This document shows, piece after piece, positions 1 through 64,000 of a DNA stretch of 64,000 nucleotides. Numbering within the stretch: position 1 is the stretch's first letter; each line of letters begins with the position of its first letter. A program made the position numbers and the translations under genes. Origin of the DNA: Lachnospiraceae bacterium (GTDB taxonomy: Bacteria > Bacillota > Clostridia > Lachnospirales > Lachnospiraceae); contig SVEJ01000003.1 in assembly GCA_015057435.1 (NCBI GenBank), forward strand, positions 38,393-102,392, given 5' to 3'. The notes beneath the pieces are model-generated. The model saw only the letters and a list, made by a program, of their open reading frames with translations, ran no database searches and had not been told where the DNA came from.

Positions 1-20
1 AAAAGGCGGGTGAGTAAGAT

Positions 21-239
21 ATGTTGGCCTTATCAAGAAAAGAGAATGAATCAATCATGATTGGTAATGATATTGAAATTACCATCTTAGAAGTAAAGGG
101 TGAGCAGGTTAAGATAGGTATTACTGCACCGAAATCTGTGCCGATTTATCGTGAAGAAGTGTATGCGCAGATTAAGGAAGCGAACAAGGAAGCAGCATCA
201 GATACTGCACAGGATACATTGAAGAACCTATTTCAATAA
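21..239 (+). CDS. csrA: Carbon storage regulator / translational repressor CsrA
   Basis: 72 aa, [48 protein letters not shown] is a typical CsrA sequence; lies at head of flagellar genes. Confidence 0.97.
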
Positions 240-265
240 TTAAAAGTTTTGCATATGTGCTTATT

Positions 266-303
266 GACAGCAGGGAAGCGTATTTGTTCCCTGCTGTCGT
301 TTT
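266..303 (+). terminator. Intrinsic terminator after csrA
   Basis: GACAGCAGGGAA...TTCCCTGCTGTC followed by GTTTTC. Confidence 0.75.
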
Positions 304-450
304 CTCTTTCACAGGAATTTTCATTGAGATTTATAAAATATAAAAAAATTTACAAATTTTTATAAAAAAGATATAATGTATTAGTACGGATGTACCGATA
401 CACTAATTGAAGTATCAGAAGTTTTTGAATTTCACATGGAGGTGGAAAGA

Positions 451-864
451 ATGGCAATTGAAGGTATTAAGTCAAATGTAATGAGTCAGATGAATAGAGT
501 AAGTGAACCGGTTGTTGTAGAGCGACCAGAAGCAATACAGGTTACAGCTCAGCAGACAGCGCCGGTAGTTGCTAGAGAATCTGGCTACGATCAGCAAGAT
601 GGACAGGGAAAAGACGAAGGGAAAAACCTACACGAGGTTTCTCCTGAAAAGGTGAAGGAAGCAATTGGTGAAATTAATCAGAAGATTCGTCCAACGAATA
701 CACAGTGCGAATTTAAATATCACGAAAAGACGAATAGAATTTCTATTACAGTAAGAGATAGAGTGACCGATGAAGTGATTCGTGAGATTCCACCGGAGAA
801 GACTTTGGATATGATTGCAAAGACGCTTGAGTTGGCCGGAATCTTAGTAGATGAGAAACGATAA
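451..864 (+). CDS. flaG: FlaG family flagellar protein
   Basis: C-terminal FKYHEKTNRISITVRDRVTDEVIREIPPEKTLDMIAKTLELAGILVDEKR; start at 451 after GGAGGTGG. Confidence 0.9.
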   Translation: MAIEGIKSNVMSQMNRVSEPVVVERPEAIQVTAQQTAPVVARESGYDQQDGQGKDEGKNLHEVSPEKVKEAIGEINQKIRPTNTQCEFKYHEKTNRISITVRDRVTDEVIREIPPEKTLDMIAKTLELAGILVDEKR

Positions 865-876
865 GGAGGGGTAGAT

Positions 877-2817
877 ATGGCAGGAGTAAGAATGACAGGT
901 CTTGTTTCAGGACTTGATACAGAAAGCCTTGTAGCCCAGTTATCGGATGCGCATAAGATTAAGGTGAATAATGTTCAGAAACAAAAGACGAAGTTGGAGT
1001 GGAAGAAGGAAGCATGGGCTTCGCTTAACACAAAGTTGATGGATTTTTACAAAGGATCTTTGTCAACATTTAAGAGTATATCTACTTATAATGCCAAAGC
1101 TATTACAGGTGATTTGTCCGGTGTGAAGATTACAGCGGGTGCGAATGCTGCAATCGGAACACATAAGGTTCAGGTTACGCAGACAGCCAGTTCACAGATG
1201 TGGACAGGTAAGAAAGTGAATAAGTCTACATATACAGCAACTTCTTATGAGAATGCAGACACAAACATGAAATTATCTGACCTTAAGGATTCTGCAGGTC
1301 ATGATATCGGTGCAAGTCTCAGCGGTGCAAGTTTCACGGTTGGTACAGGAGAGAATGCAAAAGAAGTGATTGTATCTGTGGGAATGGATGCAACGGTGCA
1401 GGATGCACTTGATAATATTAACAGCCAGTTAGTAGGAACCGGTGTGGAAGCAACATTTAAGGATGGCAAGCTTGCTTTGTCGAATGTTACTTCGACAGAG
1501 ACGAAGGAGACCGTAGACGGTAAGGAAACAACGAAGTACGAAGGCGGCGAATCAGTTGTGATTACAACAGATGATGAGCTTAGTGCGAAAGTGTTTGGAC
1601 TGAAGCAGAATGAAGAGGTTACATTGAAGGCGAAGTCTGAAGATGAGAAGGCGAGCGGAACTGCAAGCACAGAAGGTTTTTATAAGAAGGTAGAGACAAC
1701 AGGAAGTTCTGTGACGGGAGCGACTAAGCTTACTGATCTTGGAATCGCAGAGGGAACCGTGATTAAGGTTAATGGTAAAGATATTACTGTTTCAGCTACG
1801 ATGACAATGAGCGGTCTTGCAAAGGAAATGGCAGGAACGGGTATTAATGCGAATTATGATGAGAAACAGGGTAGATTTTACTTGAGCTCGAAAGCATCCG
1901 GTGTAGAGAATGCATTTACTGTAGAAGCAGATGATGCAACACTTGCAGCATTAGGTCTTGATTTGAAAGAAGGCGATGAAGGCTATATTGCAGCACAGGA
2001 TGCAAAAGTAATCTACAATGGCGTGGAATATACGCAAAGCTCTAACTCGTTTGCAATTAACGGACTTACGATTGATGCAACAGAAGTTGGAAAAGAGCAG
2101 AGTTTCAATGTGAATAATGATGTGGATGGTGTCTATGACAAGATTAAGGAATTTGTGAAGTCTTATAACTCCTTGATTGAAGAGATGAACACATTATACA
2201 GCGCAGAACGTGTAAAAGATTATGAGCCACTTACGGATGAAGAAAAAGAGGCGATGAGTGATGACCAGATTGAGAAATGGGAAGGCATCATTAAAAAGTC
2301 ACTTCTTCGTAAGGATGACACAATCAGTTCTTTGCTTTCAACAATGCGTACAGTATTGAATAAGCAAGTATCTGTTACGAATGCAGACGGGACAACAACG
2401 AATTATGCATTAGCATCATTTGGTATCGAAACAGGTATCTATTCAGAAAAAGGAAAGCTTCACATTTTAGGCAATCCGGATGATGCAGACTATGCAGATA
2501 AAGCAGACAAGTTAAAAGCAGCACTTGCAAGTAATCCGGATGCATTAGCAAAGACATTTAATGAGATTGGTACGGAGTTGTATTCAAGATTCCAGACTGC
2601 AATGAAGAGTACAGAGATGAGTAGTGCATTGACGTTCTATAATGATAAGCAGATTGATGATGAGCTAGAAGAATTCGATGAAAGAATCGGAACATTAGAA
2701 GATAAGCTCCTCAAGGAAGAAGATAAGTACTATAAGCAGTTTGCGGCGATGGAAGCAGCAATGGCAAAGTTACAATCCCAGCAATCTTATGTCGCACAGT
2801 TATTCGGTGGACAGTAA
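877..2817 (+). CDS. fliD: Flagellar filament capping protein FliD
   Basis: N-terminal RMTGLVSGLDTESLVAQL and C-terminal coiled coil; position between flaG and fliS. Confidence 0.95.
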   Translation: MAGVRMTGLVSGLDTESLVAQLSDAHKIKVNNVQKQKTKLEWKKEAWASLNTKLMDFYKGSLSTFKSISTYNAKAITGDLSGVKITAGANAAIGTHKVQVTQTASSQMWTGKKVNKSTYTATSYENADTNMKLSDLKDSAGHDIGASLSGASFTVGTGENAKEVIVSVGMDATVQDALDNINSQLVGTGVEATFKDGKLALSNVTSTETKETVDGKETTKYEGGESVVITTDDELSAKVFGLKQNEEVTLKAKSEDEKASGTASTEGFYKKVETTGSSVTGATKLTDLGIAEGTVIKVNGKDITVSATMTMSGLAKEMAGTGINANYDEKQGRFYLSSKASGVENAFTVEADDATLAALGLDLKEGDEGYIAAQDAKVIYNGVEYTQSSNSFAINGLTIDATEVGKEQSFNVNNDVDGVYDKIKEFVKSYNSLIEEMNTLYSAERVKDYEPLTDEEKEAMSDDQIEKWEGIIKKSLLRKDDTISSLLSTMRTVLNKQVSVTNADGTTTNYALASFGIETGIYSEKGKLHILGNPDDADYADKADKLKAALASNPDALAKTFNEIGTELYSRFQTAMKSTEMSSALTFYNDKQIDDELEEFDERIGTLEDKLLKEEDKYYKQFAAMEAAMAKLQSQQSYVAQLFGGQ

Positions 2818-2890
2818 TATAAGAATATGAATAGAGAAGCAGCTGTTATCTAATGGCTGCTTCTTGAATACAAAAGTAAGAGGTGACGTT

Positions 2891-3271
2891 ATGGCATATA
2901 ATCCGATGGCAGCATATGGAACCAATAAAGTTACAACGGCAACGCCGGCAGAGTTGACATTGATGTTGTATGAAGGTGCAATCAAGTTTTGTAATATTGC
3001 ACAGATGGCGATAGAGAAGAATGATTATGAAAAAGCGCATATCAATATCCAAAAAGCAAGGAATATTATTGTAGAATTGCAGTCTACATTGAATTTTGAC
3101 TATCCCGTTGCGAAGGATTTTGATGTGTTATATACATTTATTTTTGATAAATTAGTTGCTGCGAATGTCCAAAAAGACGCAGCAATCTTAGATGAAGTGT
3201 TAGTGGAGCTTCGGGAGATTCGTGATATCTGGAAGCAGATTATGAAGACGACAAAGGACCCTAGATTTTGA
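2891..3271 (+). CDS. fliS: Flagellar export chaperone FliS
   Basis: MAYNPMAAYGTNKVTTATPAELTLMLYEGAIKFCNIA is typical FliS; RBS AAGAGGTGA. Confidence 0.95.
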   Translation: MAYNPMAAYGTNKVTTATPAELTLMLYEGAIKFCNIAQMAIEKNDYEKAHINIQKARNIIVELQSTLNFDYPVAKDFDVLYTFIFDKLVAANVQKDAAILDEVLVELREIRDIWKQIMKTTKDPRF

Positions 3272-3289
3272 TAGATAAGGATGAAGTGT

Positions 3290-3772
3290 ATGGGTGAGAA
3301 TCAAAGATATGTCGGCATTTTGTTAGACACATTAGAAAAGAAGCAAGGCGTTTTGCGAGACATCTTATTGCTGACACAGGATCAGGAGCAGGTGTGCAAG
3401 CAGGATGATTATAATGAGGAACGCATGTCCGAACTTATGAACAAGAAGGAAGTGCAGATTGCAAAGCTGAATGAATTAGACGATGGATTTGACAGAGTGT
3501 ACAGCAGAGTAAGATTAGAGGTTCGTGATCATAAGGAAGAATATAAGGAAGAGATTCTTAAGATGCAGGAATATATTCGTACATGTACGGACCTTGGTAA
3601 TGCGATTATGGTATTAGAGGATCGCAATCGCAGTAGAATTGAACAGTTCTTTATGGGAAAGAAAAGTGAATATAAGATGTCGCGTGCGAAGACGGCTGTT
3701 GCAAGTAATTATCTAAAAACAATGAATAATACAAAAGTCATGAGTGCATATTTTGTAGATAAGAAGAAGTAG
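3290..3772 (+). CDS. Putative FlgN/FliT-like flagellar chaperone
   Basis: 163 aa ORF, helical, directly after fliS. Confidence 0.5.
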   Translation: MGENQRYVGILLDTLEKKQGVLRDILLLTQDQEQVCKQDDYNEERMSELMNKKEVQIAKLNELDDGFDRVYSRVRLEVRDHKEEYKEEILKMQEYIRTCTDLGNAIMVLEDRNRSRIEQFFMGKKSEYKMSRAKTAVASNYLKTMNNTKVMSAYFVDKKK

Positions 3773-3835
3773 ACAACTATATCTATGGCTTGCAAAATTT
3801 TCTGAAAAATATTATAATTTTTTTATAAAAACTAT

Positions 3836-3861
3836 TAACTTTTAAAAATAATGGTCGATAT
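3836..3861 (+). promoter_or_regulatory. Candidate sigma28/SigD promoter of flagellin 1
   Basis: TAAC-N14-GTCGATAT; the same -10-like box as flagellin 2. Confidence 0.5.
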
Positions 3862-3956
3862 ATATAGTGTAACAAACAATTACATATTGAAGTGCAGATA
3901 ATAACTCCGGCAGGAGATATTATATATACCATTAACGGTAGCGTTGCTACTAGTAC

Positions 3957-3990
3957 ATGTCGCAAGGAAGCGACATTATATTCAAGGAGG
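3957..3990 (+). promoter_or_regulatory. Candidate CsrA-binding leader of flagellin 1 (hairpin plus SD)
   Basis: Perfect stem ATGTCGC/GCGACAT with loop AAGGAA at 3957-3976, then CAAGGAGG SD at 3983-3990. Confidence 0.65.
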
Positions 3991-3998
3991 AATTTATT

Positions 3999-4811
3999 AT
4001 GGTAGTACAACACAACATGCAAGCAGTAAACACAAACAGAATGTTAGGTCAGAACGTTAAGGCAGTAGCTAAGAACACAGAGAAGTTGGCTTCTGGTTAC
4101 AAAGTTAACAGAGCTGGCGACGATGCAGCAGGTCTTTCAATTTCTGAGAAGATGAGAAATCAGATTCGTGGTTTGAATCAGGCTGTTAAGAACTCTGAAG
4201 AAGGTATTTCTTTGATTCAGACAGCTGAAGGTAACATGAACGAGATTCACTCTATCCTTCAGAGAATGGGTGAGTTAGCTGTTAAGGCTCGTAACGATGT
4301 TAACGCAACTGAAGATCGTCAGACTATCCAGGATGAGATTACTCAGTTGAAGGAAGAGATTACTTCTATTACTAACAAGGCTGAGTTCAACGGAACTAAG
4401 CTTTTGGATGGTAACCTTTCTGGCAAGTTATTGCAGGTTGGAGCTAACGTAGGTGAGACGATGTCAATCTCTATCAGTGGTACATCACTTTCTACATTAG
4501 GTCTTACAACAACTTCTGTAGGTACAGGTGGAGCTGCATCTGCTGCAATCAGTGCAATTCAGGGAGCTATTAAGGCTGTATCTGCTCAGCGTTCTAAGTT
4601 AGGTGCTGTTCAGAACCGTCTTGAGTACACAATCAACAACTTGGAGAACTACTCTGAGAACTTAACATCTGCTGAGTCTGGTATCCGTGATACAGACATG
4701 GCTGAAGAGATGGTTTCTTATAGCAAGAACAACATCTTACAGCAGGCTGCTCAGTCTATGCTTGCACAAGCTAACCAGTCTAACCAGGGTGTATTATCAT
4801 TACTTCAGTAA
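3999..4811 (+). CDS. Flagellin (short form)
   Basis: MVVQHNMQAVNTNRMLGQNVKAVAKNTEKLASGYKVNRAGDDAAGLSISEKMRNQIRGL; SD AAGGAGG places start at 3999 rather than the upstream ATG. Confidence 0.97.
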   Translation: MVVQHNMQAVNTNRMLGQNVKAVAKNTEKLASGYKVNRAGDDAAGLSISEKMRNQIRGLNQAVKNSEEGISLIQTAEGNMNEIHSILQRMGELAVKARNDVNATEDRQTIQDEITQLKEEITSITNKAEFNGTKLLDGNLSGKLLQVGANVGETMSISISGTSLSTLGLTTTSVGTGGAASAAISAIQGAIKAVSAQRSKLGAVQNRLEYTINNLENYSENLTSAESGIRDTDMAEEMVSYSKNNILQQAAQSMLAQANQSNQGVLSLLQ

Positions 4812-4832
4812 TTGTATAATTGCCGAGGTAAG

Positions 4833-4860
4833 AGGCAGGTCCTTATGGACCTGCCTTTTG
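4833..4860 (+). terminator. Intrinsic terminator after flagellin 1
   Basis: AGGCAGGTCC-TTAT-GGACCTGCCT-TTT. Confidence 0.85.
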
Positions 4861-4939
4861 ACTTTTATAAAAGGTTTTGTTTGTTATTTCCTTCTATCTA
4901 TGCTACAATGAAGCAAATGTGTACGGACGGAGGTTGCAT

Positions 4940-5293
4940 ATGGAAGAAAAGAGAAAGTATAGAAGATTACCGATTAGTTTGAAGTTAGAAGTATCAGAAG
5001 TATTTAAGCAGGATAATGATGTGATTCGTGATTTGAATGCTGAGATAGAGGTGTTTGATATTTCGAAGAATGGAATTGGTTTTAAGACAACAACTTTGAT
5101 TCCGGAAGGATACTATTTCAATGCGACGATGACATTAGAAAGCTCTGAACAGAAGCTGATGACGGTTGTTAAGATTTTGCATCGTTTTGAATTGCCGGAT
5201 GGATATTACAGATACGGATGTGAATTCACCGGTATGGCCGGAATTTTTGATTTCGTATTCAATGGTTATGAAGATTTGATTGATAAGCAGTAA
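4940..5293 (+). CDS. PilZ domain protein
   Basis: EEKRKYRRLPISLKLEV...DISKNGIGFKT, PilZ-like (RxxxR, DxSxxG). Confidence 0.75.
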   Translation: MEEKRKYRRLPISLKLEVSEVFKQDNDVIRDLNAEIEVFDISKNGIGFKTTTLIPEGYYFNATMTLESSEQKLMTVVKILHRFELPDGYYRYGCEFTGMAGIFDFVFNGYEDLIDKQ

Positions 5294-5358
5294 GAAAATG
5301 CCATGTAGGAAACTCTACATGGCATTTTTGTGTGAAGTATGTGTTGATTCAGAAAGAC

Positions 5359-6615
5359 TTATTGGTGGGATGGAGACAGAAAGACAATATGCTTGCGTGT
5401 GCGCAAATGTTCCCTAATTCCTTCTGTAATGTGATGCGTTCTAATAGGAGAAATTGTAGTCTGTTCCGCGATTGTAAGATCTGCCTCCGTACTATATGGA
5501 AACGTGTTTAACCAATCACATTTTCCGTATCCTACAAGTGTTCCGTTATAACGATTGTATCCTGCATCAAAACCGACCTTGTTATATAGACCAACATATG
5601 CTAGTTGGTAGTCCCCGGGTTCTAGATGAGAAGGAAAGTAAGTGGTAATGTTCGCAGCTCCTGCTAATAGTGGTTCTTCTAAGTTGGCATATATTGTAAA
5701 AGACGTTCCGTCTGTGATGTTTTTGTAGACAAGATAGATGGTAGTAATTCCGATGTCGTCCGTAACTTCGATTTCGTAAGTGGCGACACCGGGTGACTTG
5801 CCATCATATTCTGTAAGTGCAACGCTTTCTAACCTTGGAGCTTCATAGTAATTCATTTCTACTGCTTTCGTAGTTGCGCCGAATACGGCAGCATGTTTTG
5901 GTGAAGGTGCTTCTTCTCCTTTTTTGTGTAGATTGTAGTATGCAGCAATGGCAGTGGCGTCAGCGATGGCAAGCTTTCTTAAACCTTCTTCGGTAGAAAA
6001 ATAAGGTTTATCAATTTCTGAATCCATATAGCAATGTTCTACAATCATAGCGGGAATCCCCTGGTTATATGCATGTCGCAGAACGCCGTAATAATCATCA
6101 AAACTCCCATCGGTTCTTCGCCCGTTCATCTGGGTAACTCTTGCAAACATTCCGGCATTTGATAAACCAATCGCTTCGAATTCGCCTAAAAAACTATCGC
6201 CTAATCGCATCAGTTCATCTTTGTGATAGGCACCGGTACTAAGGTAGATAGATGCACCGTTGCTTGTATGTGATACACTTGCGTTAAAATGTAAGCTTAT
6301 CAGCATATTGGCATGTTGTTCAGATGCACGCTTGCCACGTTCAAAAAGGGAAACTTCTTCGTCCTCTGTTCTGGTAAGAATTGTGGTTACTCCTTCATAT
6401 TCTTCTAATTCTTCTAATAGCATGCGTGCTAACGATAGATTCAGATTTTTTTCCTCTAATCCGTAATAAGTAGCCCCGGTTTCTTCGCCACCATGTCCAG
6501 GATCTAATGCAATGATAAGATTGTTCGTAGTGTGAGCAGTGGCTGAGACGTCAATAGAATTTAGGAAAACCAAGATTATAATTATATATATAATAATAAA
6601 AGTCTTTTTATTCAT
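5359..6615 (-). CDS. N-acetylmuramoyl-L-alanine amidase with C-terminal extension
   Basis: IIALDPGHGGEETGATYYGLEEKNLNLSLARMLLEEL...SLHFNAS amidase_3 motifs. Confidence 0.9.
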   Translation of the reverse strand: MNKKTFIIIYIIIILVFLNSIDVSATAHTTNNLIIALDPGHGGEETGATYYGLEEKNLNLSLARMLLEELEEYEGVTTILTRTEDEEVSLFERGKRASEQHANMLISLHFNASVSHTSNGASIYLSTGAYHKDELMRLGDSFLGEFEAIGLSNAGMFARVTQMNGRRTDGSFDDYYGVLRHAYNQGIPAMIVEHCYMDSEIDKPYFSTEEGLRKLAIADATAIAAYYNLHKKGEEAPSPKHAAVFGATTKAVEMNYYEAPRLESVALTEYDGKSPGVATYEIEVTDDIGITTIYLVYKNITDGTSFTIYANLEEPLLAGAANITTYFPSHLEPGDYQLAYVGLYNKVGFDAGYNRYNGTLVGYGKCDWLNTFPYSTEADLTIAEQTTISPIRTHHITEGIREHLRTRKHIVFLSPSHQ

Positions 6616-6788
6616 TGCTCGTAGTGTATCCTTTCTTCAAAGCATTTTGTGAATATCTTTTCTTATTATAGCATTTTTTTCTTTTATTTGCTGCATATTC
6701 GTGATATGATGTTTCCATTGTGTAGATAATGCATATATGCAAAATCTGAAAGAGGTTTTGGAGAAAAAATGAAAAGTGAGGATTTATT

Positions 6789-8147
6789 ATGAAACAGAAG
6801 AAAGACAACTTTTCCAGCAGGCTTGGATTTGTCCTTGCAGCAGCAGGTTCTGCAGTAGGCTTGGGAAATCTATGGCGTTTTCCGTATCTTGCGGCAAAGT
6901 ATGGTGGAGGTAGTTTTTTGTTAATCTACCTTATTCTGGCAGTTACATTTGGTTTTGCGTTACTTACTACCGAGATTGCGCTTGGTAGAAAGACCGGAAA
7001 GAGCGCACTATATGCGTTTGGAAAGTTGAACGAAAAATGGAGCTTTATTGGTGTATTGGCAAGTGCGGTTCCTATCATTATTATGCCATATTACTGTGTA
7101 ATAGGTGGTTGGGTAATTAAGTATGCATGGGTATACATCGCCGGAAGTGGTGCAGCCGCTGCCGGAGATGATTTTTTTACCGGATTTATTTCACAACCGG
7201 TCGAACCGATAGCCTGGCTTGTTGTTTTTATTCTTGCATCGATGGCGATTATCTTGTTAGGTGTCAACAAGGGAATTGAGAACATGAGTAAGGTTCTTAT
7301 GCCATTGCTTGTTGTGCTATCTGTTGTGATTGCGATTTTTGTAATTACAAGACCGGGTGCGACAGCGGGACTTGTATATTATTTCAAGCCTGATTTATCG
7401 AAAATGTCAGCAAATGCATTTCTTGCGGCACTTGGACAGTTGTTCTATTCTATGTCGTTAGCGATGGGTATTATGATAACGTATGGTTCTTATATGAAAA
7501 AAGAAGATGACATAGAAGCAAGTGTGCGTAACGTAGAGATTTTTGATACGGGAATTGCGTTTTTAGCTGGTTTGATGATTGTACCGGCTGTGTTTGTTTT
7601 CAATAATGGCGATACCGAAGCTTTGAAAGCAGGACCGACATTAATGTTCATTACGCTTCCGAAGGTATTTGACAGTATGGCAGGAGGTCATATAATAGGT
7701 GCTGTATTCTTTATCCTAGTGTTCTTTGCGGCGCTTACATCTGCAATTTCTTTGATGGAAACAGTTGTATCAATTTTCGTTGAGAAAACAGGGAAGAGCC
7801 GTAAGTTTATTACGATTTGTGTGACAATCTATACAATTCTTATGGCAGTTCCTTCTTCGTTAGGATTTGGAATATGGAGTCATATATCAATAAAGGGACT
7901 AAGTATCCTTGATATGTGGGATTTCCTTTCTAACAGCGTATTGATGCCGATTGTTGCATTGCTTACTTGTATCTTTGTTGGATATGTTGTGAAGACCAAT
8001 ATAGTTACGGATGAGGTGAAGGCTTCGACGGACAAGTTTAAGAGTGAGAAGTTATATGTTGTGTTAATTAAGTATTTTTCTCCGATTCTAATCGTACTGA
8101 TTTTAATTAGTTCAATTTTGAATACATTTGGAATTATTACATTATAA
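6789..8147 (+). CDS. Sodium-dependent (SNF family) transporter
   Basis: FSSRLGFVLAAAGSAVGLGNLWRFPYLAAKYGGGSFLLIYL signature. Confidence 0.95.
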   Translation: MKQKKDNFSSRLGFVLAAAGSAVGLGNLWRFPYLAAKYGGGSFLLIYLILAVTFGFALLTTEIALGRKTGKSALYAFGKLNEKWSFIGVLASAVPIIIMPYYCVIGGWVIKYAWVYIAGSGAAAAGDDFFTGFISQPVEPIAWLVVFILASMAIILLGVNKGIENMSKVLMPLLVVLSVVIAIFVITRPGATAGLVYYFKPDLSKMSANAFLAALGQLFYSMSLAMGIMITYGSYMKKEDDIEASVRNVEIFDTGIAFLAGLMIVPAVFVFNNGDTEALKAGPTLMFITLPKVFDSMAGGHIIGAVFFILVFFAALTSAISLMETVVSIFVEKTGKSRKFITICVTIYTILMAVPSSLGFGIWSHISIKGLSILDMWDFLSNSVLMPIVALLTCIFVGYVVKTNIVTDEVKASTDKFKSEKLYVVLIKYFSPILIVLILISSILNTFGIITL

Positions 8148-8241
8148 ATAATAATTGACTTAAGAAGGTGGTATTTTTTGGCGCACAGGTGCGAAAGATA
8201 CCATCTTTTTAATTTTTTTAAAAATTTTTTAAAAAAGGTAT

Positions 8242-8268
8242 AAAGTTATCGATTAGGGTGTCGATATA
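8242..8268 (+). promoter_or_regulatory. Sigma28/SigD promoter of flagellin 2
   Basis: TAAA-N15-GTCGATAT, close to consensus TAAA-N15-GCCGATAT. Confidence 0.75.
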
Positions 8269-8331
8269 TAAGGTGTAAGGAACAAAAAAGGATTTGAGTT
8301 CACTTAGAAAAAAATAAATTTAGAGGAATAG

Positions 8332-8357
8332 ATCAAAAGGATTTGATATCAAGGAGG
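8332..8357 (+). promoter_or_regulatory. Candidate CsrA-binding leader of flagellin 2
   Basis: ATCAAA-AGGA-TTTGAT hairpin at 8332-8347 followed by AAGGAGG SD. Confidence 0.5.
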
Positions 8358-8365
8358 AATGAATT

Positions 8366-9187
8366 ATGGTAGTACAGCACAATATGCAAGCAGTTAACAC
8401 AAACAGAATGTTAGGACAGAACGTGAAGGCAGTAGCGAAGAACACAGAGAAGTTATCATCAGGTTACAAGGTAAACCGAGCAGCAGATGATGCAGCTGGT
8501 CTTTCTATTTCTGAAAAGATGAGAAATCAGATTCGTGGTTTGAATCAGGCTGTTAAGAATTCAGAGGAAGGAATTTCACTTATTCAGACAGCAGAAGGTA
8601 ACATGAATGAGATTCACTCAATCCTTCAAAGAATGGGTGAGTTGGCGGTTAAGGCTCGTAATGATGTTAACGCAACAGAAGATCGTCAGACAATTCAGGA
8701 TGAGATTGTTCAGTTGAAGGAAGAGATTACATCTATTACGAACAAGGCAGAGTTCAATGGAACAAAGCTTTTAGATGGTTCGATGAGCACAGGTGCTGCT
8801 AAGTTATTGCAGGTTGGTGCGAATGTTGGAGAGACAATGTCAGTTTCTATCAGTGGTACATCACTTTCCACATTGGGTCTTACAGATGTATCTGTAGGAA
8901 CAGGTGAAGCTGCTTCTGCTGCAATTTCTGCAATTCAGACAGCAATTAAGCATGTATCAGCACAGCGTTCTAAGTTGGGTGCTGTTCAGAATCGTCTTGA
9001 GTATACAATTAACAACTTAGAGAACTACTCTGAGAACTTAACATCTGCTGAGTCAGGAATCAGAGATACTGATATGGCTACAGAGATGGTTGCATACAGC
9101 AAGAATAACATCTTGCAGCAGGCAGCACAGTCAATGCTTTCACAGGCTAATCAGTCTACACAGGGTGTTCTTAACTTATTACAGTAA
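8366..9187 (+). CDS. Flagellin (short form), paralogue of 3999-4811
   Basis: Near-identical N- and C-terminal D0/D1 regions to flagellin 1. Confidence 0.97.
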   Translation: MVVQHNMQAVNTNRMLGQNVKAVAKNTEKLSSGYKVNRAADDAAGLSISEKMRNQIRGLNQAVKNSEEGISLIQTAEGNMNEIHSILQRMGELAVKARNDVNATEDRQTIQDEIVQLKEEITSITNKAEFNGTKLLDGSMSTGAAKLLQVGANVGETMSVSISGTSLSTLGLTDVSVGTGEAASAAISAIQTAIKHVSAQRSKLGAVQNRLEYTINNLENYSENLTSAESGIRDTDMATEMVAYSKNNILQQAAQSMLSQANQSTQGVLNLLQ

Positions 9188-9227
9188 TCTATCTAATTTC
9201 ATAGAATACGATAAGAACTTTTCACAA

Positions 9228-9257
9228 GGGCTGGCCAAGACGGCCAGCCCTTGTTTT
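9228..9257 (+). terminator. Intrinsic terminator after flagellin 2
   Basis: GGGCTGGCC-AAGAC-GGCCAGCCC-TTGTTTTT. Confidence 0.85.
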
Positions 9258-9297
9258 TAGTATATTAAGGTGAATGATTATATTGCAGGAGGTCATT

Positions 9298-9546
9298 ATG
9301 GAAGAAATACGTGCAGAGATAGAGAGAATTGCGAAATTGTTATATCAGGAAAAAAAAGATGATGCATATGCAGGAATTAGTAGCCTCGTTCCTGAATTGG
9401 TTGCATATACAGGAGGTATAGAAGATACAGAGAAGCAGCAAAAGCTGACAGAAGTTTTAGGAAATGCGCTTGGCGCAATGGAAGAGGAAGATTTGACACT
9501 TTTGGCAGATATCTTACAATATGACTTAATGGATGAATTGGTATAA
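9298..9546 (+). CDS. Small helical protein, resembles N-terminal domain of the 27615 Maf protein
   Basis: LGNALGAMEEEDLTLLADILQYDLMDEL compares with LLSGVMNAQENEDYVLIADLLELQIIPWL in Maf-2. Confidence 0.6.
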   Translation: MEEIRAEIERIAKLLYQEKKDDAYAGISSLVPELVAYTGGIEDTEKQQKLTEVLGNALGAMEEEDLTLLADILQYDLMDELV

Positions 9547-9560
9547 TTGGAGTAGAAAGT

Positions 9561-11435
9561 ATGACGATTAGAGAAAAAAACATTGAAGCAATCAAAATTA
9601 AAAATAAAAAGCTGTATGAAAATCTGATAAAGTTGGATGGCGTACCTTCATCGGAACTTGAAGTGATGATAGAAGATGCGAAAGATGGTAGTCAAATTAT
9701 TAGCGTGGTAAAAGATGATAAAAAAACTCCTCTTAATAGTACATACCGTCCAAGAGGAGAGGCAGAGAAATTTGTCCAGAAGTATGATGAATTGGTATCA
9801 GGGGCAATTCTTGTTTTTCTCGGATTAGGAAACGGAATTGTGTTAGAGGAATTGTTGAAAAAAACACAAGAAGATAATGCTATATTTATATATGAGCCAT
9901 CCTTAGAGATTTTTCTAACCGCGATTGAACATTTTGATTTTTCTGAAATCCTTAAGATTGATGGAGTGGAACTGTTTGTTAAAGGGTTGAATGATAGCGA
10001 AATCGGATTGTATCTTAGTGCGAACATGAATCATATGAATGTATATCTTACTTTCATTGAAAGTTTGCCAAAGTACAAAGAATTATTCCCAAGAGAATAT
10101 ATCGAGTTGTACCATATATATGAGGATAAGAAAAGATTTGTATTCATGGATATTAATACAAGAATTAAGGTGCGTAATGAATTCATGATTAATCCGATTC
10201 GAAATCTGGAATATGCGTTTCATAGCAAATCAGCACATGATTTTAAAAAGATATTTAATCCGGATATGCCGGCAATTCTTGTGGCAGCAGGTCCGTCGTT
10301 AGAGAAAAATATCGAACAGTTAAAAGAGGCAAAAGGAAAAGCTTTTATATTTGCAGTAGACAGAGCAGCGAAATATCTGCTTAATCATGGAATAGAGCCT
10401 GATATGGTGGCTGCGATTGATTATCTAAAGCCGATAGAGTTTTTTGATGATGATAGAATGAAAAAGATTCCGTTGGTCATTCTTACAGATTTCAATCATA
10501 AAGCAATGGAGTTGTTAGATGGGAATGATTTCATTTATGGATCAACGGATTTGAAGTTATATAGGGATTTCTTTGCGGAATTTGATAATACAATTATCGG
10601 ATTGCCACAAGGAGGATCTGTGGCAACATATGTATTTGCCCTGTTACAATATTGGAACTTTAAGAAGATTATACTTGTGGGACAAGATCTTGCCTTGGCT
10701 GGTGAAAAGCACCATGCAGGTGAAGGGACAATTAAGAGAGAGGATATTAAGAGAGAGATCATAGAAGTTCCGGGTAATGTAGAAGATGTTGTATATACAA
10801 CGCCGGACTTTTATGCATATCTTCGTTGGTTTGAGATGGCAGTTGAACATTATTATCCGTCCGGTGAAGTGATTAATGCGACAGAGGGTGGAGCGAAGAT
10901 TAACGGAATGAAAGTGATGCCGTTAAAAGAAGCGCTGTTATTATATTGTGACGGAGAAACATATGATTACAAAAAGTTATTTGAGCGTGTTCCGTATTTC
11001 TTGACAGAAGAAAGATATCAGGAAGCATATGCATATTTGTATGAGTATTTGTTGCAGATGAACAAACTGAAAGGGAAATTGAAGGACGCAAAGAGTGCTG
11101 CCGAAAGAGCAGTGACTTTGGTCGAAAGAAAAGATATTGCAGGAAAAGAATTCAAGAAACTGAATCAGACTTTGGACTCTGTATTTAAAGCATATGACGG
11201 AACAGCAATCGCAGAGATAATATCTAAGGTTTCTGCGGATACAGAAATATCATCCATTGTTGATCTATATGTGGGAAAAGATGACGAACAGGAAGAATTG
11301 TTACGTCTATATAAGAAGCTTAAGATGAATTATGAAAGCTATTATACACACATTGATGAATTGATTGCATTGTATGAAGAGGTGATGGAGAAAATCCGTG
11401 TAAAATATCAATTGAAAAATTGTGATTTGTCATAA
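9561..11435 (+). CDS. Motility-associated factor (Maf/DUF115) glycosyltransferase 1
   Basis: FNPDMPAILVAAGPSLEKNIEQLKEAKGKAFIFAVDRAAKYLLNHGIEPDMVAAID DUF115 core. Confidence 0.9.
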   Translation: MTIREKNIEAIKIKNKKLYENLIKLDGVPSSELEVMIEDAKDGSQIISVVKDDKKTPLNSTYRPRGEAEKFVQKYDELVSGAILVFLGLGNGIVLEELLKKTQEDNAIFIYEPSLEIFLTAIEHFDFSEILKIDGVELFVKGLNDSEIGLYLSANMNHMNVYLTFIESLPKYKELFPREYIELYHIYEDKKRFVFMDINTRIKVRNEFMINPIRNLEYAFHSKSAHDFKKIFNPDMPAILVAAGPSLEKNIEQLKEAKGKAFIFAVDRAAKYLLNHGIEPDMVAAIDYLKPIEFFDDDRMKKIPLVILTDFNHKAMELLDGNDFIYGSTDLKLYRDFFAEFDNTIIGLPQGGSVATYVFALLQYWNFKKIILVGQDLALAGEKHHAGEGTIKREDIKREIIEVPGNVEDVVYTTPDFYAYLRWFEMAVEHYYPSGEVINATEGGAKINGMKVMPLKEALLLYCDGETYDYKKLFERVPYFLTEERYQEAYAYLYEYLLQMNKLKGKLKDAKSAAERAVTLVERKDIAGKEFKKLNQTLDSVFKAYDGTAIAEIISKVSADTEISSIVDLYVGKDDEQEELLRLYKKLKMNYESYYTHIDELIALYEEVMEKIRVKYQLKNCDLS

Positions 11436-11495
11436 TTTGTATTATAATGTAGAAAAGTGATTTTTGAGGTAGGTTACGAATACGGAGGGACAAGG

Positions 11496-12491
11496 ATGTT
11501 AAATGACAAAGTGATTTTGATTACCGGGGGTACGGGTTCTTTTGGTAAGAAGTTTTTGGAAATGATTTTTCAAAAGTATAATCCAAAGAAGGTTATCATT
11601 TATTCCAGAGATGAGTACAAGCAAAGTGTTATGCAAGCAGAATATAAAGATAAGATTGATATGAGTAAGGTACGTTTCTTTATCGGAGATGTAAGAGATA
11701 AGGATCGCTTATATCGTGCGTTCGATGGCGTGGATTATGTAATTCATGCGGCAGCAATGAAACAGGTTCCTACGTGTGAATACAATCCATTTGAAGCAAT
11801 TAAGACCAATATTCATGGTGCGCAGAATATTATTGATGCAGCACTTGATCGAGGTGTGAAGAAGGTTGTGGCATTATCTACTGATAAGGCGGTGAATCCG
11901 ATTAATCTGTACGGTGGAACCAAGCTTGTATCAGATAAGTTATTTATTGCAGCAAATGCATACAGAGGCAACAATTACAATACAATTTTTTCGGTTGTTC
12001 GTTATGGTAATGTGGCAGGAAGTCGTGGTTCTGTAATCCCGATTTGGAAAAATATTATTGACCAGGGTGGTACAACATTAGGTGTGACGGATATGCGAAT
12101 GACGCGTTTTTGGATTACCTTAGAAGAAGGTGTGGAACTTGTGTTCAAAGCCTTACAGGAATCAAAAGGCGGAGAAACCTATATTTCTAAGATTCCTTCG
12201 TTCCATATTGGTGATTTGGCAAAGGCGATGTTGCCGGATTGTACGATTGATGAGTTTGGTATTCGTGAAGGAGAGAAACTCCATGAAGTAATGGTAACGA
12301 AAGATGATTCCTGGACAACCTATGAATATGACAAGCATTATATTATCTATCCGCATATGAATTGGTGTAATCTGTCGGAGAATGTACAGCCGGGAGGAAA
12401 GCTTGTAGAACCGGGATTTGAATATAATTCAGGAACCAACAAGGAATGGTTGTCCGTTGAACAATTAAGAGAAGCATTAAAAAATATTTAA
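11496..12491 (+). CDS. pseB: UDP-GlcNAc 4,6-dehydratase (5-inverting) PseB
   Basis: ILITGGTGSFGKKF...YSRDEYKQ...AAMKQVPTCEYNPFEAIKTNIHGAQN. Confidence 0.93.
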   Translation: MLNDKVILITGGTGSFGKKFLEMIFQKYNPKKVIIYSRDEYKQSVMQAEYKDKIDMSKVRFFIGDVRDKDRLYRAFDGVDYVIHAAAMKQVPTCEYNPFEAIKTNIHGAQNIIDAALDRGVKKVVALSTDKAVNPINLYGGTKLVSDKLFIAANAYRGNNYNTIFSVVRYGNVAGSRGSVIPIWKNIIDQGGTTLGVTDMRMTRFWITLEEGVELVFKALQESKGGETYISKIPSFHIGDLAKAMLPDCTIDEFGIREGEKLHEVMVTKDDSWTTYEYDKHYIIYPHMNWCNLSENVQPGGKLVEPGFEYNSGTNKEWLSVEQLREALKNI

Positions 12492-12502
12492 GTAGAAAGA
12501 AG

Positions 12503-12527
12503 AAGGCGAAATATTTTCGCCTTTTTC
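12503..12527 (+). terminator. Internal terminator/attenuator between pseB and pseF
   Basis: AAGGCGAAA-TAT-TTTCGCCTT-TTTC. Confidence 0.6.
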
Positions 12528-12550
12528 TTACAACAAGGAGATAGAAGATT

Positions 12551-13237
12551 ATGAGCCGAAAGATAGCAGTGATTACAGCCAGGGGTGGAAGTAAAAGAAT
12601 TCCCAAAAAGAATATCAAGGAATTTTGTGGTAAGCCTATATTGGCTTATTCTATTAAAGCTGCATTAGAATCAAATATATTTGATGAAGTAATGGTGTCT
12701 ACGGATAGTAGAGAAATCGCAGAAATTGCAATTGAGTACGGAGCAAATGTACCTTTTATGAGAAGTGACGAGACGGCGAATGACTATGCAACGACCAACG
12801 ATGTATTGAAAGAAGTGTTTTCAGAATATGAGAAAAAAGGACAGAAATTTGACGTGGCAGTATGTATATATCCAACGGCACCATTTATTACTGCAGAGAA
12901 ATTAAGAGAAGCGGTAGCGTTAATGGAACAAGAAGGAGTGGATGCAGTAACGCCGGTCGTTCGTTTTTCTTTTCCGCCCCAGAGGGCATTCGTTATTCGT
13001 GATGGAGCGATACAATATCAATTTCCGGAAAATGCTGTAAAGCGTTCGCAGGATTTGGAACCCATCTATCATGATTGTGGGCAGTTTTATGTAATGAGGA
13101 TTGAAAATGTAATAAATGGTGTAGGACCGAAACGGGCAGTGCCTTATATATTACCGGAGACAGAAGTCCAGGATATTGATACGCAAGAAGACTGGGAAAT
13201 AGCAGAGATGAAATATAGGATGATGAAACATGATTAG
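12551..13237 (+). CDS. pseF: Pseudaminic acid cytidylyltransferase PseF
   Basis: AVITARGGSKRIPKKNIKEFCGKPILAYSI...VMVSTDSREIAEIA. Confidence 0.9.
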   Translation: MSRKIAVITARGGSKRIPKKNIKEFCGKPILAYSIKAALESNIFDEVMVSTDSREIAEIAIEYGANVPFMRSDETANDYATTNDVLKEVFSEYEKKGQKFDVAVCIYPTAPFITAEKLREAVALMEQEGVDAVTPVVRFSFPPQRAFVIRDGAIQYQFPENAVKRSQDLEPIYHDCGQFYVMRIENVINGVGPKRAVPYILPETEVQDIDTQEDWEIAEMKYRMMKHD

Positions 13238-13910
13238 TAAGTATGAAATAGACGGAACAAAGATATATAAATTCGTATTGGATGCGATTCGTTCTAATAT
13301 GTACATTATGATAAGACATAACGTTGCATGTATTATTGACCCTCATATCTGTGAAGAGGCAGATGCGTTGTTGAAGAGAGAGTCGATTAATAAGATATGG
13401 GTTTTGTTAACTCACGAACACTATGATCATATCTTAGGTGTTAACCATTTTAGAGAACAATATGAATGTGTTGTAATCGGAAGTGACAGTGCAAAAAAGA
13501 ATACACCATATCCGGTAAAAAATTTATCTGCCTATTACAAAGCATTGTTGATTACGCAAGATGAAGAGACAATCCACAAAGCTGAGCAGATTTTCTCGGA
13601 GGATTATAGTTGTCAGGTGGATGTTGGGTTTGATAAGGAATATGTACTTGATTTTGAGGGGATGCATCTTAAATTGATATCTACACCGGGACATTCGAAA
13701 GGTAGCATTTGTATTGTTGCAAATGATGAGTATGTATTTACTGGTGATAGTCTGGTGGATGGAAAGGAAATTATTACCAGATTACCGGGAGGTAGTAAGA
13801 AGGAATATCAAAGCATTACCAAGCCGTTTCTCGAAAGTTTATCGAAAGATACGATTGTATTTCCGGGACACGGAGAAGAAGGTGAAATAAGCCGATTTGA
13901 AATTGTATAA
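13230..13910 (+). CDS. MBL-fold hydrolase (glyoxalase II-like)
   Basis: LTHEHYDHILG, STPGHSKGSICI, FTGDSL, FPGHGEEG; overlaps pseF by 8 nt. Confidence 0.9.
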   Translation: MISKYEIDGTKIYKFVLDAIRSNMYIMIRHNVACIIDPHICEEADALLKRESINKIWVLLTHEHYDHILGVNHFREQYECVVIGSDSAKKNTPYPVKNLSAYYKALLITQDEETIHKAEQIFSEDYSCQVDVGFDKEYVLDFEGMHLKLISTPGHSKGSICIVANDEYVFTGDSLVDGKEIITRLPGGSKKEYQSITKPFLESLSKDTIVFPGHGEEGEISRFEIV

Positions 13911-13934
13911 TGTGAATGAGAAGGAGGTGCTGTA

Positions 13935-14984
13935 GTGAATAAAGAAATATATATTGGTGACAGATTAATCAGTGATAATGCGCCGGCATATATTATTGCG
14001 GAAATGTCAGCGAATCATCTGATGGATTTTGACAGAGCAAAAAAGATCATATATGAATTAAGAGACTGCGGAATTGATGCAGTGAAGCTACAGACATATA
14101 CGGCGGATACCATTACAATCGATTGTGACAATGAGGAATTTCAACTTCACGGTGGTTTGTGGGATGGAGAGACATTGTATTCGCTTTATCAAAAGGCATA
14201 TACCCCATGGGAGTGGCAAGGAGAATTAGTAGAGTATGCGAATGATTTGGGTTTGACATGTTTCTCATCGCCCTTCGATTTAACTGCGGTTGATTTTATG
14301 GAAGAGATAGGAATGCCGGCTTATAAGGTGGCATCGTATGAAATAAATGATATCCCCCTGATTCGAAAGATTGCAAGAAAGGGTAAGCCGATTATTATTT
14401 CAACCGGTACGGCTTATCTTGAAGACATAGAAAGAGCTTTGAGAGTCTGTAAAGAAGAGGGGAATGATAATGTTATCTTGTTAAAATGCACATCGGCATA
14501 TCCATGTCCTTATGAGGATATGAATATCAACGTCATTCCGCTGATGCATCGTACGTTTGATTGTATGGTTGGTTTGTCCGATCATACATTGGGTAATGAG
14601 GTTGTGTTGGGTTCTATTGCATTAGGAGCAAGAGTAATTGAAAAGCATGTTACTTTGAAAAGAGCAGATGGTGGACCGGATGCAGCATTTTCTATGGAGA
14701 TAGAAGAATTCAAAGATATGGTGAGACAGATAAGAAATCTGGAGAAGGCACTTGGAAGAGCAACATTTGAATTGACAGAAAAACAGAAATTTGCGCGTTA
14801 CGGTACACGTTCATTATATGTCGTGAAAGATATTAAGGCAGGAGAGAAGATAACGTCTGATAATGTTCGTTCTATTCGACCGGGACTTGGTTTGCACACT
14901 ATGTATTACGAGGATGTGTTAGGTAAAGTTGCGATAAAGAATTTAAAAAAGGGAACACCGCTATCATGGAATATGATGGAATAG
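13935..14984 (+). CDS. pseI: Pseudaminic acid synthase PseI (NeuB family with SAF domain)
   Basis: APAYIIAEMSANHLMDFDRAKKIIYELRDCGIDAVKLQTYTADTITID...FSSPFDLTAVDFMEEIGMPAYKVAS. Confidence 0.92.
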   Translation: MNKEIYIGDRLISDNAPAYIIAEMSANHLMDFDRAKKIIYELRDCGIDAVKLQTYTADTITIDCDNEEFQLHGGLWDGETLYSLYQKAYTPWEWQGELVEYANDLGLTCFSSPFDLTAVDFMEEIGMPAYKVASYEINDIPLIRKIARKGKPIIISTGTAYLEDIERALRVCKEEGNDNVILLKCTSAYPCPYEDMNINVIPLMHRTFDCMVGLSDHTLGNEVVLGSIALGARVIEKHVTLKRADGGPDAAFSMEIEEFKDMVRQIRNLEKALGRATFELTEKQKFARYGTRSLYVVKDIKAGEKITSDNVRSIRPGLGLHTMYYEDVLGKVAIKNLKKGTPLSWNMME

Positions 14985-15000
14985 AAAATGTGAGGTGTGT

Positions 15001-16071
15001 ATGAAAGCAGTATTTAAGGGAAAGAAAATATCAGGAATATTAGGGATTTTGCCGGATGAAGTAAGTTACTTTGATGACGAAGTCGATAATTATGCATTTC
15101 CGCCAAAACAGACATTACGTCTCAAAAAAGTGATGGGTTTTGAAAAACACAGACTTGCAAAAGCAGATAGTACAGTTTCTGATTTTTGTATTTTTGGTTT
15201 AAAGCATTTGTTGGCAGAGGGCAAGGTTAAGAAAGAGGAGATTGGTGCAATTGTTGTAGTGACATTGTCTCCGGATTATTTTGTGCCGCATGTAAGTAAC
15301 ATTATTCATGGAGAATGTGAATTGCCGGAGGATGTACTTTGCATGGATATTGCACAAGGATGTTGTGGTTATCTGTTAGGGCTTATGCAATCTTTCATGT
15401 TGTTGGATGTATTGAAAGATAAGAAAGTTGTATTGTTTAATACGGATGTGCTAAGCCACAAAGTATCTAAGCAAGACAGGAACGATTATCCATTGATTGG
15501 AGATGCAACGAGCATTAGTGTTATAGAAAATGATGTTAATGCTGATGATATTTATTTTGAATTGCATACAAATGGCGGACAACGAAATGCTTTGATAATA
15601 CCTGCGGGTGGATTTGCTATGCCGTCTACATCAGAAACGGCTGTTATGAAAGAGATGGAGGATGGAAATCGTCGTTCGTTAGATCATCTGCATATGGACG
15701 GAGCAGAGGTTTTTAACTTTGTTCAGACGAAGATTCCGCCTATGCTCGAAGAAACATTTCAGTCGTTGAATATTCGAAAAGAAGATATAGATTATTACTT
15801 GTTCCATCAGCCGAATAAGTTTATGTTGAAAAAATTAGCGGATAAGATTGGTGTACCATACGAAAAAATGTTTATGAACGTGGTGGAGAATTTTGGTAAT
15901 CCGAGTGGAGCGTCTATACCGATGAATATAGTATACAATATAAGAAGTTTGTTGATAGATAATAACTTTACTTGCTGTTTGTCGGCGTTTGGCTCGGGAT
16001 TGACTTGGGGAATTATGGTAATGAAATTAGGTGGTTTTGATTTTTGTGATCTTATAGAATCACCATATTGA
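15001..16071 (+). CDS. 3-oxoacyl-ACP synthase III-like protein (KAS III-1)
   Basis: AQGCCGYLLGL (Cys), FHQPNKFML (His), NFGNPSGAS (Asn) triad. Confidence 0.85.
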   Translation: MKAVFKGKKISGILGILPDEVSYFDDEVDNYAFPPKQTLRLKKVMGFEKHRLAKADSTVSDFCIFGLKHLLAEGKVKKEEIGAIVVVTLSPDYFVPHVSNIIHGECELPEDVLCMDIAQGCCGYLLGLMQSFMLLDVLKDKKVVLFNTDVLSHKVSKQDRNDYPLIGDATSISVIENDVNADDIYFELHTNGGQRNALIIPAGGFAMPSTSETAVMKEMEDGNRRSLDHLHMDGAEVFNFVQTKIPPMLEETFQSLNIRKEDIDYYLFHQPNKFMLKKLADKIGVPYEKMFMNVVENFGNPSGASIPMNIVYNIRSLLIDNNFTCCLSAFGSGLTWGIMVMKLGGFDFCDLIESPY

Positions 16072-16090
16072 ATTTGGTCAGGAGGGCATT

Positions 16091-16963
16091 ATGCGTTTTA
16101 CAAAAGTGATTTTGGTCGGATCTGGCAAAATTGCATGTGATTGTCTAAGATACATGATAACAATAGTAGCTATTAAAGATATCGTTGTATTAGAGTCACA
16201 GAACAACCAATTGTCAATGCTTGCCAACGTGTGTAAAAAGGAAAATATAAGTTATTCTGTGTTGGAAAATAAGAAAGATATTGAACAATTTATGCTTGCA
16301 CACGTTGAGAATGAAAGAACGTTAATTGTTAGTGCAAATAACAGATTCATTTTTACGCCACAAATTATCCAAAAGGAATACGTTGAAATTATAAATTTTC
16401 ATTACGCGTTATTACCTAGGTATAGGGGGATGAATATACCCACATGGGTTATATATAACGGAGAAAAGGAAACGGGTATAACTTGGCATTTTGTAACAGA
16501 GCAAGTGGATAAAGGAAAGATAATTGCGCAACGGACTATTCCGATTAACGATATGACTAATGCGTTGGAAGTAACAAGAAAGGGAATGCTTTTAGGAATA
16601 GAAGCATTTGAGAGTTTTATAGCGGAATTGCTAGATAATAAGATGGACGGAATGGATGTATTGTATCCTGAAGAGGATGTCATTTATTATAACTCACAAT
16701 TACCGATGGCAGGTGTGATTGACTTAAATCAATCCATAGAGGATATAAGTCGTCTGCTTAGAAGTTTTGATTATGGGGGAATGAAAGTTATTCCGTATTT
16801 GCGATTGTATTACAATAATAATTGCTATGAAGTTCAAAGATATAAATTAAGAAAACTATCAACTGTAAAAAAAAGAATGATAGAATACAAAGAAGATACA
16901 GTGTTTGTGAAAGACGTGGATGGAGAGATTGAATTATATTTAAAACCATTTCGGAATGATTAA
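16091..16963 (+). CDS. Formyltransferase-fold protein (sugar N-formyltransferase candidate)
   Basis: IINFHYALLPRYRGMNIPTWVIYNGEKETGITWHFVTEQVDKGKIIAQ keeps N..H..D catalytic pattern. Confidence 0.85.
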   Translation: MRFTKVILVGSGKIACDCLRYMITIVAIKDIVVLESQNNQLSMLANVCKKENISYSVLENKKDIEQFMLAHVENERTLIVSANNRFIFTPQIIQKEYVEIINFHYALLPRYRGMNIPTWVIYNGEKETGITWHFVTEQVDKGKIIAQRTIPINDMTNALEVTRKGMLLGIEAFESFIAELLDNKMDGMDVLYPEEDVIYYNSQLPMAGVIDLNQSIEDISRLLRSFDYGGMKVIPYLRLYYNNNCYEVQRYKLRKLSTVKKRMIEYKEDTVFVKDVDGEIELYLKPFRND

Positions 16964-17009
16964 TCATAGATGAATGTAAAAATAAATTGATATTTGGGAG
17001 ATTTCAATT

Positions 17010-17668
17010 ATGGTGGAAGATTTGAAAGGAAAAAAGGTAAGTATATGGGGAACCGGAATGGGTGGAAAAAAGATGTATACTTTTTGAAAAACCATGCCGA
17101 GATAGAATGTTTCTACGATAGCGATGAAAGAAAAAGTGGAATGTTACTATATGATGTACCAATTAGAAAATGGTCACCATTGGTAGATGTATTATATTTA
17201 TTTGTAGTAGAGGAAGATAAATCTATTTTTTCGTTTCAGCAGCGGTTATCCATGGTTCGAGAAGGGGTGAAAGAGTATAATAATGTATTGGTAATACCAA
17301 GTGGTGATTTTATGATTTCAACACTGACTTTTCCGGGATATTTCATGAAGGACAATCCTGCTAGGGCATGTTATGATACGTTTCTGGATTTGAAAATCTT
17401 CGCACATTATGTGGCGCCTGCGTTTGGTATTGAAAGTAGGTTTGTAGGATGTGAACCTTTTGATAAGGTAACAGCACAGTACAATCATGATATGAAAATT
17501 ATCTTACAGGCTCAAGGAATTATGGTGATTGAAATTCCACGAAAAGAAGTGGAAGGGCAAGTCATTAGTGCTACTGTGGTGAGGAAATTGTTAATGGATA
17601 AAGATTGGACTAAATTAGAGAGATTTGTTCCGGCATCCACGCTTGAGATTTTAAAATTAAATAAATGA
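17010..17668 (+). pseudogene. [Citrate lyase] ligase (CitC)-like gene split across two frames; possible -1 frameshift
   Basis: Frame 1 MVEDLKGKKVSIWGTGMGGKKMYTF* joins frame -1 ...FLKNHAEIECFYDSDERKSG...VDVLYLFVVEEDKSIF...VLVIPSGDFMISTLTFPGYF...IEIPRKEVEGQVISATVVRKLL. Confidence 0.65.
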
Positions 17669-17677
17669 TAAATGTTT

Positions 17678-17710
17678 AAAAATCCGATGAGGGAATTTCA
17701 TCGGATTTTT
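17678..17710. terminator. Bidirectional terminator between convergent units
   Basis: AAAAATCCGATGA-GGGAAT-TTCATCGGATTTTT. Confidence 0.85.
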
Positions 17711-17740
17711 GACATTTATATAGAACAATTATAATTGCAA

Positions 17741-18505
17741 TCAACCGAGCCCAGAACCGCCATCAGCATGTAATGCACGACCGGTAATACAAGATGAAGC
17801 GTCGCTTAATAGGAACATACAAGCATTGGCTATTTCGTAAGGGGAAGAAGCACCTAACAACTGATGTTCCAATGTCTCGTTAACGATATCATTAGAACCT
17901 GTATAATCAATGTTAAAGGCAGAATCAAACATAGGTGTTTTGACAAAGCCTGGCATTATAGTGTTAATTCGAATGTTTTTAGGAGCTAGTTCTGGAGCTA
18001 AGGACTCTATGGATGCATTCATGGCAGCTTTGGTTGCAGAATAGATAGTTTGGCATTTGCCAGGGGATACCGCAGCAATAGAAGAAATTCCTACAATACT
18101 TCCGCCATTACTATATTTCTTTTTTGAAAATAGTCGTACTAATTCTAGAAAAGCATAATAATTCACGTGCATTTGAGCATCTATTCTTTTGGACGATAGC
18201 ATTTGAATTGATTCCACACTTGATATGCCTGCACAATGTACAAGTCCATCAAGTTTTTTTCCATCCGAAACAATTGTTTTAAATTCTTCTGTTAAATCTT
18301 TGTTTTGGGAGAGGTCTACGCATATTTTTATATGGTTATTCCCCTGCATTTGTGATAAGGTATCGTTTATTTTATCCTCGTTTCGTGCAATCATAGCAAC
18401 AGTAGCTCCTTGTTTTGATAGAGCGATAGATAATGTTTGACCAATACCAGAGGATGCTCCGGTAACAAGTATTTTCTTTTCTGTAAAATCAAATGGATTA
18501 TACAT
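17741..18505 (-). CDS. Short-chain dehydrogenase/reductase, FabG-like
   Basis: ILVTGASSGIGQTL, YSATKAAM, IRINTIMPGFVKTPM. Confidence 0.92.
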   Translation of the reverse strand: MYNPFDFTEKKILVTGASSGIGQTLSIALSKQGATVAMIARNEDKINDTLSQMQGNNHIKICVDLSQNKDLTEEFKTIVSDGKKLDGLVHCAGISSVESIQMLSSKRIDAQMHVNYYAFLELVRLFSKKKYSNGGSIVGISSIAAVSPGKCQTIYSATKAAMNASIESLAPELAPKNIRINTIMPGFVKTPMFDSAFNIDYTGSNDIVNETLEHQLLGASSPYEIANACMFLLSDASSCITGRALHADGGSGLG

Positions 18506-18519
18506 ATAGGCCTCCGTTT

Positions 18520-19617
18520 CTATTTTCCTTCATTTTGTTTTTGATGAATATGTTCCAAGAAACCTTCCTCGAAATATTCATTGGTGTGGATGATAGGTAA
18601 AATGTCATTTTTGTCAATTTCAAAAGTAGCAATACCCCAATTTAGTCCGATGCCAAAAGCAGAGGTAATAAATTTGATTCTATTAGGTACATTTTCTCTT
18701 TCACATAAATCTGCAATTGTCATTAACACGGAGGCACCATCGGTATTACCGTATCGTTCAATGGAACGTGGGACTTTTTCTTTAGGTAATTTTAGTTTCT
18801 TTTCGATATGATCAAGAATCATTTTATTTGCTTGATGAAATACAAAGTAGTCATAATTATCAGGTGAACAACGGTGTTCTTTATAAAAGTCATTGAATAA
18901 TTTTGGGACTTTTGTAATAGTAAATAAGAATACGTCGCTGCCATCCATATAGTGTCTGTACTGGTTTGTATCTAGATTATCTGCATCAAAATAAAATCTT
19001 CCATTTTCTGTTGGACCAGGAGTGATAATTGCATCATAACCGTTTCCATCAGATTTGATACTTGTTATGATATTGGAATCACCTTCTTCAATAATGCATG
19101 CTGAACAAGCATCACCAGTTAACATGGTGTCATGTGTAAGGCTAGCGTTTGAGGAAATGTTGTGATTATGAGCATCTCCGATTAAAAGCAGTGCGCGCTT
19201 AATTGCTCCGCTTTTAATCATAGAGGCGATAGTACAAATTCCTGTTGGAAGAGAAGAACAGCCTAAATTTATATCATAGACAATACAGTCGTGTTTTAAA
19301 TTTAATCTTTTGTGAAGGACATATGAAGTTGCAGGAATGATATAATCCGGAGTTTGTGTCATTAAAATGAGTGCGTCAATATCTTCGCCGGTGTAATTTT
19401 TGTGTTCCATTAATTTTTTTGCGGCTACATAACAAAGATCAGAAGCAGTCTGCTCTTTGATTGAATAACAGCGGGATTTGATTCCCGAAGTTTTGATAAA
19501 TTGATCAATTTCTTTTTGGTCAAAGTATTTACTAAAATATTGCGTGTCTACAAGGTTATCCGGAACGGCACAGGCAATCCCGCTGATTTTTACATTTTCA
19601 AATATAGTACTTGGCAT
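18520..19617 (-). CDS. 3-oxoacyl-ACP synthase III-like protein (KAS III-2)
   Basis: LGCSSLPTGI (Cys), FHQANKMIL (His), YGNTDGAS (Asn). Confidence 0.87.
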   Translation of the reverse strand: MPSTIFENVKISGIACAVPDNLVDTQYFSKYFDQKEIDQFIKTSGIKSRCYSIKEQTASDLCYVAAKKLMEHKNYTGEDIDALILMTQTPDYIIPATSYVLHKRLNLKHDCIVYDINLGCSSLPTGICTIASMIKSGAIKRALLLIGDAHNHNISSNASLTHDTMLTGDACSACIIEEGDSNIITSIKSDGNGYDAIITPGPTENGRFYFDADNLDTNQYRHYMDGSDVFLFTITKVPKLFNDFYKEHRCSPDNYDYFVFHQANKMILDHIEKKLKLPKEKVPRSIERYGNTDGASVLMTIADLCERENVPNRIKFITSAFGIGLNWGIATFEIDKNDILPIIHTNEYFEEGFLEHIHQKQNEGK

Positions 19618-19650
19618 AGTTTTTCTCCATTTCAATGTGATTGTATATAC

Positions 19651-19680
19651 AAAAACCGAATAGCATACGCTTATTCGGTT
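19651..19680 (-). terminator. Hairpin with T-run between ACP and KAS III on minus strand
   Basis: Minus strand AACCGAATA-AGCGTATGC-TATTCGGTTTTT. Confidence 0.55.
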
Positions 19681-19695
19681 TTCTCGTTCGTTGAA

Positions 19696-19914
19696 TTATT
19701 CCATTACGGCAATTGCGTCCTGTACAGTAACAAATGCTTTGATTTCAGAACCCTTAATTGTTTTCTCAAAGTGTTCGTCCATAGCGGCGATAAATGAGAG
19801 AATTGCAACAGAGTCCCATTCGTCAATATCTTCCAGTATGGAATCCAAAGATAAAGTTCCTTCGTCCAAATCCATGATTTCCTCTAATAAAGCAATTTTT
19901 TCTTGTTCTGACAT
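19696..19914 (-). CDS. Acyl carrier protein-like
   Basis: 72 aa acidic; EDIDEWDSVAILSFIAAMDEHF with DSV phosphopantetheine-type Ser. Confidence 0.8.
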   Translation of the reverse strand: MSEQEKIALLEEIMDLDEGTLSLDSILEDIDEWDSVAILSFIAAMDEHFEKTIKGSEIKAFVTVQDAIAVME

Positions 19915-19970
19915 GTGAATAACCTCCTTGTTTTGTATAATAATATTTTCATATACTCTATAAAATTATA

Positions 19971-20561
19971 TCAATAGAGTACACAATTTTCAATGTTTTC
20001 TTGTTGTACAACATTATATATTAGCTTTTTGTACCACTCAGGTCGATTAAGGAAATATTCTTTTGTATATTTCACTTGATATACATCATGGTATTCCCCA
20101 TCTATACATACATGATCTTTTAAAACACCAGCAATCAAATTGCCTTTTTTGCATGTAGATATTAGTTTTTTGTTTGTATCAAGTATTTCACTGAGTTCGT
20201 AATCTGCTTTTATGATTTGAAATATAATAGATTTGATGATGTATGCAACTACTTCTCCATATCCTTCGTATTTGAAGTTTTCATTAGTTAAATAATGACT
20301 ACCTGTTACATGATTTGTTTTTCTATGTAATACATAGTGGAAGACTGCAACAGGTTCATCGTCGAAATAGATGACATACAGTCCCCGGTTAGAATCGCCC
20401 TGAATTCTTTGGATAAATGATGTATGTTCTTCGGGCGTAATAATATGTCTTGTAAAAGACATTTCTCTAACAAAATCTGCATTTCTCCATTCGCGAATTT
20501 GACCAATCGTTTTTTCGTCCAAATATTTTAATTCAACTGCTTTGAATTTCTTTTTTTCCAT
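19971..20561 (-). CDS. GNAT acetyltransferase, PseH-like
   Basis: IREWRNADFVREMSFTRHIITPEEHTSFIQRIQGDSNRGLYVIYFDDEPVAVFHY; located inside pse cluster. Confidence 0.75.
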   Translation of the reverse strand: MEKKKFKAVELKYLDEKTIGQIREWRNADFVREMSFTRHIITPEEHTSFIQRIQGDSNRGLYVIYFDDEPVAVFHYVLHRKTNHVTGSHYLTNENFKYEGYGEVVAYIIKSIIFQIIKADYELSEILDTNKKLISTCKKGNLIAGVLKDHVCIDGEYHDVYQVKYTKEYFLNRPEWYKKLIYNVVQQENIENCVLY

Positions 20562-20751
20562 ATTTGTAACCTCGTTAGAATAGATTTGTACCATCAATTA
20601 ATTATATCGGCTTTTCTATGTATAAAGTTTAGATGTTTTAGGCCGATATTTATAGTAGTAAGCTAATGCCATACTTTTTGTTTTGCGTTGCGAAAAGTTT
20701 AGAATAATACTATAATAAAATGGTCAGAAAAAGGTGAAGGAGAGTAGATGT

Positions 20752-20985
20752 ATGGAGCAGTTATACAGGATGTTAGAAGAATTAAGACCGGAATTTGATT
20801 TTAGAGAAGACGTTAATTATATTGAAGAAGGTATGTTGGATTCATTTGATATCATCTCGTTAGTAGACGAAATAGAAGAAAAATATTCTATTAAAATTGA
20901 TGGGTTAGATATTATTCCAGACAATTTTGAAACAATAGAGAAGATTTCTACTTTGATTGTTCGTAGCGGTGGCGTAATAGAATGA
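20752..20985 (+). CDS. Acyl/aminoacyl carrier protein (DltC-like)
   Basis: EEGMLDSFDIISLVDEIEEKYSIKIDGLDIIPDNFETIEKI. Confidence 0.82.
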   Translation: MEQLYRMLEELRPEFDFREDVNYIEEGMLDSFDIISLVDEIEEKYSIKIDGLDIIPDNFETIEKISTLIVRSGGVIE

Positions 20986-21006
20986 TAATGCAGAAAGGGT
21001 ACATAT

Positions 21007-22527
21007 ATGCAAAATACAGTAATATCTTATCTTGAAAATACAGTTGGACAATATCCTGATAAGGTTGCGGTACAGGATAAGGAGAGCGCATGCACATTTG
21101 AAGAATTAAGAAAGGCGGCATTATGTATCAGCACTGCTATTTTTCGAAGAATTCAAATGACAAAACAACCGATATTTGTTTACTTACCAAAGAGTGTAAG
21201 GAGTATACAGGCATTTATGGGAGTACTTTATAGTGGTAATTTTTATACTCCGACAGACGTTAATTTTCCTTTTGAAAAAGCGAATAGTATTATTAAGTGC
21301 TTACAACCAGCTCTTATATTATCTGATACAAAGCACGCAAGTATTTTGGAGTCTAATGGAGTGGATTCAGAGCGCATATTGAATTTAGACGAGATATCAT
21401 TCGACGCAGAGAATGAGGACTTTGTCTGCACGGATATTATAGATACAGATGTGGCTTACATATTGTTTACATCTGGCTCGACAGGTGTACCGAAGGGTGT
21501 TGTGATTTCACATCGTAGTATTATCGATTATATTGATTGGGCGAAGGAATGTTTTCGCGTTAACGAGAAAGATACGATAGGTAATCAAGCTCCGTTTTAT
21601 TTTGATAATTCGACATTAGATATATATTTGATGTTGAGTACAGGAGCAACTCTTCAGATAGTACCTGAAGGTTTATTTGCATTTCCTGCGAAATTGATGG
21701 AATATGTTCGGACGATGGAGATTAATACTATTTTTTGGGTTCCTTCAGTTTTTATTAATGTAGCTAATATGGATATCTTGAGTCGAATAGATTGCTCGTG
21801 TTTGAAGAAGATTTTGTTTGCCGGGGAAGTTATGCCTAACAAGCATTTGAATTATTGGAGAAAGCATATAAAGGATGCATTATATGCCAATTTATATGGA
21901 CCGACAGAGATTACTGTCGATTGTACATACTATCTGGTGGATAGAGAATTTGCGGATGATGAACCGTTACCGATTGGTGTCCCTTGTGTGAATTCCAATG
22001 TTATGTTGTTGGATGATGAAGGAAGGCTGATAGAAGAAGCGAATGTGACAGGAGAGCTTTGTGTCAGAGGAACATCATTGGCTTTGGGATATTGGAATAA
22101 TTGGGAAAAAACCAATGAAGTTTTTGTGCAAAACCCTATGAATAAAGCATATCCGGAAAAAATATATTGTACAGGAGACTTGGCACACTATAATGAATTT
22201 GGTGAAATTATGTTTGATGGAAGAAAAGATTTTCAAATTAAACATATGGGATATCGAATAGAATTAGGCGAGATAGAAACGATGGTGTTAGGGTTAGAAG
22301 AAATCAAGGAAGCTTGCGTTTTATATGATTCCGATAACAGGGAAATTGTATTGTGTTATGTGGGATTAGAAACGGCAAACAAGCAGTATCTTAGAAGATG
22401 TTTGATGAATAAACTTCCGAAGTACATGATTCCGACAAAGTATATTCAGATGGAAGTGTTACCTAAGAATGATAATGGAAAGATAAATCGAAAAGAATTG
22501 CAGAAATGCATCATGGAAAAAGCATGA
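21007..22527 (+). CDS. AMP-dependent (amino)acyl-ACP ligase, DltA/A-domain-like
   Basis: YILFTSGSTGVPKGVVISHRS, NLYGPTEITVDCTYY, YCTGDLA, GRKDFQIKHMGYRIELGEIE, NDNGKINRKEL core motifs. Confidence 0.93.
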   Translation: MQNTVISYLENTVGQYPDKVAVQDKESACTFEELRKAALCISTAIFRRIQMTKQPIFVYLPKSVRSIQAFMGVLYSGNFYTPTDVNFPFEKANSIIKCLQPALILSDTKHASILESNGVDSERILNLDEISFDAENEDFVCTDIIDTDVAYILFTSGSTGVPKGVVISHRSIIDYIDWAKECFRVNEKDTIGNQAPFYFDNSTLDIYLMLSTGATLQIVPEGLFAFPAKLMEYVRTMEINTIFWVPSVFINVANMDILSRIDCSCLKKILFAGEVMPNKHLNYWRKHIKDALYANLYGPTEITVDCTYYLVDREFADDEPLPIGVPCVNSNVMLLDDEGRLIEEANVTGELCVRGTSLALGYWNNWEKTNEVFVQNPMNKAYPEKIYCTGDLAHYNEFGEIMFDGRKDFQIKHMGYRIELGEIETMVLGLEEIKEACVLYDSDNREIVLCYVGLETANKQYLRRCLMNKLPKYMIPTKYIQMEVLPKNDNGKINRKELQKCIMEKA

Positions 22528-22573
22528 AATGATAATGTTTTTATTTAGCAATGTGGATTCGGGGGGGTTGGTT

Positions 22574-23710
22574 ATGTTCATACCATACGGAAGACAATCA
22601 ATTAGTGAAGAAGATATACAAGAAGTAGTAAATGTATTGCGTTCTGATTATTTGACAACCGGACCGGCTGTTGCAGAGTTTGAACGTCAGGTGGCAGAAT
22701 ACGTAGGTGCAAAATATGCAGTAGCGGTTTCTAACGGAACGGCTGCGCTTCATATTGCCTGTTTGGCAGCGGGAATTGGAAAAGGCGATGAGGTAATAAC
22801 ATCGCCTATTACTTTTGCTGCCTCTGCGAACTGTGTGTTGTATTGTGGCGGCACACCGATATTTGCAGATATCAAAGAAGATACGTACAACATTGATCCG
22901 GAGGATATTGAAAGAAAAATTACACCAAGAACAAAGGCGATTATTCCAGTACATTACACAGGGCAACCTTGTGAGATGGATGCAATTAATGAAATTGCAA
23001 GAAAGCATAATCTCATTGTGATTGAAGATGGTGCACAGGTGATTAGTGGAGAATACAAGGGGCAAAAGGTCGGTTCTATTTCGGATATGACCACATTTAG
23101 TTTTCATCCTGTAAAGCCTTTGACTACAGGTGAAGGTGGAATGGTTACCACCAATAGCAAGGAGCTATATGAGAAATTAAAACTATTCCATACCCATGGA
23201 ATTACAAGAGAAGAATCATTGATGCAAGGTAATGACGGCCCTTGGTATTATGAGCAGTTGGAACTAGGATATAATTATCGTATTACAGATATCCAATGCG
23301 CACTTGGTATTTCGCAATTGAAGCGACTAGATGACTTTGCAACGCATCGCAGAATGTTAGCGGCACGATATGATAAAGGATTTGAAGGTGTTAAGAATAT
23401 TGTGACACCTTATCAACATCCGGATTGTCTAAGTAGCTATCATTTATATATGATTCAAGTACCGGCAGCTATTCGCAAGGAAGTGTTCGAAGAGCTTAGA
23501 AAAGTAGGGATTGGGGTCAATGTACATTATATTCCGGTCTACAAACATCCATATTATCAGGCAAATGGATATCAGGATGTATGCTGTCCGAATGCAGAGA
23601 AGTTCTATGCAGGAGCGATTACATTACCGTTGTTTGCTGATATGACATTAGAGCAGGTGGATTATGTGGTGGAGAAGACGATAGAAATTGTCATAAAGTT
23701 AATGGGATAG
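22574..23710 (+). CDS. pseC: UDP-4-keto-6-deoxy-N-acetylaltrosamine transaminase PseC
   Basis: FIPYGRQSISEEDIQEVVNVLRSDYLTTGPAVAEFE...VSNGTAALHIACLAAGI...SFHPVKPLTTGEGGMV. Confidence 0.92.
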   Translation: MFIPYGRQSISEEDIQEVVNVLRSDYLTTGPAVAEFERQVAEYVGAKYAVAVSNGTAALHIACLAAGIGKGDEVITSPITFAASANCVLYCGGTPIFADIKEDTYNIDPEDIERKITPRTKAIIPVHYTGQPCEMDAINEIARKHNLIVIEDGAQVISGEYKGQKVGSISDMTTFSFHPVKPLTTGEGGMVTTNSKELYEKLKLFHTHGITREESLMQGNDGPWYYEQLELGYNYRITDIQCALGISQLKRLDDFATHRRMLAARYDKGFEGVKNIVTPYQHPDCLSSYHLYMIQVPAAIRKEVFEELRKVGIGVNVHYIPVYKHPYYQANGYQDVCCPNAEKFYAGAITLPLFADMTLEQVDYVVEKTIEIVIKLMG

Positions 23711-23773
23711 ATGAAATGTTATTAATGATCCGATGTAAGAATAACGGATAGTGAAAAGGAAATGGTGTGAGAT

Positions 23774-24949
23774 ATGGAAAAGAAAATCCTGATAGTAAAA
23801 GGAGAATCTCAATACAATGTGTTAAGAATCGCAACGGATGAGATTGCAAAGGGTTTTGCGAATAAAGGGTATTACGTAGAAGTCTTAGATATGCTTAATC
23901 CAAAAGAAAAGATATTGATACATAAGAAAATGACGAGTGAGAGTTATGCATTTATATTCTCTTGTCAAGCATTGAGATTTGAAGACTTGCAAAATGATGG
24001 AACACCATTTTTGGAGAGTGTGAAATCTCCTTATTTTACATGGATATTCGATGATTTGTTACATCATTTACACAAGGTGCAGAATCAAGTGTATGATCAT
24101 ACCTATATGCTTTCGGTAGATGAACAAATGCAGGATATTGCATCTGCGATGTACCCACATTTGAAGAATATTGCAGGACTCATACATGGAGGATTTTGTG
24201 GTGAGGAAAATGCGGTACGCAAGGATATCGAAGTTTTGTTTCCTGGTACTTTAAGCAAAGTTCCGGTAATAGAGGATATTATTGAAGAACCAATACCGGT
24301 TGAAAGATTGATAGCAGACAAGACAATAAAGCAGATAGAAGAGATGCCGTGGTTGTCTGTTCGCAAAGCATTGGAACGAGTGATGAACACATTAGGAGAG
24401 GAAATGAGCGGTGATTTGTTGTTAGAATTATCAGGTGTCATTTTGTATGTGGATCTCTATATTCGCTATCAATGCAGATATCGTATGATGAAAGCCTTAC
24501 TTGAAAGTGGTGTGAAGTTGCATGTGGTTGGTTCCGGAACCAATGATTTATTAGAGCAGTATAAAGATAACATAACTGTATGCGGAGCAAAAGATATAAC
24601 AGAAGTTGTAAAGCTGATTCAACGTTCTAAGGTTGTAATCAATCCGTTTCCGGTCATTTTCTACAAAGGTGCGCATGAGAGGATTTTTACTGCACTGTTG
24701 AATAAGGCAGTATGTTTTACACCGTATTCAGAGTATTTGGATGATTTGTTAGGCAATAGAGTACAATTCATTGACTTGAAGAATCTGGATAATATGGTAA
24801 AGGATGTAAACAAAGTATTAGAATTATATGATGGAGAAGTGATGCAGAATCTATTGGAGGATAACTATAGATATGCATTAGAGAACCATACATGGGAGAT
24901 TCGTGGAAAAGAAATTGCGGAATTTTATGAAAGTATTTATGGGGAATAA
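23774..24949 (+). CDS. CgeB-like glycosyltransferase
   Basis: VVINPFPVIFYKGAHERIFTALLNKAVCFTPYSEYLDDLL. Confidence 0.65.
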   Translation: MEKKILIVKGESQYNVLRIATDEIAKGFANKGYYVEVLDMLNPKEKILIHKKMTSESYAFIFSCQALRFEDLQNDGTPFLESVKSPYFTWIFDDLLHHLHKVQNQVYDHTYMLSVDEQMQDIASAMYPHLKNIAGLIHGGFCGEENAVRKDIEVLFPGTLSKVPVIEDIIEEPIPVERLIADKTIKQIEEMPWLSVRKALERVMNTLGEEMSGDLLLELSGVILYVDLYIRYQCRYRMMKALLESGVKLHVVGSGTNDLLEQYKDNITVCGAKDITEVVKLIQRSKVVINPFPVIFYKGAHERIFTALLNKAVCFTPYSEYLDDLLGNRVQFIDLKNLDNMVKDVNKVLELYDGEVMQNLLEDNYRYALENHTWEIRGKEIAEFYESIYGE

Positions 24950-24972
24950 GAAACACATATTGGAGAGAATAA

Positions 24973-26007
24973 ATGAAACAGATACATATACGTGTAGATG
25001 GAAATGAAATAATAGCAACAGGACATGTGATGCGTTGTTTGTCTATTGCGGAACAGCTTCGAATATTGGGGGCACAGGTAACATTTGTGCTCGCAGATGA
25101 CAGACCGAGAGAGCTAATTGAATGTAGAGGTTTTTTGGTGGACGTGTTAGATACGGTTTGGGATGATCTTGACCAAGAGATAGATATTTTTCAGAACTAT
25201 ATCAAAGAGAATGGTGTAAAGGTTGTTTTGCTTGATTCGTACTATGTGACATCAGAATATATGCAGATGATAGCTGATGTTACGAAGCTTATCTATATTG
25301 ATGATATGGCTAGGTTTTTGTATCCTGCAAATACACTAGTTTCATATGGTGCTTTTATTGATGAGAAAGCATATAGAGCTCCTTATATGATGCAGAAGAC
25401 AGATACAACATTTTTGTTAGGAAGTCAATACGTTCCTCTTAGAGAGGAATTTTCATATATTCCTTTTGTGGTTCGCGATGAGGTAGAAAGTGTTCTTATA
25501 ACGACCGGTGGGACTGACCAACTAAATGTTGCAGGCAAACTGCTTCGCCGATTAATGAATCACACTATGTGTTGTGATTTGGATTATCATGTTATTGTTG
25601 GTTGTTTTAATCAAAACAAGGCAGAACTGTTGTCTTTGCAAGCACAATATAGCAATATTCACTTACACGAAAATGTTACCAACATGTCTGAGTGGATGCG
25701 TGCGTGTGATGTCGCAATTTCTGCAGCGGGAACAACTACTTATGAACTTTGTGCATGTGGAATACCAACGATATGCTTAGAGATTGCAGATAATCAGGAG
25801 GGTGCAGTTTGTTGGCAAGAGAAAGGCTATATGCAATATGCCGGAAATGCATATAAAGATATGGATGAATGTCTGAATAACTGTGAAGTTACATTAATAA
25901 ATTATCAATCGAACTTGGAAAAGAGGCAAACAGTGTCAAAGCGTATGCAGAGCTTGGTGGATGGAAAAGGTGCGATAAGAATTGCAGAGCACATTTTTAA
26001 TTGTTGA
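24973..26007 (+). CDS. pseG: UDP-2,4-diacetamido-2,4,6-trideoxy-L-altropyranose hydrolase PseG
   Basis: IHIRVDGNEIIATGHVMRCLSIAEQL...LLDSYYV...ISAAGTTTYELCACGIPTI. Confidence 0.9.
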   Translation: MKQIHIRVDGNEIIATGHVMRCLSIAEQLRILGAQVTFVLADDRPRELIECRGFLVDVLDTVWDDLDQEIDIFQNYIKENGVKVVLLDSYYVTSEYMQMIADVTKLIYIDDMARFLYPANTLVSYGAFIDEKAYRAPYMMQKTDTTFLLGSQYVPLREEFSYIPFVVRDEVESVLITTGGTDQLNVAGKLLRRLMNHTMCCDLDYHVIVGCFNQNKAELLSLQAQYSNIHLHENVTNMSEWMRACDVAISAAGTTTYELCACGIPTICLEIADNQEGAVCWQEKGYMQYAGNAYKDMDECLNNCEVTLINYQSNLEKRQTVSKRMQSLVDGKGAIRIAEHIFNC

Positions 26008-26042
26008 AATAGGTTATGTTTGTGCATGAATGGAGGAATAAA

Positions 26043-27608
26043 ATGGTTGCTGTAGAACAAGTAATAGAACAGATAGAGAATTTTCGCGATGGAAAAGTTA
26101 CGGATATGCAAGCGCTTAATAATCTGTTTAATGTGTACATGCAAAATGATGTAACGTATCGAAAAGATAACGCACAGATATTGATTACAAAGGTAAAAGA
26201 ATGTATGGTGACAGAAAAACCGTTTATCAAAACGTTCTACTATTATTTGTTTTCTTTTGCTTTTCGTGCGACAAGAAGTATTGAAATGTATAAGGAATTT
26301 TTGCGTTCTTGCATGAATGATACGTCGCTTACGAAAGAAAACCGATTTTTTTTATACAATCAATGTGTACGGATTAATTTTTTGGAAGCTGATTTGGTAG
26401 ATAATGAAATTAGAGCGTTAATGGATGAGTTGTATACGAACGTGTTGGGGTTGTTTTTGTCGGAAGTACAAGAAGACTTGTGCTATATTTCAAAAGAAGA
26501 TAGGAACAAGGATTTAGTAGTTGTCCTATCTACGCAGGTATTAAATGTCGGACATGCACCAACAAAAACATTAATTGACAGATGTGCGGTGTTAGAGCGA
26601 GTACTTCATAAGAATGTATTTATTATTAATACTGCAGAATTTGTTTCTCTATATGGAATGGTTCATTTTTTTCAGACATTTCAGCCGACTTACATTGAAC
26701 AGTATAGTAACATGAGCACATTGCCAATAGCAAACTACGAGTTTAGCTATTTTCAATGTCCAAATCAGATGCCGCAGGTTCCGATTATCAGGGAAATTAT
26801 AGATGTTATAAAAAGTGAAAAACCATATTTTATTCTTACTATTGGTGGTAATAGCATTGTAAGCGATATTTGTAGTAAGATTGTTCCGACAATTACGATA
26901 GGCACGGTATTTTCAGGCAGAGCGGTGACACGTGGCCAGTTCCAGACAATTGGAAGAAGAATAAATGACTACGACAGAGAATGGTTGTCGTGTAACGGTT
27001 ATGATGAAGAACATATCATTGAAAGTTTATTTACATTTGTTTTTAAGGAACAACAACATACATATACAAGGGAACATCTTGGATTTCCAAAAGAGCGGTT
27101 TGTGATTGCATTAATCGGTGCCAGATTAGGAGATGAAGTAGACGACACGTGTACAAAGCTGTTACTAAGATTAATTGAAAAGGGTGCGTTTATCACTTTT
27201 ATAGGATGTTTTGATGCGTATGAACAATATATTAAAAAATACGCATTGATGGCCAATAATAGCAATTATCTCGGCTTTCAGGATGATGTACTTGCCGTTT
27301 TAGAGAACTGTGATTTGTATATTAACCCAAAAAGAAATGGCGGCGGTTCTTCAGCCGCGGAAGCACTATATAAAGGGGTACCGGTAGTTAGTATGAATTA
27401 TGGTGACGTATCAGTAGCGGTTGGACCTGAATTCTGTGTGTCCGATTGGGATGAAATGTATGAAAAGTGTGTTCAATATATGGATGACAAAGATTATTAT
27501 GAAAAAATGAGTCAAAAAGCAAAGGAAAGAGCAGCGCTCTTAACAGATAGCGATACAGCATTTGTAAAGATTATAGAGGAAGCGGAGAAGCGGAAAGGAT
27601 TTCAATAG
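26043..27608 (+). CDS. Glycosyltransferase family 1-like protein
   Basis: FVIALIGARLGDEVDD...NCDLYINPKRNGGGSSAAEALYKGVPVVSMNYGDV. Confidence 0.75.
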   Translation: MVAVEQVIEQIENFRDGKVTDMQALNNLFNVYMQNDVTYRKDNAQILITKVKECMVTEKPFIKTFYYYLFSFAFRATRSIEMYKEFLRSCMNDTSLTKENRFFLYNQCVRINFLEADLVDNEIRALMDELYTNVLGLFLSEVQEDLCYISKEDRNKDLVVVLSTQVLNVGHAPTKTLIDRCAVLERVLHKNVFIINTAEFVSLYGMVHFFQTFQPTYIEQYSNMSTLPIANYEFSYFQCPNQMPQVPIIREIIDVIKSEKPYFILTIGGNSIVSDICSKIVPTITIGTVFSGRAVTRGQFQTIGRRINDYDREWLSCNGYDEEHIIESLFTFVFKEQQHTYTREHLGFPKERFVIALIGARLGDEVDDTCTKLLLRLIEKGAFITFIGCFDAYEQYIKKYALMANNSNYLGFQDDVLAVLENCDLYINPKRNGGGSSAAEALYKGVPVVSMNYGDVSVAVGPEFCVSDWDEMYEKCVQYMDDKDYYEKMSQKAKERAALLTDSDTAFVKIIEEAEKRKGFQ

Positions 27609-27614
27609 CATAAT

Positions 27615-29273
27615 ATGATATTAGAAATGATCAAACACATCACCCATAACTTAATATTAGCCAACGAGACTATCCGACATTTCAGACGGCAGAATCTTCA
27701 TGCGGCGTTGGGGACTATGCAAACGCTGACCAAAGGCCTCATTACCGTTGTGCAAAGCTTTATGAATGAAGAAGAGTTGCAGGCGTATGAGTTAGACATG
27801 GATAATTTTACTGTCCTTCTATCCGGTGTAATGAATGCACAGGAAAATGAAGACTATGTATTGATTGCTGACTTATTAGAACTACAGATTATTCCGTGGC
27901 TACAACAGGTGCAGGAATTGTTGATTGCGAATGCGACATTTGGTATGGATGAAGAACAGGCCAATTACAATCTCGAAGGAATCAGAAGATGCGATGCTTC
28001 TTTGGCGGCTAAGTTAGAAACGCATGTGATGCCGCAGGAATATGTGATTGAACCGACATCATCCGGATTATTTACGTTACAGGTAACAGACGCAACAGGT
28101 TCCTATTATTTTCATTCGAATAACAACCCTGTATTGGAGGGGAAGCTTTTTGCAGAGCAGTATTATTCGATTGATTATGATCATTATGTCGTGTTTGGAT
28201 TAGGCCTTGGTTATCATATTGAGGCGCTTTTGGAGTTGGATGACGGAATTTCTGTGACGATAGTGGAGCCGGATATCAATGTGATCTGTGCGGCAGTTTG
28301 TTTTGGTGATTTGTCATGGCTGCATGATAATCCGAGAGTTCATTTATTGTATGATAAAGATTATACGAAGCTGTTGAATCTGTTAGATGAGGAGATTTCC
28401 CTGGTTATCCATAATCCGTCGCTTCGTCATGTGGCAAAGCCGGAGATTAAGATACAGTTGGAAAAATTCTTCATCAGCGACAGTGGAAAGCGAAATATGC
28501 GAATACAGTTTCAGAACAATTTCCGTGATAATGTGAAAAACTGTACAAGATATATCGATGAGATACGAGAAGAATTTGAAGGTAAAAATGCAATTATTAT
28601 AGCAGCGGGACCATCGCTTGATAAAAATGTGGAATTGCTGCGGAATAAGCCGGATGGCACAGTTGTTGTGGCGGTCGGAACGGTCTTTAGCAAATTAGTT
28701 GCATTAGATATCTTGCCGGACTATGTTGTTTTTTTGGATGCGCAACCGCGTCTTTATCAACAAATTCAAGGAATAGAAACGTGTCAGGTGCCGATTATCT
28801 GTGCATCTACAGCATGTAAGCGCATTGCGCAAATGTATCAAGGAGAAAAATTCCTGATTTGCCAGGATGGTTATGATCGTGCGGAGGAATATGCGAACCG
28901 AAATGGCTACATGCTATATAAAACCGGTGGTTCTGTATCAACCATTGCGCTTGATATGTGTATTCGACTTGGTTGCAAGGAGATTGCATTTATCGGATTA
29001 GATCTTGCTTATACAGGTAATCAGTCGCATGCAAGTGACACGGCTGATGCACACGGAACGGATGCGGATGATAAGATAGAGATTCCGGCGGTTGACGGTA
29101 AAACGGTTCTTGCCAGTCGTTTGTTTGTGATGTACAGAGAGTGGATAGAGAGACGGGTTGCAGAGGAAAAAGGCAAGGTTACAGTGATTGATGCAACGGA
29201 AGGCGGTGCGTTGAAAAAAGGTATGTCTGTTATGAAACTAGAGGATGTTTTCAAACACTGGACTATGCTATAA
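27615..29273 (+). CDS. Motility-associated factor (Maf/DUF115) glycosyltransferase 2
   Basis: FEGKNAIIIAAGPSLDKNVELLRNKPDGTVVVAVGTVFSKLVALDILPDYVVFLDAQP. Confidence 0.9.
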   Translation: MILEMIKHITHNLILANETIRHFRRQNLHAALGTMQTLTKGLITVVQSFMNEEELQAYELDMDNFTVLLSGVMNAQENEDYVLIADLLELQIIPWLQQVQELLIANATFGMDEEQANYNLEGIRRCDASLAAKLETHVMPQEYVIEPTSSGLFTLQVTDATGSYYFHSNNNPVLEGKLFAEQYYSIDYDHYVVFGLGLGYHIEALLELDDGISVTIVEPDINVICAAVCFGDLSWLHDNPRVHLLYDKDYTKLLNLLDEEISLVIHNPSLRHVAKPEIKIQLEKFFISDSGKRNMRIQFQNNFRDNVKNCTRYIDEIREEFEGKNAIIIAAGPSLDKNVELLRNKPDGTVVVAVGTVFSKLVALDILPDYVVFLDAQPRLYQQIQGIETCQVPIICASTACKRIAQMYQGEKFLICQDGYDRAEEYANRNGYMLYKTGGSVSTIALDMCIRLGCKEIAFIGLDLAYTGNQSHASDTADAHGTDADDKIEIPAVDGKTVLASRLFVMYREWIERRVAEEKGKVTVIDATEGGALKKGMSVMKLEDVFKHWTML

Positions 29274-29308
29274 TGCCGGATATGCATATGAGATAAAGGA
29301 GAAACAGT

Positions 29309-30091
29309 ATGAATCAATCACAAGTTGTTAACGTATTAAAAGACCTGGCAATACAAGCAGGACAAGTAATCATGGATATCTATGACACCGATTTTTCGGT
29401 TGATTATAAGGATGATTCTTCGCCGCTTACGATGGCAGATAAACAAGCGAATGCTTTGATTGTGGAAGGATTGAAAAAGCACTTTCCGCATGCTGCGATT
29501 CTTTCAGAAGAGGTGAAAGATGATAAGAGCAGAAGAGAGAATGACTACTGTTTTATCGTGGATCCGTTAGATGGAACGAAGGAATTTGTGAAACGCAACG
29601 GACAATTTACTGTCAATATTGCGTTGGTGTATCAGCAAAGACCGATTGTGGGGGTTATCTATGTTCCGGTGACGAAGGATTTGTATTATGCGACAAAAGA
29701 AGCCGGCGCATTTAAACAGGATGGTGCTACGGGCACAATCAACGAATTGAAAGTTTCAGATAAGACGGATTCTATTATCTGGGTTGGAAGCAAGTCTCAT
29801 TCTACAGAAAAAGAGGCTGCGTTAATTGAAGCACACAAAGCTCAGATTACAGAGACAATTTCTGCGGGAAGTTCGTTGAAAGGTTGTCTTGTGGCAGAGC
29901 AAAAAGCGGATGTCTATTATCGGTTTGGTCTTACATGTGAGTGGGATACGGCGGCAATGCATTGTATTGCCGAAACTGCAGGAGCGGTAATTTGCCAGAT
30001 GGACAATACGGAGCTTCTTTATAATCGCGAAGATACACTCAATGACAAAGGATTCTATATTGTGAATTGTCCGGAGAATGTGTGGGTGTAA
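29309..30091 (+). CDS. cysQ: 3'(2'),5'-bisphosphate nucleotidase CysQ family
   Basis: SPLTMADKQAN...SEEVKDD...FIVDPLDGTKEFVKRNGQFTVNIALV. Confidence 0.85.
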   Translation: MNQSQVVNVLKDLAIQAGQVIMDIYDTDFSVDYKDDSSPLTMADKQANALIVEGLKKHFPHAAILSEEVKDDKSRRENDYCFIVDPLDGTKEFVKRNGQFTVNIALVYQQRPIVGVIYVPVTKDLYYATKEAGAFKQDGATGTINELKVSDKTDSIIWVGSKSHSTEKEAALIEAHKAQITETISAGSSLKGCLVAEQKADVYYRFGLTCEWDTAAMHCIAETAGAVICQMDNTELLYNREDTLNDKGFYIVNCPENVWV

Positions 30092-30130
30092 TGTGATTTT
30101 TCAGACACATGTCTATAATTATAAAATCTC

Positions 30131-30182
30131 TTGAAAGAGCATAAAGAATAGTGTATAGTAACTAGTTGACAAGTCAACAACT
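30131..30182 (+). promoter_or_regulatory. Promoter plus palindromic operator upstream of carboxyltransferase
   Basis: TTGAAA-N17-TATAGT (30131-30159) followed by AGTTGAC-AA-GTCAACA palindrome. Confidence 0.5.
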
Positions 30183-30212
30183 TTGGATTCGTACTTTTAG
30201 GAGGTAAGAATT

Positions 30213-31757
30213 TTGAATTGGAATGAAGCGATTGAAGAATTGGAAAGCCGTCGGGAAAAAGCACGTCTAGGCGGTGGACAGACTGCAATTGATAAGCAGC
30301 ATGAAAAAGGAAAATTAACAGCGAGAGAAAGACTTGATATATTATTTGACGAGGGAACTTTTGTTGAGATTAACGATTTGGCAGAGTCAAGAATTGATGA
30401 CTTTGGTTTGGACAAGAAGCGTGTTCCCGGAGATGGTGTCATTACAGGATATGGTAAGATTAATGGTAGAACTGTCTTTGCATCATCAGAAGATTTCACT
30501 GTAATCGGAGGAAGTCTTGGTGAGTATCATTCTCGTAAGATTGTACACATTCAGGATATGGCAATCAAGATGAAATGTCCGATTGTGACAATTAACGATA
30601 GTGGCGGAGCCCGTATTGAAGAAGGAATCGATTCTCTTAGTGGATATTCCGGAATTTTTGAGAGAAATACCATCGCATCCGGTGTGATTCCACAGATTGC
30701 AGTAATCTTAGGACCATGTTCAGGCGGAGCATGTTATTCTCCGGCTATCTGTGATTATATTTTTGTGGTAGACGAGATTAGCAAAATGTTTATCACAGGA
30801 CCACAGGTTGTAAAGACTGTTATAGGTGAAGAGTTAACAGCTGAGGAATTAGGTGGTGCGGTAACGCATGCACAGCGCTCGGGTGTTGCGCATTTCTTAT
30901 ATAAGAGTGAGAAGAACTGTCTTGGTGGTGTTAGAGAGTTACTTTCTTACTTGCCACAGAATAATTTGGATGAACTTCCGGTAAAAGAGGGAAGAATGGT
31001 TGATAATTGCAGTTGTCTAACCAATATTGTGCCGGATAATAAGAAAAAATGTTACGATGTACATGATGTAATCAATGCAATGGTAGATAGAGAGAGCTTT
31101 TTCGAAGTGCAAAAGCATTGGGCAAAAAATGCTGTCGTAGGATTTGCAAGAATGGATGGCAATCCGGTTGGATTTGTCTGCAATCAGCCTAATTTTAAGG
31201 GTGGTTCTTTGGATATTGATGCCTCTGACAAGATGGCCAGATTTATTCGATTCTGTGATTGCTTTAATATTCCATTGGTATCTTTGATTGATGTACCTGC
31301 ATTTTTGCCGGGTTCAGAGCAGGAACACAACGGAATTATTCGTCATGGTGCGAAGATCTTGTACGCATATTCAGAAGCGACAGTACCGAAGATTTCGCTT
31401 ATTATGCGTAAAGCATACGGTGGTGCATATATTGCCATGAACTCTAAGCACATGGGAGCGGATATTGTATATGCGTGGCCGATAGCTGAGATAGCAGTTA
31501 TGGGTGCAGAGGGCGCCATTAACATTATCGGTAGAAAGCAGATTCAGGAAGCTGAAGATCCGGAAGCAAAGAGAGCAGAATTAATTGAGGAATACGAAAA
31601 GAAATTCCTTAATCCATATACAGCAGCAAAACGTGGTTTCGTAGATGAAGTGATTCGTCCGGATGAAACCAGAACCAGAATTGTTGCTGCACTTGATGCC
31701 TTAAAAACAAAACAAATCAAACGTCCGTATAAGAAGCACGGAAACATGCCGTTATAA
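30213..31757 (+). CDS. Acyl-CoA carboxylase/decarboxylase carboxyltransferase subunit
   Basis: GGGQTAIDKQHEKGKLTARERLDILFDEGTFVEI; VTINDSGGARIEEGIDSL; GGAYIAMNSKHMGADIVYAWP. Confidence 0.92.
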   Translation: MNWNEAIEELESRREKARLGGGQTAIDKQHEKGKLTARERLDILFDEGTFVEINDLAESRIDDFGLDKKRVPGDGVITGYGKINGRTVFASSEDFTVIGGSLGEYHSRKIVHIQDMAIKMKCPIVTINDSGGARIEEGIDSLSGYSGIFERNTIASGVIPQIAVILGPCSGGACYSPAICDYIFVVDEISKMFITGPQVVKTVIGEELTAEELGGAVTHAQRSGVAHFLYKSEKNCLGGVRELLSYLPQNNLDELPVKEGRMVDNCSCLTNIVPDNKKKCYDVHDVINAMVDRESFFEVQKHWAKNAVVGFARMDGNPVGFVCNQPNFKGGSLDIDASDKMARFIRFCDCFNIPLVSLIDVPAFLPGSEQEHNGIIRHGAKILYAYSEATVPKISLIMRKAYGGAYIAMNSKHMGADIVYAWPIAEIAVMGAEGAINIIGRKQIQEAEDPEAKRAELIEEYEKKFLNPYTAAKRGFVDEVIRPDETRTRIVAALDALKTKQIKRPYKKHGNMPL

Positions 31758-31891
31758 ACAGCGAATGCAATTTTCATAAAGGGATACATCTTGCTTGCAA
31801 GGATGTATCCCTTTTGAAAATTATATGAGTGTAAACGTCACCGACATGAAGCGAAGCGGAATGGAGGTGCATTTGCTGTTTATAACGGCAT
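31746..31891 (+). repeat. Nested inverted repeat overlapping the stop codon of the upstream CDS, with internal terminator
   Basis: 31746-31769 ATGCCGTTATAAACAGCGAATGCA vs complement at 31868-31891 (23/24); terminator GGGATACATC-TTGCTTGCAA-GGATGTATCCC inside. Confidence 0.8.
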
Positions 31892-31970
31892 AAATTTGAC
31901 GAACGCAAGTTACAAATAAAAGTACACATCCTGCTTGCAGGAATGTGTACTTTTTTTGTGACTCATGTGA

Positions 31971-32170
31971 GTGCAAACGACACTGAGCGATTGCGAAGCA
32001 ATTGCGATGTGCGTTCGTGGCTTATAACGGCAAAGTTGAAGTCGCCAAGTGCAAACGACACTGAGCAAGCTATGCTTGCGATGTGCGTTCGTGGCTTATA
32101 ACGGCAAAGTTGAAGTCGCCAAGTGCAAACGACACTGAGCAAGCTATGCTTGCGATGTGTTCGTCGCTTA
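31971..32170 (+). repeat. Three tandem 74-78 bp hairpin units
   Basis: GTGCAAACGACACTGAGC[palindrome]GCGATGTGCGTTCGTGGCTTATAACGGCAAAGTTGAAGTCGCCAA; hairpin cores at 31985-32011, 32063-32085, 32137-32159. Confidence 0.9.
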
Positions 32171-32202
32171 TAATGGTAAAAGTAGAAAAAATTAAAAAAG
32201 TA

Positions 32203-32236
32203 TTGACAGATGGTGTGATTGGGTGTATATATACAC
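32203..32236 (+). promoter_or_regulatory. Promoter with GntR-type operator
   Basis: TTGACA-N17-TATATA with perfect palindrome GTGTATATATACAC (32223-32236) over the -10. Confidence 0.65.
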
Positions 32237-32276
32237 TATACACACTCGAGAGTTTAAAATGAAGAAAGGTATACCT

Positions 32277-32657
32277 ATGAATATTATTATTAGTAACACA
32301 AGTAGTGTTCCGATCTATGAACAGATTGAACAACAGATTAAGAACATGATTGTTTCCGGCACGTTGCAGGAAGGTGAAATGCTGCCGTCTATGCGTTTTT
32401 TGGCCAAGGAACTTCGTATCAGCCTGATAACGACCAAGCGTGCTTATGAGGAATTAGAGCGCGATGGCTTTATTGAGACGCGCGTTGGTATCGGATGTTT
32501 TGTGAAAGCAAAGAATCAGGGATTTATTCGCGAAAAAGTTATGTGTGAGATAGAAGACTATTTCGAAAATGCCGTAACAAGAGCGAAGGTTTGTGATGTT
32601 CCGTTAGAGGAACTTGTTGAAATTCTGTCCATTATATATCAGGATCACGCAAAGTAA
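32277..32657 (+). CDS. GntR family regulator (YtrA-like)
   Basis: SVPIYEQIEQQIKNMIVSGTLQEGEMLPSMRFLAKELRISLITTKRAYEELERDGFI; short form preceding ABC genes. Confidence 0.92.
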   Translation: MNIIISNTSSVPIYEQIEQQIKNMIVSGTLQEGEMLPSMRFLAKELRISLITTKRAYEELERDGFIETRVGIGCFVKAKNQGFIREKVMCEIEDYFENAVTRAKVCDVPLEELVEILSIIYQDHAK

Positions 32658-32690
32658 CAGGCATATAGTTACATGCACGGAGGAAAGAAT

Positions 32691-33569
32691 ATGGCATTAG
32701 ATTATGCAGTAGAAAATGCGATAGAAATTACGAATCTTAACAAAAGTTATAAGGATTTTTCATTAAAAGATGTAACCTTCAACGTACCAAGCGGACAGGT
32801 AACCGGTTTTATCGGACAAAATGGTGCCGGAAAGTCAACCACGATTAGAGCAATCCTTAATATGCTTAAGACAGACAGCGGAAAGATATCGGTCTTTGGG
32901 GCAGATAATTTGGAAGAAGAATTTGACATTAAGGAGAATGTGGGTGTTGTGTTTGATGACATCGGTTTTCATCCGAATCTTAAGCCGAAGCATATCGACA
33001 AGATATTAAAAGGTATGTACAAGAATTGGGATTCAGAAGTCTTCTTTGACTATCTTGATAAGTTGGGACTTCCACGCAATAAGAAAGTAAAGGATTATTC
33101 TCGTGGTATGCAGATGAAGCTTCAGATTGCAACAGCCCTTTCGCATCATGCAAAGCTTCTGGTTATGGATGAACCCACAGGAGGTCTTGATCCGATTGTT
33201 CGTAATGAGATATTAGATATATTTATGGAGTTTATCCAAGACAGTGAACATACGGTATTCTTGTCATCTCACATTATTACAGATCTTGAACGAATTGCAG
33301 ATAATATTGTGTTTATCCACAAAGGGAAGATTCTTCTTGCTGAGGCTAAGGATCAGGTAGCAGAACGCCATGGTATTTTGAAATGTTCAAAAGAGCAGTT
33401 TGCTACGGTTGATGAAGCGGATGTAATCGGGTACAGAAAGTCTTCTTTCGGTATTGAAGCACTAGTAGGAGATTTGGAAACATGTCAGACAAAGTATAAG
33501 GGAATGTTTTGTGAAAAGACTTCGCTTGAAGAAATTATGTTGTTCTATGTAAACAACACCGAAATCTAG
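32691..33569 (+). CDS. ABC transporter ATP-binding protein
   Basis: GFIGQNGAGKSTTIRAILNML, DYSRGMQMKLQIATAL, LLVMDEPTGGLDP. Confidence 0.95.
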   Translation: MALDYAVENAIEITNLNKSYKDFSLKDVTFNVPSGQVTGFIGQNGAGKSTTIRAILNMLKTDSGKISVFGADNLEEEFDIKENVGVVFDDIGFHPNLKPKHIDKILKGMYKNWDSEVFFDYLDKLGLPRNKKVKDYSRGMQMKLQIATALSHHAKLLVMDEPTGGLDPIVRNEILDIFMEFIQDSEHTVFLSSHIITDLERIADNIVFIHKGKILLAEAKDQVAERHGILKCSKEQFATVDEADVIGYRKSSFGIEALVGDLETCQTKYKGMFCEKTSLEEIMLFYVNNTEI

Positions 33570-33581
33570 GAGGTGGAGTTT

Positions 33582-34292
33582 GTGTCAGGATTACTCTATA
33601 AAGATTTTATCCTTATTAGAAAAAATATAATTGTTGGATTGGTATCCATTGCAGGTGGAGTGCTATTTGCAATTATATTTATACTTGGTATGAATATTGG
33701 TAATTTTCAGGAATTTAAGGAATTGCCGGATGTATATAATCTCTTTTTTAAAGGAACCATTTTTACGCTTTGTTTAGGTGGAATTAGCGTGGCTTTAACC
33801 AGTTCTTCCTCGATAGAACAGGATCATAAAGCAGAGTGGTACAAGGTACTTTATTCATCGCCAATTAATATATGGAAGGAGATTTTTTCGAGATATATAA
33901 TGGCGTTTTTAGTGAATACGCTTATGTGTACCTGGGCAGGAGTTTTGCTTCCGTTCGTATATATGGTGGGAAATGAAAAGTTTGGATTCGTTGAGTTTAA
34001 AACAGTCATATACTGTTGGATTATTGGAATCCTTGTTATTTTAATTCGGTTACCAATCGATATTGTTTTTTCTGCAAGAATGAGTGTTGTGATATCTTGC
34101 TCCTTGATGTTCATTTTTTTGGTTGCATTTATGGTTTGGTTAACCGGTTTACAGGAAATGGAACAGATGATTATAACAGCCGTTGGTTGGATTGATTGGA
34201 TTTATAATCATGCAGTACTGCTTGTGACAGCGGTGGTTGTGGCGTCCTTTGCTTTCTCGTATTTTGGAAAGAAAAATAGGAGGTGGGCATAA
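33582..34292 (+). CDS. ABC-2 type permease 1
   Basis: Begins VSGLLYKDFILIRKN; multiple TM segments; follows ATPase. Confidence 0.75.
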   Translation: MSGLLYKDFILIRKNIIVGLVSIAGGVLFAIIFILGMNIGNFQEFKELPDVYNLFFKGTIFTLCLGGISVALTSSSSIEQDHKAEWYKVLYSSPINIWKEIFSRYIMAFLVNTLMCTWAGVLLPFVYMVGNEKFGFVEFKTVIYCWIIGILVILIRLPIDIVFSARMSVVISCSLMFIFLVAFMVWLTGLQEMEQMIITAVGWIDWIYNHAVLLVTAVVVASFAFSYFGKKNRRWA

Positions 34293-35050
34293 TGAAAGGA
34301 TTACTTTATAAAGATTTTGTGAATGCCAGGGCATATATAGCGATTGTGGTGTTTTATTTGTTCTATGTGTTTGCAATGGTTGAGGCTGTAGCATGGGATT
34401 TTACCAATGCAACCGGACTGGAGGATAAGCTTGCCATCTTGTCTGAAAATTTTATGATTCTGTTATCATGCATTGTGGTAGCTTGTCTGATCCCAACTGC
34501 TATGGCTATGACAATTTGTACCTTGGACGGCAAGACAAAATGGACAAACTATGCGCTGGCACTTCCGGGTGGATATAAGGCAGTGATTACAGAAAAATAT
34601 GTCATTAGTCTTATTGGTGATGTGGTTGCTATTATCGCAAGTTTGGCTACAGTGGCTATTGTTAAGCACTATTTTGAGGTGGAAGTAGATGGTGTGCTGA
34701 TTGAGGATGTAGGTACGGATATATTTATTGTGCTTATGCTATTGTCAGTAGGAGTGAGCCTTTTAGGCAATTCAGTTCTTCTTCCGATTATATGTAGAAG
34801 CAAAGAAAACTGGATTTATATAATCTTTTTAGTTTGTCTGGTGGTTATTATGTATGTTGGGTTTGCATATCTGAGCTTGGGAGATATCTCTTTCTTTCAA
34901 CAGGACAACCTAATGGAGAAGATTATTATGTGGATTGCAACCCATGAGAAGGAAGTATGGAGCATAAGCTATGGATTTGTAGGAGTCGGTATCGTGGCAC
35001 AGATTGCATCCTACATTGTGACGGTAAAGACATATTTAAAATATGTGTGA
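34292..35050 (+). CDS. ABC-2 type permease 2
   Basis: MKGLLYKDFVNARAYIAIVVFY; overlaps upstream stop (TAATG). Confidence 0.78.
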   Translation: MKGLLYKDFVNARAYIAIVVFYLFYVFAMVEAVAWDFTNATGLEDKLAILSENFMILLSCIVVACLIPTAMAMTICTLDGKTKWTNYALALPGGYKAVITEKYVISLIGDVVAIIASLATVAIVKHYFEVEVDGVLIEDVGTDIFIVLMLLSVGVSLLGNSVLLPIICRSKENWIYIIFLVCLVVIMYVGFAYLSLGDISFFQQDNLMEKIIMWIATHEKEVWSISYGFVGVGIVAQIASYIVTVKTYLKYV

Positions 35051-35124
35051 AACTTTTCACGTGTTGTAATTGTTAAGTAATTGGTTTATAATTTACCGTA
35101 TCACAGTATAAAAGGAGAGGAACT

Positions 35125-36153
35125 ATGAGTAAGAAACAGAACAATGGCTTAATTGTGGCAGCCGTGATTTTTGTGATAGTAGGAATCATCAGTGTGATTA
35201 CGAACACGATTTCTTCAAAATCATCCAAGCAATCAGAAGCTACAGATATTAACAAAATGATGGAAAGTCTTTACGGTACGTCGAATCAGGCGCTGTCAGG
35301 TATGCCGACGACAGAGGACTTTATCGCTGTTATGCCGATTGAAGGAACAATTCAGGCGACGGTAGCAGATAGTGGTATGTATGGAACAACACAGACATAT
35401 AACCATGACATGTTGATGGAATATGTGAATCTTTTGATCAAGAATGATCATAACAAAGGTATTGTTTTACGTTTCAACACACCGGGTGGTTCTGTCTATG
35501 AAGCAGATGAGTTATATCTAAAGCTTATGGAATATAAAGAGAAGACCGGTCGTCCAATCTGGGCTTACATGGAAAGCCAGTGTTGTTCGGGAGGCGTATA
35601 TCTTGCTGCAGCAGCAGACGAGCAATATGCGAACAGAATTACAACAACGGGTTCAATCGGTGTAATCATGTCTACATATGATATGTCAGGACTTTACGAG
35701 AAGTTGGGTATCAAAGAAGTGAATATTGTATCCGCTAAGAATAAGGATATGGGAACAGCTGCGAAGCCGATGTCTTCAGAGCAAAAAGCGATTTATCAGG
35801 CATTTGTGGATGAATACTACAATCAGTTTGTAGAGATTGTTGCCAAGGGAAGAGATATGTCTATAGATGAGGTGAAAGCGATTGCTGACGGACGTATCTA
35901 CACAGCATCCCAGGCTGTAGAGAATGGATTGATTGATGGAATTAAGTCATCAGAAGAATTTGATGCTTATGTCAAGGAAAAAAGTGGTGTAGATAACTTC
36001 TATGAGCCTTCTAAGGAGACAAACCCATTTGCGGAATTGTTCGGAATGGTATCACAGAGTAAGGAAAAATCAGAAGCAGAGGTACTGGTTGAATTAATGA
36101 ATAATTTGGGAAGTGGGGTGCCAATGTATTATGCAGAACCAATTGGAAAATAG
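35125..36153 (+). CDS. sppA: Signal peptide peptidase SppA (S49)
   Basis: GIVLRFNTPGGSVYEADELY...AYMESQCCSGGVYLAAAADEQYANRITTTGSIGVIM. Confidence 0.9.
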   Translation: MSKKQNNGLIVAAVIFVIVGIISVITNTISSKSSKQSEATDINKMMESLYGTSNQALSGMPTTEDFIAVMPIEGTIQATVADSGMYGTTQTYNHDMLMEYVNLLIKNDHNKGIVLRFNTPGGSVYEADELYLKLMEYKEKTGRPIWAYMESQCCSGGVYLAAAADEQYANRITTTGSIGVIMSTYDMSGLYEKLGIKEVNIVSAKNKDMGTAAKPMSSEQKAIYQAFVDEYYNQFVEIVAKGRDMSIDEVKAIADGRIYTASQAVENGLIDGIKSSEEFDAYVKEKSGVDNFYEPSKETNPFAELFGMVSQSKEKSEAEVLVELMNNLGSGVPMYYAEPIGK

Positions 36154-36826
36154 AGCAAATGCAGGTTTTTTGATTCGATTCATCGCGTTTGCAATAGACT
36201 GTCTGATTGCTGCATGTGTGGTATCTACGATTAAGACTCCATTTACAATGGCATCAGCAGCCGGAGTTAAGATATTTGATGCGAACTTTTTGTTTCAGTA
36301 TTCGTTTTTAGATGTGTTGGATTATGTAGGAACTGCAGCATACTTTACAATTCTTACATATACATCGCATACGACACTCGGAAAAATGTTAGTGGGAATA
36401 GAAGTTGTATCAGAAAAAGAATGGACCTTGTTGAATGTAATCTATAGGGAAACAATCGGCCGTTTCTTTTCTTCGCTTATGTGCATTGGATACTTTGCAG
36501 TAATTGTGACGAAGAACAAGCAAGGTTTTCATGATATGTTATGTGATACAAGAGTGGTATATAAGAATCTTTCGCCACGCAAGAAGGAAGAATCGGACGT
36601 GATGTCGAATGAGGCACCTATTCCGACAGCAATTTTGGATGATGAAATCATTGATGATGAGGACGCACCATTCGAGCCGATGAGTCGGGAATCACATGAG
36701 GAAATGATTCATGAACCGGTTGAAACATTAAAAGAAGAGATTGTGAAACCGCAGATCGAAGAAAAGCAGGAATATAAAGCACCGACATATTATGCGATGC
36801 AGCCAACTGATAAAACAGAAGAATAG
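36131..36826 (+). CDS. RDD family membrane protein
   Basis: NAGFLIRFIAFAIDCLIAACV...TLGKMLVGIEVVSEKEWTLLNVIYRETIGRF. Confidence 0.8.
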   Translation: MQNQLENRANAGFLIRFIAFAIDCLIAACVVSTIKTPFTMASAAGVKIFDANFLFQYSFLDVLDYVGTAAYFTILTYTSHTTLGKMLVGIEVVSEKEWTLLNVIYRETIGRFFSSLMCIGYFAVIVTKNKQGFHDMLCDTRVVYKNLSPRKKEESDVMSNEAPIPTAILDDEIIDDEDAPFEPMSRESHEEMIHEPVETLKEEIVKPQIEEKQEYKAPTYYAMQPTDKTEE

Positions 36827-36842
36827 TAATGCATAAAAAATA

Positions 36843-36893
36843 AAATGCCGTCAATCCTATTGATATCAATAATAGGATTGGGGGCATTTTTTT
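36843..36893 (+). terminator. Intrinsic terminator
   Basis: AAATGCCGTCAATCCTATT...AATAGGATTGGGGGCATTTTTTT. Confidence 0.8.
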
Positions 36894-37050
36894 GACAAAA
36901 AAAGTGAAGATTAGTTTTTTGGTATTGGTGTGGGGGATTGTGATTTTGCAACTCTATGTTAATTATAAAGACAATGAAAAACTAACGAATGTGAAAGAAG
37001 AAAAAATTTCTGTACAAATTATTGAGAATGATGACATAGTATGTCCATAG
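36892..37050 (+). CDS. Possible small membrane protein (TTG start)
   Basis: MTKKVKISFLVLVWGIVILQLYVNYKDNEKLTNVKEEKISVQIIENDDIVCP; ORF not in supplied track. Confidence 0.35.
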   Translation: MTKKVKISFLVLVWGIVILQLYVNYKDNEKLTNVKEEKISVQIIENDDIVCP

Positions 37051-37119
37051 TAGATGTTATCCTATTAACAGAATGAAACACGAAGTAACAACGTGATAAG
37101 AAAGGATAAGGTGATAACT

Positions 37120-37227
37120 ATGGAAAAGAAAGTAAAAGCAATACAAGAGGCAATGGCAGTTGGTACATGTCTGGTGTCAACAGTTATTCTGTTTGCAAAG
37201 GTGTTTGATTGGATGTTATACGTATAA
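37120..37227 (+). CDS. Possible 35 aa small protein
   Basis: MEKKVKAIQEAMAVGTCLVSTVILFAKVFDWMLYV, followed by terminator GGTTCCCGAAAGGGAACCTTTT. Confidence 0.4.
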   Translation: MEKKVKAIQEAMAVGTCLVSTVILFAKVFDWMLYV

Positions 37228-37266
37228 AAGGTTCCCGAAAGGGAACCTTTTATACGTTGAAAAACT

Positions 37267-37914
37267 CTATAGTTTTGAATATCCGTAGCTGTTAACAATG
37301 GCTTCGAGCTTCTTGCCGGCCTGACAACATGGACACTGTGTGTGTGGATAGGTATTATATTCCGGAATATCAGCGAGACGGAATAATGTATGTATTGGTT
37401 GTCCTGCGATTACTTCGTTAGCAGAGAAGATAGCAGAAATACCTGCAACGATTCCGCCGTAGTATGAAAGACATTCTAAGCTACGTTCTACAGTACGTCC
37501 TGTTGTTGCAGAAGCTAATAAGAATAATACGTGCTTTCCGCGAATCATTGGCTGTAAGTTATCTCTAAAGATCATCTGACCTACTGAGTTGAATTCCGGG
37601 GTAACAACATAGATTGCCTGATGTTGATTCATAGATTGAATACCGGAATGTGTTAATTCTTCTGCAAGGTAAGAACCAATTACTTCTGTTCCATCCATAC
37701 ATACAATTGTATCTACGACTGTTGAACCGACATATTCGTTCGCAATAGACTTCGCAGCAGCTCTTGCCATGCTCTGGCGTGTCTTTAAAACAGTCATATC
37801 AATATAATGTGTTATATGTGAATGGTTGGTTGCAAAATGTCCGGGAATTACCTTAATCTGCACACTGTTGTTGTAACTGGAATTGATTGTTAATGCTTGT
37901 TGTTCAAATGTCAT
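37267..37914 (-). CDS. Phosphoribosyltransferase-like protein
   Basis: VVDTIVCMDGTEVIGSYLAEEL...RGKHVLFLLASATTGRTVERSLECLSYYGGIVAGISAIF PRTase-like loop. Confidence 0.65.
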   Translation of the reverse strand: MTFEQQALTINSSYNNSVQIKVIPGHFATNHSHITHYIDMTVLKTRQSMARAAAKSIANEYVGSTVVDTIVCMDGTEVIGSYLAEELTHSGIQSMNQHQAIYVVTPEFNSVGQMIFRDNLQPMIRGKHVLFLLASATTGRTVERSLECLSYYGGIVAGISAIFSANEVIAGQPIHTLFRLADIPEYNTYPHTQCPCCQAGKKLEAIVNSYGYSKL

Positions 37915-38027
37915 TATGAAACCTCCTCTTTTTGTTCTATATTACTATTATTTTATCTTTTTTTTGTACATATTGCAAGTATTATGCATATCTAAAACTC
38001 GTTATAATTATTTTAGCGGATTTCATA

Positions 38028-38232
38028 AGATAATTGCGAAACCTTTACTTGTTTCATCCTGGTTGCCTCGCTTTAACAAACCAACGCAGGACGTTCGCAC
38101 TTGCGACAATGCGTAGCAGTACTAAGTTCGACTTCGTCTCACTAAGTGCTGACGGATTGTCAGCACCTGCTTATGGTATGTGTTAAACCGATGCAACATA
38201 GATTACATTTTTGAAGGTTTCGCAATTATCTA
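38028..38232. repeat. 205 bp element with 18 bp terminal inverted repeats
   Basis: AGATAATTGCGAAACCTT (38028-38045) and AAGGTTTCGCAATTATCT (38215-38232); inner arms TTTAACA/TGTTAAA and GTGCTGAC-GGATT-GTCAGCAC. Confidence 0.8.
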
Positions 38233-38263
38233 GCGATACTTAAATAGAAAAGGAGATTAGGAT

Positions 38264-38896
38264 ATGCCAAAAAAGAAGTTTTATGAGAATCAGGCGAAGA
38301 CAATTATTGAGAACATGGTTGCAAGAAAGATGGAAGGTTATTACTGTCCGGATAAGGAGAGTGCCAAGGCTAAGGTTATGGAATTGATTGGCGATGGAGA
38401 AAAGCTTGTAACGTATGGCGGTTCGGTTACGTTAGATGAGATTGGAATCAAGGAAGAAGTAGTAAAAGCGGGCCATAATCTTTTGGTGAGAGAGAACTGT
38501 ACAACAGATGAAGAGAAAGCACAGTGTTTTGCAAAGCAGGTGACAGCAGATGTATATATGATGAGTACCAACGCAATAACGCTAGATGGAGAGTTGGTTA
38601 ATGTAGACGGAGCGGGCAATCGAGTAGCATGTCTCATCTACGGACCAAAAGATGTGATTGTTGTTGCAGGAATGAATAAAGTTGTAACGAATGTAGAAGA
38701 AGGAATTAACAGAGTCAAGACAGCGGCTGCTCCGCCGAATACTGTGCGTTTGTCTTGTAAGACGCCATGTGCAGTGACCGGACGATGTGGTGATTGTCTG
38801 AATAATACAATCTGTTGTCATACAGTTATTACACGCGCATCCAGAATACCGGGAAGAATTAAGGTTATTTTGGTGGGAGAAGAACTTGGCTACTAA
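38264..38896 (+). CDS. LUD domain (LutC/DUF162-like) protein
   Basis: LVTYGGSVTLDEIGIKEEV...ADVYMMSTNAITLDGELVNVDGAGNRVACLIYGPKDVIVVAGMNKVV. Confidence 0.85.
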   Translation: MPKKKFYENQAKTIIENMVARKMEGYYCPDKESAKAKVMELIGDGEKLVTYGGSVTLDEIGIKEEVVKAGHNLLVRENCTTDEEKAQCFAKQVTADVYMMSTNAITLDGELVNVDGAGNRVACLIYGPKDVIVVAGMNKVVTNVEEGINRVKTAAAPPNTVRLSCKTPCAVTGRCGDCLNNTICCHTVITRASRIPGRIKVILVGEELGY

Positions 38897-39229
38897 ATGT
38901 TGTGTGATTTTGGGAAGAATACACAATTTTTAAATTATTTTTAATTTCGTTAAGGCGTTTCGTATGAAAACTTATCGACGTGATGTAATAAAAATGTAAC
39001 AAATACGACAAAAAAGGGCATTGAAATTGTGTGTTTTGGTAGAAAATGACAAGGAAATAGAGTTGTCAGTTTACATAAAAGAATAATTGCGGTTGACATA
39101 ACGGAAAATTCATGTAATAATGTTACGAAATTGTTACAAAAGCATTTAGAAATGGTTTCGTGCTGTTTGTGGCAATGAAAAAAGAAAAGGAGAGTGGGAA
39201 TTTCCCTAATAAGGAAATTTCGATGTATC

Positions 39230-39832
39230 ATGAATTTGAAAAGATTAGTAACCGTAATTGTAGCAGGAATGGTATTATGCCTTATGATAGGTATGCCGAC
39301 ACATGCAGCAGCTACAACCAAAGCTACTACAAAAGCGACGATATCAACATATTTAGAGAATAGTGCAGATCAACTTTCGAAGAGTGCAAAAAAGAAGGCT
39401 AAGAAAAAGGCGAAGAAGAAAGCAAAGAAAAAGTACACGAAAAAAGATCTTCGTTACATGACATCTATTATTTTTTGTGAAGCGCAAGGTGAAGGTTATC
39501 AGGGACAAAAGGCAGTCGGAATAGTTGTTATGAACCGTGTTCGAAGCAGTAAGTTTCCGGATTCTGTAAAGAGTGTAATATATCAAAGTGGTCAATTTTC
39601 GCCTGTCAGAAACGGGAGTATGCAACGAGCCCTCAATCAATATGATAAGTATGATAAGAAGGGGCAATTCAAAGGTGCAATGAAGTCTTGTTATAAGGCG
39701 GCAAAGGCTGTTTTGGAGGGTTCGACGACGATAAAGGTAAAAGGAAAGAATAAGGAAATGAAAAGTTATCTATTCTTTTCACGATATGTTTCGGGTGCGA
39801 AATTCCAATTGGGTAATCATCAATTTAAGTAA
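39230..39832 (+). CDS. Cell wall hydrolase (SleB/CwlJ-like) with Lys-rich linker
   Basis: LRYMTSIIFCEAQGEGYQGQKAVGIVVMNRVRSSKFPDSVKSVIYQSGQFSPV; KKAKKKAKKKAKKK linker. Confidence 0.85.
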   Translation: MNLKRLVTVIVAGMVLCLMIGMPTHAAATTKATTKATISTYLENSADQLSKSAKKKAKKKAKKKAKKKYTKKDLRYMTSIIFCEAQGEGYQGQKAVGIVVMNRVRSSKFPDSVKSVIYQSGQFSPVRNGSMQRALNQYDKYDKKGQFKGAMKSCYKAAKAVLEGSTTIKVKGKNKEMKSYLFFSRYVSGAKFQLGNHQFK

Positions 39833-39904
39833 GATGGATAGGGAGTATACCTTACAAGGTATATTCCCTTTTTTTGTACATAGTATTTATAAAACAGATG
39901 TCAT

Positions 39905-40336
39905 GTGAAAGGATGCGGATTGAAGAAATATAATAAAATAATTACATTTTGCATGTTGTTATTTGTCATGGTTGTTTTGGTCGGATGTAAGTTAGAAGAG
40001 ACGACAGAAGAAAAAATAAAAGATTTGGATTATACCATCTGTGATGAAGGAAAAGTGCCAAAAGGACTTTATGCGTTGATAGAACAAAAAAAGAAGGAAC
40101 CATTTAAACTAACATACACTGTTAAGGATTATATGTATATTGTAATTGGGTATGGTGCACAAGACAGGATGGATCTTTCTATTCAGCTAAAGGAACTGTA
40201 TTTGTCAGAAAATGCAATCTTTGTGCGCACACAACTTGTATCAGAACGAGAAGAACACTTAGGAAAAGACAAGGTCGCCTATCCGGTGATTGTTGTTAAA
40301 TGTGAACGTCATGACGTGGCGGTCATATTCAAATGA
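39905..40336 (+). CDS. Putative lipoprotein
   Basis: IITFCMLLFVMVVLVGCKLEETTEE lipobox-like. Confidence 0.5.
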   Translation: MKGCGLKKYNKIITFCMLLFVMVVLVGCKLEETTEEKIKDLDYTICDEGKVPKGLYALIEQKKKEPFKLTYTVKDYMYIVIGYGAQDRMDLSIQLKELYLSENAIFVRTQLVSEREEHLGKDKVAYPVIVVKCERHDVAVIFK

Positions 40337-40388
40337 TTGTCTGCATATAATGAAGGAGAGAGAAATCTGTTTTGTGGTAGGAGGCTGT

Positions 40389-41936
40389 ATGGAATTAGTT
40401 AAGCATGAAATTAAAAACTGTGCATGGAAGATAAAAAATGCAATGCAATTTACAATGGATGATGTGATTAATGTTTCAGATAATCTTATGGATATGGAAC
40501 GTCTTGTTTTAGTGAAGGGAAATATAGTGATCGAGGAAGCTGTAGCGATGACGGACCGTTTTCATGTTAAGGGGAGCTTACATTACCAGATTCTTTATTG
40601 CGCTGATAAAGAAGGAACTGTGTTTGACAGTTTGGAAGGGAAAATTCCGTTTGTGGAGTACATCAATGCAGATGGAGCCAAAGAAGGCGATTACATAGAA
40701 GTGCATGCAAGCCTCAACGATTTGACGGTGACGATGTTACACTCAAGAAAGCTTAGTATGAAATCGTTAGTTGGATTGGATTATCAGGTGAAGGAAAATG
40801 AAATATTTGACGCCGTAACAGAAATACTTGATGCGCCAAAGACGCAGATGCTTCGTAGAGAGGTATCTATGATGAGTCTTCAACAACAGGAAAAAAGAGA
40901 AATGCAGGTCAAAGAACAGGTGGAAATTCCGGCGAACAAACCAAACATATATCAATTGATATGGAAAAGTGTATCGGTGTCAGGTGTTCAGATTAAGCCG
41001 GGCGATGGATATATGATAATAACCGGCGATATGCGAGTATTCCTAGTTTACACGGGTGAAGAGGAGAATATGCCGATTCAGTATCTGACAATGGAAATAC
41101 CATTTGAAGAGCGTGTGATGGAAGAAATGTGTGTGGAGGAAATGATATCGGGTAGCTTTCTTGCACTTAATGATTACCACATTACGGTTATGCCGGATGA
41201 AAATGGAGAAGACCGTGTACTTTCTTTAGTGGCTGATTTTACTTTGGAGACGAAGCTGTACGGGGAGGATCGAATGGAACTTGTACAGGATGCGTATGCG
41301 CTTGATATGGATTTAAAGCCACAATGGAAAGCATTTCATATCCAGCATTTATTGGTACGCAACTGTGCAAAGACAAAGGTGAGTGATGTAGTTGAAATGC
41401 CAAAGAATCAGGCAGTGGCGCAGATATGTAACGTAGAAGGTTCTGTTTCGATAGATGACACGGAGCGCACATCAAAAGGAATTCTTGTAGAAGGTGTTGT
41501 CGGAACACAAATCACATATCTGTCTCGAGAAAATGCAGGTTTGTCATCTGCGACATTTGACATTCCGTTTTCTTACGAAATTGAGGTGGATGGTATGACG
41601 GATGATATTACCTATTCTATTGTACCGTTTTTTGACCAGATACAGGGGCAGTTGCTAAATGAAAATGAAGTAGAGTTAAAAGCAGAAATTTCTTTGGAAG
41701 TATTGGCATTTAATAATGAAGTGGTGCATGCTGTTTTGGATGTAGAGATGGTGGCGCCTGATGATGAAAAGAAAAAAATGATGCCGGGTATTGTTGGATA
41801 TATCGCAAAACAAGGTGATACGCTTTGGTCTGTGGCAAAAGAATACAGAACGACAGTGGAACGGCTCTGTCAGATGAATAATTTGGAAAAACAGGAAATT
41901 AAGATTGGAGACAAATTGATTGTTGTAAAAGAATAA
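40389..41936 (+). CDS. SipL-like spore protein (DUF3794 repeats plus C-terminal LysM)
   Basis: DMERLVLVKGNIVIEEAVAMTDRFHVKGSLHYQILYCADKEG; C-terminal YIAKQGDTLWSVAKEYRTTVERLCQMNNL. Confidence 0.8.
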   Translation: MELVKHEIKNCAWKIKNAMQFTMDDVINVSDNLMDMERLVLVKGNIVIEEAVAMTDRFHVKGSLHYQILYCADKEGTVFDSLEGKIPFVEYINADGAKEGDYIEVHASLNDLTVTMLHSRKLSMKSLVGLDYQVKENEIFDAVTEILDAPKTQMLRREVSMMSLQQQEKREMQVKEQVEIPANKPNIYQLIWKSVSVSGVQIKPGDGYMIITGDMRVFLVYTGEEENMPIQYLTMEIPFEERVMEEMCVEEMISGSFLALNDYHITVMPDENGEDRVLSLVADFTLETKLYGEDRMELVQDAYALDMDLKPQWKAFHIQHLLVRNCAKTKVSDVVEMPKNQAVAQICNVEGSVSIDDTERTSKGILVEGVVGTQITYLSRENAGLSSATFDIPFSYEIEVDGMTDDITYSIVPFFDQIQGQLLNENEVELKAEISLEVLAFNNEVVHAVLDVEMVAPDDEKKKMMPGIVGYIAKQGDTLWSVAKEYRTTVERLCQMNNLEKQEIKIGDKLIVVKE

Positions 41937-41983
41937 ATGCGTGCAGATAAAAAGAAGCGATATGTAGATAACGTATCGCTTCT

Positions 41984-43069
41984 TTATAAGATTGCAACGA
42001 TTTTTAATTCCGGATGATGTGTAAGGTCAATGTAGGATGTTCCTGACATAATACTTGGTCTTGAAACATGATGCTTGTTGGTCATTATGATTTCGCCTTT
42101 TCTTCCGTCACTTAGTAATACAGTGTTATGAAGGTATGTATCAGAAATGCCTTGTAAAAATGGAAGAAGATACTTAGGATCGTACTTCGTATATCCTTCA
42201 TCTTCAAACATTCGAATTACGTCAAAAGGACAAAGACCTGCACGATAGCAGCGGTTGGCAGTCATTGCTTCATAGATATCCACGATTGTGATAATCTTGG
42301 CAACGTCGTGGATTTTTTCTGTTTTCAAGCCGATTGGATAACCGGAACCATCGCATTTTTCATGGTGTAAGAGTGCTGCCCGACAGATGAGTTCATCTAC
42401 ATTCTTGGCTTTTAGAAGTTGGTATCCCTTGAAAGGATGTGTCTTGATGACAGCATACTCTTCCGGAGTTAATGCACCCGGTTTTTTGATAATCTCGGGA
42501 GGCATTAATACTTTACCGATGTCGTGTAACATGCCCGCAACTGTTAGAATCTTCAAATCTTCTTCGCTCATATGTAACCAACGTCCGAAGATGTTGGCAA
42601 GCATTGCAACATTTAACGAGTGGGCATAGGTCGAATCGTCGAAATAACGGATATTACTTAGGATATCCATCAAGTGATAGGTGTTTGTTTCTCCTGCCAT
42701 GATTTCGTTTGCAGATTCAAACAGGCTGTCGATGTCGACATCACCGTTCTTGGTTGCAATATCTGTTAATGTATAGGAAAAATCTTCTGTAGATTCTTGA
42801 AATTGTTCCTCGAAAATCTTGAAAGGCTCGCTTTCACGAATGCGTTCGGAATGTGTCTGCTTTGGCGGTTCCACGGATGGTGTGGCGGATGCATTCATAT
42901 CTTTTCCGTACACTGCTACAGATACGATAGATGAGTAACGAAGAATATTCAGCACTTCGTTATCTATTACGGTCCCCTTTTGAATAAGAAGTTGGGTACC
43001 CTTATATACATCTTCAGCCAAAGTCATACCGAGAGTCACTTTGTGAAGCATAATCTGTATTACGTTCAT
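41984..43069 (-). CDS. HD-GYP domain phosphodiesterase
   Basis: TVAGMLHDIGKVLMP...HHEKCDGSGYPIGLK. Confidence 0.93.
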   Translation of the reverse strand: MNVIQIMLHKVTLGMTLAEDVYKGTQLLIQKGTVIDNEVLNILRYSSIVSVAVYGKDMNASATPSVEPPKQTHSERIRESEPFKIFEEQFQESTEDFSYTLTDIATKNGDVDIDSLFESANEIMAGETNTYHLMDILSNIRYFDDSTYAHSLNVAMLANIFGRWLHMSEEDLKILTVAGMLHDIGKVLMPPEIIKKPGALTPEEYAVIKTHPFKGYQLLKAKNVDELICRAALLHHEKCDGSGYPIGLKTEKIHDVAKIITIVDIYEAMTANRCYRAGLCPFDVIRMFEDEGYTKYDPKYLLPFLQGISDTYLHNTVLLSDGRKGEIIMTNKHHVSRPSIMSGTSYIDLTHHPELKIVAIL

Positions 43070-43189
43070 AAACTGGCTCCTTTCTGTCGTATAAAATAAT
43101 TATAAAAAAATCGCCATACAAAGTCAATCTGTTCTTGACCTTTAAGCGTTGATAGAGTATGATGATAGCGAAAACGAATAAATGAAACT

Positions 43190-43301
43190 TCTCTTATTCA
43201 GAGTGGTGGAGTCAGAAGGGACTGTGAAGCCACGGCAACCCCATGTTTTATGGAAGGTGCCGACCTGAGGCGGACAAGCAATTGTACCGGTCAATAAGAG
43301 G
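43190..43301 (+). ncRNA. SAM-I (S-box) riboswitch
   Basis: P1 CTCTTATT/AATAAGAG; AGAGTGGTGGAG, GTGAAGCCACGGCAACCCC, GGTGCCGACCTG; directly upstream of metK. Confidence 0.9.
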
Positions 43302-43355
43302 ATTTGATAATAGTGAACACACCAACTTCAAATCCTCGTGATTTGAAGTTTTTGT
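43299..43355 (+). terminator. Riboswitch terminator with competing antiterminator
   Basis: ACTTCAAATC-CTCGT-GATTTGAAGT-TTTTG; GAGGATTTG (43299-43307) complements CAAATCCTC. Confidence 0.8.
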
Positions 43356-43358
43356 GTT

Positions 43359-43521
43359 ATAGGGTCTGTCAAGCGAAGATGTTTTTTGCAAGCTTGCTTG
43401 TAAGAAAGCATCTTCATTTGACAGACTAAGCATCATGAGCATGTAGACTGATAAGTCGGAATGTGAATGATGTCAAGCGATTGTGAGAGTGCAAAGCACG
43501 GAGCAATCGATTATATAACAG
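43359..43521. repeat. Palindromic element between riboswitch terminator and metK, bounded by 12 bp direct repeats
   Basis: AGTTTTTGTGTT at 43347-43358 and 43522-43533; internal GTCTGTCAA..GAAGATG / CATCTTC..TTGACAGAC. Confidence 0.65.
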
Positions 43522-43560
43522 AGTTTTTGTGTTTTGTACTAGAATTACGGAGGAATTACA

Positions 43561-44748
43561 ATGGAAAAATTACTATTTACATCAGAGTCGGTGACAGAAG
43601 GACATCCTGATAAGATTTGCGACCAGATTTCTGATGCGGTTTTAGACGCACTTATGGAGCAGGATCCGAACAGCCGTGTGGCATGTGAGACATCTGTAAC
43701 AACAGGTCTTGTGTTAGTTATGGGAGAGATTACAACGAAGGGATATGTAGATATCCAAAAGATCGTAAGAGAGACAATTCGTGAGATTGGATATGATCGT
43801 GCAAAATATGGTTTTGATTGTGATACATGCGGTGTTATTACGGCAATTGATGAGCAGTCAAGTGATATTGCAATGGGTGTTGATAAGGCACTTGAAACAA
43901 AAGAAAATCAGATGAGCGATGAGGAGATTGAAGCAATCGGTGCCGGAGATCAGGGTATGATGTTTGGATTTGCATCGAATGAAACGGAAGAATATATGCC
44001 ATATCCGATTTCACTTGCACATAAGCTTGCATTGAAATTAACGGAAGTTCGTAAGAATGGTACATTGCCATATCTTAGACCGGACGGAAAAACGCAGGTT
44101 TCTGTAGAGTATGATGCGGCTGGAAAGCCTGTTCGTCTTGAAGCAGTGGTTCTTTCTACACAGCATGATGCTGAAGTTACACAGGAACAGATTCATGAAG
44201 ATATTAAGAAGTATGTATTTGATGCAGTGCTTCCGGCAGATATGGTTGACGCAGATACCAAGTTCTTTATCAATCCAACCGGACGTTTTGTTATTGGTGG
44301 ACCGAATGGTGACTCTGGTCTTACAGGACGTAAGATTATCGTAGATACCTATGGTGGCTATGCCCGTCACGGTGGTGGAGCATTCTCCGGTAAAGATTGT
44401 ACCAAGGTAGACCGTTCGGCAGCTTACGCGGCAAGATATGTAGCAAAGAATATTGTTGCAGCCGGTCTTGCGGATAAATGTGAGATTCAGTTATCTTATG
44501 CTATCGGTGTGGCTCGTCCGACATCTGTTCGTGTAGATACTTTTGGAACAGGAAAGTTAGATGAATTAAAACTTGTAGAAATTGTTCGTGAGAATTTTGA
44601 TCTTCGTCCGGCAGGTATTATTAAGATGTTAGACCTTCGTCGTCCGATTTATAAACAGACGGCAGCGTATGGACATTTTGGACGTACAGATCTTGATCTT
44701 CCATGGGAAAAGCTTGACATGGTAGATAAGTTAAAGACATATTTGTAA
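43561..44748 (+). CDS. metK: S-adenosylmethionine synthetase
   Basis: [54 protein letters not shown]. Confidence 0.98.
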
Positions 44749-44859
44749 GAATAAAAAACCGGAGAATATGGATAGCATTCTATATTCTTCGGTTTTTTTG
44801 CTTTAATAACATATAGTTAATGTAAGAAATTTGTCAAAAATAAATCATAAAATAAATGC

Positions 44860-44914
44860 TTGACATGTGAGGTCTAACGTGTTAGACTACAAACAGGTCG
44901 AGCGCGTTAGACCT
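44860..44914 (+). promoter_or_regulatory. BlaI-type promoter with two operators
   Basis: TTGACA-N17-TAGACT; palindromes GTCTAAC-GT-GTTAGAC (44872-44887) and AGGTCGAGCGCGTTAGACCT (44895-44914). Confidence 0.7.
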
Positions 44915-44939
44915 ATCAGCTGATTATTGGAGGATTCAT

Positions 44940-45302
44940 ATGGAAACACCAAAGATTTATGAAAGTGAATATCGTTTTTGTCTTATTTTATGGAAGCATG
45001 AGCCTGTTAAGAGCACAGAGCTTGTCAAGCTTTGTGAGGAAGAACTTGGTTGGAAGAAGGCGACTACGTATACCGTGATTAAGAGGTTATCTGAGCGTGG
45101 TATTGTAAAGAGTGAGAATGCAGTGGTTACCTCTCTTGTTTCTAAGCAGGAGGCGCAGGTTGCAGAGATAGACGAGTTGGTAGAGAGAACATTTGAAGGT
45201 TCGCTCCCGGCATTTATTGCAGCATTTTCTAAGAGCAAGAAGTTAAGCAGGGAAGAGATAGATGAAATCAGGAATATGATTGATTCATATCAGGAAGGAT
45301 GA
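44940..45302 (+). CDS. BlaI/MecI family transcriptional repressor
   Basis: YESEYRFCLILWKHEPVKSTELVKLCEEELGWKKATTYTVIKRLSERGIVKSE. Confidence 0.92.
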   Translation: METPKIYESEYRFCLILWKHEPVKSTELVKLCEEELGWKKATTYTVIKRLSERGIVKSENAVVTSLVSKQEAQVAEIDELVERTFEGSLPAFIAAFSKSKKLSREEIDEIRNMIDSYQEG

Positions 45303-46786
45303 AGGAAATGATGGATTTGTTTTTACGTCTGTTTAATATGAGTGTAACGGCATCCTGGTTGATTCTTGCGATTTTGATTATGCGTCCGTTTCTTGCTAAG
45401 GCACCAAAGTGGATACGAGGTATTCTCTGGGGCCTGGTGGGAATCCGTTTGGCGATACCAATTTCGTTTGAAAGTGTCTTTAGTCTGATACCGGTGAAGG
45501 AATTGATTGTTCCAAGTACAGTGGAAGGTGTTGCACCTACATTTGCTTCGGGAATTGAAGCGGTTGATGTGTCGGTCAATGCATATCTACAGCAACAAGC
45601 TTCGGTTGAAGCGGTAGCACTTGCTCGTAATGCTATCGCGCTTGAAACAATCTATTTAGGTATATGGATGTTGGGCGTTTTTGGATTGGTGCTTTATAGT
45701 GTTGCATCCTATATGCGATTGCGTAAAATCTTGCAAGATGCAGTCATATATCAGGGGAATGTTTATCAAAGTGACAAGATTTCTTCGCCATTTGTGCTGG
45801 GAATTTTGAAACCAAGAATTTATGTGCCATATCATCTGGGTGAAGAAGCGTTAGAGTGTGTGATAGCTCATGAGAATGCACATATTTTGCGAAAGGATTA
45901 CTTAATTAAACCGTTTGCTTTTATGTTAGCGTCTGTTTATTGGTTTAATCTAATTGTATGGGTAGCATATTACTATCTGTGTCAGGATATTGAGCTTGCA
46001 TGTGACGAAAAGGTGATTCACGAGTTAGGATTTGACAAAAAGAAAGTGTATTCTGAAACATTGCTCGAGTGTAGCATAGAGCGACATTTTGTGAGAGCAT
46101 GTCCGGTTGCATTTGGAGAGATAGGAGTTGGAAAACGAGTGAAGAACATATTAGAAATGAAAAAGGCTAAAGTAGGAATGGTTGTTGGTGCTTTGTTGGT
46201 TTGCGTGGTTGTGGCAGTTTGTTTCCTGAGCAATCCAAAGAGCGAACAAAAAGATGTTGCAGTGAACGAGAGTACGGCCGCTAGTGCGGGTCAGAAAGAA
46301 GAAGAGAATCATGTAGAAGCCGCAAATGCATTAGAAACCCAAAAAGAAACTGAGCAGCAGGAAAAGGATGAAGAAGTAGTTGTTGATGTAAACTGTATGC
46401 CTTTTAAGGAAGGGACAGAGTATTATGTCACGGCTGTTGCTTATGATTCGCATGAATCGGAGAAAGAAGCAAGCAATGTTGAAGAGGGTGAGGAACTACA
46501 TATCAGTATTGAGTTTCTCGCAGAGTCAGAATCAGAAATTATCGCTTGTGCTTCAGGTGTCGTAAAGGAAGTAAGTTCCAATACAGAAAAAGGTAACTAT
46601 ATCGTGATTGAAGATGAAAAAGGCTATGTGTGGAAATACATGCACTTAGAGACAAGTAATGTGAAACAGGGTGATAAGGTTTCTGTTGGAAGTGTGATTG
46701 GAACGGTTGGTAATACCGGAGATAGTGCAGAACCGAATTTGTATCTTGAAACAACTTGTCCGGATTTTATAGATTCAGCAACTTGA
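45299..46786 (+). CDS. BlaR1-like M56 metallopeptidase fused to a degenerate M23-like domain
   Basis: VIAHENAHILRKDYL (variant HExxH-type), SPFVLGILKPRIYVP; C-terminal GVVKEVSSNTEKGNYIVIEDEKGYVWKYMHLETSNVKQGDKVSVGSVIGTVGNTGDSAEPNLYLE. Confidence 0.85.
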   Translation: MKEMMDLFLRLFNMSVTASWLILAILIMRPFLAKAPKWIRGILWGLVGIRLAIPISFESVFSLIPVKELIVPSTVEGVAPTFASGIEAVDVSVNAYLQQQASVEAVALARNAIALETIYLGIWMLGVFGLVLYSVASYMRLRKILQDAVIYQGNVYQSDKISSPFVLGILKPRIYVPYHLGEEALECVIAHENAHILRKDYLIKPFAFMLASVYWFNLIVWVAYYYLCQDIELACDEKVIHELGFDKKKVYSETLLECSIERHFVRACPVAFGEIGVGKRVKNILEMKKAKVGMVVGALLVCVVVAVCFLSNPKSEQKDVAVNESTAASAGQKEEENHVEAANALETQKETEQQEKDEEVVVDVNCMPFKEGTEYYVTAVAYDSHESEKEASNVEEGEELHISIEFLAESESEIIACASGVVKEVSSNTEKGNYIVIEDEKGYVWKYMHLETSNVKQGDKVSVGSVIGTVGNTGDSAEPNLYLETTCPDFIDSAT

Positions 46787-46844
46787 TATGGATTATAGAA
46801 ACAAAAAAGAACCAATTTGTTGGTTCTTTTTTGTTATAGAATGT

Positions 46845-47732
46845 TTATTCATTATCTGTGTCGCCCCAGTAGCAAAGAACAACTGCGCCGGGACCGGTGT
46901 GACTACCGATAACTGTACCGATATTGGAAATCTCTACAGGACCGTTGAGATTCGGGAATGTTTCTTCAACCATAGCAGCCAAAGCTTTGGCATCTTCTAA
47001 AGAATCAGAGTGGCTGATGAAACATTTGCCGCTGTAGTCTGTGCCGCCAACTGCGGTTTCTTTCATTCTTTCAAGCTGTGTCTTTAATGCTTTCTTCTTA
47101 GTACGAACTTTCTCGCGCACATTTAACTTACCTTCTGCATCGAACTCAATTAATGGACAGATGTTAAGAAGATTACCGATTGCACCGGAAGCCTTTGAAA
47201 CACGACCGCCTCGAACAAGATATGTGAGGTCGGAAACCATAAGCCATAACTTCATCTTCAAGCGGTTGTCCAATAACCACTGATTCAAAGCATGTACATC
47301 CATGCCTTCTGCTTGTTTCATGCGAGCCGTTTCAACCAACAAACCGTAACCAACGGAACCGGTCAAGGAATCAATTACATATACTGTACGATCAGGAAAT
47401 TCTTCTTTTAACATATCCTGTGCAATACAAGCTGAATTGTATGTTCCGGAAATACCGGAAGAAAGGGTGATATGTATAACGTCTTTTCCGTCTTCAAGGT
47501 AAGGACGAAGCATGTCAACATAGCTTTCTGCATTAACCTGTGAAGTACGTGTCATTGCACCGTCGCGCATCTTTTGGTAAAATACCGCAAAGTCCATAGA
47601 TTTTCCGATGTTGTCTTCATACATTACATCATCAACAAAAAATTGGAAGCAAGCATATGGAATCTTGTGTTCATCGTAATAACTCTGATTGAGGTCTGCT
47701 GTAGAACAGCAAGAAATAATATAATTACTCAT
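46845..47732 (-). CDS. DegV family fatty acid-binding protein
   Basis: ISCCSTADLNQSYYDEHKIPYACFQFFVDD; VIHITLSSGISGTYNSA; SLTGSVGYGLLV. Confidence 0.93.
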   Translation of the reverse strand: MSNYIISCCSTADLNQSYYDEHKIPYACFQFFVDDVMYEDNIGKSMDFAVFYQKMRDGAMTRTSQVNAESYVDMLRPYLEDGKDVIHITLSSGISGTYNSACIAQDMLKEEFPDRTVYVIDSLTGSVGYGLLVETARMKQAEGMDVHALNQWLLDNRLKMKLWLMVSDLTYLVRGGRVSKASGAIGNLLNICPLIEFDAEGKLNVREKVRTKKKALKTQLERMKETAVGGTDYSGKCFISHSDSLEDAKALAAMVEETFPNLNGPVEISNIGTVIGSHTGPGAVVLCYWGDTDNE

Positions 47733-47997
47733 GTGTATCCTCCTGAAATCTTAAGTAAAGTACTGATAACATTATAAACCCAATATGCTGTAAATAAAAG
47801 TAAAACCAAAAAATGTTATCACAAAAAACATTATAACACAGAAAGATATAATAATCTAGTATTAAAAACTATGTCTTGCATTAAGTAAGACTTTATAATT
47901 TTGAAAAAAGGTATTGCGTATTTCTAAAAAAGTGTTATAATAAAATAGTAATCATTCCTATTTTGGAAATAAAATTGATAATTTGGAGGGCTATATT

Positions 47998-48540
47998 ATG
48001 GCAGAATTGAAGGGAAGCAGAACAGAGGCTAATTTGATGGCAGCATTTGCAGGTGAATCACAGGCACGTAATAAGTACACATATTATGCAAGTAAGGCAA
48101 AGAAAGATGGTTATAACCAGATTGCAGATATTTTTTTAGAGACAGCGAATAATGAGAAAGAACATGCCAAGATGTGGTTTAAGTTATTACATGGCGGTGC
48201 TGTTCCAAGTACAATTGATAATTTGATAGATGCAGCGGAAGGTGAGAATTACGAGTGGACAGATATGTATGCCGAATTCGCTAAAGTTGCAAGAGAAGAA
48301 GGATTTGAAGAGATTGCGAACTCATTTGAATTAGTTGCAGCAATTGAGAAGGCGCATGAGGAGAGATATCGTAAGCTTTTAGAAAATGTACAGGGCGGAT
48401 TGGTGTTCTCAAGAGATGGTGAGATGATTTGGGAATGTGCAAACTGTGGTCATATTCATATCGGAAAGGCTGCTCCGGAGGTTTGTCCAACGTGTGATCA
48501 CCCGCAAAGTTATTTTAAGTTGAAAGCAGAAAATTATTAA
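47998..48540 (+). CDS. Rubrerythrin
   Basis: [59 protein letters not shown]. Confidence 0.96.
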
Positions 48541-48765
48541 AATTTAGAATCTTAAGTGAAGAGCTGTTGTACCGATGGTGCACAGCTCTTTTTTTCTTTC
48601 TATATTAATTTACGAAAAGACTTGCTTTTTTCTTATTCTTTTATAAAATAGTATATGGAACAGATGACTAATTCGTCTGACATTTTTTGTGATATATAAT
48701 GTGGTATGAAAAGAAGGCTTTCGTACAAGCGAAACAGGGAATGTTGAGACAGATAGGAGAAAGGC

Positions 48766-49602
48766 ATGAATAAGTTAGAATTACAAAAAAATGCAAATGA
48801 AGTCAGAAAAAGTATTGTAACTGCTGTACATGCGGCGAAGTGTGGACATCCGGGCGGATCGTTATCAGCAGCTGATGTTATGACTTATTTGTACTTTGAG
48901 GAGATGAATGTAGACCCTCAAGACCCTAAGAAAGCAGACAGAGACCGTTTTGTGTTATCAAAGGGACATGTTGCACCGGCTCTTTATAGTGTTCTTGCTG
49001 AGAGAGGCTATTTTAAGAAAGAAGAATTATTGAAGCTTCGTAAAACGGGAGCAATGTTACAGGGTCATCCTGATATGAAAGGAACACCTGGTGTAGATAT
49101 GTCAGCAGGTTCCTTGGGACAAGGTATTTCAGTTGCAGTGGGTATGGCGCTTTCTGCAAAACTTTCCGGTGAAGATTATCGTGTATATACAATGTTAGGT
49201 GACGGTGAGATTCAGGAAGGACAGGTTTGGGAAGCAGCGATGTTCGCAGGTCACCGTAATTTGGATAATCTTGTAGTGATTGTAGATAACAATAATCTCC
49301 AGATTGACGGAAGTATTGATCAGGTATGTTCACCTTATCCGATTGGAGAGAAGTTTGCAGCATTCAACTTCAATGTAGTTGAGATAGATGGTCATGATTT
49401 TGACGCAATTGATGAAGCGTTCAAGAAAGCAAAAGAGACGAAGGGTATGCCAACAGCAATTATCGCAAAGACTGTAAAAGGTAAGAGTGTATCCTTCATG
49501 GAAAACCAGGCATCATGGCATGGTGCTGCTCCGAACGATGAACAGTTCGCAGTAGCAATGGCAGATTTAGAGAAAGTAGGTGAAGCATTATGTCAGAAGT
49601 AA
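48766..49602 (+). CDS. Transketolase, N-terminal subunit
   Basis: CGHPGGSLSAADVMTYLYF; GDGEIQEGQVWEAAMFAGHRNLDNLVVIVDNN. Confidence 0.96.
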   Translation: MNKLELQKNANEVRKSIVTAVHAAKCGHPGGSLSAADVMTYLYFEEMNVDPQDPKKADRDRFVLSKGHVAPALYSVLAERGYFKKEELLKLRKTGAMLQGHPDMKGTPGVDMSAGSLGQGISVAVGMALSAKLSGEDYRVYTMLGDGEIQEGQVWEAAMFAGHRNLDNLVVIVDNNNLQIDGSIDQVCSPYPIGEKFAAFNFNVVEIDGHDFDAIDEAFKKAKETKGMPTAIIAKTVKGKSVSFMENQASWHGAAPNDEQFAVAMADLEKVGEALCQK

Positions 49603-50528
49603 AAAAGATTGCAACACGTGACAGCTACGGTAATGCTTTGGTTGAATTAGGTAAAGAGTTTGATAATGTAGTTGTATTAGATGCAGATTTGGCTGCAGCT
49701 ACGAAGACAGGAACGTTTAAGAAAGAGTTCCCTGAAAGACATATTGATTGTGGTATTGCTGAATGTAACATGGTAGGTATTGCAGCAGGTATGGCTACAA
49801 CAGGTAAAGTTCCATTTGCATCAAGCTTTGCTATGTTTGCGGCAGGTCGTGCATTTGAACAGGTTCGTAATTCAGTGGGATATCCAAAGCTGAATGTGAA
49901 GATTGGTGCGACACACGCAGGTATTTCTGTAGGTGAAGATGGTGCATCTCATCAGTGTAATGAGGATATTGCATTGATGCGTACAATTCCGGGAATGGTA
50001 ATTATCAATCCTTCGGATGATGTGGAAGCAAAAGCAGCTGTAAGAGCAGCATATGAGCATTATGGACCGGTTTATCTTAGATTTGGTCGTCTTGCAGCAC
50101 CGGTTATCAATGATACACCGGATTATAAGTTTGAGATTGGCAAGGGTGTAACCGTAAGAGACGGTAAGGATATTACGATTGTTGCAACAGGCTTAGAGGT
50201 TGGTTTTGCAATCGAGGCAGCGAAGATGTTAGAGGCTGACGGAATTGATGCAAGAGTAATTAATATCCATACAATCAAGCCATTAGATGAAGAGATTATT
50301 GTGAAGGCTGCAAAAGAGACAAAGAAGATTTTCACAGTAGAAGAACATTCAATTATTGGCGGACTTGGTTCTGCTGTATGTGATGTGCTTTGTGAGAAGT
50401 GTCCTGCACCGGTTTATAAGATTGGTATGCGTGATAAGTTTGGCGAGTCAGGTCCTGCACTTGACTTGCTTCACAAGTATGAATTGGATGCAGAAGGTAT
50501 CTATAAGCAGATTAAGGGAAACATGTGA
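49590..50528 (+). CDS. Transketolase, C-terminal subunit
   Basis: DCGIAECNMVGIAAGMATTGKVPFASSFAMFAAGRAFEQVRNSVGYPKLNVKIGATHAG. Confidence 0.96.
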   Translation: MSEVKKIATRDSYGNALVELGKEFDNVVVLDADLAAATKTGTFKKEFPERHIDCGIAECNMVGIAAGMATTGKVPFASSFAMFAAGRAFEQVRNSVGYPKLNVKIGATHAGISVGEDGASHQCNEDIALMRTIPGMVIINPSDDVEAKAAVRAAYEHYGPVYLRFGRLAAPVINDTPDYKFEIGKGVTVRDGKDITIVATGLEVGFAIEAAKMLEADGIDARVINIHTIKPLDEEIIVKAAKETKKIFTVEEHSIIGGLGSAVCDVLCEKCPAPVYKIGMRDKFGESGPALDLLHKYELDAEGIYKQIKGNM

Positions 50529-50561
50529 AAACAGTGAGCCATGCGGAACCACGTAGTGGGG

Positions 50562-50631
50562 CCGCAATATAAAGAAGAGACAGGTTCTGAAATGCTTGCA
50601 TTTCAGAACCTGTCTCTTCTTTATATTGTGG
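50562..50631. repeat. 34 bp-stem hairpin (bidirectional terminator-like)
   Basis: CCGCAATATAAAGAAGAGACAGGTTCTGAAATGC-TT-GCATTTCAGAACCTGTCTCTTCTTTATATTGTGG, one G-T pair. Confidence 0.9.
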
Positions 50632-50829
50632 AAACGCGATAGCGGTTCCATATGGCGATTGTCCATCACTGAGCGATTGCTTGCAATTGCGATGTGCGAT
50701 ATTGGAGAGCAAGCAAAGCTTGCGATGTGAATTAATGCGAGCGATTGCTTGCAATTGCGATGTGTGGAAACGCGATAGCGGTTCCATATGGCGATTGTCC
50801 ATCACTGAGCAAGCAGAGCTTGCGATGTT
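50627..50829. repeat. Hairpin-unit cluster with two identical 48 bp copies
   Basis: TGTGGAAACGCGATAGCGGTTCCATATGGCGATTGTCCATCACTGAGC at 50627-50674 and 50763-50810; four GAGC[palindrome]GCGATGT cores at 50671, 50707, 50739, 50807. Confidence 0.9.
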
Positions 50830-51370
50830 AAATGTAATTCACTAATTCTTCTACTGTTTTTCTCTTAGGTGCTTCGCATTCTTGATCAGGATAGCCCATT
50901 GCAATAAGTGCTGCAACCTTTTGTCCGTCAGGAAGAGAGATTGCTTTTGCAACCTTTTCTTCATCAAAGATACCAAGAATAACGGTTCCGACACCCATGT
51001 CATGTGCAGCTAAGCAAAATGTCTGAGATGCAATTCCTGCATCGTACATTTCCCAACGGTCTTCCTTAGAAGTAGAAAAACTGCCATCTCTTTCGTAACC
51101 GCAACGTTTCTCAATCATGCTCACTACAACTAATTGAGGTGCGCGGTTAATTGTCTTTTGGTTGAATTCAAAATCTAACACACAATTGTCGGCAATCTCC
51201 TTTTTGATATCCGCATTTTCTACGATGTGATATCTGCTAATCTGTGTGTTTTTCCATGAAGGAGCCATACTTGCCGCCTCAATAATTGCATTGATTGTGT
51301 CGTGAGATACAGCCTCTTCCTTAAATTTACGAATACTACGTCTTGTCTTGATACATTCTAACGCTTCCAT
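50828..51370 (-). CDS. Nitroreductase family protein
   Basis: MEALECIKTRRSIRKFKEEAVSHDTINAIIEAASMAPSWKNTQ. Confidence 0.93.
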   Translation of the reverse strand: MEALECIKTRRSIRKFKEEAVSHDTINAIIEAASMAPSWKNTQISRYHIVENADIKKEIADNCVLDFEFNQKTINRAPQLVVVSMIEKRCGYERDGSFSTSKEDRWEMYDAGIASQTFCLAAHDMGVGTVILGIFDEEKVAKAISLPDGQKVAALIAMGYPDQECEAPKRKTVEELVNYI

Positions 51371-51495
51371 GTTATGCCCTCTCTTTCTTGTTTTTTCTCA
51401 TAATTGCGAAACTCTCATAACGTTGCTTCTATTGTATCATGAATGGATGAAAATGCATATTATAATTATAAATAAAAAGTGCGTGGTGATGTGAG

Positions 51496-51798
51496 GTGGC
51501 GTTTGAGCATATTAATATAAGAAAAATATTAGGAGTGGCACTTTCGAACAATGCAATTATTGTAGATGTGAGAAGTAAAGAGGATTTTTTGAATGGTCAT
51601 ATTCCGATGGCGATTAATGTTCCGTTTGATGCTATTGAAGGAAGAAGAGTAAGATTACCGAAAGGGAATATGCTGATTGTTTATTGTGAGAATGGGATAA
51701 CAAGTATGCGGGCGGCAAGAATTTTGGATGAATTGGGCTATGAAGTGGTTAATTGTGTCGGCGGGATGAAGAATTATAACGGTTCTTTGACAAAGTAA
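51496..51798 (+). CDS. Rhodanese-like domain protein
   Basis: AIIVDVRSKEDFLNGHIPMAINVPF; LIVYCENGITSMRAARIL. Confidence 0.85.
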   Translation: MAFEHINIRKILGVALSNNAIIVDVRSKEDFLNGHIPMAINVPFDAIEGRRVRLPKGNMLIVYCENGITSMRAARILDELGYEVVNCVGGMKNYNGSLTK

Positions 51799-51909
51799 TG
51801 TATAATTTAGATGAAATATATGGGATAATCTGTTATACTAAGTTCGAAAAAGAATATGAAAAAGAAACGATTCCCTTTTGGGGATAAGAATAAATGTGGA
51901 GATGAATGT

Positions 51910-53070
51910 ATGCAGGAATTAGAATTCATTGCACCTTGTCATTTTGGACTTGAGGCGGTGCTTAAGAGAGAGATTACAGATTTGGGATATGAGATTGTGG
52001 CAGTAGAGGATGGACGTATCACTTTTAAAGGGGATGTGAGTGCCATAGCGAAAGCGAATATTTTCATCCGGACTGCTGAAAGAATTATGGTGAAAGTAGG
52101 AGGATTTACCGCAACCACGTTTGATGAGTTGTTTGAAAGGACAAAGGCTTTACCATGGGATGCGTATCTTCCGAAGGATGCGAAGTTCTGGGTGACGAAG
52201 GCTACAACGAATAAATCAAAGTTGTTTTCCGGTTCGGATATCCAGTCGATTGTAAAGAAAGCAATTGTGGACAAGTTAAAGGGAATTTATCACATTAACT
52301 GGTTTGAAGAGAACGGGGCAGAGTATCCGATTCGTGTTTTTATTCTGAAAGACGTGGTGACAATTGCATTAGATACGTCCGGTGTTTCTTTGCATAAGCG
52401 TGGTTATCGTCAATTAGTAGGTAAAGCGCCGATTTCCGAGACTTTGGCAGCAGCTTTAATTATGCTTACGCCATGGAATAAAGACAGAATTCTTGTTGAT
52501 CCGTTTTGCGGAAGCGGAACATTTCCGATTGAAGCGGCATTAATCGGAGCGAATATTGCACCGGGAATGAATCGCGAATTTACTGCAGAGAATTGGAAAA
52601 ACATTGCACCGAAAAAGATATGGTATGATGCGGTGACGGAAGCAGAGGATCTGATTATCCGCGATGTTAAGATGAATATTCAAGGTTATGATCTTGATCC
52701 CGGCATTGTAAAATGCGCAATGCAAAACGCAAGAGAAGCAGGGGTAGAAGAACACATTCATTTTCAACAGCGTGATATGCGAGAGCTTTCCAGTCCGAAG
52801 AAGTATGGATTTATTATTACCAATCCTCCGTATGGTGAGCGTTTGGAGGATAAGGCTGATTTACCAAAGCTATACAGAGAAATCGGGCAGACATTTGATA
52901 AGCTTGACACATGGTCTAAGTTTATCATTACTTCGTATGAGGATGCGGAGCGCTATCTTGGAAGAAAGGCGACCAAGAACAGAAAGATATATAACGGTAT
53001 GATTAAGTCCTATTTTTATCAGTATATGGGACCGAAACCGCCTAAGAGACAGAATGACAATCAAGAATAA
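51910..53070 (+). CDS. THUMP-domain class I SAM RNA methyltransferase (RlmL N-terminal-like)
   Basis: MQELEFIAPCHFGLEAVLKREI; VDPFCGSGTFPIEAALI; FIITNPPYGERL. Confidence 0.92.
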   Translation: MQELEFIAPCHFGLEAVLKREITDLGYEIVAVEDGRITFKGDVSAIAKANIFIRTAERIMVKVGGFTATTFDELFERTKALPWDAYLPKDAKFWVTKATTNKSKLFSGSDIQSIVKKAIVDKLKGIYHINWFEENGAEYPIRVFILKDVVTIALDTSGVSLHKRGYRQLVGKAPISETLAAALIMLTPWNKDRILVDPFCGSGTFPIEAALIGANIAPGMNREFTAENWKNIAPKKIWYDAVTEAEDLIIRDVKMNIQGYDLDPGIVKCAMQNAREAGVEEHIHFQQRDMRELSSPKKYGFIITNPPYGERLEDKADLPKLYREIGQTFDKLDTWSKFIITSYEDAERYLGRKATKNRKIYNGMIKSYFYQYMGPKPPKRQNDNQE

Positions 53071-53125
53071 TTTGACATAAGGTGAACAATAGCTAAGAGA
53101 AAAACTGGTTGAATCAAGGAGATAG

Positions 53126-53710
53126 ATGATGAAGAAATTGATATTTGCAACAGGCAATGAAGGTAAGATGAAAGAAATACGCATGATTTTGGGTGATTTG
53201 GACTATGAGATTCTTTCTATGAAGGAAGCCGGAATCGATGTGGACATTGTGGAAGATGGTAAGACATTTGAAGAAAATGCAATAATTAAAGCGACGGAAA
53301 TCAGCAAGATTGCAGGATGCATCGTGTTGGCAGATGACTCCGGCTTGGAAGTGGATGCGATGGACAAGATGCCGGGCATTTATTCGGCAAGATATCTTGG
53401 TGAAGATACACCGTATTCCATCAAGAATCAGACGATTATTGATAATCTGGCCGGATTGCCGGATGAAAAACGTACAGCAAGGTTCGTATGTGCGATTGCA
53501 GCAGCCTTTCCGGATGGAAGTGTTGTGACGAAAAGAGGAACAATCGAAGGAATTATCGGATATGAAGAACGCGGAGAGAATGGATTTGGTTATGATCCGA
53601 TTTTCTTCGTTCCGGAATATGGAAAGACAACAGCAGAGCTTTCTCCTGAGGAAAAAAATGCGATTAGTCATCGTGGGAAAGCTCTGGAGATGATAAAAGA
53701 AGTGTTGTAA
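53126..53710 (+). CDS. Non-canonical purine NTP pyrophosphatase (RdgB/HAM1)
   Basis: LIFATGNEGKMKEIRMIL; LADDSGLEVDAMDKMPGIYSARY; GFGYDPIFFVPEYGKT. Confidence 0.96.
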   Translation: MMKKLIFATGNEGKMKEIRMILGDLDYEILSMKEAGIDVDIVEDGKTFEENAIIKATEISKIAGCIVLADDSGLEVDAMDKMPGIYSARYLGEDTPYSIKNQTIIDNLAGLPDEKRTARFVCAIAAAFPDGSVVTKRGTIEGIIGYEERGENGFGYDPIFFVPEYGKTTAELSPEEKNAISHRGKALEMIKEVL

Positions 53711-53766
53711 CAGCCTATGGGCGAATATTATGATACATTCAAGTTGGCAGGAAGGGATAAGCAACG

Positions 53767-54285
53767 ATGCGAATACTGGTAATTAGTGATTCTCACGGAA
53801 AAAATGATGACGTAAAGCGAGTGATAGAACAAGTGGGTGAGATTGACATGTTCATTCACCTGGGTGATGTTGAGAAAAATGTTGATTATGTCCGTGAATT
53901 AGCTGGATGTGAAACACACATGGTTCTTGGTAATAATGATTTCTTTCTTGATCTGCCGCACCAAGACAGTTTTGAAATTGCGGGAAAGAAAGTTTTTATT
54001 ACGCATGGTCATCGCTTCTACGTCGCATATGGTGTGGATAAGTTAAGAGAATATGCGTTGGAAAATGGATATGATATTGTGATGTTTGGTCATACGCACA
54101 GACCATATCTTGAAATTGGAGAAAAGGTTACCATTTTGAATCCGGGAAGTATTTCGTATCCGAGACAGGATGGAAGGAAATGCACGTACATGCTCATAGA
54201 AGTAGACAGAGAAGGAGAACTGCATTATTCAAGAGGAATTCTAAAGTCTTCTCTTGGTATGTTTTATGAAGAATTATTCAAATGA
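53767..54285 (+). CDS. YfcE-like metallophosphoesterase
   Basis: ILVISDSHGKNDDV; HLGDVEKNVDYV; LGNNDFF; FITHGHRF; MFGHTHRP. Confidence 0.92.
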   Translation: MRILVISDSHGKNDDVKRVIEQVGEIDMFIHLGDVEKNVDYVRELAGCETHMVLGNNDFFLDLPHQDSFEIAGKKVFITHGHRFYVAYGVDKLREYALENGYDIVMFGHTHRPYLEIGEKVTILNPGSISYPRQDGRKCTYMLIEVDREGELHYSRGILKSSLGMFYEELFK

Positions 54286-54359
54286 CGCCAATATAGCTTG
54301 TGTTGTAATGTTTACGTAAATGTATCGGAATATAGATAAAAAGAAAAGGGATTGACGAG

Positions 54360-55820
54360 ATGAAAAAAGGTCAGGTATTGGAAGGTGTAGTAGAACGCTA
54401 TGCTTTTCCGAACAAAGGATATGTGAATATAGAGGGAAGAACGATTAGTGTCAAAGGTGCAATGGAAGGTCAAAAGATTCGATTTTCCGTTAAGAAGCTT
54501 CGAAAAGGAGGCGGAGAGGGCAGACTTTTAGAAGTGCTTGAACGGGCTCCGTATGAGACGAAGGAACCTGCCTGTCCACATTTTGGTATGTGTGGCGGAT
54601 GTGCCTATCAGACACTTTCGTATGAGGAACAGCTTCGAATTAAAGAGGCACAGGTTAAGGCATTGTTGGATAGTGTTTTGCCGGAAGGTTCCTATGTATG
54701 GGATGGAATTAAAGGAAGTCCGGTACAAGAGGCTTACCGTAATAAGATGGAGTTTTCGTTCGGCGATGCGTATAAGGATGGTCCGTTGGCACTTGGTATG
54801 CATAAGAAGGGCAGTTTTCATGATATTGTAACGGTTGATTCCTGTACGATAGTTGACTCGGATTATAATCAGATCTTGCGTACGATTTTGGATTTTTATA
54901 CAGAGAAAAAGATTCCGTTTTATAAGAAAATGCAGCATGTAGGTGTGCTTCGTCACTTGGTGGTTCGCCAAAGTGCATCGAATAAGGATATTCTTGTGAA
55001 TCTGGTTACAACGACACAGAGCGGACTTTCCGGTCAGCATTTGGCACAGGATGAACTGGAAAAAAGCTTGTTCTTAGATGAGCTGATAGAAAAATTATTG
55101 TCCTTGTCGCTTCATGGTAAGATTGCAGGAATTCTCCATACACATAATGACAGTCTTTCGGATGCAGTCATTCCGGAAAAGATTGTGACATTGTATGGCC
55201 AAGATTACATATACGAGAATATTCTCGGATTGACGTTTAAGATTTCTCCGTTTTCATTTTTTCAGACTAATTCTAAGGGTGCAGAAGTGCTCTATGAAAG
55301 TGCCCGTTCTTATGTAGGTGAGACGAAGGATAAGGTGATATTTGACCTGTATAGCGGAACCGGAACGATTGCACAGATGTTGGCACCGGTAGCTAAGAAA
55401 GTGATTGGCGTTGAGATTGTGGAAGAAGCAGTAGAGGCTGCCAGAGAAAATGCAGCCCTTAATGGTCTTTCGAATTGTGAATTTATTGCCGGAGATGTAT
55501 TGAAGGTGATTGATGATATTGCGGACAAGCCGGACATTATTGTGCTTGACCCGCCAAGAGACGGAATTCATCCAAAGGCAATTGAGAAGATTATAGCCTA
55601 TGGTGTGGATGAGATGGTTTATATTTCGTGTAAGCCAACGAGCCTTGTTCGTGACCTGGAGATTTTGCAGGCAAGAGGATATCAGGTGGTTCGCGGATGC
55701 GCAATTGATCAGTTTGTCAATACATTGCATTGTGAGTCGATTGTTCATTTGCGAAAGGTAAAAAGCGGTTATGTTGGGAATGAACCTGAGATAGAATCAT
55801 GTGAATGTATCTACGGATAG
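54360..55820 (+). CDS. 23S rRNA (uracil-C5)-methyltransferase, RlmD/RumA family
   Basis: CPHFGMCGGCAYQTLSYEEQLRIKEAQV; FFQTNSKGAEVLYESA; LDPPRDGIHPKA; YISCKPTSLVRDL. Confidence 0.93.
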   Translation: MKKGQVLEGVVERYAFPNKGYVNIEGRTISVKGAMEGQKIRFSVKKLRKGGGEGRLLEVLERAPYETKEPACPHFGMCGGCAYQTLSYEEQLRIKEAQVKALLDSVLPEGSYVWDGIKGSPVQEAYRNKMEFSFGDAYKDGPLALGMHKKGSFHDIVTVDSCTIVDSDYNQILRTILDFYTEKKIPFYKKMQHVGVLRHLVVRQSASNKDILVNLVTTTQSGLSGQHLAQDELEKSLFLDELIEKLLSLSLHGKIAGILHTHNDSLSDAVIPEKIVTLYGQDYIYENILGLTFKISPFSFFQTNSKGAEVLYESARSYVGETKDKVIFDLYSGTGTIAQMLAPVAKKVIGVEIVEEAVEAARENAALNGLSNCEFIAGDVLKVIDDIADKPDIIVLDPPRDGIHPKAIEKIIAYGVDEMVYISCKPTSLVRDLEILQARGYQVVRGCAIDQFVNTLHCESIVHLRKVKSGYVGNEPEIESCECIYG

Positions 55821-55836
55821 GAAGGAGAAGGAAGAT

Positions 55837-56202
55837 ATGGATGAAAGAGAACAGTTGCAATTAGAAGTATTGCAAGAATTAATCAAGTATAGTGAAAAAT
55901 TAATTCCGGCAGTTTCTGCCATGATTGAAGAATTGCGTGGGAATGAACAATCAGACACAGGTGAATTTCTCAATGAAATTATCAATGGAATCAACTGGGA
56001 GATTGAAGTGTATAACCAATGTGCACCATTGTTGAGTGCGAGTAGCAGTTATATCGACCGTAAGGCAATGATAACAGCGGTTACGAATCTAGGACAGTCT
56101 CTTGGAAGTGGTAACAATCAGCAGGTTGCTGCTTGTTTGGAAGAGGATTTTCTGCCGTTTTTGAATAATCTTACACTCGCCGCCAAGGTGGTAGTGGGGT
56201 AA
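55837..56202 (+). CDS. Small helical protein of unknown function
   Basis: 122 aa ORF with RBS GGAAG. Confidence 0.55.
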   Translation: MDEREQLQLEVLQELIKYSEKLIPAVSAMIEELRGNEQSDTGEFLNEIINGINWEIEVYNQCAPLLSASSSYIDRKAMITAVTNLGQSLGSGNNQQVAACLEEDFLPFLNNLTLAAKVVVG

Positions 56203-56239
56203 GGGATATATTGTATGGCATGCAAAGGCAGAGATTGAT

Positions 56240-57025
56240 TTATTTGTAGTGGATGTTCGGCATCTGCACATCCAACGTTGTTGCAGCCATCTGCATCCAT
56301 TCCGGATTGGAAATCCAACGATCTCCTTTTTTCAGTACGTAGAATGGAGTATCCTGTTTTTCACTAACTGCAATTCTTACAATTGCAATTACGTCGCATA
56401 CAATAATGAATCCTAAAAATATCAAAGTAAGAACGATATTTTCCATGAACAAGCAAAAGTCGAAGAAGCCATGCTGTAACATTGGGAATAGTAATGCGAA
56501 AAATGTCCATAGCCAACATTTTCCGACCTGTCCTTTTACTTCGAATAATTTGGCATTTCCTAAGAAATATCCCATGAAAATTGCGAATGTACAGTGTCCC
56601 GGAACGGAAATGATAGCACGGGCAATTCCGGTTCCGAATCCGCTTTGTAATACATACAGAATATTCTCAAGCAAGGCAAATCCAAGAGAGGAAGCTACGC
56701 AATATACGATAGCATCGAAGCGGTAGTTGAATGCTTTGTTTTTCCAGATGAACAGACGAACCATGACCAATTTCCAAAATTCTTCTATTAATGCAACACC
56801 GAAAAATGCGTCAATGAATTTGTAAAGCACGCTTCCTTGCGGAATGATTAAGTCCATTCCTGCAGTTGCAAGTAGCTCACAGATGACAGTCGGAATGACG
56901 GAGAGCATGCCGAGTGCCATGACGCCTAGTACTAATCCGATTGGTTCCTTTTCAATTCGGTCACATTTGTATATTACAAACATTAAAAAAATAGCCGGTA
57001 AAATGGCGATGATAAGTAAATGCAT
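56240..57025 (-). CDS. PrsW-like membrane protease
   Basis: FFGVALIEEFWKLVMVRLF; FALLENILYVL; SVPGHCTFAIFMGYFLG. Confidence 0.85.
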   Translation of the reverse strand: MHLLIIAILPAIFLMFVIYKCDRIEKEPIGLVLGVMALGMLSVIPTVICELLATAGMDLIIPQGSVLYKFIDAFFGVALIEEFWKLVMVRLFIWKNKAFNYRFDAIVYCVASSLGFALLENILYVLQSGFGTGIARAIISVPGHCTFAIFMGYFLGNAKLFEVKGQVGKCWLWTFFALLFPMLQHGFFDFCLFMENIVLTLIFLGFIIVCDVIAIVRIAVSEKQDTPFYVLKKGDRWISNPEWMQMAATTLDVQMPNIHYK

Positions 57026-57248
57026 ATAGAATCTCCTCTTTTGTAATATTTAATCTTTCTGATGTCTATTATAGAATTAATTAATTTTATTCGCAAGAAT
57101 CGTTTCACATTTATTTCATGATATTTTAAAATAATATAAATCATTTGAATGTGCATCTTTATTTTGCCGAAAACTGTGTTATAATAGATGATTAGGTATA
57201 GATGAAGGAATATGCACAATAAGGTTATTTAATAAGTAGGAGGATACT

Positions 57249-58604
57249 ATGAAGATTATTATCGTTGGTTGTGGAAAGGTAGGATATACACTTGCACAAC
57301 AATTAGATGAAGAAGGTCATGATATTACAATTGTCGATACAAATGGTGCTAAGATTGAGAAGGCGATTTCTACGTTGGACGTGCAAGGTGTCGAGGGGAA
57401 TGGAACAACATTTAATGCATTAGATGAGGCCGGCATTAAGATGGCTGATTTGTTAATTGCAGTAACGGCACAGGACGAAGTGAATCTATTATGTTGTTTG
57501 ATGGCAAAAAAGACAGGTAATTGTAATACGATTGCGAGAGTTCGTAATCCGGAATATGTAAACGAGATGGATTATTTGCGAGAGGGATTGGGACTATCCA
57601 TGGTGATTAATCCGGAATTGACATGTGCGAGAGGCATTGCGAATCTGATAGAAGTTCCAAGTGCGTTGGATTTTACAACTTTCGGAAAAGGAAGAGCCAA
57701 TCTGATTAAGTTATCGCTTCCGGAAGACTTTGCGATGGATAACATGACTGTTATCGAATTTTCGAAAAAAGTACATGGGAAGACGCTTATATGTGCGATT
57801 GAACGAGACCGTGAAGTTATCATTCCGGATGGTAATACTGTTTTGAAAGCAAAAGATAAGATGTATGTTGTATTGCCACCGTCGGAACTTCATTCATTGT
57901 TGTCGAAGATTGGAATCAAAGCGAAACCGATTAAGAATGTTATGGTGATTGGTGGTAGCCGAATTGCGTACTACCTTGCTAAGAAACTAGAAGAGTCGAG
58001 AATTCGAGTGAAGATTATAGAAAGAGATTTCAAGCATTGTGAAAAAATGAGTGAGTTATTGCCACATACGTTGATAATCAATGGCGATGCGACAGATCGA
58101 CAGGTCTTGTTGGAGGAAGGAATTGACGAGGTAGATGCATTTGTTTCTTTGACCAATATGGATGAGGAGAATCTTGTGTTATCGCTATTTGCCAATAAAG
58201 TAAGCAAAGCAAAGATTGTTACGAAAGTGGATAAAGTTGCTTTTGAAGAGGTGATTGGCGAACTGCCGGTTGGAACAATTGCTTGTCCGAAGAATATTAC
58301 GTCGAAGTCGATTATACAGTATGTTCGCGGTTTGCAGAACTCATTTGGAAGCAATATTGAAACCTTGTATAGAATTATTGATGACCAGGTTGAAGTGATT
58401 GAATTCAAGGTGAATCAGGATTCCAAGGTCGTAGGTGTACCTTTGATGGATTTGAATCTGAAGAAGAACTTGTTGGTGGGTGCTATTTTCCGAAAGGGTA
58501 AGATTATTACACCAAGTGGTAAAGACAGGATTGAATCCGGAGACCGTGTTTTGATTATAACAACGCTAAAAGGTTTGGCGAATCTTTCAGATATTTTAGT
58601 ATAA
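57249..58604 (+). CDS. trkA: Trk potassium uptake regulator TrkA
   Basis: MKIIIVGCGKVGYTLAQQLDEEGHDITIVDTN; duplicated Rossmann and TrkA_C domains. Confidence 0.95.
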   Translation: MKIIIVGCGKVGYTLAQQLDEEGHDITIVDTNGAKIEKAISTLDVQGVEGNGTTFNALDEAGIKMADLLIAVTAQDEVNLLCCLMAKKTGNCNTIARVRNPEYVNEMDYLREGLGLSMVINPELTCARGIANLIEVPSALDFTTFGKGRANLIKLSLPEDFAMDNMTVIEFSKKVHGKTLICAIERDREVIIPDGNTVLKAKDKMYVVLPPSELHSLLSKIGIKAKPIKNVMVIGGSRIAYYLAKKLEESRIRVKIIERDFKHCEKMSELLPHTLIINGDATDRQVLLEEGIDEVDAFVSLTNMDEENLVLSLFANKVSKAKIVTKVDKVAFEEVIGELPVGTIACPKNITSKSIIQYVRGLQNSFGSNIETLYRIIDDQVEVIEFKVNQDSKVVGVPLMDLNLKKNLLVGAIFRKGKIITPSGKDRIESGDRVLIITTLKGLANLSDILV

Positions 58605-58640
58605 ATGATGCAGATGATTTCGGAGGAATAATAGACAACA

Positions 58641-60080
58641 ATGAATACGAGAATGATAGTTTATATGTTGGGATGGATATTGAATACGGTGGCTGCTATG
58701 ATGTTAGTTCCGTTTATGGTTTCTATCTATTATCATGAAGATAGTGGAAAGTATTTTCTTGCGTGTGCACTTGCGATGTTTACGATTGGTGTTTTGCTGA
58801 TTGCAAAGAAACCGGAGGATCGAGCGATATATGCAAGAGAAGGATATGTGATTACAGCATTGAGCTGGTTGTTGCTTTCGGTCTGTGGCTGTCTTCCGTT
58901 TTACTTGAGCAAGGAGATACCAGGCTTTACGAATTCTATATTTGAGTGTATTTCCGGTTTTACAACAACGGGAGCATCTATTCTTAGTAGTGTTGAGGAT
59001 TTGTCGCATTGTATGAATTTTTGGCGTTGTTTTATCCAGTTGATTGGTGGTATGGGTGTACTGGTTTTTATGTTGGCACTTATTCCGTTAACGGGCGGAC
59101 AGGATTTACATTTGATGAGAGCAGAAAGCCCGGGACCAAGTGTCGGAAAACTTGCTCCTAAAGTTCAAAAGACAGCGTATTATCTGTATGCGATATATTT
59201 TTCTCTTACAGCATTAGAAATCGTATGTCTGGTGATAGCGGGTATGCCGTTATATGATGCTGTCTGTACGGCATTTACAACCACGAGTACAGGAGGATTT
59301 GGCGTTAGGAATACTTCTATAGGGGGATATTCGCCGGCAATTCAGTATGTTGTATCAGTATTCTTGTTTTTTGCGGGAATTAACTACAATTTCTTTTTCT
59401 TTTTGATTATACGACGATTGAAAGATGCCTTCTCTATTCAAGAGGTAAAAATGTATGTGTTGATATTTGTAACTTCTACATTGGTGATTACATGTAATTT
59501 GAAGGGAAGTGGTCTTGCATTAGAAGAAAGCTTTCGCTATGCATTTCATCAGGTTGGTTCTATTATAACAACAGCTGGATTTTCTACAGCAGATTTTGAT
59601 ATATGGCCGGCATTGTCGAAGACGATACTTGTTCTTTTGATGTTTATCGGTGGTTGTGCAGGTAGTACAAGTGGTGGTATTAAGGTTTCGCGTATATTGA
59701 TTTATTTAAAGACATTTAAAAAGGAAATGAGTCAATTGTGTCATCCAAGAAATGTGAAGATTATAAAGGTGGATGACAAACCGTTGGCACATAATGTGTT
59801 GCGTTCGGCGAATGTATTCCTTACTGCATACTTGTTAGTGTTTGTGGTATCGCTCTTGCTAGTCAGTGTGGATGGATATGATTTTACAACCAATTTCACA
59901 GCAGTTGCGTCAGCGGTAGGCAATATTGGTCCGGGATTAGCTGAAGTGGGTCCGACGAAGAATTTTGATTTGTTTTCAGATTTTTCAAAATACGTATTAA
60001 TGTTTGATATGCTGGCAGGACGTTTGGAAATATTCCCGTTACTTGTATTAATGAATCCTGCAACTTGGAGAAAACAGTAG
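58641..60080 (+). CDS. trkH: Trk/Ktr potassium transporter TrkH
   Basis: ISGFTTTGASIL; IGGMGVLVF; TTTSTGGFGVRN; IGGCAGSTSGGIKVSRILI. Confidence 0.95.
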   Translation: MNTRMIVYMLGWILNTVAAMMLVPFMVSIYYHEDSGKYFLACALAMFTIGVLLIAKKPEDRAIYAREGYVITALSWLLLSVCGCLPFYLSKEIPGFTNSIFECISGFTTTGASILSSVEDLSHCMNFWRCFIQLIGGMGVLVFMLALIPLTGGQDLHLMRAESPGPSVGKLAPKVQKTAYYLYAIYFSLTALEIVCLVIAGMPLYDAVCTAFTTTSTGGFGVRNTSIGGYSPAIQYVVSVFLFFAGINYNFFFFLIIRRLKDAFSIQEVKMYVLIFVTSTLVITCNLKGSGLALEESFRYAFHQVGSIITTAGFSTADFDIWPALSKTILVLLMFIGGCAGSTSGGIKVSRILIYLKTFKKEMSQLCHPRNVKIIKVDDKPLAHNVLRSANVFLTAYLLVFVVSLLLVSVDGYDFTTNFTAVASAVGNIGPGLAEVGPTKNFDLFSDFSKYVLMFDMLAGRLEIFPLLVLMNPATWRKQ

Positions 60081-60088
60081 AATGATAA

Positions 60089-60128
60089 AAGAGGCGTGCA
60101 AAATGTGATTTTTGCACGCCTCTTTTCA
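60089..60128. terminator. Bidirectional terminator
   Basis: AGAGGCGTGCAAAA-TGTGA-TTTTTGCACGCCTCTTTT. Confidence 0.85.
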
Positions 60129-60150
60129 TAAAATGAATGTTGAAGAAGCA

Positions 60151-61410
60151 TTATGAATAATCGTTAAACAGTAATCCGGAATACTTCGATGGGTAATATG
60201 GGTTTGGATAATTCGTGTTCGTATTCGGATATGTAACAACTACTTTATCGATATAATGTAATGGATTCAGTGTCATCTTCTCTGTTGTTCTCGCAATATC
60301 TTTTCGGAATGACGAATTCTTCTCGTCGAATAATTCCTGAAGCTTTAGCGGATTGACATCTTGTTCCTGTGCCAGATAACCATCCTCGGTAATTGTAAGA
60401 CCTGCCGCTTCAATCTCGTTCTTGTGTCTGTTTGCAATTCCTGTTATATCACGGAACAGCTTGGTTGCTCCTTTTTGGTTTCCGTTGCGAGCAATATCAA
60501 CTAATTGATTATAGCTGTCTAAGAAGGTCTTAATCTGGTCAGCGGCTTTTCTTTCGTCCGGAACCAATCGAACTTGAATCGGTTCGTCACTCTTGGCAAG
60601 CAAGTCGATATCCACTGCGTGATTCAGTGAGATTCTATTACTGATTGAACTATGCAATGTATCATTAATATAAAATTCAGCGTTGGTCGGAAGTGATTCA
60701 ATGTGATCTATACCAAGCAAAGAAGTGATATCATCTTCTAAATAAGCTTCATCAAATTGGAAAAATAGGTCACCGTTATTCGGTTTTCCGATTGCTTCTG
60801 AGTGTAATACTAATGCGGTTGTGCCTTCAGATCGATTGTTACGTAATGCAGCTCTGATGCCGATATTGTTTTCATTGATAGAGCCTGCCAGATTGCGTAA
60901 CAGTTGTTGGTTAGTATCACCTTCGTTGACCTTCAATCGGAAGGTGTATTGATTGCGTCCTACTGCAATACCGAAGGAATAATCACCTTTTGGAATGGAT
61001 GCTTCATTCGAAGGGAAGTAGGTACCAACATTCGTCTGCGGTGTTGCGAGCGAGTCTACCTGAATCGATAGCTGTTCCGGCAAATCGCCGTAATTAGAAT
61101 TAACTAGGGATGCTGATACAACATGTTCGTTATCTGATACAGCTTTCATATGCGTCTGTTGCTCAGAACCCTCGCTAAGAAGTCGGCTTTCGGATTCTAA
61201 TGCCAAAGCTGCTTCTTTGATTCCAATGGCAAATGCCTGGTTCGCGTCAGAGAAGGTAAACTTATAGAATGGTGAATTCTGATTCTCTTTTACCATATTG
61301 TTATATACAGTTTTTAGATCGTTGCGTTTGTTCGCTTGAACACGCTGATTGTTGCGCGTTTGCGTAATCTGACTACTATAATAGTTGTACACATGATTCA
61401 GATTCAGCAT
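60151..61410 (-). CDS. Orphan FliD/hook-associated-like protein
   Basis: LPEQLSIQVDSLATPQTNVGTYF; FRLKVNEGDTNQQLLRNLAGSINENNIGIRAAL; KTFLDSYNQLVDIA. Confidence 0.5.
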   Translation of the reverse strand: MLNLNHVYNYYSSQITQTRNNQRVQANKRNDLKTVYNNMVKENQNSPFYKFTFSDANQAFAIGIKEAALALESESRLLSEGSEQQTHMKAVSDNEHVVSASLVNSNYGDLPEQLSIQVDSLATPQTNVGTYFPSNEASIPKGDYSFGIAVGRNQYTFRLKVNEGDTNQQLLRNLAGSINENNIGIRAALRNNRSEGTTALVLHSEAIGKPNNGDLFFQFDEAYLEDDITSLLGIDHIESLPTNAEFYINDTLHSSISNRISLNHAVDIDLLAKSDEPIQVRLVPDERKAADQIKTFLDSYNQLVDIARNGNQKGATKLFRDITGIANRHKNEIEAAGLTITEDGYLAQEQDVNPLKLQELFDEKNSSFRKDIARTTEKMTLNPLHYIDKVVVTYPNTNTNYPNPYYPSKYSGLLFNDYS

Positions 61411-61617
61411 ATCATCTACCTCCTTCCTTGGATAATGAACAGCATCTTTGAAATCGTGGAGTAGAAACAGTCCATTGAGTCTACTAACCCATGATTAAGA
61501 TATAATTACATATATTATAGTATATCGATAGACACCTGTCTATTAGCAATATGGATAAAATGTAATTACAGTTTTTGGAAAAAATATGCAAAAAAGTGCA
61601 TAAATATAAGAAAAATA

Positions 61618-61655
61618 GAAAAAGGGTAGGAACTATGCAGTTCCTTACCCTTTTT
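61618..61655. terminator. Bidirectional terminator
   Basis: AAAAAGGGTAGGAACTATGCAGTTCCTTACCCTTTTT. Confidence 0.75.
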
Positions 61656-61669
61656 AGCTCGTCATTATA

Positions 61670-62014
61670 TTATTGTGCCATCTTGTTAAGATCATTTTGC
61701 ATCAGTGCATAAGATACAATTCCTAAGCCGAAGAATGTAAGAATGATGTAAATGATACCGCTGTTGCCGTTTGTCGGAATTCCTCTTGAAGCCTTGGCAG
61801 ATTCTAATTTCTCACCTTGCTTATACATCCAGTAATATAAGTAAATGCTACATGTAACAAGCGATAGTAGGAATGCCATTCCTCCGGTTGTTCCTGTCGA
61901 GCGGGATGCATTATTCGTCTCGTCTGTTAAGCAGATGAACCAATAGATACCGTACAAACCGCATGTCAGAATAGTGAACAAGATGCAAAGTGCAATATTA
62001 CGTTCTTTTACCAT
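61670..62014 (-). CDS. DUF4234-like small membrane protein
   Basis: MVKERNIALCILFTILTCGLYGIYWFICLTDETN...YLYYWMYKQGEKL. Confidence 0.75.
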   Translation of the reverse strand: MVKERNIALCILFTILTCGLYGIYWFICLTDETNNASRSTGTTGGMAFLLSLVTCSIYLYYWMYKQGEKLESAKASRGIPTNGNSGIIYIILTFFGLGIVSYALMQNDLNKMAQ

Positions 62015-62155
62015 GATAAGTCCTCCTTTTGTGATGTGTTTTGGTGTATTATATAGACATTTTCTTTTGTTGTCTATTAGAAATACAGATTGCACATTGC
62101 AAAAGTTGCATGATAAAAAGTTGGATTTCTGAACATAGTTTTCACTATAGTGTTT

Positions 62156-63226
62156 TTATTTTTCGTTTGGAATAGTTTCGATACGAATAACCTCATCAAT
62201 TGTGTAGTCCGGTTTTGCCGGCATGTCTCCGGAAAAGAGTACGCCAATCAAGTCTCCGGTTTTGACATTTTTAAAGTCATCTGCCGTCGTTCCATCTTCT
62301 GTTTTCTTGGAGACATAGATTTTATCTGAAATGTTCCTTATCCAATACTTTATCTGAGGTTCTATGATCATGTAGTCAGCATTCGTTTCTATAATGCTTC
62401 CCTCAAAATACTTCGATGGTGCGTATTCATAATATCCTTCACAAATCTCATTTCCGTTGAAATTCCAAGTGATGTATTTTCCAATATTATCATATTGAAT
62501 TGTAATTTCTTCATCATCTATTCCGATACCGTATTCCTGGGAACTATCGTCCAAATAGATAATTTCCTTGACGTATTCCGGAATATCTTCTTTTCCGTTT
62601 TCTTCTTTCGACCATATCGTCTTTCCTGCAAAAGAAATTGTTTCAGTATCCTGATCTATTTCAATCCAATCAATATCTGTCGACCCGATACCCTCAACAG
62701 AGGTAAGAACTGTTCGCTTCATGTTGGCACTTAAAACAGTGTTGCCTCCATCTTTTTCGATTTGCATTTTCCACTGCATAGGTCCTGAGTAAGCCTTGTA
62801 TTGCTTGAATACAAAAAATAGGAATGTTTTATCCTTCTTCTCTATCTTGTATGCTGCCTGAATCTCCATCGCCTCACTATCTTTGATTGGAACAATTGGT
62901 ATATAAAGCAAAACATATCCGACTAGAACAACAAGCGCACATGATAAAAGCGCAACAAAAAATGTCTGAATATTTTGTTTCTTTTTAATATGATGTTTCA
63001 TAATATTAAACTTAGATTTGGTAATTGTTTTATCTGTTTTTTCCTGTGGTAATTCAGCGCATAGTTCTTCATATTCCCGTGTACAGTCTGCACATGTTTC
63101 AAGATGTTGTTCAACGGCCTCCTTTGTCACCGCATTTACAACATCATCATGATAAAGAGGAAGTAAATCTTGAACTATTTCGCATTGTAATTCCTTAACA
63201 GTATCCATTTCCTTTTTCATAACCAT
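62156..63226 (-). CDS. Anti-sigma factor with N-terminal zinc-finger
   Basis: CEIVQDLLPLYHDDVVNAVTKEAVEQHLETCADCTREYEEL; one TM; follows ECF sigma. Confidence 0.85.
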   Translation of the reverse strand: MVMKKEMDTVKELQCEIVQDLLPLYHDDVVNAVTKEAVEQHLETCADCTREYEELCAELPQEKTDKTITKSKFNIMKHHIKKKQNIQTFFVALLSCALVVLVGYVLLYIPIVPIKDSEAMEIQAAYKIEKKDKTFLFFVFKQYKAYSGPMQWKMQIEKDGGNTVLSANMKRTVLTSVEGIGSTDIDWIEIDQDTETISFAGKTIWSKEENGKEDIPEYVKEIIYLDDSSQEYGIGIDDEEITIQYDNIGKYITWNFNGNEICEGYYEYAPSKYFEGSIIETNADYMIIEPQIKYWIRNISDKIYVSKKTEDGTTADDFKNVKTGDLIGVLFSGDMPAKPDYTIDEVIRIETIPNEK

Positions 63227-63747
63227 CCGTCCTTCCTTAACTGTTCTGTTATCATTTTCTTTGCTCGGTGATACGTCACTCTTGCCCAACTTTCCGTTTT
63301 TGAAAAGAGATTAGCAATATCTGCAAAGGGCAATTCTCCAAAGACTCGTAGGGAAAACACTTCTTTATAAGGTTCATCCAAGGTGTGTAGCACGAAGTGG
63401 ATTTTTTTTGAGAAATCCTTTTCTGTAATCATTTGTTCAATCGTCTTGCCCGGAGATGATATATCTGCCATTTTCTCATCTTCCAAAACCTCGCGGTTTG
63501 ATTTCTTGCATTTATTAATCCAAAGATGTTTCAGTATAGTGCAAAGCCATGTATACAAGCTGCTTTTACCTTCAAACCGGTCTGATGCCTGTATTGCTTT
63601 TAAAAAGGTTTCCTGTGTAAGGTCTTGTGCCTCCGTATCATTTTGGCAAATGGACAATGCATATCGGTAAACCGCTTCGTACTCTGCCAGTAAAATATCC
63701 TCTGTCATTCCTTTGTTTGTTTTCACCTTACGCAAGTCATTCACCAC
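63217..63747 (-). CDS. ECF RNA polymerase sigma factor
   Basis: YRYALSICQNDTEAQDLTQETFLKAIQASDRFEGKSSLYTWLCTILKHLWINKCKK; ADIANLFSKTESWARVTYHRAKKMI. Confidence 0.93.
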   Translation of the reverse strand: MVNDLRKVKTNKGMTEDILLAEYEAVYRYALSICQNDTEAQDLTQETFLKAIQASDRFEGKSSLYTWLCTILKHLWINKCKKSNREVLEDEKMADISSPGKTIEQMITEKDFSKKIHFVLHTLDEPYKEVFSLRVFGELPFADIANLFSKTESWARVTYHRAKKMITEQLRKDGWL

Positions 63748-64000
63748 CTTTCTTTTGTCCTTTCAAACTGTTAGACAATCCAGTTAAAGAAACGTTACAA
63801 GTTTTTCTTCCTTACTATAAACCGATTTTCTGATAAAGTATAGGAAAATCATCTGTAGAGTATATTTTTTAGATATTAATTGAAAGAAATGTATATTAGT
63901 CAATGATGTGATACCACATTCTCAAAAATAGAAAAGTTGGTATGATACTATAAAAGTTAATGGATGAACAGATGACTGTTAGTCCTAATTCTTATTCCGC

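Follow-up and report, generated by a model that had tools for sequence, protein, structure and literature searches.

A split reading frame in a flagellin glycosylation locus

The stretch of Lachnospiraceae DNA that we analysed (hereafter the window; 64,000 nucleotides, 38% GC) contains a flagellin gene (8366-9187), homologues of pseB, pseF, pseI and pseG that score above their NCBIfam cut-offs, and genes for a Maf-type glycosyltransferase-like protein, an acyl-carrier-type ORF, two KASIII-like proteins and a formyltransferase-like protein; it is a pseudaminic-acid flagellin glycosylation locus. The KASIII-like genes (14995-16071 and 18520-19635), the acyl-carrier-like ORF (20734-20985) and an AMP-ligase-like gene (21007-22527) all lie inside the pseudaminic-acid cluster, and as a set they suggest that the flagellar sugar is acylated in an unusual way.

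On the forward strand of the window, an ATG at 17010-17012, with a GGGAG ribosome-binding-like sequence on its 5' side, opens a frame (the 0-frame, 17010-17087) that translates as MVEDLKGKKVSIWGTGMGGKKMYTF, the first 25 codons of a Rossmann-like domain with a GTGxGG motif, and ends at a TGA at 17085-17087. The -1 frame reads FLKNHAEIECFYDSDERKSG... up to a stop at 17666-17668. It encodes the remainder of the truncated Rossmann-like domain (FLKNHAEIECFYDSDERKSGMLLYDVPI, then RKW; 17081-17173), passes an approximate junction at 17166-17180, between ..YDVPI and SPLVD.., and closes with a CitC-like nucleotidyltransferase domain of which only the C-terminal ~164 residues are left (PF08218/TIGR00124; 17174-17668). 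A preliminary description of this locus had given the positions of the start codon and the TGA, of two A AAA AAG heptamers (17030-17036 and 17066-17072) and of a run of five T residues (17081-17085), and had called the -1 frame open; all of these coordinates are correct. From 16994, 3' of a TGA at 16988, the -1 frame lies open and offers candidate starts at TTG 16994 and ATG 17045, so its translation needs no frameshift; a gene caller can see it as a 224-codon ORF without one. A hairpin with a T tail at 17676-17712, 3' of the remnant, resembles an intrinsic terminator, although the count of such elements does not exceed that in shuffled sequences and the resemblance is suggestive only.

The CitC-like domain and the missing motif block

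The retained domain matches PF08218, the citrate lyase ligase C-terminal domain, with an E-value of 1.5e-51 and 175 bits against a gathering score of 20.9. The match spans only profile positions 26-181 of 182 and starts after 'SPLVD', whereas intact relatives match from profile position 1-2 and match cytidylyltransferase motif families too. Likewise, the TIGR00124 match begins at position 166 of 335 in the window and at 118-138 in intact relatives; its score of 169.7 bits is below the cut-off of 262.1, as are those of the intact relatives from such clusters (205.8-212.8). The earlier naming of the gene as CitC-like is thus borne out for the part that follows 'SPLVD', but the residues that had been quoted for it are not CitC.

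We compared 65 homologous frames from CitC relatives drawn from the genome scan, the genus and the family. The strict motif N-x-NP-x-T-x-GH-xx-L was found in 62 of them and a one-residue variant in two more; the sole frame without it (1/65) is half of another broken copy. This HxGH-type nucleotidyltransferase motif (N-x-NPFT-x-GH-xx-L) lies directly 5' of '..VDxLYxFVVEEDKS', usually in the C-terminal part of proteins of 330-900 aa. Intact relatives read ..IVMNCNPFTxGHxYLIExAxxxVDxLYxFVVEEDKS.., whereas the window's counterpart reads ..YDVPIRKWSPLVDVLYLFVVEEDKS..., with a stub of about 50 residues from an unrelated Rossmann-like domain running directly into '..SPLVDVLYLFVVEEDKS'. The NPFTxGH motif is absent from the window. 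In a structure search, the intact domain matched phosphopantetheine adenylyltransferases, with the alignment beginning in the NPFTxGH region. That region is the nucleotide-binding segment of the phosphopantetheine adenylyltransferase superfamily, and the window's protein therefore lacks the active-site segment.

The loss extends further upstream. The nearest relatives, L004 (64% identity over the window's last ~164 residues) and L005 (63%), have stop-to-stop frames of 915 and 896 residues, respectively, with CBS-like and SGNH-like parts N-terminal of the CitC domain, whereas the window's protein would have about 219 aa. What the window shares with CitC-like nucleotidyltransferases is thus the C-terminal part, while the first ~25 profile positions, including the NPFTxGH motif, are absent. 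It had been proposed that one extra T or A would make this an ordinary intact gene. That is wrong, since the catalytic-motif block and most of the relatives' protein are missing too; a complete enzyme could not be restored by frameshifting, by slippage or by correcting a base. The missing parts were not found elsewhere: the rest of the same genome has neither a second CitC copy nor a separate CBS, SGNH or motif part, a search of 26 genomes of the genus for an intact copy returned only one other CitC-like gene (47% identical), and the viral contigs searched hold no copy. The relatives keep the region of the break as a single open frame, and none is broken at the window's site.

Within the retained ~164 residues, 39 of 41 family-conserved positions are kept, which equals the level of a working homologue (the homologue median is 93%), and this part has no further stops or frame breaks. 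Either the loss is therefore recent or the assembly is wrong.

The frame break and candidate recoding signals

To place the frame break, we compared three readings of it with eight Rossmann relatives. The reading that stays in the 0-frame as far as the T run at 17081-17085 scored 53.8 bits, and those that shift at the second and the first heptamer scored 46.5 and 26.9 bits, respectively. The ranking of the T run over the second heptamer is suggestive, because the comparison set is small and was picked by similarity to the query. The 0-frame residues up to the run, KKMYTF, are closer to the relatives than are the -1 residues, and the run is the best-fitting position for the break. An indel at the T run is the most economical reading of the frame break. 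The first heptamer is clearly excluded as the source of a sensible product: a shift at 17030-17036 would enter the correct frame and give the wrong protein, because the GTGxGG stretch of the Rossmann motif would be destroyed. Accordingly, of the earlier claim that both heptamers give the right product frame, the frame stands and the product of the first does not.

The preliminary description had placed its emphasis on these heptamers, and programmed -1 ribosomal frameshifting of the dnaX type would make a fused product from the two frames. Both heptamers are in the slippery phase (xxA AAA AAG) of the 0-frame and 5' of its stop, they are of a type known for promoting -1 shifts (PMC4066793, PMC3711429), and the first has a GGTGG 14 nt upstream that falls within the definition of a Shine-Dalgarno (SD)-like element in PMC4066793. 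At the second heptamer, which fits the break less well than the T run, no SD-like element was present in the range of spacings given there. RNA folds 3' of the two heptamers were no better than those of shuffled sequences (z -0.92 and 0.18). In-frame A AAA AAG also occurs in intact-looking ORFs of the window (10 cases, in 9 of its 59 long ORFs), the -1 frame has starts of its own, no relative shares the break, and the frameshift product would be without the catalytic motif. The window thus resembles dnaX and IS3-type programmed frameshift genes in having the heptamer in correct phase, but differs from them in having no conserved site, significant fold or sensible product, and its heptamers are not the best-fitting break point. 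The emphasis on slippery sites is not supported. Both heptamers are ordinary Lys-Lys codons of an A-rich genome, and programmed frameshifting is very improbable here. A heptamer followed by a stop is insufficient for a claim of recoding unless the read-through product has been checked as complete.

The A6 and T5 runs are equally improbable as sites of slipped-strand phase variation or of transcriptional slippage. Phase variation typically affects flagella, capsule and similar surface structures (PMC3711429). The window's runs are only 6 (A) and 5 (T) nt long, however, and fall below both the transcriptional slippage examples in that study (An with n>7, Tn with n>8) and the minimum run that it used (7 nt); the window has no hypermutable long homopolymer or tandem repeat here. 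A switch of frame would also leave the missing motif unrestored. Unclustered frame breaks are regarded in the same study mostly as indels or sequencing errors.

Origin of the remnant

The stub, MVEDLKGKKVSIWGTGMGGKKMY..DSDERKSGMLLYDVPI, is similar to Rossmann-like domains of multidomain glycan-cluster proteins (L064, L067, L069, L071, L072 and L086). In most of these relatives, the domain runs well past the point at which the window's copy breaks off, and the stub is itself truncated. Its matches are mostly 30-50% identical over the matched stretch, and many are generic GxGxxG folds; a search for its parent in the organism's own genome, the genus, the family and the order returned weak matches only. 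In L097, a protein with such a Rossmann-like N-terminal domain is encoded two genes upstream of, and co-oriented with, an intact SGNH-CitC gene, and a deletion between two genes so arranged would yield the window's layout.

We consider it highly likely that the locus is a pseudogene, in which a deletion has fused two glycan-cluster genes and which also carries a frameshift, and that it encodes no working enzyme. That both of the joined domains are truncated is what makes the locus look like such a fusion. A deletion would have removed the HxGH motif together with the domains upstream of it, leaving the start of a glycan-cluster gene (about 50 residues of a Rossmann-like domain) fused in frame with the final ~164 codons of a CitC-like gene, and a one-base frame break near the T run at 17081-17085 would further interrupt the fused frame. 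The window shows both the frame break and a lack of the motif block and of the domains upstream of it, and the relatives show neither, so that the locus carries disabling lesions relative to intact homologues; the order of the events, deletion as their route and the loss of function we infer. Against this reading stand the good conservation of the retained part and the fact that the fusion is in frame, for which the chance expectation is one in three. 'True pseudogene' had been among the options listed earlier, and it holds, although the larger of the two lesions had been overlooked.

The main rival is an assembly artefact, a mis-join and/or an indel behind which the organism's genes would be intact; we regard it as unlikely, though well ahead of the other alternatives. 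The assembly is draft-like, with 74 contigs that total 2.7 Mb and a completeness of ~93%, the retained CitC part looks conserved, and a pseI-like gene is split in the relative's draft contig L005 too. An artefact, however, needs two separate faults inside one short gene, the rest of the genome does not contain the missing part, and the surrounding ORFs examined are intact, two overlapping pairs among them being distinct genes on checking. Because two independent faults would fall in a small gene with intact examined surroundings, we favour a pseudogene over an assembly error.

It is also conceivable, although only slightly, that translation of the remnant continues, initiated at its own -1 start or reached by low-level frameshifting, and yields a small non-catalytic protein of the pseudaminic-acid cluster; the conserved remaining residues would then reflect a non-catalytic role.

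A deletion-plus-frameshift pseudogene is an ordinary kind of object. Like an ordinary bacterial pseudogene with a singleton frame break, in the terms of PMC3711429, the locus has one member, a break that is not conserved and intact homologues, but it differs in its additional fusion deletion. Beyond annotation its significance is small: one candidate recoding case is removed.

In L005, the intact CitC-type gene adjoins cytidylyltransferase-like and pseI/neuB-like genes (both named by reading, without a family scan), and the remnant is therefore placed where a CitC-type gene would be expected. On the pseudogene reading, the window's genome has lost a CitC-like gene that is present in a relative's comparable sialic/pseudaminic-type cluster. 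We found nothing in the literature on CitC-like genes in flagellin glycosylation. The pseI/neuB-like gene of L005 (4975-6011) appears split into two overlapping frames (4975-5250 and 5205-6011), probably by an indel in the draft assembly.

L097, from another genome of the family, carries a second, independently broken CitC-like fragment (4099-4612, minus strand), with a frame break at a different position from the window's and an extra in-frame TGA; its genome retains an intact SGNH-CitC gene (L097, 14681-16573). In two Treponema contigs (L017 and L023), a single open frame of 1335-1455 codons, which extends off the contig start, apparently encodes SGNH-CitC and an NAD-dependent epimerase-like domain as one fusion protein, and in L002 a separate epimerase-like gene lies 3' of the SGNH-CitC gene.
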